NCBI GenBank assembly: GCA_020148145.1
Contig: JAHCRE010000009.1
Location: 1-32,656 of the forward strand
DNA: 32,656 bases
Origin: Patescibacteria group bacterium
GTDB taxonomy: Bacteria > Patescibacteriota > Minisyncoccia > Minisyncoccales > JAHCRE01
Reading direction: 5' to 3'
The position numbers and the translations under genes are program-made. Below the pieces are notes generated by a model. The model saw only the letters and a program-made list of their open reading frames with translations, was not told the DNA's origin and ran no database searches. This document shows, one piece after another, positions 1 to 32,656 of this stretch (positions are counted from its first letter, which is position 1; every line of letters starts with the position of its first letter).

Positions 1-1
1 A

Positions 2-214
2 TTGGAGAGAGAAACGACAGAGGCTGAGAAAGCTTTATACCAGGCTTTTAAAGATTTAAGAAAAGAAGTAAAAGAACAGGTGGCAAAAATGGATGGTAAA
101 CCCGGCTTAAGTGAAAGAGAAAAGAAGGCATGTAATGACTTGAAAGAAGCTCTAAAAACTGCCGAAGAATCTGTAAGGAAAAAAATTAAAGATGTTGAAA
201 AAGAATTAAAATAA
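2..214 (+). CDS. 3' end of an unknown Lys/Glu-rich helical protein (partial)
   Basis: The open frame runs from the window edge to a TAA at 212-214. The first in-frame TTG at position 2 is unlikely to be the true start, so the gene probably begins upstream. The visible 70 residues are almost entirely Lys, Glu and Ala, with no hydrophobic segment, no Cys and one Gly-Pro-like break near residue 33 (GKPG), which suggests two amphipathic helices or a coiled coil. I recognise no family. The next gene starts 125 bp downstream behind its own promoter-like region, so this is probably the last gene of an upstream unit. Confidence 0.55.
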   Translation: MERETTEAEKALYQAFKDLRKEVKEQVAKMDGKPGLSEREKKACNDLKEALKTAEESVRKKIKDVEKELK

Positions 215-260
215 CTCTCTTTAAAAACCTTTATTGACAAGAAAAATTTAAAATTCTACA

Positions 261-327
261 CCCCGTTAGAAAAAAGGTAATTTCTGAGATATGAAAGATC
301 GTTATTGACGTTAAATTTCTAACGGGG
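261..327. repeat. palindromic element upstream of ftsZ
   Basis: Perfect 12-bp inverted arms, CCCCGTTAGAAA (261-272) and TTTCTAACGGGG (316-327), enclose 43 bp. A stand-alone palindrome between two genes fits the small-element pattern seen across the window. It also overlaps the ftsZ promoter region. Confidence 0.7.
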
Positions 328-333
328 TAAACT
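304..333 (+). promoter_or_regulatory. possible ftsZ promoter giving a near-leaderless mRNA
   Basis: TTGACG (304-309) and TAAACT (328-333) are separated by 18 bp. Transcription would then begin at or next to the ATG at 340. A second -35-like TTGACA lies at 234-239 with a weak -10 near 257. These are weak matches judged by eye. Confidence 0.35.
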
Positions 334-339
334 TGAATA

Positions 340-1674
340 ATGATTAAAAAGAAAAGATTCAAAAGAACTATCAAAAAATCTTCAGCCCGCAAGATCCCGA
401 AGAGATCTGTGCAAGGTTTGTCAAAAGCTGAAACAAATAAGATTAAAAGGATTAAAATAAGGATAGTTGGGGTTGGTGGGGGAGGAAGTTCAATTGTTTC
501 AGAAATCGCCTCAAAGATAATCAGGTTTTCAAAAAAGAAAATTAGTTTTGTTGTGGCTAATACTGATTTGCAGGCTTTGAGAAGGTTAGCAAAAGAAGCA
601 AACCGCTTTCAATTTGGTCAAGACTTAACTCGGGGCTTGGGAACAGGAATGAATGTAGAGCTGGGCAGGGAAGCTGCTCAAAGGGAAAAGGAAAAAATAA
701 AAAAGATTTTTGAAAGTCAAGATCTTTGTATCTTAGTAGCTTGTCTCGGAGGAGGTACTAGTTCTGGGGCTTCACCCATTTTTGCTGAAATCTCTCGCCG
801 TTTGGGTAATATCAATTTTGGAATTTTTACCCTACCTTTTAAATTTGAAGGGGAAAAGAAAATGGAAATCGCTAAAGAATCTTTGGAAAAATTAAAGCCA
901 AATTTAAATGCCTTTTTAATTATCCCAAATGAAAGAATTTTTCAGATTATTGATAAAGAAGCTCCCTTAAGGGAAGCCTTATCTGGTATAAATAAAAATC
1001 TGATTGAAGGTTTAAAAGGCCTACTTGAGATAATCTATTTACCAGGTTTAATAAATATTGATTTTGCTGATTTCAAGACAATCTTGAGGGGGAAAGGAAG
1101 ACTGGCTTATTTAAATTCAATAGAGATTGAGAAGACTGATCAGGGCGATCGGACAATAAAAAAATTACTTTTTAGTCCTTTGTATCCTTATACTATTCGG
1201 GGAGCAAAGAGAATTTTATTTAATATTTGTGGAGAGAAGAACCTTTCTCTTGAAACAGTATCCCAAATATCAAAGAGTATTTACCAGTTAGCTAAAGGAG
1301 AGGCTAAAATTATTTTTGGAGTCTCGCAAGGAAAAAGATACAAAGATAAAATTAAAATAACTCTACTTGCCACTGGATGCAAAACCAAGATTTTTCCCAA
1401 AAAAAAGCCACGATTAAAAGAAGTTGTTATTAAGAAAAAATTACAGAAAAAAAAGAAAAAGCAGACTTTGGCTAAAAAACCAGAGACTAAGCAACCAAAA
1501 CCTGAAGTAAAGACACCAGTCGCTAAAGAGAAGAAAGTGAAAGTAAAAGTTAGAAAAAATGCTCTCCAAGTAAAAAAGACTATCAAAGAGGCTGAGAAAG
1601 AAATATTGGAAAAAGAAAAAACATGGGAAACTCCGGCCTTTTTGCGAAGAAAAACCATCCCCGGCTCCAAATAA
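340..1674 (+). CDS. ftsZ: divergent FtsZ-family cell division GTPase
   Basis: Tubulin/FtsZ-family GTPase, expected to polymerise at the division site in the cytoplasm. The core spans about residues 38-350. The first glycine loop is GVGGGGS (44-50). The tubulin signature reads GGGTSSG (137-143) instead of the usual GGGTGTG. The T7 synergy loop NIDFAD (239-244) keeps both catalytic acidic positions. A Lys/Arg-rich N-terminal extension (~37 residues) and a long Lys/Pro-rich linker (~355-425) flank the core. The last residues contain PAFLRR (432-437), which matches the conserved FtsZ C-terminal peptide that binds partners such as FtsA. At 444 residues it is longer than E. coli FtsZ (383) because of the extensions. 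No Shine-Dalgarno precedes the ATG. It could be a second, non-canonical FtsZ, but the C-terminal peptide favours a real division protein. Confidence 0.85.
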   Translation: MIKKKRFKRTIKKSSARKIPKRSVQGLSKAETNKIKRIKIRIVGVGGGGSSIVSEIASKIIRFSKKKISFVVANTDLQALRRLAKEANRFQFGQDLTRGLGTGMNVELGREAAQREKEKIKKIFESQDLCILVACLGGGTSSGASPIFAEISRRLGNINFGIFTLPFKFEGEKKMEIAKESLEKLKPNLNAFLIIPNERIFQIIDKEAPLREALSGINKNLIEGLKGLLEIIYLPGLINIDFADFKTILRGKGRLAYLNSIEIEKTDQGDRTIKKLLFSPLYPYTIRGAKRILFNICGEKNLSLETVSQISKSIYQLAKGEAKIIFGVSQGKRYKDKIKITLLATGCKTKIFPKKKPRLKEVVIKKKLQKKKKKQTLAKKPETKQPKPEVKTPVAKEKKVKVKVRKNALQVKKTIKEAEKEILEKEKTWETPAFLRRKTIPGSK

Positions 1675-1745
1675 AATAAGAAAAAAAGAAAAAATAAATA
1701 ATCGCCTCTAAGCCTTTTTTATTAACGCTCAAAATATAAAAAAAT

Positions 1746-2681
1746 ATGGAAATCAACCCTTCGATGAAGCTCAGGGTTGGCGCTGAGCGAAGTCGAAGCA
1801 TCAAAAAAGCCGTTATCCCCATTGCTGGTTTAGGGACAAGATTTTTGCCCCTTTCTAAGGTTTTGCCAAAAGAACTCTGGCCCATAGTTGATAAACCAGT
1901 CATTCAATATATTGTTGAAGAAGCAAAGGCCTCGGGAATTTCCGAGATGATTTTTGTAATTTCACCTGAAAAAAAGGTTGTCCACGATTATTTTAAAAAA
2001 TACTATTTTAGAAAATCACCAAAATTAGAAAAAAATTTAAAAGGAAAAAATAAAACTTCTTTCCTACAAGAATTAAAGAAATTGGAAGAACTTTACCAAG
2101 GCATTTCCTGTTCTTATCTTTATCAAAGAAAACCTTTAGGCGATGGTCATGCTGTTTTACTAACAAAAAAATTAGTAATGGACGAACCTTTTGCTGTTTT
2201 ATGGGGAGATGATGTTGTTGATTCTAAAATTCCTTGTCTTTTACAAATAGTCAAAGTTTTCAAAACCTGCCAAAAACCTGTAATTTCTCTACACCGAGTA
2301 GCCAAAGAAAGAATTCCATCTTATGGAATCGTTAAAACTGAAAAAATCGCTAACCGTCTTTATAAAATTAAAAAAATAGTGGAAAAACCCTCGTTAGAGT
2401 CTGCCCCTTCTGATTTAGCTATTGTTGGGAAGTATATCCTAACTCCCGAAGTTTTCGATTATCTTGAAAAAGCCAGACCTTCCAAATCAGGCGAAATAAT
2501 TTTAGCTGAAGTTTTGGATAAGATGATAAAAGATGGTAAAATAATTTATGGCTATGAATTTAAAGGAAGATGGCTGGAATGTGGGAATAAACTCAATTGG
2601 CTTAAATCTCATCTTTATTTATCCTTTAAACATCCAGAATTTGGTCCAAGACTTAAAAATTTTTTAAAAGAATTAGAATAA
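1746..2681 (+). CDS. galU: UTP-glucose-1-phosphate uridylyltransferase with N-terminal in-frame insertion
   Basis: Nucleotidyltransferase that makes UDP-glucose from UTP and glucose-1-phosphate for cell-envelope sugars. The nucleotide-binding signature GLGTRFLPLSKVLPKE lies at residues 28-43. Downstream are the GDGHA motif, a WGDDVVD metal-site motif and the EKPS segment, all in family order; the 311-residue length fits. Homologues normally begin a few residues before the strand KKAVIPIAG. Here residues 4-19 are encoded by a small palindromic element (1757-1799) flanked by ATCAA direct repeats, adding exactly 16 codons. Without it the start would read Met-Glu-Ile-Lys-Lys. No other in-frame ATG restores a canonical start, so 1746 is kept. 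Confidence 0.92.
   Translation: MEINPSMKLRVGAERSRSIKKAVIPIAGLGTRFLPLSKVLPKELWPIVDKPVIQYIVEEAKASGISEMIFVISPEKKVVHDYFKKYYFRKSPKLEKNLKGKNKTSFLQELKKLEELYQGISCSYLYQRKPLGDGHAVLLTKKLVMDEPFAVLWGDDVVDSKIPCLLQIVKVFKTCQKPVISLHRVAKERIPSYGIVKTEKIANRLYKIKKIVEKPSLESAPSDLAIVGKYILTPEVFDYLEKARPSKSGEIILAEVLDKMIKDGKIIYGYEFKGRWLECGNKLNWLKSHLYLSFKHPEFGPRLKNFLKELE
1752..1804. mobile_element. 43-bp palindromic element with 5-bp direct repeats inside galU
   Basis: Direct repeats ATCAA (1752-1756 and 1800-1804) bound 43 bp whose ends are imperfect inverted repeats: CTTCGATGAAGCTCAG against CTGAGCGAAGTCGAAG. Element plus one repeat is 48 bp (16 codons), so the frame is kept. A related GAGCAAAGCGAAG string occurs between tRNA-Thr and the rpiB-like gene. 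Confidence 0.7.
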
Positions 2682-2687
2682 ATAAAA

Positions 2688-2827
2688 TCCTGTCGTGAGC
2701 CACCGGTTTCTAAGGTCCCGGGCGAACGACACCTTATATTTCTTTGGCGGTTGGACACCTAGGGGCCCAAGCGAAGCTTGAGAGGATGGGTGGGCGGGTT
2801 GTAGTCTTCTAAAGAAAGGGGTCCAAT
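2688..2827. repeat. GC-rich structured intergenic repeat between galU and nnrD
   Basis: This segment is far more GC-rich than its neighbours. A first palindrome has arms GTCGT (2692-2696) and ACGAC (2726-2730). A second spans 2751-2826 with ends TTGGAC and GTCCAA. Read on the minus strand, the second contains AGACTACAACCCGCCC and GGGCCCCT, matching the in-frame insert in the phosphoglycerate mutase gene (7505-7549). Confidence 0.65.
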
Positions 2828-2835
2828 GGAAAATT

Positions 2836-3705
2836 ATGATTAAGGTAACCAAAAACATTTTAAAAGAAATTTATAAAAAGAGGCCCAAAGGAAAATATTT
2901 TAGAAAATATAGTTTCGGGTTATTAATGGTTATTGGTGGGGGTGAGTTTTATTCGGGCTCTCCGGCTTTGGCCTCAATGGCCGCATTTAAAGCAGGAGTT
3001 GATATGGTAAGAATTATTGCTCCAAAAAGAGCAGCTGATATTATTGCCTCTTTCTCGCCTGATTTAGCTGCCTATCCATTAGAGGGAAAGTGGTTAGAAA
3101 AAAGGCATCTCTCAACTTTGCTTACCTTAACAGAATCAGCCAAGATAGTTTCTCGAGGAAATGTAGCCATAGTCATTGGCGGTGGAATGGGAAGATCAGA
3201 GGAAACTCAAGAGGCAATCTTGGAATATTTATCTCAAATCTCTACTCCAACAGTTATTGATGCTGATGCTATTCATGCTCTGGGAAAAAATCCAGAGATA
3301 ATTTCTGGCAAGCCCTTTTTAATTACCCCCCATACTTATGAATTTTTTGTTTTGACCAAAACAGAAATTTATCAGCTTCCTTATGAAGAAAAAATTAAAA
3401 TAGTTAAAGAACAGGCCCAAAGACTTAAAACAACAATCTTACTCAAGGAAAAACCAGATATAATTGCTAACGGAATAGAAGTGGCCCTAAACAAAACGGG
3501 AAGTCCTTACATGTCAAAAGGGGGAACAGGAGATACTCTAGCTGGAATATGTGGAGCTTTACTTGCTAGGGGAGTCGATCCTTTTTTAGCTGCTCAGGCC
3601 GCAGCTTATATCAATGGTAAGGCAGGGGAATTAGTGGCAAAACGAATGAAAGAAGGCCTTTTGGCTACCGAATTAATTAAAGCCATTCCTGAAGCCCTAC
3701 ATTAA
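2836..3705 (+). CDS. nnrD: ADP/ATP-dependent NAD(P)H-hydrate dehydratase
   Basis: Metabolite-repair enzyme that converts the damaged hydrate (S)-NAD(P)HX back to NAD(P)H, a cytosolic ribokinase-like fold. The YjeF C-terminal domain fills the whole 289-residue protein. Visible motifs are GGGEFYSG near residue 34, VIDADAIH in the middle, and GGTGDTLAG (229-237) with the catalytic Asp at 233. The N-terminal epimerase domain found in fused bacterial NnrD/YjeF proteins is absent, as in Bacillus-type stand-alone dehydratases. It lies behind a GC-rich repeat with no Shine-Dalgarno, and the SDR gene follows after 29 bp, possibly co-transcribed. The redox-cofactor role suits the redox genes around it. 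Confidence 0.88.
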   Translation: MIKVTKNILKEIYKKRPKGKYFRKYSFGLLMVIGGGEFYSGSPALASMAAFKAGVDMVRIIAPKRAADIIASFSPDLAAYPLEGKWLEKRHLSTLLTLTESAKIVSRGNVAIVIGGGMGRSEETQEAILEYLSQISTPTVIDADAIHALGKNPEIISGKPFLITPHTYEFFVLTKTEIYQLPYEEKIKIVKEQAQRLKTTILLKEKPDIIANGIEVALNKTGSPYMSKGGTGDTLAGICGALLARGVDPFLAAQAAAYINGKAGELVAKRMKEGLLATELIKAIPEALH

Positions 3706-3734
3706 AGGTCAAAAAATGACTAATTACTAAAAAT

Positions 3735-4496
3735 ATGTTTCCTTTAAAAGATAAAGTAGCCATTATTACTGGAGCTCGTCGGGGCATGGGTCGATCTCAT
3801 GCCTTAGTACTAGCTAAGGCTGGAGCTAAAGTAGTAGTTTCTGATGTCAGTCAAGAAGATTGTGAGAAGGTAGTTAAAGAAATTAAAAAAGAAAAGGGAG
3901 AGGCAATAGCTATAAAGTGCAACGTTACTAAAAAGGACGAGATTGATGCGATGGTTAAAAAAACTATTGAGAAGTGGGGGAAAATCGATATTTTGGTTAA
4001 CAATGCTGGTATTTGTGATTTTAAACCCTTTTTAGAGATGACTGGGGAAGATTGGGATAGAACTTTAAACATTAATCTTAAAGGATATTTTTTATGTGCC
4101 CAGGCTTGTGCAAAAGAAATGGTAAAGCAAAAATCAGGATCAATTATCAATATTGCTTCTGTGGCTATGGGTCAGACAGGCGTTGGCTTTCCTAACCTCG
4201 TTCATTATTGTGCTTCCAAAGGAGGAATCGTGGGGATGACTGAGGCCATGGCTTTGGAGTTAGCCCTCTATAATATTCGAGTTAATGCTATTTCGCCAGG
4301 GATGATTGATACGCCAATGATAGAGTCAGCTAAGCAAGACCCAAAAATGATGGAAGCCTCCTTAGCTCGAGTCCCAATGCACAGAATAGGTAAACCAGAA
4401 GAGGTTTCTAATATGGTTTTGTTTTTGGCTTCTGACGCTTCCTCTTATATGACCGGAACCGATGTGATAGTTGACGGAGGATGGCTAGCAGGGTAA
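3735..4496 (+). CDS. classical short-chain dehydrogenase/reductase (SDR)
   Basis: Rossmann-fold oxidoreductase of the classical SDR family, 253 residues. The cofactor loop is TGARRGMG (12-19). Asp37 at the end of the second strand suggests NAD(H) over NADP(H). NNAG lies at 89-92, and the catalytic Ser142, Tyr158 and Lys162 (YxxxK) are all present, followed by the ISPG loop near 187. The C-terminus GTDVIVDGGW is typical of the FabG/glucose-dehydrogenase branch. The substrate cannot be read from sequence; a FabG-like 3-oxoacyl reductase or a sugar/alcohol dehydrogenase are both possible. It is the last gene before a terminator and probably shares a transcript with nnrD. Confidence 0.85.
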   Translation: MFPLKDKVAIITGARRGMGRSHALVLAKAGAKVVVSDVSQEDCEKVVKEIKKEKGEAIAIKCNVTKKDEIDAMVKKTIEKWGKIDILVNNAGICDFKPFLEMTGEDWDRTLNINLKGYFLCAQACAKEMVKQKSGSIINIASVAMGQTGVGFPNLVHYCASKGGIVGMTEAMALELALYNIRVNAISPGMIDTPMIESAKQDPKMMEASLARVPMHRIGKPEEVSNMVLFLASDASSYMTGTDVIVDGGWLAG

Positions 4497-4525
4497 CAGC
4501 TAGTCTCCAAAAATTAAAATTTTTT

Positions 4526-4548
4526 AGGGGATAGTTTTCCCCTTTTTT
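4526..4548 (+). terminator. Rho-independent terminator after the SDR gene
   Basis: Stem GGGGA / TTCCC with a short loop, followed by six T residues (4543-4548), 30 bp after the SDR stop codon. Confidence 0.7.
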
Positions 4549-4598
4549 ATTTTCTCAAATTTTTATACAATAAAATAAGAAAATTTAATTTTGAAAAT

Positions 4599-5528
4599 AT
4601 GCTTTATGATTTAATTGTTATTGGTGGAGGTCCAGCAGGAATAACTGCTGGAATTTACGCCGCTAGACAAAAACTAAAGACATTATTAATCACAAAGGAT
4701 TTTGGGGGTCAGATTGCAAGGAAGGCAGTGGCCATTGAAAACTATCCTGGATATAAAGAAATTTCAGGAATAGAACTTATTCAGAAATTTAAAGAACATC
4801 TCAAAAAATTTGAAATTGAGATTGAGAAAGATTCGGTAACGAAAATTGAAAAAATTAATAAAAATTTTATAGTTTCAACTGAGGATAAAAAGCAATTTAA
4901 AGCCAGGGTAGTGATTATCGCTTCTGGAGCTGACCCTAGACCCCTTGAGGTACCGGGAGAAAAAGAATTTATTGGACGAGGTGTAAGTTATTGTGCGGTT
5001 TGTGATGGACCATTATTTAAAGATAAAACAGTAGCAGTAATTGGAGGAGGGAATGCTGGTTTTGAGGAGGCTTTATTTTTAAGTAACTTCGCTAAGAAAA
5101 TTTATATTTTAGAATATGGAGCAACAGTTAAAGCAAATGAAACTAATCAAGAAAAGGCGAAGAAAACAGGGAAAATAGAAGTGATAAATAGTGCCGCTTT
5201 AAAAGAAATCAAAGGAAATAAATTTGTCAATTCAATAGTTTATCAAGACTTAAATTCCAAGGAAAATAAAACTCTTGAAGTTCAAGGGGTCTTTGTGGCG
5301 ATCGGTTCTCGCCCAGCTACTTTTTTTGTCAAGGATTTAGTGGAGTTTAACCACTTTATTAATCAATTAGATGAAATTGAAATTAATCCAAGAACTTGTG
5401 AGACAAATACCCCTGGTCTTTTTGCTGCTGGTGATGTTAGCGATGTGAAATACAAACAGGTGGTAATTGCTGCTGGAGAAGGAGCCAAGGCTGCCCTTTC
5501 AGCCTATGAATACTTACAAAAGTTATAA
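4599..5528 (+). CDS. trxB: thioredoxin reductase-like flavoprotein
   Basis: FAD-dependent disulfide reductase of the low-molecular-weight TrxR family, 309 residues. The FAD-binding motif GGGPAG is at residues 9-14, the redox-active CAVC at 132-135, and the C-terminal FAD motif GLFAAGDV precedes the end. The nucleotide-binding loop reads GGGNAG (149-154) rather than GGGDSA. The downstream segment LEYGATVKAN (171-180) replaces the HRRxxxR motif that binds the NADPH 2'-phosphate in E. coli TrxB. NADPH preference is therefore doubtful; NADH or a ferredoxin-type donor is possible. A small glutaredoxin-like protein and a thioredoxin-fold protein encoded downstream are candidate partners. A TATACA-like -10 lies about 30 bp upstream. 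Confidence 0.87.
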   Translation: MLYDLIVIGGGPAGITAGIYAARQKLKTLLITKDFGGQIARKAVAIENYPGYKEISGIELIQKFKEHLKKFEIEIEKDSVTKIEKINKNFIVSTEDKKQFKARVVIIASGADPRPLEVPGEKEFIGRGVSYCAVCDGPLFKDKTVAVIGGGNAGFEEALFLSNFAKKIYILEYGATVKANETNQEKAKKTGKIEVINSAALKEIKGNKFVNSIVYQDLNSKENKTLEVQGVFVAIGSRPATFFVKDLVEFNHFINQLDEIEINPRTCETNTPGLFAAGDVSDVKYKQVVIAAGEGAKAALSAYEYLQKL

Positions 5529-5564
5529 TTTCCGCGGAGTTACAAGATAGAAAGGTGACAAAAA

Positions 5565-5577
5565 GGTGACTGTCACC
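5565..5577. repeat. perfect 13-bp palindrome upstream of enolase
   Basis: GGTGACTGTCACC is a perfect palindrome around one central T. A further GGTGAC copy lies 11 bp upstream. It sits 33 bp before the enolase ATG and could be a dimeric operator or a small repeat. Confidence 0.5.
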
Positions 5578-5609
5578 ATGAAGAAATTTGTTCGTAAATT
5601 TTAAAAATC

Positions 5610-6857
5610 ATGCCAATTTCTAAAATTAAATCAATAAAAGCCAGAGAAATTTTGGATTCAAGAGGAAACCCTACTGTTGAAGTTGAGCTAGCCACCGATG
5701 GTGGCGTTTTTTTAGACTCGGTCCCAGCCGGAGTCTCCAAAGGGAAATACGAGGCCGTGGAGTTAAGAGATGGTGGCGAGAGATATCTTGGCAGGGGAGT
5801 ATTAAAGGCGATACGAAATATAAAAGAAATTATCGCTCCCGAATTGGAAGGAACAGATGTTAAAGATCAAAAAAAAATAGATAAAATCTTGATTGATCTT
5901 GACGGTACCAAAAATAAATCCAAATTGGGGGCCAATGCTATTTTGGCAGTCTCTATGGCTGTTTGTCGGGCTGGAGCTAAAGCCAAAAATCTTTCTCTTT
6001 GGCAACATATCGCCGAAATCTCTGGCACCAAGAAACCAATTTTACCTATCCCTTGTCTCCTTTGTATTGAAGGAGGTCTCCACGCTGGTAATAATTTAGA
6101 TATTCAGGAATTTATGATTGCTCCTGAAGCCGAATCTTATAAAGAAAGATTAAGGATAGGGGCAGAGACTTATCATACTTTAGGCTCAATCTTAAAACAA
6201 AAATATGGCGAAAGCGCCACTAATATAGGCGATGAAGGAGGATTTGCCGCTCCTTTAGAGAAAACTGAGCAAGCCCTCGATTTAATTATGGAAGCAATTC
6301 ACCAGGCTGGTTATGATAATAGAATCAAAATAGTGTTGGATGTAGCCGCTTCTTCTTTTTTCAAAGAAGGAATTTATCAATTTGAAGGAACTACCTTAAA
6401 TCGAAAGCAACTTCTCGAGTTTTATTCAAAGATTATAGAAAAATATCCTTTGGAATCTATTGAAGATCCCTTTGCCGAAGAAGATTGGGAGGGCTTTAAA
6501 GCAATAACCGAACGATTTGGTAAAAAAGTGGTCATTATTGGCGATGATCTTTTGGTAACTAATCTGGAGCGGATTAAAAAAGCAGTAAAAGAAAATTCTT
6601 GTAGTGGTTTTTTATTAAAACTTAATCAAATTGGGACAGTAACCGAAGCGATTGAGGCTGCTAAATATGCAATGAAAAACGGCTGGCGGGTAATGGTTTC
6701 CCAAAGAGGAGGGGAGACTTGCGATAGCTTTTTTGCCGATCTAGCCGTGGGATTAGGTTGTGGCTGGATAAAAGCTGGCGCTCCAGCTCGGGGAGAAAGA
6801 TTGGCAAAGTATAATAGATTATTGAAAATCGAAGAAGAGCTCCTCTCGGAAAGCTGA
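5610..6857 (+). CDS. eno: enolase with altered active-site loops
   Basis: Phosphopyruvate hydratase, interconverting 2-phosphoglycerate and PEP in the cytosol; 415 residues, close to the usual ~430. Family features are the start KAREILDSRGNPTVEVE, a GDEGGF motif, SIEDPFAEEDW, the catalytic-Lys segment LLKLNQIGT (Lys337) and IKAGAPARGER near the end. Three catalytic loops deviate: the usual SGAS loop reads AGVS (40-43), the canonical SHRSGE reads SQRGGE (364-369), and the NGGxHADNN segment reads EGGLHAGNN. These positions normally contact Mg2+ or substrate, so activity may be altered, or this may be a lineage variant. The gene ends in TGA. Its stop lies directly next to a GC-rich palindromic element. 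Confidence 0.88.
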   Translation: MPISKIKSIKAREILDSRGNPTVEVELATDGGVFLDSVPAGVSKGKYEAVELRDGGERYLGRGVLKAIRNIKEIIAPELEGTDVKDQKKIDKILIDLDGTKNKSKLGANAILAVSMAVCRAGAKAKNLSLWQHIAEISGTKKPILPIPCLLCIEGGLHAGNNLDIQEFMIAPEAESYKERLRIGAETYHTLGSILKQKYGESATNIGDEGGFAAPLEKTEQALDLIMEAIHQAGYDNRIKIVLDVAASSFFKEGIYQFEGTTLNRKQLLEFYSKIIEKYPLESIEDPFAEEDWEGFKAITERFGKKVVIIGDDLLVTNLERIKKAVKENSCSGFLLKLNQIGTVTEAIEAAKYAMKNGWRVMVSQRGGETCDSFFADLAVGLGCGWIKAGAPARGERLAKYNRLLKIEEELLSES

Positions 6858-6874
6858 TTCTAGGGCCAATGCTC

Positions 6875-7003
6875 GGGTGTTTCCACTCGAAGAGACACAA
6901 TAATTTTCCCAGCGAGAAAATTTTGTTCATTTCTTGACGGCTGACTCGCCTTCGGCGAGACCGTGCTCAACCGTCTCCGAAGTGCTCTTTTCGGGAAACA
7001 CCC
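6875..7003. repeat. composite GC-rich palindromic element between enolase and mutase genes
   Basis: Outer arms GGGTGTTTCC (6875-6884) and GGAAACACCC (6994-7003) pair over 10 bp and continue with GAAGAG / CTCTTT. Inside is a hairpin CTCGCCTTCGGCGAG (6945-6959). The segment fills most of the 197 bp between the genes, and no ORF with coding character covers it. Confidence 0.6.
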
Positions 7004-7017
7004 TCCCTCGATGTCTT

Positions 7018-7049
7018 ATTCGTATATTCGTAGAAATTCGTAATTCGTA
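7018..7049 (+). repeat. four copies of ATTCGTA before the mutase start
   Basis: ATTCGTA occurs at 7018-7024, 7026-7032, 7036-7042 and 7043-7049, ending six bases before the ATG. This is a short irregular tandem repeat in place of a ribosome binding site. Confidence 0.7.
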
Positions 7050-7054
7050 GGGTT

Positions 7055-8341
7055 ATGAAAATTCTTTTAATAATTATTGATGGTCTTGGAGATGAATCAA
7101 TACCTCAATTAGGAAATAGAACTCCATTGGAAGTAGCCAAGACCCCCAATTTAGATTTTTTAGCTAAAAATGGAATTTGTGGATTGGTTAAAGTTAAATT
7201 CCGTGGGGCCACTCCCACTTCTGAAGGGGCCCATTTTTCTTTATTTGGTTATGATCCTGCGTTTTATAAAATAAGAAGGGGAATTATTACAGCAACCGGT
7301 ACCGGTATGAAGGTAAAAGAAGGTGATGTTGCCCTGAGGGGAAATTTCGCTACTGTTGATGAGAAATTAAATATGATTGACAGGAGGGCTGGAAGAATTA
7401 AAAATACAACAGCCTTAATTAAAATCTTAGAAAGAATAAAAATTGACGATGTGAAGTTCTTGTTAAGAAGCGCCACCGAACATAGATTAGGAATTATTAT
7501 GAGGAGACTCCAACCCGCCCGCCACCCTTCCGCCAAAGGCGGGCCCCTAAATTTAAGCCCTAATATCTCAGACGGAGATCCATTTTATGGAAAGTTAGGG
7601 AAAAGAGCAAGAAAAATTAGACCACTTGATAAGACTTTGGAGGCAGCTTTTACAGCAAAAATTTTAAATGAGTTTTTAAGAAAAACTCATGAGATTTTAA
7701 AAACTCATCCTCAAAATAAAAAAAGAGAGAAGTTAGGATTACCCCCAGCCAATTATCTTTTGGTGAGAGGAGCCTCTACTGTTAAAAAATTGCCTTCTTT
7801 TAAAGAAAAATATGGCTTGAGGGCTTGTTGTATTGCCGGAAAGTTTCTTTATCAACAAATTGGAAAGATTTTAGGAATGGATTTAATTTTAGTTAAAGGA
7901 GCAAATGGGAAGCCAAATACAAATTTAAGAGGAAAAATTCGAGCTACAAAAAGGGCTTTGAAAAAATATGATTTTGTTTTTTTACATATTAAAGCTACTG
8001 ACTCCTTAGCTGAAGACGGAAACTTTTTAGATAAAAAGAAATTTATTGAAAAAATTGATAAAAATTTAAAACCAATTTTGAATTTAAAAAATACTTTGAT
8101 CGTCGTCACTGCCGACCATTCAACCTGTTCGCTTTTAAAAAGACATTGCAAAAAACCCGTCCCAATTTTGATCTACAAAAAGGGAATAGAGGTAGACTAC
8201 TACCCACTTATCACCCTTCAACCCAAACCCACTCACCCTAAAAAAGTAGAAAAATTTTCAGAAAGAGCCTGTCAAAAAGGAAAATTAGGGAAAATAAAAC
8301 AAATTAATTTAATGTCAAAGATTTTACTTTACAGAAAATAA
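7055..8341 (+). CDS. apgM: archaeal-type cofactor-independent phosphoglycerate mutase
   Basis: 2,3-bisphosphoglycerate-independent phosphoglycerate mutase of the archaeal aPGAM family (alkaline-phosphatase superfamily), converting 3- and 2-phosphoglycerate. The metal site begins with IIDGLGD (Asp9). The catalytic Ser is in TPTSEGAH (Ser56), followed by FGYDP. EHR, LSPNISD and the late TADHST motif are in family order. Two stretches look inserted. Residues 151-165 split the EHRLGIIMR...NLSPNISD segment and come from a GC-rich element shared with the galU-nnrD gap. Residues near 381-398 lie between direct repeats GTAGA and split the C-terminal helix region before EKFSER. Both are multiples of three, so the frame stays open. 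Together with the adjacent enolase it forms a lower-glycolysis pair. Confidence 0.9.
   Translation: MKILLIIIDGLGDESIPQLGNRTPLEVAKTPNLDFLAKNGICGLVKVKFRGATPTSEGAHFSLFGYDPAFYKIRRGIITATGTGMKVKEGDVALRGNFATVDEKLNMIDRRAGRIKNTTALIKILERIKIDDVKFLLRSATEHRLGIIMRRLQPARHPSAKGGPLNLSPNISDGDPFYGKLGKRARKIRPLDKTLEAAFTAKILNEFLRKTHEILKTHPQNKKREKLGLPPANYLLVRGASTVKKLPSFKEKYGLRACCIAGKFLYQQIGKILGMDLILVKGANGKPNTNLRGKIRATKRALKKYDFVFLHIKATDSLAEDGNFLDKKKFIEKIDKNLKPILNLKNTLIVVTADHSTCSLLKRHCKKPVPILIYKKGIEVDYYPLITLQPKPTHPKKVEKFSERACQKGKLGKIKQINLMSKILLYRK
7505..7549 (+). mobile_element. 45-bp in-frame GC-rich insert in apgM
   Basis: The AT-rich gene is interrupted by a C/G-rich 45-bp stretch coding for 15 residues rich in Pro, Arg and Gly. 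It contains CCGCC..AAAGGCGGG inverted repeats. AGACTCCAACCCGCCC and GGGCCCCT match the minus strand of the 2751-2826 element. Insert ends were inferred by comparison with remembered aPGAM sequences and may be off by a few bases. Confidence 0.65.
8192..8250 (+). mobile_element. 49-bp C-rich in-frame insert with 5-bp direct repeats in apgM
   Basis: GTAGA at 8192-8196 and 8246-8250 bound 49 bp that is strongly C/A-rich on the coding strand and encodes alternating Pro, Thr and His residues. Insert plus one repeat is 54 bp (18 codons). It is not palindromic, unlike the other inserts. Confidence 0.45.
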
Positions 8342-8364
8342 GATTTATACTATATTTTAAGTAT

Positions 8365-8409
8365 AAGAACCTTTCGCGAAACGAAAGAACCTTGATTTCT
8401 CGCTTCGTT
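8365..8409. repeat. repeat related to the acs N-terminal repeats
   Basis: AAGAACC, eleven bases, then AAGAACCTTGATTTCTC. The reverse complement matches the repeats at 11087-11155 inside acs. It lies just ahead of the ATG at 8417. Confidence 0.6.
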
Positions 8410-8416
8410 CAAAATT

Positions 8417-9397
8417 ATGGTCGAAAAACTAACTAAAAATTTAATACCCGTAGCCATTATTATTGCCGGGCTTTGTATTGCCGGAGCGATAATTTACATA
8501 GATCAAGGAAAGGGCATTTCGGGGAATTTATTATCTCCCCAGGAGGCAGCAGAAAAGGCAATAACCTTTATAAACCAGAATTTGTTACAAGAAGGCATGA
8601 CAGCTTCTTTAATAAATGTAGTAGAGGAAAATGGGTTGTATAAGTTTCATCTTAAAGTAGCGGAACAAGAATTTGATTCCTATGTAACCCAAGATGGTAA
8701 ACTTTTATTTCTCGAAGGCATCGATTTGGAATCTGCCCCTGTTGTTTCAGGAGAAGGGGAGGAAACACCTCAAGAAATTCCAAAAAGAGATACTCCTGAT
8801 GTTAAACTTTTTGTGATGAGCTACTGCCCCTATGGTTTGCAGATGCAAAAAGCTTTCCTGCCGGTATATGATTTACTAAAAGATAAAGCAAAAATGGAAG
8901 TATATTTTGTTGACTATATAATGCACGAGAAAGAAGAAATCGATGAGAATTTAAGGCAATATTGTATTCAGAAAGAGGAAAAAGAAAAATTTGGTGCTTA
9001 TCTTAGTTGTTTTGTAAAAGATGGTGATTTTGAAAAATGTATCTCTGAAACCAATATAAATGAAACGAAACTCACTGCCTGTATATCAGAAACCGACACA
9101 AAATATAATATAACTTTCCAGTATAATGATAAGAGTACCTGGCTCAATGAAAGTTTTCCCAAGTTTGACGTCCACTCGGATCTTAATGAAAAATATGGGG
9201 TAAGGGGTTCTCCGACCGTAGTTATAAATGATACAGTGGTAAATATAAACCCAAGATCACCAGAGAAATTCAAAAGTACTATTTGCCAGGCCTTTACTTC
9301 AGAGCCTCAAGAGTGTTCTCAGACTCTTTCTGATGACGTTCCTTCTCCCGGCCTTGGTGGGGGAACAGGTTCTTCTAGTGGTGGAAGTTGTCAATAA
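8417..9397 (+). CDS. membrane-anchored thioredoxin-fold protein (DsbA/GILT-like)
   Basis: Predicted extracytoplasmic protein of 326 residues. A single N-terminal membrane helix spans ~9-28. A small domain (~38-105) resembles PepSY-like folds, followed by an acidic linker and a thioredoxin-fold domain from ~128. The active-site segment is SYCPYG (Cys137) with Gly in place of the second Cys, and the cis-Pro loop is GSP (Pro266). Further Cys residues at 183, 198, 208 and 222 resemble the Cys-rich helical insert of DsbA/GILT-like proteins. The C-terminal tail is Gly/Ser-rich. A role in disulfide reduction or isomerisation at the cell surface is an inference. The CxxG site argues against a classical two-Cys oxidase. 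The glutaredoxin gene follows 16 bp later. Confidence 0.75.
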   Translation: MVEKLTKNLIPVAIIIAGLCIAGAIIYIDQGKGISGNLLSPQEAAEKAITFINQNLLQEGMTASLINVVEENGLYKFHLKVAEQEFDSYVTQDGKLLFLEGIDLESAPVVSGEGEETPQEIPKRDTPDVKLFVMSYCPYGLQMQKAFLPVYDLLKDKAKMEVYFVDYIMHEKEEIDENLRQYCIQKEEKEKFGAYLSCFVKDGDFEKCISETNINETKLTACISETDTKYNITFQYNDKSTWLNESFPKFDVHSDLNEKYGVRGSPTVVINDTVVNINPRSPEKFKSTICQAFTSEPQECSQTLSDDVPSPGLGGGTGSSSGGSCQ

Positions 9398-9413
9398 AAA
9401 ATAATTGTGATTT

Positions 9414-9647
9414 ATGGTAAAAGTTTATTCGACTTCAACTTGTCCTTATTGCTTTACTCTTAAAGAATTCTTAAAAAAACATAATATTGAGTTTGAGGAT
9501 ATTGATGTTTCAAAAGATAAGAAAGCCCTTGGAGAAATGATTAAAAAATCAGGACAAATGGGAGTGCCAGTTATTGAAATTGATGAGGAAATTATTGTTG
9601 GTTTTGATAAGGAGAAAATCGTGCAACTTTTAAATATTAAAGAGTGA
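9414..9647 (+). CDS. glutaredoxin/NrdH-like redoxin
   Basis: Small cytosolic thiol-disulfide carrier of 77 residues. The active site is CPYC (Cys10, Cys13) right after the first strand. GVPV (50-53) supplies the cis-Pro, and VGFD near 62 matches the glycine-containing helix start of glutaredoxins. The size is typical of NrdH or Grx. A thioredoxin reductase-like protein is encoded 4 kb upstream, and GAPDH starts four bases after the TGA stop, so the thioredoxin-fold gene, this gene and gap probably form one operon. Electron donor and targets cannot be told from sequence. Confidence 0.88.
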   Translation: MVKVYSTSTCPYCFTLKEFLKKHNIEFEDIDVSKDKKALGEMIKKSGQMGVPVIEIDEEIIVGFDKEKIVQLLNIKE

Positions 9648-9651
9648 AATT

Positions 9652-10671
9652 ATGCCAAAAATTGTTATTAATGGTTTTGGTCGTATCGGTCGGCCAACAT
9701 TTAAAAGAATTTTAAAAAATCATCCTGATTTGGATTTAGTGGCAATCAATGATTTAACTGATACCGGAACCTTAACCCATTTGTTAAAATACGATTCTGT
9801 ATACGGAATTTATGAAAGGCCGATTAAATCTACCAAAGATAGTCTTTTAATTGAGGGAACCTATAATGGGAAAAAAGTAAAAGCCTTGGCTGAGCCAGAC
9901 CCAGGAAAATTACCCTGGAAAGAATTGGGAATAGATATTGTTTTAGAATGCACTGGTAGGTTCACTGATTTTCCGGATGCTAAAAAGCATATTTTAGCTG
10001 GGGCAAAAAAAGTAATAATCTCTGCTCCTTCAAAAAGCTCAGAAGTTAAAACTTTTGTCCTGGGAGTAAATGAAGAAGAATATGATTCCAAAAAAGATAA
10101 TGTAATTTCTATGGGCTCTTGTACAACAAATTGTTTAGCTCCAATAATTAAGGTTTTAGATGATAATTTTGGAATAGTTTCTGGTTTTATGACAACTATT
10201 CATTCTTATACCACTAACCAAAGAATCTTAGATTTACCTCATAAAGATTTACGCCGGACTAGGGCAGCTGCTTTAAATATTATTCCTACAACTACCGGAG
10301 CAGCCAGGGCCATTGGAAAAGTAATCCCGAAATTGGAAGGAAAACTGAATGGTATTGCCATGCGGGTTCCTACTCCTACTGTTTCAGTTTTAGACTTAAT
10401 TTGTATCTTGGAGAAAAAAGTGACGGCTGAGGAAATAAATTATACCTTTAAAAAGGCCTCACAGGAAAAAAGATTTGAGGGGATTTTGGGAGTGGAAGAT
10501 ACTCCTTTAGTTTCTTCAGATTATATTGGAAATTCTTTTTCAGCAATTTTAGATGCTCCCTTAACTTTGGCTAAAGATAATTTAGTTAAAGTCGTTGCCT
10601 GGTATGATAACGAATGGGCTTACGCATGTAGACTCGCGGAATTCGCCGAATATATTGGAAAGAAGCTTTAA
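9652..10671 (+). CDS. gap: type I glyceraldehyde-3-phosphate dehydrogenase
   Basis: Interconverts glyceraldehyde-3-phosphate and 1,3-bisphosphoglycerate. NAD-binding motif NGFGRIGR starts at residue 7, Asp34 after the second strand points to NAD, the catalytic segment is SCTTNC (Cys157), and His184 lies in TTIHSYT. Length (339) and C-terminal WYDNEWAYACRLAEFAEYIGKKL order are normal for the bacterial type I enzyme. The last ~20 codons are repeated in diverged form at 10860-10922 after a GC-rich insert, and the natural-looking terminator follows that second copy. The current 3' end may thus have been replaced or duplicated while the protein sequence was preserved. It is the last gene of the redoxin-gap unit. 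Confidence 0.95.
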   Translation: MPKIVINGFGRIGRPTFKRILKNHPDLDLVAINDLTDTGTLTHLLKYDSVYGIYERPIKSTKDSLLIEGTYNGKKVKALAEPDPGKLPWKELGIDIVLECTGRFTDFPDAKKHILAGAKKVIISAPSKSSEVKTFVLGVNEEEYDSKKDNVISMGSCTTNCLAPIIKVLDDNFGIVSGFMTTIHSYTTNQRILDLPHKDLRRTRAAALNIIPTTTGAARAIGKVIPKLEGKLNGIAMRVPTPTVSVLDLICILEKKVTAEEINYTFKKASQEKRFEGILGVEDTPLVSSDYIGNSFSAILDAPLTLAKDNLVKVVAWYDNEWAYACRLAEFAEYIGKKL

Positions 10672-10859
10672 TATTTAATTAGCACAATAGATAAGGGTAG
10701 CGTAGGACCATTCGGAGAAAGGGGTCGGGAAAACTGAGTGTTTTCCCGTGTAGGAAAACAGGGAGGCCGAAAGGCCGACCGCCAGAAACCGAGAGGTGTC
10801 TGGGGAGCGGAGCGAAGTGAACGAAGTGAGCGCTCGAGCGAAGCGAGAGGGAGCGGATC
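10672..10859. mobile_element. GC-rich insert between the two copies of the gap 3' end
   Basis: This ~190-bp segment is GC-rich and full of short palindromes: GGGAAAAC..GTTTTCCC (10728-10746 region), GGCCGAAAGGCC (10766-10777) and repeated GAGCGAAG/GAACGAAG units around 10805-10850. No gene-like frame is present. It separates the functional gap 3' end from a diverged second copy. Confidence 0.6.
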
Positions 10860-10922
10860 GACGAATGGGCTTATGCTTGTAGATTAGCTGAGTTCGCCGA
10901 ATTCATTGGAAAGAAATTGTAA
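10860..10922 (+). pseudogene. duplicated 3' fragment of gap
   Basis: About 60 bp encode DEWAYACRLAEFAEFIGKKL and a TAA, nearly the same residues as the true gap C-terminus. Roughly a fifth of the bases differ, mostly at silent positions. The copy is AT-richer than the functional one and is followed directly by a terminator, which suggests it is the original gene end. Confidence 0.8.
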
Positions 10923-10936
10923 TTTGAAATCAGTCC

Positions 10937-10966
10937 AAATGGGCGGGGCTTCACCCCGCCCATTTT
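10937..10966 (+). terminator. strong hairpin terminator downstream of gap
   Basis: A 12-bp stem, AAATGGGCGGGG with CCCCGCCCATTT, and a five-base loop, followed by only a short T run. It lies just after the residual gap 3' copy. Confidence 0.75.
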
Positions 10967-11003
10967 GCATCTTTGGTATCTTTTTTAATTTTAATAAAGT
11001 TGG

Positions 11004-11009
11004 TATAAT
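11004..11009 (+). promoter_or_regulatory. -10 box upstream of acs
   Basis: Perfect TATAAT, 35 bp before the acs ATG. The matching -35 is weak (TTTAAT-like). It lies between the gap terminator and acs, so acs likely starts a new transcript. Confidence 0.5.
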
Positions 11010-11043
11010 AAATTGAACTGATTTTTTAATTACATTTTAAAAC

Positions 11044-13125
11044 ATGATTAAAAAAAGAAATCTATTTTCGAATAAAATGAGAAAACAAGGTTCTGCCGAA
11101 GGCGGGTTCTTGATTTCGGAGAAATCAAGGTTCTTGCCGAAGGCAGGGTTCTTATATTTCCCAACCAAGGAATTCAAAAAAAAGGCCTGTCTAAATAAAA
11201 GTTCAATTTATAAGGAGGCCAAAAAAAATCCAGTCAGATTTTGGGGGAAATTAGCCAAAGAAATTTTCTGGCGGAAAAAATGGAAAAAAACATTTTCTCA
11301 TCAACCACCTTATTTCAAGTGGTTTGTAGGGGGAAAATTAAATATTACTGAGAACTGTTTGGATAGAAATCTGGAAAAGAAAAAAAACAAAGTTGCTTTA
11401 ATTTGGGAACCAGAACCAATTGAAGAGCGACCTCGAATTTTAACTTATTATGAACTTTACAGACAGGTAAACAAATTTGCTAATGCTTTAAAAAAATTAG
11501 GGGTTAAAAAGGGAGATAGAGTGGGAATTTATTTGCCAATGATTCCTGAGGTTGTAATTTCAATGTTGGCTTGTGCCAGGATTGGGGCAGTTCATACAGT
11601 TGTCTTTTCAGCATTTTCAAGTGCTGCCTTAAATATAAGATTGAAAATCACTGAGGCCAAAATTTTAATTACTGCTGATGGTTATTATCGAAGAGGTAAA
11701 ATTATTAATCTAAAAGGAAACGCTGATTTAGGAATTAAAGAAACAAAAGTTAAAAAAGTTATTGTAGTAAGGCGAGCAAAAAATAAAATAAGCTGGAAAG
11801 GGGGAAGGGATTTTTGGTGGGATGATTTAATAGAAAACGAGAATGATTTTTGCCAGCCAAGGATAATGGATAGTGAAGATTTATTATTTATTTTATTCAC
11901 TTCTGGGACTACTGGCGTCCCAAAAGGTTGCATTCACACTTGCGGAGGTTATACAGTTCAGACAAAATTTACTGGAAAATGGATATTTGACTTCAAAGAA
12001 GATGACATTTTTTGGTCAATGGCTGACATTGGTTGGATAACCGGCCATACCTATTCTTGTTATTCTCCTCTAATTAATGGAATAACCTTTTTGATTTTTG
12101 AAGGAGCGCCTAACTGGCCAACCCCTGACAGGTGGGCAAAAATTATTGAAAAATATGGAGTAACAACATTTTATACTGCTCCTACTGCCATTAGAATGTT
12201 TGAAAAGTACGGGAGAGAACTTCTCAAAAAATATAAGTTCAGTACCCTTCAAGTTTTGGGTTCAGTTGGTGAACCGATCGATGAGGCGGCCTGGAATTGG
12301 TATTTTAGAGAAGTCGGTAAAAAACGTTGCCCAATTGTTGATACCTGGTGGCAGACAGAAACCGGTGGAGTTCTGATAACTTCTTTGCCAGGAATAGGCC
12401 CTTTCAAACCAGCCTTTACCGGCTTACCTTTCCCTGGAATAACGGTTGATATTCTTGCCCCGTACCGAGCCGAAGGCTCTGATTCGGAGTTAGATGAAAA
12501 ACCCCGCAGTAGAGCAAGCTCACTACGGGGCAAAGGGAAGTCCTGTCCACCCGGTGAAGAAGGAGACCTGGTCATTTTACCTCCTTTTGCCCCTGGTTTA
12601 TTAAGGGGAGTCTATAAAAATCCAAAAAAATATTTAAAAACTTATTGGAGTCAATATGGAAAGAAAATCTACTTCACTTCTGATGCCGCCTATAAAGATA
12701 AAAATGGTTTAATCAGAATTGTTGGCCGAGTAGATGATGTAATAAAAGTGGCCGGCCATAGATTAACTACCGGAGAAATAGAAGCAGCTATTAATTTACA
12801 TCCCGATATAACAGAATGTGCGGTTGTCGGAATTCCAGATGAAATAAAAGGAGAAGTGCCAGCAGTTTTTGTGATTTCTAAAGTAGCAAAGTCGATTTTA
12901 AAAATAAGAAAAGAAGTAGTAAATCAGATTAGAAAAGAAATTGGGCCAATTGCTTTACCAAAAGAAGTTTATTTAGTTAAAGATTTACCAAAGACAAGAT
13001 CGGGTAAAATAATGAGACGGATTTTAAAGAGATTGTTTACTGGTGGGAGATTAGGAGATTTATCGACCTTAGCTAATCCCGGGAGCGTTGAGGAAGTTAA
13101 AAAGATAATTAAAGGAACAAAATAA
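11044..13125 (+). CDS. acs: AMP-forming acetyl-CoA synthetase with three repeat-derived insertions
   Basis: Activates acetate (or a similar short acid) to the acyl-CoA via an acyl-adenylate. Acs-type features are FKWFVGGKLNITENCLDR, the ATP loop FTSGTTGVPKG (285-295), TWWQTETGG (434-442), the hinge-region motif RVDDVIKVAGHRL, and the C-terminal TRSGKIMRR with catalytic Lys655. At 693 residues it is longer than the usual ~650. The excess is explained by a repeat-coded stretch around residues 15-38 and by two inserts at 472-483 and 487-497, between VDIL and the conserved CPPGEEG. These coincide with GC-rich palindromic DNA and keep the frame. AMP-forming acetate activation suggests acetate assimilation, as PEP synthase follows seven bases later. 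Confidence 0.9.
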   Translation: MIKKRNLFSNKMRKQGSAEGGFLISEKSRFLPKAGFLYFPTKEFKKKACLNKSSIYKEAKKNPVRFWGKLAKEIFWRKKWKKTFSHQPPYFKWFVGGKLNITENCLDRNLEKKKNKVALIWEPEPIEERPRILTYYELYRQVNKFANALKKLGVKKGDRVGIYLPMIPEVVISMLACARIGAVHTVVFSAFSSAALNIRLKITEAKILITADGYYRRGKIINLKGNADLGIKETKVKKVIVVRRAKNKISWKGGRDFWWDDLIENENDFCQPRIMDSEDLLFILFTSGTTGVPKGCIHTCGGYTVQTKFTGKWIFDFKEDDIFWSMADIGWITGHTYSCYSPLINGITFLIFEGAPNWPTPDRWAKIIEKYGVTTFYTAPTAIRMFEKYGRELLKKYKFSTLQVLGSVGEPIDEAAWNWYFREVGKKRCPIVDTWWQTETGGVLITSLPGIGPFKPAFTGLPFPGITVDILAPYRAEGSDSELDEKPRSRASSLRGKGKSCPPGEEGDLVILPPFAPGLLRGVYKNPKKYLKTYWSQYGKKIYFTSDAAYKDKNGLIRIVGRVDDVIKVAGHRLTTGEIEAAINLHPDITECAVVGIPDEIKGEVPAVFVISKVAKSILKIRKEVVNQIRKEIGPIALPKEVYLVKDLPKTRSGKIMRRILKRLFTGGRLGDLSTLANPGSVEEVKKIIKGTK
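11086..11155. repeat. two direct repeats coding the acs N-terminal region
   Basis: AAGGTTCT-GCCGAAGGCGGG..TTCTTGATTTC (from 11087) and AAGGTTCTTGCCGAAGGCAGG..TTCTT (from 11127) are near-identical direct repeats. Between them CTTGATTTC and GAAATCAAG form a perfect 9-bp inverted repeat. The same family occurs inverted at 8365-8409. Confidence 0.75.
12457..12492. mobile_element. 36-bp palindromic in-frame insert in acs
   Basis: Codes for 12 residues (472-483). It contains GAGCC-GAA-GGCTC and CCGA..TCGG inverted repeats, and its first bases GCCCCGTA are complementary to TACGGGGC at the end of the neighbouring insert. The flanks join into a plausible Ile-Leu-Asp-Glu-Lys loop. Confidence 0.6.
12502..12534. 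mobile_element. 33-bp palindromic in-frame insert in acs
   Basis: CCCCGCAGTAGAGC, two bases, GCTCACTACGGGG, then CAAA: an almost perfect palindrome coding for 11 residues (487-497). AAA occurs on both sides. A relative, CCCCGCACTGTAGC...GCTAAGTGCGGGG, lies in the intergenic region at 23955-23984. Confidence 0.75.
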
Positions 13126-13132
13126 CAAAAGG

Positions 13133-15529
13133 ATGAAAAAATTCATTTTGTGGTTTAAGGAAATTTCTTCAAGAGATCTTCTCTTAGTTGGAGGAAAGAA
13201 TGCCTCATTGGGGGAGATGTTTTCTGAACTTTCTAAAAAAGGAGTCCAAGTTCCCGATGGTTTTGCTTTAACATCTGTGGCTTTTTGGCACTTTTTGAAA
13301 GAAAATAAGATTGATAAAAAATTAAAGGAAATTTTTGCTAAATTTAATCCAAAGAGTATAAAAAGCCTTCAGAAAACTGGCAGAACTGCCAGAAATTTAA
13401 TTTTAAAGGCAAAGTTTCCAGAAGATTTTAAAAAAGAGATTTTAAAGGCTTATAAAGAGCTTTCTAAAAGATATAATGAGAAGAATGTAGATGTTGCTGT
13501 TCGTTCTTCGGGGACCTGTGAAGATATTCCCGAGGCTTCTTTCGCCGGTCAATTTGAAACATTTTTGAATGTTGCAGGTCCAGAGAATTTATTAAAAGCC
13601 ATTAAAAAATGTTTAGCCTCTTTGTTTAATGATAGGGCTATTGCTTATAAAGAAGAAAAAGGATTTTCTCATTTGAAAATTGCTTTATCCGTTGGAGTAC
13701 AAAAGATGGTTAGGTCTGATTTGGCCTCTGCTGGAATAATATTTACTTTAGATACAGAAACCGGTTTTCCCAACGTTGTTTTAATTAATTCAATTTTTGG
13801 AGCCGGAGAGATGATTGTTAAAGGAAAGATTACTCCTGATGAATTTTATGTTTTCAAACCAACATTAAAGAGGGGTTTTAAATCAATAATTGTCAAAAAT
13901 TTAGGAAGAAAAACTAAAAAATATATTTATGGAAAAGAAGGGGGGCTAAAAGAAATAAATGTTCCCCAAAAAGACCAGCAAAAATTTTCTTTAACTGATA
14001 AAGAAATAATTAAATTAGCCCAGTGGTCTTTAATAATTGAAGACCATTACTCAGAAAAGGCTAAAAAATGGATGCCCCAAGATATTGAATGGGCAAAAGA
14101 TGGAAAGCTAGGTCAATTATTTATTGTTCAATCGAGACCAGAGACTGTCCATGCTCCAAAGATTGGGAAAATTTACGAGGAATATGAAATTAAAACAAAG
14201 AAAAAACCGATTCTAACTGGAATTGCCATTGGAAATAAAATTGGTCAGGGAAGAGTAAAGGTAATTCCTGATGTTTCAAAAATTCACCTTTTTAAAAAGG
14301 AGGAGGTTTTAGTAACTAAGATGACAGATCCTGATTGGGTCCCTATTATGCGATTGGCCTCAGCTATTGTAACAAATGAAGGTGGAAAAACAGCTCATGC
14401 TGCCATTGTAAGTAGAGAGTTAGGGATTCCTTGTATTGTTGGAGCAAAAACTGCTACTAAGGTCTTAAAGACCGATCAAGCTATAACTGTTGATTGTACT
14501 CAGGGCTTAAATGGAAGAATATTTTTGGGCAAAATCCCTTTTGAAATTAAAAGATATGATTTAAAGAAAATTCCTAGATTAAAGACAAAAATTATGATTA
14601 ATATTGGGGCTCCCGATATTGCCTTTAAAATCTCATTCTTGCCAAATAGTGGGGTAGGGCTAGCCAGAATCGAATTCATTTTAGCTGAAAAAATCAGAAT
14701 CCATCCTCTGGCTTTGTATCATTTCCGAAAATTAAAAAATAAAAAACTAAAAAAGAAAATTGAGGAAATTACTACTGGATATAAAGATAAAAGAGAGTAT
14801 TTCATTAATAAATTGGCAGAAGGAATATCTCAAATTGCCTCAGCTTTTTATCCAAAGCCAGTGATTGTTAGGCTCTCTGATTTTAAAACAAACGAATATA
14901 AAAATTTAATTGGAGGAGAAATTTTTGAGAGAGAGGAGGCGAATCCAATGTTAGGTTTTAGGGGGGCCTGTAGATATATTGATAAAAGTTTTCAGCCCGC
15001 TTTTGAAATGGAATGCAAGGCTTTAAAAAGAGCAAGAGAAGTTTTTGGTTTAAAAAATATCTGGGCAATGGTTCCTTTTTGCCGAACAGTCAAAGAAGGG
15101 AAAGAAGTTTTAGATTTAATGGCAAAAAATGGATTAGAAAAAGGGAGGGATGGATTGAAAGTTATTGTTATGTGTGAAATCCCCTCAAATGTTATTTTGG
15201 CTGAGAAATTTTTGGAAATCTTTGATGGGATGTCAATCGGATCAAATGATTTGACTCAGCTATCTTTGGGAATGGACAGAGATAATGCTCAAATAGCTAA
15301 AATTTCTGATGAAAGAGATCTGACAATTAAAAAAATGGTAAGGAAGGTTATCAGGCTTTGTAATTTAAAGAAAAAATATTGTGGAATCTGTGGTCAGGCA
15401 CCAAGTGATTTTCCCGAATTTGCTGAATTCTTGTTAAAAGAGAGAATTGAATCAATGTCATTGAATCCAGACACGGTAATTAAGACAATTTTGAAACTTA
15501 GTAAAAAAAAGAAAATAAAACAAAACTAA
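13133..15529 (+). CDS. ppsA: phosphoenolpyruvate synthase (pyruvate, water dikinase)
   Basis: Converts pyruvate and ATP to PEP, AMP and phosphate, the entry step of gluconeogenesis. The N-terminal ATP-binding PPDK_N domain starts with LVGGKNASLGEM. The phosphohistidine swivel domain carries GGKTAHAAIVSRELGIP with His422. The C-terminal TIM-barrel ends with CGICGQAPSD (catalytic Cys753) and SLNPDTV. The 798-residue length matches the E. coli enzyme (792). The substitution GGKTAH for GGRTCH at the swivel site is mild. The gene starts seven bases after acs, so the two are very likely co-transcribed, linking acetate or pyruvate use to PEP formation. No pyruvate synthase is in the window. Confidence 0.93.
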   Translation: MKKFILWFKEISSRDLLLVGGKNASLGEMFSELSKKGVQVPDGFALTSVAFWHFLKENKIDKKLKEIFAKFNPKSIKSLQKTGRTARNLILKAKFPEDFKKEILKAYKELSKRYNEKNVDVAVRSSGTCEDIPEASFAGQFETFLNVAGPENLLKAIKKCLASLFNDRAIAYKEEKGFSHLKIALSVGVQKMVRSDLASAGIIFTLDTETGFPNVVLINSIFGAGEMIVKGKITPDEFYVFKPTLKRGFKSIIVKNLGRKTKKYIYGKEGGLKEINVPQKDQQKFSLTDKEIIKLAQWSLIIEDHYSEKAKKWMPQDIEWAKDGKLGQLFIVQSRPETVHAPKIGKIYEEYEIKTKKKPILTGIAIGNKIGQGRVKVIPDVSKIHLFKKEEVLVTKMTDPDWVPIMRLASAIVTNEGGKTAHAAIVSRELGIPCIVGAKTATKVLKTDQAITVDCTQGLNGRIFLGKIPFEIKRYDLKKIPRLKTKIMINIGAPDIAFKISFLPNSGVGLARIEFILAEKIRIHPLALYHFRKLKNKKLKKKIEEITTGYKDKREYFINKLAEGISQIASAFYPKPVIVRLSDFKTNEYKNLIGGEIFEREEANPMLGFRGACRYIDKSFQPAFEMECKALKRAREVFGLKNIWAMVPFCRTVKEGKEVLDLMAKNGLEKGRDGLKVIVMCEIPSNVILAEKFLEIFDGMSIGSNDLTQLSLGMDRDNAQIAKISDERDLTIKKMVRKVIRLCNLKKKYCGICGQAPSDFPEFAEFLLKERIESMSLNPDTVIKTILKLSKKKKIKQN

Positions 15530-15628
15530 AGGTTGCGGGCTTTTCTCTCTTTTAAATTTAAAATATAATTATCGTAGAACAAGGTTTTTAAAATTCAAGG
15601 TCGAGAAAATTAATAAATTAAAAAATCT

Positions 15629-16735
15629 ATGGCAAAAATTACTCTAAGTATAATAAAGGCTGATATTGGGAGTATTGGCGGACACGTAAAACCCAGTCAG
15701 AGACTTTTGGAAACAGTTGAAAATTTTATTAAAGAAAAAGGCAAAGGCAAAATTCTCGATTATTATGTCGGTCATACTGGAGATGATATTGCTATTTTAT
15801 CAACTCATAAAAAAGGAGTTTTAAATCCGAAAATCCATAAACTCTGCTGGGATGCTTTTGTAGCTGGTACCAAAATTGCCAAAAAGCAGGGTCTATATGG
15901 AGCAGGTCAAGATTTATTAAAGACAGCTTTTTCTGGAAATGTTAAAGGAATGGGGCCAGCCGTGGCTGAATTGGAAATTGCTGAGCGACCGGCTGAGCCT
16001 TTTCTTTTCTTTGCCGCTGATAAAACTAATGCCGGAGCATTTAGTTTACCTTTATATTTAACTTTTGCTGATCCAATGTATACTCCTGGCTTTATGCTCT
16101 CTCGGGTTATAAAAAAGGGGTTTAGGTTCACGATTATGGATGTTTCTTATACAAAAGCTAATAAGATTATTGAATTAAATGCACCCGAAGAAATTTATGA
16201 TATTGCTGTTCTTTTAAGGGACCCTGAAAGATTTGTAATAGAGAGCATTTTCTCAAGGGCTACTGGTGAGCAGGTGGCTTCAGTGAGTACTACCAGACTT
16301 AGGAATATTGCCGGTAGATATGTTGGAAAAGATGATCCGGTAATGTTAGTTAGGGCCCAGAAAAATTTTCCAGCTACCGGAGAAATCCTTTCCCCTTATG
16401 CTATTTCACCTTATGTTCCAGGTTTCATGAGAGGAAGCCATGTAGGTCCTTTGATGCCGGTAAAGAAAAATTCTCCAGTTTCTTTTTTCGATGGCCCACC
16501 AGTAGTTTCTTGTTTAGCCTTTTCTGTTAAAAATGGGAAATTAACAGAACCCGCTGATGCCTTCGACCAACCTTTCTGGGATTATGTCAGAAAAAAGGTT
16601 GCTAAAAAGGCTGAGGAAATTAGAAGGCAAGGATTTTATGGAGCAGCTATGTTGCCCTATTCCGAATTGGAATACGGAGGGATAGTTGAAACCTTAAAGA
16701 AATTAGAAAAAAGATTTGTTATTCGAAAAAAATAA
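15629..16735 (+). CDS. fbp: archaeal-type fructose-1,6-bisphosphate aldolase/phosphatase
   Basis: Bifunctional class V enzyme that joins triose phosphates into fructose-1,6-bisphosphate and dephosphorylates it to fructose-6-phosphate, making gluconeogenesis unidirectional. The protein is collinear with the family: TLSIIKADIGSIGGH at the N-terminus with metal-binding Asp, GHTGDDI, the long conserved GNVKGMGPAVAELE block, ADKTNAGAFSLPLYLTFADP, and the PYVPGFMRGSHVGPLMPV and FDGPP segments; 368 residues. The family is known mainly from Archaea and deep-branching, often thermophilic bacteria. A TATAAT-like motif near 15567 may drive it. The membrane-protein gene downstream starts one base after its stop codon. 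Confidence 0.92.
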   Translation: MAKITLSIIKADIGSIGGHVKPSQRLLETVENFIKEKGKGKILDYYVGHTGDDIAILSTHKKGVLNPKIHKLCWDAFVAGTKIAKKQGLYGAGQDLLKTAFSGNVKGMGPAVAELEIAERPAEPFLFFAADKTNAGAFSLPLYLTFADPMYTPGFMLSRVIKKGFRFTIMDVSYTKANKIIELNAPEEIYDIAVLLRDPERFVIESIFSRATGEQVASVSTTRLRNIAGRYVGKDDPVMLVRAQKNFPATGEILSPYAISPYVPGFMRGSHVGPLMPVKKNSPVSFFDGPPVVSCLAFSVKNGKLTEPADAFDQPFWDYVRKKVAKKAEEIRRQGFYGAAMLPYSELEYGGIVETLKKLEKRFVIRKK

Positions 16736-16736
16736 T

Positions 16737-17630
16737 ATGAATAAAAAAATTTTAGTTGTTTTAATTATCTTAATTGTCTTGATTATTGGCTGGTTAGTCT
16801 GGAAGTATCAAATCTCAGGGAATGTTTTAATCACTACTGATAAAACAGAATATGAACAAAAAGAGACTTTAAGAGTGAAAATTAAAAACAATTTCAGAAA
16901 AAATGTCTGTTTTTCCTCTTGTTACCCTTATTATTTAGAGAGAAAGACTGAAGAATGGAAATCTTATCTTTATGGAGATTGCCAAAAAAAAGATTTGATC
17001 GAGACCTGCGTTAACCCAGGTGAAGTTAAGGCATTTGAAATTACTTTATCTCCAGTGGAAGCGGGTCTCCACCGAATTGCTATACCAATCTGCTCAGATT
17101 GCAAAACTGGAGAAGAATTTAAAGAAAGTAGAAAATTTTATTCCAATGAATTCACGATTAAAGAGAAAGACGAAACCGCCAATTGGAAGACTTATAGGAA
17201 TGAGGAGTATGGGTTTGAGATAAAGTATCCAGATGATTGGCATATACACGAGGTAGAAGACGGATATATTGGGATAGTAGACACCGAGGAAAAGGTTTTC
17301 CCACAAATGGTTTTTCAGAAAAGTAATTGGATGGGAGTTACAATTATTTATTATTCGAAACCAACTGATTTTACTTGGGAAGAATGGCTAAGGAAAAGAG
17401 ATATAGTAGGATATGAAAAATCTACTGAGAGGGGCTTAGAGGTAATAAAGATTACAGAAAGAACTGGTATTTTCCCTGGTGAGGTATTCTTTGGTAACGA
17501 AAAGAAAATATACGGTCTTGATTATATGAGTGAATATTTTAATGAGGATGGTTCTATTAATAGAGAAAAAGAGCAAGAATGTCTAAATATTTTCAATCAA
17601 ATGCTTTCTACTTTTAGGCTTTTAGAGTAA
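16737..17630 (+). CDS. membrane-anchored two-domain protein (Ig-like plus PsbP-like)
   Basis: Start chosen at the ATG one base after the fbp stop; it places Asn-Lys-Lys directly before the membrane helix. One N-terminal helix (~5-22) anchors it. Domain 1 (~25-140) has a beta-rich GNVLITTDKTEYE segment with four to six Cys, including CFSSC and CSDC, likely disulfide-bonded outside the membrane. Domain 2 (~148-295) begins with WKTYRNEEYGFEIKYPDDW, typical of PsbP-like/DUF lipoprotein domains. Domain 1 is duplicated in the next gene. Function is unknown; extracytoplasmic binding is a guess. Conserved Cys pairs suit the thioredoxin-fold protein encoded upstream. Confidence 0.75.
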   Translation: MNKKILVVLIILIVLIIGWLVWKYQISGNVLITTDKTEYEQKETLRVKIKNNFRKNVCFSSCYPYYLERKTEEWKSYLYGDCQKKDLIETCVNPGEVKAFEITLSPVEAGLHRIAIPICSDCKTGEEFKESRKFYSNEFTIKEKDETANWKTYRNEEYGFEIKYPDDWHIHEVEDGYIGIVDTEEKVFPQMVFQKSNWMGVTIIYYSKPTDFTWEEWLRKRDIVGYEKSTERGLEVIKITERTGIFPGEVFFGNEKKIYGLDYMSEYFNEDGSINREKEQECLNIFNQMLSTFRLLE

Positions 17631-17636
17631 AGAAAC

Positions 17637-18074
17637 ATGAGAACAGAAACAAAAATCATAATCGGGCTTTTGGTGATTGCGATTTCGATTAGTGGTTTTT
17701 TGATTTGGTTGACTTATCAAGTTTCTGGGAATGTTCTGGTCACTACTGATAAAACAGAATATGAAAAAGGCGAGGTTTTGAAAGTGAAAATCCAAAACAA
17801 TTTCAGAAAAAATGTCTGTTTTTCTTCTTGTTACCCTTATTTATTGGAAAGGAAAAATGAAAAATGGGAAAGCTACAAATATGCTGAATGTTATGACCTT
17901 GATTCGAATGGAAAATGTATCTCTCCGGGACAGATTAAAGCCTTTGAATTAACTTTACCTCAAGTTCCAGGCGGTCTTCATAGATTAGCTATTCCTGTTT
18001 GTATAGGTTGTAAAGGTGAAGATACTTTTAAAGAAAGTAAAAGGTTTTATTCAAACGAATTTATAATTAAATAA
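17637..18074 (+). CDS. single-domain tandem paralogue of the preceding membrane protein
   Basis: 145 residues: an N-terminal membrane helix (~8-25) and one Cys-containing beta domain. It is about 70% identical by eye to domain 1 of the previous protein (shared FRKNVCFSSCYPY and SNEF near the end), but it lacks the PsbP-like second domain. It starts six bases after its paralogue, so it is a tandem duplication within one operon, with domain loss or gain. CFSSC and CIGCK Cys pairs are conserved. Function unknown. Confidence 0.78.
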   Translation: MRTETKIIIGLLVIAISISGFLIWLTYQVSGNVLVTTDKTEYEKGEVLKVKIQNNFRKNVCFSSCYPYLLERKNEKWESYKYAECYDLDSNGKCISPGQIKAFELTLPQVPGGLHRLAIPVCIGCKGEDTFKESKRFYSNEFIIK

Positions 18075-18120
18075 ATTTTAAATAAGAAGTTGCCCCACCC
18101 CAATTTTGCAAGGGTTGTGG

Positions 18121-18270
18121 GTAGCGGCACACTCCTTGGTCAGCTTCGCTGATCTCGGAGGTCCTATTTAGATACAGTGCCGCAAGAATTTAATTTACGG
18201 TTTACTAAGGATTTAGAACGAAGCTCTAAACAGAGACAAAATTGAAGCGGGGTGCTCATTTTTTGTCTCT
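18121..18270. repeat. structured palindromic region upstream of the ferredoxin gene
   Basis: The 218-bp gap before ferredoxin holds three hairpins: GCGGCAC (18124-18130) with GTGCCGC (18177-18183), enclosing CAGCTTCGCTG; TTTAGA..TCTAAA around 18212-18230; and AGAGACAAAA (18232-18241) with TTTTGTCTCT (18261-18270). No ORF with coding character is present. It could be repeats or a leader RNA. Confidence 0.5.
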
Positions 18271-18292
18271 TCACTCCGTTCAGAAGACAAAA

Positions 18293-18514
18293 ATGGCAAA
18301 AATTATCCTTGAGCGGGAAAAATGCATTGGCTGTGGTTCTTGTGCGGCCTTGTGCCCAAAATATTTTGAAATGGCTGAGGATGGAAAAACTAAGCTTTTG
18401 GGTTCAAAGCAAAATCCAAAAGACGGAAATGATGAATTGGAAATAGAAAAAGTTGAATGCGCTCAAGAAGCAGTTGATGTCTGCCCCGTCCAAATTATCC
18501 ATATCGTTAAGTAA
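18293..18514 (+). CDS. single-cluster [4Fe-4S] ferredoxin, Pyrococcus/Thermotoga-like
   Basis: Small electron carrier of 73 residues. The ATG at 18293 is preferred over the upstream TTG because the added residues would be coded by a hairpin repeat and the homologous proteins start here. Cys11, Cys14, Cys17 and Cys64 are the expected cluster ligands (CIGCGSC and CP). Cys21 and Cys56 match the disulfide-forming pair of Pyrococcus furiosus ferredoxin, with the same 8-residue spacing between the last two Cys. The second ligand is Cys, where P. furiosus has Asp, so a normal cubane is expected. It could donate to pyruvate:ferredoxin-type enzymes encoded elsewhere. Confidence 0.9.
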   Translation: MAKIILEREKCIGCGSCAALCPKYFEMAEDGKTKLLGSKQNPKDGNDELEIEKVECAQEAVDVCPVQIIHIVK

Positions 18515-18640
18515 GCACTAAATTCCAAGCACCAAATAGCAAATAATATCCAATGACCAAAACTCTAAACCGTTTGGAATTTAGAATTTATAATTTGGGA
18601 TTTGTTTGTGATTTAGAATTTGTAATTTGAGATTTAAAGA
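18515..18640. repeat. large imperfect A/T inverted repeat before rplY
   Basis: The left half is rich in CCAAAT/CAAAT units and the right half in ATTTGG/AATTTG units; they meet near 18570 (CTCTAAACCGTTTGGAATTTAG). Folded, the ~120 nt make a long imperfect hairpin. It ends right before the rplY start. Confidence 0.6.
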
Positions 18641-18644
18641 AGTT

Positions 18645-19304
18645 ATGTTAACTTTATCAGCAAAAATCCGCAAGGATCTTGGCAAAAAAGTAAAAAGCCT
18701 AAGAAAAAAGGGTATTTTGCCAGCAGTCCTTTATGGGCCAGAAACAAAAACCCTATCTTTGGAAATTGACTTAAAAGAGTTTGAGAAAATCTATAAAGAG
18801 GCTGGAGAAAGTTCTCTGATCTCTCTCGAGATTAAAGGCAAAAAAGAAAAGGCCCCGGTTTTAATTTATGAGGTGGAAAAACATCCTTTAACTGAGAAAC
18901 CAATCCATGTTGATTTTTATCAACCAAGACTAAAAGAAGAAGTTGAAGTCACAGTTCCCTTAATTTTTGAAGGAGAGTCAAAAGCTGTAAAAGATTTAGG
19001 AGGAACTTTAGTAAAAAATATTTCAGAAGTAGAAGTTAAGGCCTTACCCCAAAATCTTCCCAAAGAAATTATAGTTAATATTGAGAAATTAAAAACCTTT
19101 GAAGACAACATTAAGATATCAGATTTGAAAATACCAGAGAAAGTTAAGATTTTAAAGGGTCTAGAAGAAATTGTAGCCTTAGTTTCTCCTCCAGAAAAAG
19201 TCGAAGAGGAATTGGAAAAACCAATTGAAGAGAAAGTAGAAGAAATAGAGAAAGTAGAGGAGAAAGCGGAGGAGAGAAGGGAAGGAGAAGAGGAGAAAAA
19301 ATAA
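18645..19304 (+). CDS. rplY: large ribosomal subunit protein bL25, long (CTC) form
   Basis: 5S rRNA-binding ribosomal protein. The ATG at 18645 gives the canonical start MLTLSAKIRKDLGKKVKSLR; an upstream TTG in the same frame would only add repeat-coded residues. The N-terminal L25 barrel (~1-92, with LRKKGILPAVLYG) is followed by the TL5/CTC beta domain (~95-185) and an acidic Glu/Lys-rich tail. The 219-residue length fits the CTC type. It stands alone here rather than next to pth or prs. No Shine-Dalgarno is visible. Confidence 0.92.
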   Translation: MLTLSAKIRKDLGKKVKSLRKKGILPAVLYGPETKTLSLEIDLKEFEKIYKEAGESSLISLEIKGKKEKAPVLIYEVEKHPLTEKPIHVDFYQPRLKEEVEVTVPLIFEGESKAVKDLGGTLVKNISEVEVKALPQNLPKEIIVNIEKLKTFEDNIKISDLKIPEKVKILKGLEEIVALVSPPEKVEEELEKPIEEKVEEIEKVEEKAEERREGEEEKK

Positions 19305-19361
19305 TTCAAAATTCAAAAATCAAAATGCAAAATGACAAATCAAAATTCAAAATTATTTTAA
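19305..19361. repeat. CAAAATT-unit repeat overlapping the transglycosylase start
   Basis: Repeated ATTCAAAA/ATCAAAA units run from the rplY stop into the first ~12 codons of the next gene. The composition resembles one arm of the inverted repeat before rplY. Confidence 0.6.
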
Positions 19362-20743
19362 ACCATTGTTTGTTACTTGTAATAGTTTTACTTTTTGTCT
19401 TGCTAAATTTTAAAATTCTAGCCGAAGAAGATCTTGAGGAGATTTGTCAATTAGAAAGACTCGAACAAAAAGAAGAGACTCTCTCTAAGGAAGATTATCG
19501 GAGATTGTTAGAAAAATGTCAGAAATATTATGAAGAAATAAGTTCTCAAATTGAAACAGATATTCAAAAGACTGAAAAGGAAAAGAAAACTCTTCAAAAT
19601 CAAATTTATATTCTGAAAAATAAAATAAAAAACTTAGACTATCAAATTTATCAGTCAAATTTAATGGTCAAAGACCTTGGGCTTCAGATTGAAGATACCG
19701 AAATTTCAATAGAAAAGACCTCTTTAAAAATTGAAGATTCTAAAGAAAAGCTAGCTAATATTTTGAGGCTAATTTATGAAGAAGATCAAAAGACAATTAT
19801 TGAAATTTTACTTTCCGGGCCTAAACTTTCCGATTTTTTTGAGAATTTGATGGCTTTAGAGGCGATATCTTTGAAAAACCAAGAACTACTGAAAGAGATA
19901 AAAACTCTAAAATCTTATCTCGAAAATCAAAAAGAATCTTTAGATACAGAGAAAGGAGATTTAGAAAAACTTGCAAAAATCCAACAACTTCAAAAACAAG
20001 AAAGTGAATCTACCAAAAAAGAACAAGAATACTTTTTGAAATTAACTGAAACAGAATATCAAAAATATCTTAGAGAAAAAGAAGAGGCTGAAAAAAGGAC
20101 TCAAGAGATTAGGGCAAGAATTTTTGAATTAATTGGAATACCCGAAGCTCCAACTTTTGGTGAGGCCTATGAGTTAGCAAAATACGTCGAGGGAGTTACT
20201 GGAGTAAGACCGGCTCTTTTGTTGGCTGTTTTAACTCAAGAATCAAATATTGGAAAAAATGTTGGCCAATGTTATTTAAAAAATCCTAAGACTGGAGAAG
20301 GTGTTAATGTTAGAAATGGAAAAAAATTGGCCAGGGTTATGAAGCCTAGTCGAGACATTCCTCCTTTTTTAAATATCTGTAAAGAGCTCGGAAGGGATCC
20401 CTATAATACTCCCGTTTCCTGTCCAATGTCTTATGGTTGGGGAGGGGCAATGGGGCCAGCCCAATTCATTCCCTCTACCTGGGTATTATACAAAGAAAAG
20501 GTCAGAGCTATTACTGGTAGCGCTGATCCTTGGAATATCAAAGATTCTTTTGTGGCCGCCGCTTTATATTTAGCTAATTTTGGAGCAACTAAACAGACTT
20601 ACAATGCCGAATGGAAAGCAGTTATGATTTATTTTTCTGGCTCAACTAATAAAAAATTTAGATTTTATGGAGATTCAGTGATGAAAATCGCCAGTCAATA
20701 CGCAAAAGATATTAGAGAAATTGAAAGACTGGCTAAACTTTAA
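19325..20743 (+). CDS. coiled-coil lytic transglycosylase (MltB-like)
   Basis: Predicted peptidoglycan-cleaving enzyme outside the membrane. A signal-like hydrophobic stretch (~12-32) ends near AEEDL. Residues ~60-265 form a long Lys/Glu/Gln coiled coil resembling the N-terminal part of CwlO/EnvC-type hydrolases. The C-terminal ~200 residues are transglycosylase-like, with LTQESNIG (candidate catalytic Glu306) and GGAMGPAQFIPSTW, as in MltB/Slt-fold enzymes. The first codons lie inside a CAAAATTCAAAA-type repeat, which codes for the Lys/Phe-rich N-terminus, so the true start could be slightly later. It converges with prfA, leaving only four bases between the stops. Confidence 0.85.
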   Translation: MQNDKSKFKIILNHCLLLVIVLLFVLLNFKILAEEDLEEICQLERLEQKEETLSKEDYRRLLEKCQKYYEEISSQIETDIQKTEKEKKTLQNQIYILKNKIKNLDYQIYQSNLMVKDLGLQIEDTEISIEKTSLKIEDSKEKLANILRLIYEEDQKTIIEILLSGPKLSDFFENLMALEAISLKNQELLKEIKTLKSYLENQKESLDTEKGDLEKLAKIQQLQKQESESTKKEQEYFLKLTETEYQKYLREKEEAEKRTQEIRARIFELIGIPEAPTFGEAYELAKYVEGVTGVRPALLLAVLTQESNIGKNVGQCYLKNPKTGEGVNVRNGKKLARVMKPSRDIPPFLNICKELGRDPYNTPVSCPMSYGWGGAMGPAQFIPSTWVLYKEKVRAITGSADPWNIKDSFVAAALYLANFGATKQTYNAEWKAVMIYFSGSTNKKFRFYGDSVMKIASQYAKDIREIERLAKL

Positions 20744-20747
20744 ATTT

Positions 20748-21785
20748 TTAAATAGCTTTTCTTAAAGCTTCTATGATTGGATCTAATTCTCCATTTAAAA
20801 TTTTTTCTAAATTATACCAACTTTTTTTAATCCGGTGATCAGTAATTCTGTTCTGGGGGAAATTATAAGTCCTAATTTTTTCTGCCCTTTTTGCCCAGCC
20901 AATCTGGGTTTTTCTTTTTTCACGAATCTTTTTTGTTTCTACCGTTTCTTTCCTTTTCAAAAGTCTTGCCTCCAATATACTGATTGCATTTTCTTTGTTT
21001 TGTAATTGACTCCTTTCAGTTTGAGAAGTGACGACAAGGCCGGTGGGCAAGTGAGTGATTCTTACCGCCGTTTCTCTCCTATTAACATATTGGCCACCGG
21101 GTCCAGAAGCCCGATAGAGGTCAAGCCTCAGGTCTTCGGGCCTAATTTTAATTTCCGCTTTCCTTGGTTTTGGTAAAACGGCAACGGTGGCAGTTGAAGT
21201 ATGAATCCTTCCTACCTTCTCAGTTACAGGTACCCTTTGGACTCGATGGACCCCTCCTTCATATTTCATTTTGGAAAAAACATTTCCATTTTTTAACTCA
21301 AAAATTATTTCTTTATAGCCATCTAATTCTGTTGGTCGAGAGTCTAAGATTCTTTGCTTCCAACCCCGCAATTGGGCATACTTTGAATACATTCTAAAAA
21401 TATCTGAAGCAAATAAAGCTGCTTCTTCACCTCCAGTTCCTGCCCGGATTTCAATAATTACGGCCTGATTTCTTTTTGCCCCTTTCTCCTGTAATAAATT
21501 TCTGATTTCTCTTTCCAAATTCCCCCCCTTTTCTTTAAGTTGAATTAATTCTGTTTCTGCTAAAACCACCAGTTCTTGATCTTCTTTAGATGAAATTATT
21601 AATTTATTTTCCTCAATTCTATTTTTTATTTCTTTTAGTTCTCTTTCTTTTGAAATGATTTTTTCAAGGAAATCTTTTCTTTCTGAAAATTCCTTGAATT
21701 TCTTCCAATTAGAAATAAGATCAGGGTTGCTGATCTTTTGTAATAAATCTTGGTATTCCTTTTTAATTGTTTTAATATCTGCCAT
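20748..21785 (-). CDS. prfA: peptide chain release factor 1
   Basis: Decodes UAA and UAG and triggers peptide release. The codon-recognition motif is PVT (186-188), the RF1-type PxT rather than the RF2 SPF. The GGQ motif (230-232) sits in SGPGGQYVN, where most bacterial RF1 read GGQHVN or GGQGVN. Length 345 is normal. It follows rpmE by two bases on the minus strand, a common arrangement. The window contains genes ending in TGA, so an RF2 must be encoded elsewhere. Confidence 0.95.
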   Translation of the reverse strand: MADIKTIKKEYQDLLQKISNPDLISNWKKFKEFSERKDFLEKIISKERELKEIKNRIEENKLIISSKEDQELVVLAETELIQLKEKGGNLEREIRNLLQEKGAKRNQAVIIEIRAGTGGEEAALFASDIFRMYSKYAQLRGWKQRILDSRPTELDGYKEIIFELKNGNVFSKMKYEGGVHRVQRVPVTEKVGRIHTSTATVAVLPKPRKAEIKIRPEDLRLDLYRASGPGGQYVNRRETAVRITHLPTGLVVTSQTERSQLQNKENAISILEARLLKRKETVETKKIREKRKTQIGWAKRAEKIRTYNFPQNRITDHRIKKSWYNLEKILNGELDPIIEALRKAI

Positions 21786-21787
21786 AG

Positions 21788-22018
21788 TTATTTTCTTTTC
21801 TTCTTTCCCTTTTTTGCTTTTTTGGCTAATCTCTTCCTAAATCTTTCTACCCTCCCCATGGTATCAACAATTTTATCTTTTCCAGTATAAAAAGGGTGAC
21901 ATTTTGAACAAATCTCTATTTCAATAAATTCTTTAGTTGAGCCAATAGTAAAAGTATTTCCGCAAGCGCAGCGAACCTGGGCATTTGGATAATATTTTGG
22001 GTGGATGTTCTTTCTCAT
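21788..22018 (-). CDS. rpmE: large ribosomal subunit protein bL31, zinc type
   Basis: Ribosomal protein with the zinc-binding Cys set at 17, 19, 37 and 40 (CAC and CSKC), so it is the zinc-containing form rather than the Cys-less paralogue. The 76 residues include [15 protein letters not shown], followed by a Lys-rich tail longer than in E. coli. It is first in the rpmE-prfA unit, divergent from rpsB across a 125-bp AT-rich gap that must hold both promoters. Confidence 0.95.
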
Positions 22019-22143
22019 AAATTCCTATAAAGTATCAAAATAAATACACATTTTATCCTAACAGAAATTCTTTTTAAAATCAACTCTTTATCAAACTCCT
22101 TGATTAAATATCGAAATAATAGTATATTTAAAATTGATTTAAC

Positions 22144-22872
22144 ATGGCAAAAGTTAAAGAAAAAAAGAAAGAATTTAATATCGATTTAGAAGAGATGGCC
22201 AAATCCGGAGTTCATCTTGGTCACCGAACCTTTCGGATTCATCCTAAGATTGAGCCTTATCTCTTGGGAGTAAGGAATAATATCCACATTATTGACCTTG
22301 AAAAAACGGCTGAAAAATTAAAAGAGGCCTTAAAATTTATTCAGGAGATTAAAAAAGAAGGGAAGATTTTACTTTTAATTGGAACAAAAATTCAATTTAG
22401 AGATTTAGTAAAGAGTATCGCTAAAGAGTGCGGCCTACCCTATGTCTCAGAAAGGTGGTTGGGAGGGACTTTTACTAATTTCGAGACTATTTTAAAAAGA
22501 ATAGAGTATTTCAAAGATTTAGAAAGAAAAAAAGCCGAAGGAGAATTAGAAAAATACACTAAAAAAGAAAAATTGAAAATTGATAAGGAACTTCAAGATC
22601 TCAGAGTAAAGTTTGAAGGAATAAAAAAATTAACTCAACTCCCCGATGCCATTCTTGTTTTAGATATGAAAAAAGATGAGTTGGCTATTAAAGAGGCAAA
22701 AAAGAAAGGAGTAAAAATCATTGGAATAGCCCATACCAATATTGATCCAAATTTAGCTGATTATCCCATTCCAGCTAATGATGATGCGATTCCATCAGTA
22801 AAGTATATTTTAGAGAAAGTAAGAGAAGCGATACTAAGTGCAAAACTCAAAACGCAAAGCGCAAAAAAATAA
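22144..22872 (+). CDS. rpsB: small ribosomal subunit protein uS2
   Basis: 30S subunit protein of 242 residues. Typical features are the start region MAKSGVHLGHRTFRIHPKIEPYL, the WLGGTFTNF segment, a coiled-coil insert around 120-160 and ADYPIPANDDAIPSVKYI near the end. A TATATT-like -10 ends fewer than 20 bases before the ATG, so the 5' UTR is probably very short. tsf follows after an AT-rich inverted repeat, the widespread rpsB-tsf order. Confidence 0.96.
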   Translation: MAKVKEKKKEFNIDLEEMAKSGVHLGHRTFRIHPKIEPYLLGVRNNIHIIDLEKTAEKLKEALKFIQEIKKEGKILLLIGTKIQFRDLVKSIAKECGLPYVSERWLGGTFTNFETILKRIEYFKDLERKKAEGELEKYTKKEKLKIDKELQDLRVKFEGIKKLTQLPDAILVLDMKKDELAIKEAKKKGVKIIGIAHTNIDPNLADYPIPANDDAIPSVKYILEKVREAILSAKLKTQSAKK

Positions 22873-22879
22873 CAAGTTT

Positions 22880-22966
22880 CTTTCATTTTAACATTCTAAC
22901 ATTTGAACATATAAACATTTTGGATTAAATTTTGTTAGAATATTAAGATGCTAAAATGTTAAGATG
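22880..22966. repeat. AT-rich inverted repeat between rpsB and tsf
   Basis: TAACATTCTAACA (from ~22890) pairs with TGTTAGAATATTA (from ~22932), with further AACAT / ATGTT units outside. The hairpin ends at the tsf ATG and replaces a normal translation start region. Confidence 0.6.
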
Positions 22967-23548
22967 GTTAATATCGATCGGATTAGGCAATTAAGAAAAG
23001 AGACCGGAGTTTCAATCCAAGAATGTAAACGGGCCTTAGAAGAGACCAAGGGGGATTTAGAAAAAGCAAAGGGAATTTTAAAGAAGTGGGGACAGGATTT
23101 CGCTGGGAAAAAGGCTGAAAGAGAGACAAAAGAGGGGATTATTGAAAGTTATATCCACCCAAATAAAAAAATTGGGGTAATAGTGGAATTACATTGTGAA
23201 TCAGATTTTGTAGCCAGATCGGAAAATTTTCAAAAACTGGCTCATGAGTTATGTCTCCAAATTGCTGCTATGAAACCATTATTTTTGAAAGAGGAGGATA
23301 TTCCTGATGAATTTTTAGCCGGAGAGCGAAAAATTTATCAAGAACAATTTAAAGACTCGGGCAAATCTCAAAAAATAATCAATCAGATTATTGAGGGAAA
23401 ACTTAAAAAATACAAAGAAGAAATCTCTTTGACGTCACAACCTTGGATAAGAGATGAAACAAAACAAATTGAGAATTTAATTAATGAGTATATTGCCCAT
23501 TTGGGAGAAAATATTATTATAAAAAGATTTGTTCGCTACGAAATTTAA
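22964..23548 (+). CDS. tsf: translation elongation factor Ts, short form
   Basis: Nucleotide exchange factor for EF-Tu. The N-terminal UBA-like domain reads RQLRKETGVSIQECKRALEE, and the EF-Tu-contacting ESDFVARSENF motif is near residue 82. At 194 residues it lacks the second core subdomain of the E. coli protein (283) and resembles the short Thermus-type EF-Ts. It is downstream of rpsB. Confidence 0.95.
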   Translation: MVNIDRIRQLRKETGVSIQECKRALEETKGDLEKAKGILKKWGQDFAGKKAERETKEGIIESYIHPNKKIGVIVELHCESDFVARSENFQKLAHELCLQIAAMKPLFLKEEDIPDEFLAGERKIYQEQFKDSGKSQKIINQIIEGKLKKYKEEISLTSQPWIRDETKQIENLINEYIAHLGENIIIKRFVRYEI

Positions 23549-23559
23549 AATAAAGAATT

Positions 23560-23928
23560 ATGGTAGAGTTAATAGCTACAGTAGTCTTATTTGGTAGCCT
23601 CATTGGGATGGGGGTAATTTTGACACGGAAAATTCCGGTTTTAAGAAAATTACCAGAAATCGAAACAAGAGGCTTTGATTTGGAAAATAATTTCCTGAGA
23701 CTAAAAGAAAAGGTTAAAACTTTAAATCCTTTTAAAAATTTTTCAACTGAAATCTTCCTACAAAAAATACTTTCAAAAATTAGAATTTTAACCTTAAAGA
23801 CCGAGAGTAAAACCGCTACCTGGCTTCAAAAATTGCGAGAAAGATCTCAGAAAAAGAAAATGGAAGAAAATGACGATTATTGGGAGGAGTTAAAAAAATC
23901 AACTAACCAAGAAGAAAAACTTGAATAA
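23560..23928 (+). CDS. small single-pass membrane protein of unknown function
   Basis: 122 residues: an N-terminal membrane helix (~3-22), a short Pro-containing link and a basic then acidic helical cytoplasmic tail ending in Glu/Lys. It starts eleven bases after tsf and is probably co-transcribed with rpsB-tsf. I do not recognise a family. No Cys, no catalytic motif and no transport signature. A ribosome- or membrane-associated role would be speculation. Confidence 0.7.
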   Translation: MVELIATVVLFGSLIGMGVILTRKIPVLRKLPEIETRGFDLENNFLRLKEKVKTLNPFKNFSTEIFLQKILSKIRILTLKTESKTATWLQKLRERSQKKKMEENDDYWEELKKSTNQEEKLE

Positions 23929-23954
23929 AATTTTGCCGGGATAGCTTGGCGGTA

Positions 23955-23988
23955 CCCCGCACTGTAGCAAAGCTAAGTGCGGGGCAAG
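23955..23988. repeat. palindromic element of the acs-insert family
   Basis: CCCCGCACT-G-TAGC, AAA, GCTA-AGTGCGGGG forms a 13-bp stem with one bulge, followed by CAA. Core and length match the acs insert at 12502-12534. It lies between the small membrane protein and tRNA-Thr. Confidence 0.7.
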
Positions 23989-24000
23989 GAGCAACGTTTA

Positions 24001-24071
24001 GCCGCCTTAGCTTAGTGGTAAAGCAGTGGTTTTGTAAACCACTGACGCGGGTTCGATTCCTGCAGGCGGCT
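24001..24071 (+). tRNA. tRNA-Thr (anticodon TGT)
   Basis: Acceptor GCCGCCT pairs with AGGCGGC. The anticodon stem GTGGT/ACCAC encloses TTTGTAA with anticodon TGT. The GTTCGATTC T-arm loop is present. CCA is not encoded. Confidence 0.93.
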
Positions 24072-24083
24072 CAGAAGGTTGGA

Positions 24084-24190
24084 GGTCTGTCCCATGTACA
24101 CTGAGCAAAGCGAAGTGTTGTACGGGGTTCGCCCCGTCATCCGACGGGGCGCCCAGTTGAATAACTGGGCGAATCCGACCGCCGGCTTTC
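24084..24190. repeat. cluster of GC-rich hairpins between tRNA-Thr and the rpiB-like gene
   Basis: Three strong stems follow one another: TACACTGAGCAAAGCGAAGTG-type repeat, ACGGGG-TTCG-CCCCGT (24122-24137), and CGCCCAGTT-GAAT-AACTGGGCG (24150-24171). No coding frame is visible. It resembles the other palindromic elements in the window. Confidence 0.55.
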
Positions 24191-24203
24191 AAATTTTTGA
24201 ATT

Positions 24204-24653
24204 ATGAAAATAGCAATTGGCAGTGATGAAAAAACTTATTTAACCGATTTTGTAATTGAAGAGTTAAAAAAACGAAGATATGAAATAGGAATGTTTGGTG
24301 CCTTGACATCCGGTGAAAAAACATCTTGGCCAGAAGTAGGTAAATTAGTAGGAGAGAAAGTAGCCAGTAAAGAATACGATCAAGGAATCCTGTTTTGCTG
24401 GACAGGTACCGGAGTCTCAATTGCCGCTAATAAAATTCCCGGAATCAGGGCAGCTCTTTGTTTTGATGCCGAAACAGCTAAAGGGGCAAGAAAATGGAAC
24501 GATGCCAATGTTTTAGTTATGAGCCTTCGCCTCACTTCCGAAAATGTTGCAAGAGAGATACTCAACGCTTGGTTTAGTTCTGAATTTGACGAAGGAAAAA
24601 TCGATAGGATAACAAAGTTAAGAGAAATTGAGCAGAAATATTCGAGGTCCTAA
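24204..24653 (+). CDS. divergent RpiB/LacAB-family sugar-phosphate isomerase-like protein
   Basis: 149 residues aligned to ribose-5-phosphate isomerase B throughout. Shared features are the MKIAIGSD start, GILFCWTGTGVSIAANKIPGIRAALC (the Cys of the CGTG loop is kept) and NDANVLVMS. Two His used for ring opening and proton transfer in RpiB are missing: the GxDHxG motif reads GSDEKTY, and HND reads WND. The CGTG loop is CWTG. It could be an isomerase for another substrate or a non-catalytic relative. RpiB would otherwise link the pentose phosphates to the gluconeogenic genes. The prenyl synthase gene starts 13 bases downstream. Confidence 0.75.
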   Translation: MKIAIGSDEKTYLTDFVIEELKKRRYEIGMFGALTSGEKTSWPEVGKLVGEKVASKEYDQGILFCWTGTGVSIAANKIPGIRAALCFDAETAKGARKWNDANVLVMSLRLTSENVAREILNAWFSSEFDEGKIDRITKLREIEQKYSRS

Positions 24654-24665
24654 AAAGGAAATAAA

Positions 24666-25727
24666 ATGGAGATAAAAAGGGAATTAGATTATTTAAAAAA
24701 AGAAATAGATGAAAGACTAAAACTTTATTTTGAGAAAAAAATTAAAGAAACTAAAAAGATTTCTCCAATAATTTCCAAAATGGTAGCTGATATTGGAGAA
24801 TTTATTTTGAGGGGAGGCAAAAGGATTCGGCCAATTTTTTTCCATTATGGCTACTTAGCTGCAGGTGGTAAAAATAAAAAGGAAATTTTAGATGCTTCCC
24901 TTTCCATTGAGATAATCCACAATTATATCCTTATTCACGATGATATCATTGACCGCGATGAATTTCGGCGAGGAAAACCAACAATTCATCAAAAATATAA
25001 AAAAATTTACCGGAAAATTTCTAAAGAAGCTAAGCATTTAGGGATTTCAGCCGGAATTGTGACAGGTGACTTAACTTCCCTTTTTGGTTATGAAATCTTA
25101 ACTAAATCGAAATTTCCCGAATCGCTTAAACTTAAAGCCTTAGAGAGACTCAGTCAGATATTAATCGATGTATTTATTGGAGAAATACTGGATGTATTTT
25201 TGGGAATATCGCGTCAACTTAAAAAAGATGAGATCTTTAAAATTTTGGAATACAAAACTGCCAGATATACAATTGAAGGGCCCTTGCATTTAGGAGCAAT
25301 CTTGGCTGGGGCTGATCAAAGGTTATTAAAGGAATTAACAGATTATGCTATTCCTTTGGGTATTGCTTTTCAAATCCAAGATGATATTTTAGGAATATTT
25401 GGAGACAAAAAAAAGACTGGCAAGCCCTTAGGTTCTGATTTAAAAGAAGGAAAGCAAACCCTTTTGATTTTTAAAGCTAAAAAATCAACTAATCAAAAAC
25501 AGAGAAAAATTATTGATCGAGCTTTAGGAAACCCTCATTTGACTAAAAATCAATTAGAAAAAGTTAGAGAAATTATTATTAAAACTGGTTCTCTTAATTT
25601 TTCTCAAAATTTAGCTAAGGAACTGGTTTTAAAATCAAAAACCTCAATCAGAAAATCAATTTTCCCTTTTTTAGTAAAAGAATTTTTAATTGGAATTTCA
25701 GATTATATAATTGAGAGGGAAAAGTAG
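24666..25727 (+). CDS. polyprenyl (geranylgeranyl-type) diphosphate synthase
   Basis: Trans-isoprenyl diphosphate synthase that elongates allylic diphosphates with isopentenyl diphosphate. Motifs: GGKRIRP (50-56), the first Asp-rich motif DDIID (92-96), and the second in FQIQDDILGIFGD in the C-terminal half. Length 353. Chain length cannot be fixed from sequence; bulky residues before the first motif (NYILIH) suggest a short- to medium-chain product, perhaps for the undecaprenyl or a quinone-like pathway. It is the last protein gene before the 16S promoter. Confidence 0.9.
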   Translation: MEIKRELDYLKKEIDERLKLYFEKKIKETKKISPIISKMVADIGEFILRGGKRIRPIFFHYGYLAAGGKNKKEILDASLSIEIIHNYILIHDDIIDRDEFRRGKPTIHQKYKKIYRKISKEAKHLGISAGIVTGDLTSLFGYEILTKSKFPESLKLKALERLSQILIDVFIGEILDVFLGISRQLKKDEIFKILEYKTARYTIEGPLHLGAILAGADQRLLKELTDYAIPLGIAFQIQDDILGIFGDKKKTGKPLGSDLKEGKQTLLIFKAKKSTNQKQRKIIDRALGNPHLTKNQLEKVREIIIKTGSLNFSQNLAKELVLKSKTSIRKSIFPFLVKEFLIGISDYIIEREK

Positions 25728-25730
25728 GAC

Positions 25731-25758
25731 TTGACAGGCTTTTTGGATCTGGTAAAAT
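25731..25758 (+). promoter_or_regulatory. 16S rRNA promoter
   Basis: TTGACA (25731-25736), 16 bp, TAAAAT (25753-25758). The same boxes and spacing precede 23S rRNA. It starts 4 bp after the prenyl synthase stop. Confidence 0.85.
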
Positions 25759-25815
25759 GAAAATAGAAAGAAATGTTAAAAATTTTTGAAAAATGAGATA
25801 AAATAGATCAAAAAG

Positions 25816-25855
25816 CGAAGATATCTGAACTAAACCACGAAATATCTTCGTGGTT
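25816..25855 (+). promoter_or_regulatory. 16S leader with two mutually exclusive hairpins
   Basis: CGAAGATAT (25816-25824) can pair with ATATCTTCG (25842-25850), nine perfect pairs. Alternatively AACCACGAA (25833-25841) pairs with TTCGTGGTT (25847-25855), also nine pairs. The two stems share bases and cannot coexist, as in attenuator/antiterminator leaders. Confidence 0.55.
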
Positions 25856-25881
25856 GTTTATTAAAAAAGCACATTAAAAAT

Positions 25882-25902
25882 CAGTTTTTTAGAGTTGCCT
25901 CG
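25882..25902 (+). other. 5' arm of the pre-16S processing stem
   Basis: Complementary to 27566-27586 over 21 continuous pairs with one G-U. This is the stem normally cut by RNase III. Confidence 0.85.
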
Positions 25903-25913
25903 AAAAAATATTT

Positions 25914-27421
<1,508 letters not shown>

Positions 27422-27565
27422 AATTTTTAGTGCCGACTATAGTTGAAGTCTGGAATTCGGATTTTAACCATAGGGTATTGATCGAACATCCTAAAGATCG
27501 ATCTTTCCTTCTTCGCTCCTTTGTGGAGCTTCGAAGGATCCACCGTAGCCCTTGGCAAAGGTGGA

Positions 27566-27586
27566 CGAGGCAACTCTAAGAAACTG
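27566..27586 (+). other. 3' arm of the pre-16S processing stem
   Basis: CGAGGCAACTCTAA and flanking bases pair with 25882-25902. The trailer between the 16S end and this arm (27422-27565) contains further hairpins, such as GCTCC..GGAGC, but no gene. Confidence 0.85.
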
Positions 27587-27615
27587 AAAAAAAACGGCTT
27601 TGGCCGATTTTTTTT
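27587..27615 (+). terminator. 16S transcript terminator
   Basis: CGGC-TTTG-GCCG hairpin (27595-27606) with an A-run before and eight T residues after, immediately behind the processing stem. The transcript appears to end here, before any other gene. Confidence 0.75.
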
Positions 27616-27617
27616 GC

Positions 27618-27645
27618 TTGATTTTTAATTTCCATTTGCTAAAAT
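27618..27645 (+). promoter_or_regulatory. promoter for the ybaK-like gene
   Basis: TTGATT (27618-27623), 16 bp, TAAAAT (27640-27645), with the same ATTTGC before the -10 as the 23S promoter. A palindrome (GGACGGGAGTT / AACTCTCGCGTCC, 27659-27697) lies between it and the gene; nothing else is seen up to 27736. Confidence 0.6.
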
Positions 27646-27736
27646 ATTACTGTGGTCTAGGACGGGAGTTTCCGCAGGGCTAAGAACTCTCGCGTCCCAA
27701 CCAAAATTGTTTTATAATCTGGAAAAAGATATAAAT

Positions 27737-28243
27737 ATGCCAATTTCAAAAAAATTACTCAAATTTTTAGAGAAAGCTAAAATTAAATATGAGAAAATTC
27801 TTCACAGGACAGTTTATACTGCCTATGATAAAGCTCAAACCTTAAAAGTTCCCGAGAAAATCGTTGGAAAAACCTTAGTAATGAAATTTGATAGAGATCC
27901 AGCCGTTATCTTGATTCCAGCGAATAAAAATCTTGATAAAGGAAAATTTAAAAAATTGGTTAACAAGTTTCTTAAAAAAGCGGATAAAAAACCAGTAAAA
28001 AAAATTAATTTTGTAACCGAAAGATGGATGAAGAAAAATCTCAAGGGAGTAAAGGTTGGAGCAATTCCTCCTTTCGGAAGTTTATGGCAAATGCAAACTT
28101 TTATTGATAAATCTTTTTTAAAAAATCCAAAAATTATTTTAAATGCCGGAGATTATAATTGGTCTATAAAGATTACACCAAAATCCTTTAAAAAATTAAT
28201 ACCTGATTTAATAACTGGAAATATTAGTAAGAAAAGAAAATGA
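27737..28243 (+). CDS. YbaK/ProX-type aminoacyl-tRNA editing deacylase
   Basis: Predicted trans-editing enzyme that hydrolyses mischarged aminoacyl-tRNA. The ATG at 27737 (MPISKKLLKF) is preferred over an upstream TTG, because the latter overlaps a TATAAT box. The YbaK fold is recognisable from HRTVYTAYDKAQTLKVP, the conserved Lys in GKTLVMK, GAIPPFGS and the late NAGDYNWSIKI; 168 residues. Amino-acid specificity is not readable. It sits between the 16S unit and tRNA-Ile/tRNA-Ala, and the methyltransferase gene starts seven bases later. Confidence 0.82.
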   Translation: MPISKKLLKFLEKAKIKYEKILHRTVYTAYDKAQTLKVPEKIVGKTLVMKFDRDPAVILIPANKNLDKGKFKKLVNKFLKKADKKPVKKINFVTERWMKKNLKGVKVGAIPPFGSLWQMQTFIDKSFLKNPKIILNAGDYNWSIKITPKSFKKLIPDLITGNISKKRK

Positions 28244-28250
28244 AATTTCG

Positions 28251-28817
28251 ATGTATTATCGAATTTTCTCTAAAATTTATGAAATGGGAGCAAAAAAGAT
28301 GTGCAAGGATTGTGAAGATTTTATTGAAAAGGGCTCGAAAATTCTTGATTTAGGATGTGGATCAGGAATAGTAGCTAAAAATTTTCGAGATTTTTTCAAA
28401 GCAGAGATTATTGGGGTGGATATTAAAGATAATAGAGTGCTTGATATCCCTTTTAAAATTATCGATGGGAAAAATCTCCCCTTTAATGACCATTTTTTCG
28501 ATATAGTTTTGATAAGTTATGTTTTGCATCACTCCCGGGATCCAGAAAGACTATTAAAAGAAGCAAAAAGAGTTTCCAAAAAACTTATCATTTACGAGGA
28601 TTTACCAGAAGGAATTCTCTCGAAATTGAGATGTCGGCTTCATCAAATTACTTTTTTTGGAGGAGAAAGAAAAAAATTCCATTTTAAGACAAAAGATGAA
28701 TGGAAGAAAATTTTCAAGAAACTTGGCCTTAAAATTATTGAAAAAAAGCGGGTTTTTTCCCCATTTGATTGGATTGACCCAGTAAAGAGATTCCTCTTTG
28801 TTTTAGAAGCAACTTAA
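28251..28817 (+). CDS. class I SAM-dependent methyltransferase
   Basis: 188 residues with the SAM-binding motif ILDLGCGSG (32-40), an acidic residue at the end of the second strand (GVDIKDN), a PFNDHFFDIVLISYVLHH motif IV/V region typical of the UbiE/Methyltransf_11 group, and a C-terminal region with TKDEWKKIFKKLGL. The substrate is unknown; small molecule or lipid is more likely than rRNA from the domain type alone. It is probably co-transcribed with the deacylase gene. The downstream tRNA-Ile begins seven bases after the stop. Confidence 0.83.
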   Translation: MYYRIFSKIYEMGAKKMCKDCEDFIEKGSKILDLGCGSGIVAKNFRDFFKAEIIGVDIKDNRVLDIPFKIIDGKNLPFNDHFFDIVLISYVLHHSRDPERLLKEAKRVSKKLIIYEDLPEGILSKLRCRLHQITFFGGERKKFHFKTKDEWKKIFKKLGLKIIEKKRVFSPFDWIDPVKRFLFVLEAT

Positions 28818-28824
28818 ACATTAT

Positions 28825-28899
28825 GGGCACGTAGTTCAATGGTAGAACATCTTTCTGATAAAAAGAAGGTCGTAGGTTCGATTCCTTCCGTGCCCACCA
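28825..28899 (+). tRNA. tRNA-Ile (anticodon GAT)
   Basis: Acceptor GGGCACG pairs with CGTGCCC. The anticodon stem TCTTT/AAAGA encloses CTGATAA. The 3' CCA is encoded. One base separates it from tRNA-Ala. Confidence 0.93.
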
Positions 28900-28900
28900 A

Positions 28901-28972
28901 GGGCCTGTAGTTTAGTGGTAGAATACCTCATTTGCAATGAGGAGATCGCGGGTTCGACTCCCGCCGGGTCCA
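28901..28972 (+). tRNA. tRNA-Ala (anticodon TGC)
   Basis: Acceptor GGGCCTG pairs with CGGGTCC with two G-U wobbles. The anticodon stem CCTCA/TGAGG encloses TTTGCAA. T-arm GCGGGTTCGACTCCCGC. CCA is not encoded. Confidence 0.92.
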
Positions 28973-29027
28973 TTAATTAGAGGAGGGTAAAAGTTTTCCA
29001 CAGGGACGATTTTCTTTATTTTTGCTA

Positions 29028-29036
29028 TGCTATAAT
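29028..29036 (+). promoter_or_regulatory. extended -10 promoter for the MscS-TM-like gene
   Basis: TGC-TATAAT (TG at 29028-29029, TATAAT 29031-29036), 62 bp before the ATG. The -35 is weak. Confidence 0.55.
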
Positions 29037-29098
29037 AAAATAATTCCTTAAATTTTAAAGGTCGAGAAGTTTCTAAAAATAGATTTTAAAATTATATA

Positions 29099-29779
29099 AT
29101 GGTTCAAGATTTGTATACGATAACTTATCAGGCTTTGCTGGATCTCTGGAAAGGGGTTTTGTCATTTATTCCCAATCTTTTGGCAGCTATCGTAGTTTTA
29201 ATCATCGGCTGGTTGATTGCTGAGGCAATTGGAAGATTAATAGCTAGAATTTTGATTCAGTTGAGACTTAATAAGCTTTTTGAAAAAGCTGATTGGAGAG
29301 AGGCCTTAGAAAAAGCAGATATAAAGGTAAATCCGGCCGAATTTATTGGAGCAATTTGCAAATGGATTTTAGTTATTGTTGTCTTATCGATTACAGTGGA
29401 GATTTTAGGTCTTAAAACGTTTGCCATATTGTTAAATGAGTTAGTTGCTTGGCTTCCTAATTTAGTTGTTGCTATTGTTATTTTTGTGGTGGCTGTAATT
29501 GTGGCTGATCTTTTAAATAAGATCATCAGGGCAAGCGTAAAAAAGATTGGGGTAAAATATGCTGGATTTTTAGGGATGGCTGTTCGCTGGGCAATTTATA
29601 TTTTTGCCGGACTGGCGATTTTACTTCAGTTAGGAGTTGCTCCAAGCCTTATCAATGCTTTGGTAATGAGTTTTCTTGGAATGATTGCTTTGGCTTTGGG
29701 ATTGGCCTTTGGTCTGGGCGGAAAAGAGGCGGCGGCAAGGTTGATAGAGGATTTAAGAGAAAAAATTTCTGAGCAATAA
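29099..29779 (+). CDS. MscS-TM-helix family membrane protein
   Basis: 226 residues, about five membrane helices (near 24-46, 86-104, 117-139, 160-178, 185-205). Conserved small-residue helices end with ALGLAFGLGGKEAAARLIEDLREK, the signature of the conserved TM-helix repeat seen in MscS-related proteins. The beta and alpha/beta cytoplasmic domains of true MscS channels are missing, so channel activity is uncertain. It has its own promoter and lies between tRNA-Ala and the 23S promoter, in what would be the 16S-23S spacer of a classical operon. Confidence 0.8.
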   Translation: MVQDLYTITYQALLDLWKGVLSFIPNLLAAIVVLIIGWLIAEAIGRLIARILIQLRLNKLFEKADWREALEKADIKVNPAEFIGAICKWILVIVVLSITVEILGLKTFAILLNELVAWLPNLVVAIVIFVVAVIVADLLNKIIRASVKKIGVKYAGFLGMAVRWAIYIFAGLAILLQLGVAPSLINALVMSFLGMIALALGLAFGLGGKEAAARLIEDLREKISEQ

Positions 29780-29916
29780 TTTTTTTCATAAATACCTTTA
29801 GGAAAGGGTGGCAGTAAAACCGAGGCAAATATTTGCCGAGGGTGAGCGCCATGGAGGGAAAACCTTGGTTTTCCCTATGGGGAGCCGAGCACCGAAGGTG
29901 CGAGGCGACTAAGGCC
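29780..29916. repeat. GC-rich palindromic element upstream of the 23S promoter
   Basis: Between the membrane protein gene and the 23S promoter lie GGCAAATATTTGCC (29824-29837), a long hairpin AGGGAAAACC/GGTTTTCCCT extended by CCAT/ATGG (29851-29880 region), and GCACCGAAGGTGC (29889-29901). No gene is visible. Confidence 0.6.
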
Positions 29917-29944
29917 TTGACAACTGTTTTTGATTTGCTAAAAT
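29917..29944 (+). promoter_or_regulatory. 23S rRNA promoter
   Basis: TTGACA (29917-29922), 16 bp, TAAAAT (29939-29944), the same boxes and spacing as the 16S promoter, with a similar T-rich spacer. Confidence 0.85.
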
Positions 29945-29985
29945 AAAAAGTAGTATGGAAAGAAAAAATTCCATTTTGAATAAAG

Positions 29986-30051
29986 GAAGTGGTTAAAATC
30001 TTCGAATTTTACATATTCGAAAGTTTTAAAACCGCTTCTCAAAGCGGTTTT
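29986..30051 (+). promoter_or_regulatory. 23S leader with two mutually exclusive hairpins
   Basis: GAAGTGGTT (29986-29994) can pair with AACCGCTTC (30030-30038), extended by a TTCGAA/TTCGAA inner stem. Alternatively AAAACCGCTT (30028-30037) pairs with AAGCGGTTTT (30042-30051), ten pairs. The layout parallels the 16S leader. Confidence 0.55.
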
Positions 30052-30109
30052 CACTTTAAAAAGAGTTCATTGAAAAATAAATAATTGGTGGTTATTAATT
30101 GCTAGCCAA

Positions 30110-32656
30110 GAATTGCATTTTAAGGGCGGATGGTGGATGCCTTGGGATATCGAGGCGATGAAGGACGTGGCGTGACTGCGATAAGCCTCGGGAAGGTGTC
30201 TAGCAACCTTTGATCCGGGGATTTCCGAATAGGGAAACCTGTTTCGACGATGAGTCGAAACAGTCCGGTCGAATGACCGGACGGCTAACCCGCTGAAGTG
30301 AAACATCTCAGTAAGCGGAGGAAAAGAAAACAATTCTAGCTTTTTAGCTTGTAGCTTTTTAGCTTGTTATTTTTCTTTTAATATTGCTAAGAAGCTAATT
30401 TCCTAATAAGCTAATAAGCTAGGTCATTCCCTTAGTAGCGGCGAGCGAAGAGGGAAAAGCCCAAACTCCATTAGATATGAAAATTATCTAACGGGGGGTT
30501 GTAAGAAAATATTGTCGGGGGCATTTCTGGTGCACAGGAATGTTCTTGAGGGAGAGCACTTAGGTAAGGTCTCGTTAGTTGAATGACCCTGGAAAGGGCA
30601 ACCAAAGAGGGTAAAAGTCCCGTAAATGAAAACGACTTTACGCTCCTTGATATTTCTCTTGAGTACCATCGGGAACGAACGCCCGGTGGGAAGCAGGCCG
30701 GACTACCGGCCAAGGCTAAATACTCGATATCACCGATAGTGAACCAGTACCGTGAGGGAAAGGTGAAAAGTAGCCCGGTAAGGGCGGTGAAATAGAACCT
30801 GAAACCATCTCGCTCACAAGGAGTCGGAGCCCCTTCCTTTCGATCGAAAGGAAGGGGTGACGGCGTGCCTATTGAAGAAGGAGCCAACGAGTTTATCTAT
30901 TTCCTTAGTCTAAGGGCTTTCGGCCTGGAGGCAAAGGGAAACCAAGTGTTAAAAGCGCGAGAAGGGGATAGATAAGACCCGAAGCCAAGCGAGCTTGCCA
31001 TGGCCAGGGTGAACCTCAGAGAAATCTGAGGGGAGGCCCGAACCCGTGGATCGTGCAATATCCTGGGATGAGCTGTGGTAAGGAGTGAAAAGCTAATCGA
31101 GCTTGGTAATAGCTGGTTCTCCCCGAAATAGCTTTAGGGCTAGCGCCCGTTCAAATTTCCAGGGGTAGAGCACTGGAAAGAATATCGTGGGATTTTCTCA
31201 GGTATTCTTACTAAACTCCGAATACTGGAAACTTTTGGCGGGTAGTCAGACTGTGGGGGCTAAGCTCCATAGTCAAAAGGGAAACAGCCCAGATCTTCAT
31301 CTAAGGTCCCAAAATTTAAGCTAAGTGGTAAAGGAAGTGGGATTCCTTTGATAGTTAGGAGGTGAGCTTAGAGGCAGCTATCCTTTAAAAAGTGCGTAAT
31401 AGCTTACTAACTAAGGAGTTCTGCGCCGAAAATTCAACGGGGCTAAAGCTTAGTACCGAAGATAAGGACGCCATGAGTTTTTCTCAATGGCGTGGTAGGG
31501 GAGCGTCCCTCATCTAGTGAAGGTAAGCCGTGAGGCTTGCTGGAAGGTGGGGGAGTGAAAATGTTGGCATGAGTAACCGCAATCAGGGTGAAAACCCCTG
31601 ACACCGAAAGCCTAAGGTTTCCTTGGCAATGACAATCAACCAAGGGTTAGGCGGGCCTAAGGCGAATCCGAAAGGAGTAACCGATGGACAGCCGGTTAAT
31701 ATTCCGGCCCTCGCGCATCATTTTCAGACGATAACGAAGGTTAGTAGTTTGGGTGGTTTATTGGATTACCATTTATATCCTAAGGAGAAATCCAAGGGAA
31801 ATGAGAAGTCAGAACTTCGGTTCTGGCAACTCAAATGAGCAGCCTTCCCAGAAAAGTCGTTTGAAAGTTAAATGGTGGGCGATCCGTACCGCAAACCGAC
31901 ACAGGTAGGCAGGCATAAGAGTGCTAAGGTGAACGGGTGAAACCTCGTTAAGGAACTCGGCAAAAAAGCAGGCGTAACTTCGGGAAATGCCTTGCCGCGT
32001 CTAACGCGGCCGCAGCGAAAGTACCCCTGGCGACTGTTTATCAAAAACACAGGTCCCTGCTCAACTCGTAAGAGGATGTATAGGGGCTGAGGCCTGACCA
32101 GTGCTGGAACGTTAATCTCGCCGGTCTCGCGATTTATCGTGGGGCTGAGTGGGTGAAGCGCCAGTAAACGTCCGCGGTAACTATAACCGTGTTAAAGTAG
32201 CGTAACCCCTTGTCAGGTAAGTTCTGACCCGCATGAAAGGTTTAACGACTGGGGGACTGTCTCAACGAGGTGCCCGGTGAAAATGCAATGAGGGTGAAGA
32301 CGCCCTGTACCTGCGGCTAGACGGAAAGACCCCGGGAGCTTTACTGTAGTCAGGTATTGAATTTTGGTTTTAGATGCGTAGCGTAGGTGGGAGACTTTGA
32401 AATCCGCCTTTTGGGGCGGATGGAGTCGCCGATGAAACACCACCCTTTTAAAGCCTTGGTTCTAACCCGCCGTAGAGCGGAAACAGTGCCTGACGGTCAG
32501 TTTGAGTGGGGCGCTCGCCTCCCAAAAGGTAACGGAGGCGCTTAAAGGTCGGCTAACCAAGGATGGAAATCTTGGTGGTCGGACAAAGCCATAAGCCGGC
32601 TTTACTGCAAGAGGGATATCTCGCGCAGTTGGGAAACCAGAACTTAGTGAACCGAC
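30110..32656 (+). rRNA. rrl: 23S ribosomal RNA, 5' part (truncated by the window end)
   Basis: Conserved domains follow in order from GGTGGATGCC (30132) to a segment matching E. coli around 2390 at the window end, so the peptidyl-transferase ring and any 5S gene are outside. The 5' end is an estimate. Landmarks include AGTAGCGGCGAGCGAA, GTACCGTGAGGGAAAGGTGAAAAG, GATCGTGCAATATCCTGG-like domain II and AGACGGAAAGACCCCGGGAGCTTTACTG. An AT-rich ~90-nt insertion interrupts domain I at 30334-30424. A perfect palindromic stem fills the helix 25 position (30830-30857). Confidence 0.96.
30334..30424 (+). other. AT-rich hairpin insertion in 23S domain I
   Basis: It lies between GGAAAAGAAAACAA and ATTCCCTTAGTAGCGGCG, which are nearly adjacent in E. 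coli. The left arm is a perfect tandem of TAGCTTTTTAGCTTG (30337-30351, 30352-30366). The right arm has TAATAAGC twice and ends with AAGCTAG; the arms are complementary (CTAGCTT / AAGCTAG). Confidence 0.75.

Follow-up and report, generated by a model that had tools for sequence, protein, structure and literature searches.

How did galU come to carry a palindrome between two direct repeats directly behind its start codon? The gene lies on a contig of a Patescibacteria group bacterium (JAHCRE010000009.1), of which the whole stretch analysed here, 32,656 nucleotides in length, is referred to as the window. In the preliminary description, a 43-bp palindrome bounded by 5-bp ATCAA repeats had been noticed at 1752-1804, and direct reading of the sequence confirmed this arrangement.

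Structure of the galU insert and its empty site

The galU coding sequence (1746-2681, forward strand) starts with ATG at 1746 and GAA, which are followed by ATCAA (1752-1756), CCCTTCGATGAAGCTCAGGGTTGGCGCTGAGCGAAGTCGAAGC (1757-1799), ATCAA (1800-1804) and AAAAAGCC. The normal GalU start, KKAVIPIAGLGTRF, comes after AAAAAGCC, 3' of the insert, and the galU flanks at the feet of the hairpins are ATCAACC and GGTTGGCG. Both ATCAA repeats are exact and exactly 5 bp long. The 43-bp palindrome is imperfect, its stem being interrupted; as DNA it folds at -11.6 kcal/mol (z = -3.4 versus shuffles), and it can also be read as two hairpins. Indeed, the insert consists of two inverted REP-like hairpins of the form CTGAG-loop-TCGAAG, with 8 nt between CTCAG and CTGAG. 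Read along the forward strand, a left outer tetranucleotide A (TCAA, 1753-1756, inside the left ATCAA) is followed by the dinucleotide NN (CC, 1757-1758), which pairs with GG at 1775-1776, and by the first hairpin, h1 (CTTCGATGAAGCTCAG, 1759-1774), which is the CTGAG...TCGAAG core in reverse orientation and is thus assigned to the minus strand. The 8-nt spacer GG-TTGG-CG (1775-1782) has in its middle A', the reverse complement of A, which is degenerate here (TTGG; TTGA expected). The second hairpin, h2, with the core CTGAGCGAAGTCGAAG (1783-1798), is followed by N'N' (CA, 1799-1800), whose partner CG at 1781-1782 is degenerate, and by the right outer tetranucleotide A (TCAA, 1801-1804, inside the right ATCAA at 1800-1804). 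Read in this way, the 5-bp repeat of galU is a 4-nt repeat, TCAA, plus one base of the element, the A of its CA end. The reading frame is open through the insert and gains 16 additional residues. In the resulting 311-aa protein, the TIGR01099 match starts at residue 19, and no solved GalU structure aligns with it upstream of residue 14-20; the insert is therefore an N-terminal addition outside the conserved fold.

The galU comparison covered 30 loci with galU matches, 29 of them from relatives. Most of these orthologues start with Met-x-Ile/Val-Lys, and the 16 extra residues are absent from all displayed orthologues. The closest relative available, G002, belongs to the same family (76% identity in galU) and keeps the order of an FtsZ-like gene, galU and a sugar-kinase-like gene. 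Its galU start is uninterrupted and reads ATG GAA ATT AAA AAA GCT, and that of L030 likewise reads ATG GAA ATT AAA. The empty site predicted earlier, ATG-GAA-ATC-AAA, is thus found in both with one synonymous T, and comparison with G002 bears out the proposed net gain of 48 bp, a multiple of three (1757-1804 or, equivalently, 1753-1800). Uninterrupted orthologues were also found for related inserts in two other genes. In rpoC, the orthologue without the insert reads GTA AGA ATT GAC GGT AAA (G714) and the one with it reads CGG ATT GAC A-[insert]-GG ATT GAC GGA AAA (G595). In pheT, the corresponding sequences are ACA ATT AAG AAA (G007) and AAA ATT AA-[insert]-C ATT AAA GAA (G022), from a more distant pair and with the site in a variable region; the remaining rpoC and pheT relatives are too variable at the site to inform on its empty state. 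At all three loci, the orthologue without the element has the tetranucleotide once. It is established that the galU locus carries a genuine insertion and that this comes with a short direct repeat.

Several other features of the window were recorded. Between galU and the next gene lies a GC-rich stretch of ~150 nt (2682-2835) in an AT-rich genome, unlike in G002, where the next gene follows galU almost directly. It matched no Rfam family and folded no better than shuffles; it is possibly a second insertion. The end of the glyceraldehyde-3-phosphate dehydrogenase gene (10610-10687) is repeated 251 bp downstream (10861-10938, 78% identity), where it is apparently the remnant of a second copy of the gene. 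A tandem duplication at 16716-18074 comprises two adjacent related genes with stretches at 83% and 71% identity and 909-bp spacing. In addition, the rRNA locus (25913-32656) is interrupted: the 16S (25913-27421) and 23S (from 30110, cut by the window end) genes are separated by ~2.7 kb, which hold tRNA-Ile, tRNA-Ala and three apparent protein genes (27707-28243, 28251-28817 and 29099-29779).

The hairpin family and the grammar of its dimers

The core CTGAGCGAAGTCGAAG occurs once in the window (~0.03 expected at up to 3 mismatches) and as a single exact copy in the whole 809-kb genome. A one-mismatch core in a putative arginyl-tRNA synthetase gene (L003), considered as a second copy in this genome, lacks hairpin arms and was taken as a chance match. 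Beyond this genome, 31 of the 196 genomes searched in its order carry the 16-mer (~0.06 chance matches expected), as do 66 of 381 genomes of the phylum, usually with 1-5 copies and with up to 21; the reversed-pattern control gave 0 matches in both sets. A set of 195 unique copies was drawn from the order and phylum genomes, from viral contigs and from other phyla. In 87-88% of them, the two bases next to the core on one side are complementary to the two on the other, against 37-39% for permuted partners. Pairing is weaker at the third base (47% versus 29%) and the fourth (34% versus 24%), with little beyond. The repeat unit is therefore the hairpin NN-CTGAG-loop-TCGAAG-N'N'. Copies consisting of a single hairpin also have complementary flanks, which differ by locus. 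Genomes with many copies carry their own version of the core, such as CGTCATC-CTGAGCGAAG...GATCTC in G316 and CCCGTCATG-CTGAG...CATCTC on a Hymenobacter plasmid, and these two versions fit the published description of CGTC-tagged REPs (PMC3733652). In G316, the CGTC-tagged single hairpin was also seen in a tandem array with a 68-bp period (L261, ~4195-4482).

The exact full galU element had no match in GTDB genome contigs, and a loosened search returned 7 loci, among them one in Omnitrophica, another phylum, that is nearly identical and likewise has ATCAA arms (L067). In viral contigs, single cores were present and close-spaced dimers were not found. A single core hairpin was further observed at the same place (~position 1501) in putative tRNA nucleotidyltransferase genes of two different families (L039 and L044), where the peptide LSEVEG follows DFTVNALA; the shared position may be either inherited or a repeated target.

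The search for dimers used a pattern in which nothing was fixed except the hairpin cores and the spacer length of 8 nt, and it covered 384 class genomes, 381 phylum genomes and the loci found earlier. This gave 25 distinct inverted dimers with an 8-nt spacer, 24 of them outside galU. Four have GC-rich spacers and no direct repeat, and the other 21 follow the arrangement A-NN-h1-N'N'-A'-NN-h2-N'N'-A, in nearly all of which A is TTAA, TTGA/TCAA or CTAA/TTAG. These 21 were chosen by spacer content, with galU added by hand as its spacer middle is TTGG instead of TTGA; for hairpins starting with ATTCG/GTTCG or ending in a base other than G, the flank was taken one position further outward. The left and right A are identical in 17 of 21 dimers, against 5.4 under permutation. 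The reverse complement of the spacer middle equals the left A in 16 (5.2 expected) and the right A in 18 (5.7 expected). Each of the three has p ~5e-5, under a permutation that takes loci as independent although some are related; the two L285 copies lie in tandem. At galU and L282 the direct repeat is kept though the spacer no longer matches, and at the best copies (L280, L053 and L067) the arms extend to 6-8 bp. Copies with flanking repeats, which the preliminary description had proposed to look for, thus exist only in other genomes, the genome with the galU insert being single-copy. The 5-bp target-site duplication suggested there holds as far as a real direct repeat is concerned; the repeated unit is 4 nt long, and at most loci A' lies in the spacer. 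Since A recurs inverted inside the element, and comes from a narrow set, the reading of the galU repeat as a plain target-site duplication is not established.

Counting one A, the net gain is 48 bp in 17 of the 25 dimers. Because this gain is also seen in copies without a long open frame, the length is largely intrinsic to the dimer, and it is frame-neutral. Besides galU, dimers were found in frame in pheT, rpoC, the dTMP kinase gene (tmk), topA, a glycosyltransferase gene and at least two unassigned ORFs. Those within genes are mostly read in the same frame, giving peptides like INPSTxLRVNAERSRSIK, and the tmk insert corresponds to a 14-residue gap in the alignment to solved dTMP kinases. Dimers were also seen at the same place just upstream of a putative gas-vesicle-like gene in two different families (L040 and L277). 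An insertion rather than slippage, as had been argued from galU itself, is upheld by the empty orthologue, the 48-bp gain and the dispersal of the family in unrelated genes; slippage was rejected because the inserted sequence is common to unrelated loci.

Origin of the insert

For galU, we give about even chances to the explanation that a non-autonomous REP-type double hairpin, mobilised in trans and guided by its spacer, was inserted at an existing TCAA; the tetranucleotide, at codons Ile3-Lys4, would have been there before the insertion, and the event would postdate the split from the sister genus. The dimer would move as a folded single strand, and A' in its spacer would recognise A by base pairing both at the target and at the end of the element. 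One copy of the direct repeat would then be the A of the target and the other the A that terminates the element itself, with no filled-in staggered cut. In IS200/IS605 elements, guide and cleavage sequences recognise each other by base pairing in single-strand transposition. By analogy, we infer that spacer-target pairing may act in dimer insertion, and such pairing would jointly account for the restricted set of A, the inverted internal copy and the apparent duplication. Against it, the match between A and A' could stem from constraints on the hairpin stems, and the galU spacer is degenerate (TTGG). Persistence inside genes might be explained if 48 bp with a stop-free frame are tolerable at permissive sites, with no known benefit. 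More tentatively, the dimers may form a class of tiny mobile double hairpins across Patescibacteria and in Omnitrophota, with a spacer complementary to the target tetranucleotide, a net gain of nearly always 48 bp and possibly machinery acting in trans. It is equally tentative that within such a class the spacer would serve as a built-in guide or be a copied record of the target, and that essential genes could be entered with the frame intact.

Also counting against the guided double-hairpin explanation, no mobiliser turned up. No PF01797 match, that is, no Y1 (RAYT-type) transposase, was found in this genome. Y1 genes are present in 6 of the 14 dimer- or core-bearing genomes tested and co-occur weakly with the single core across the phylum (45 of 66 versus 131 of 315, p = 1e-4, not corrected for phylogeny). 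A RAYT was rejected as local mobiliser, being absent from the genome itself and flanked elsewhere by unrelated hairpins. Beside the RAYT-type genes of related genomes (L288, L289, L290 and L291) there are perfect hairpins, and each genome has its own, such as ACTTGGTGAC-GCC-GTCACCAAGT, which occurs three times at L290; by their sequences they look like the REPs of those genes themselves, and they differ from the galU element.

If a DDE-type transposase had acted on a TTAA/TYRA-like target in a cut-and-paste, MITE-like event, a 4-bp staggered cut followed by fill-in would explain the exact direct repeats at 17 of 21 loci, their retention where the spacer is mismatched (galU and L282) and the single tetranucleotide at empty sites, with the spacer match merely reflecting the stems. 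However, the covariation of the spacer with the target as its reverse complement is left unexplained and no candidate transposase was identified, and we regard this event as unlikely. Somewhat less probable still is fold-back templating, in which a hairpin came first and template switching during repair or replication copied one flank into the spacer and then into the other flank, giving A, A' and A. The 6-8 bp arms at L280, L053 and L067 and the locus-variable complementary flanks of single-hairpin copies argue for it, but A is drawn from a small number of tetranucleotides, and at galU and rpoC the native gene is matched through A on either side, so that neither flank was overwritten.

Without any transposase, illegitimate recombination could have joined a short single-stranded hairpin fragment, from outside or from a fork, at 4-5 nt of microhomology, in keeping with the single copy and the lack of a Y1 transposase in the genome, the near-identical copy in another phylum (L067) and the small, low-copy family; yet a gain fixed at 48 bp and a grammar strictly kept at many loci imply that a definite unit was excised, which makes such a capture improbable. 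The genome is a draft of 26 contigs, so that an assembly artefact or chimera may be thought of, but we consider this most improbable given that independent assemblies show this anatomy at 24 further loci, that the frame is open and that the genome has no other copy to misassemble from.

Relation to known repeat families

REP dimers, REPINs and in-frame palindromic inserts are already known (PMC3733652, PMC3116915). In the open-licence papers searched we found no description of such elements in Patescibacteria/CPR, of the A-A'-A grammar or of a fixed 48-bp gain, and no paper on the sequence of the galU element or its peptide motifs. REP-like elements that lack a transposase have long been puzzling, and the A-h1-A'-h2-A grammar constrains how dimers insert. 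The frame-neutral 48 bp illustrate how a tiny mobile palindrome can introduce extra peptides into the conserved housekeeping proteins of minimal genomes. They also call for caution in the annotation of Patescibacteria, where a mobile element can be the source of a recurrent peptide like NPSTxLRVNAERSRSI or LSEVEG.

The CGTC-tagged REP superfamily comprises short hairpin units, mostly in inverted dimers, with no dedicated transposase and with occasional in-gene copies (Di Nocera et al. 2013, PMC3733652). The galU dimer resembles them in its short inverted hairpins, and some relatives of its core are CGTC-tagged (G316, the Hymenobacter plasmid). In contrast, it has no CGTC (or TGTC/CCTC) at the hairpin foot and a single copy per genome, and its 8-nt spacer and A-A'-A arms are absent from that description. 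As in REPs generally, a hairpin unit (20-40 bp) is common to dispersed copies, whereas the high copy number and extragenic location of REPs are not shared (one copy in 809 kb, 1-5 in most carriers). REPINs and BIMEs consist of two inverted REPs as a unit, foldable as one hairpin, for which movement as a single strand has been proposed (Bertels and Rainey 2011, PMC3116915; Nunvar et al. 2010, PMC2817692). The galU dimer shares the two inverted REPs and a short spacer (8 nt in 25 dimers), but its spacer is far shorter, its copy number is low, it is intragenic and has no GTAG tag, and there is no RAYT in the genome.

MITEs with a target-site duplication would have a locus-specific direct repeat of constant length that is single at the empty site. 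The dimers show a 4-nt repeat at 17 of 21 loci, present once at the three empty sites, but with few variants and coupled to the spacer. The dimers recall IS200/IS605 elements, as hairpin ends together with short targets recognised by base pairing would yield the arrangement seen, and they differ from these in having no transposase gene in or near the element. The double-hairpin elements of mitochondria, which are short, insert into genes and stay in the transcript, were reported without flanking duplications (PMC2800124); the likeness is one of form, and the dimers are bacterial rather than organellar and have flanking repeats. RPE-4 and RPE-6 of Rickettsia, counted as CGTC REPs, are palindromic inserts found in frame in functional genes (PMC3733652). 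By description, the galU, rpoC and pheT inserts are like them in being in-frame palindromic inserts in conserved genes, and unlike them in host group, fixed 48-bp gain and A-A'-A arms. We file the galU dimer with REP, REPIN and RPE-like elements, as a probable variant of them.
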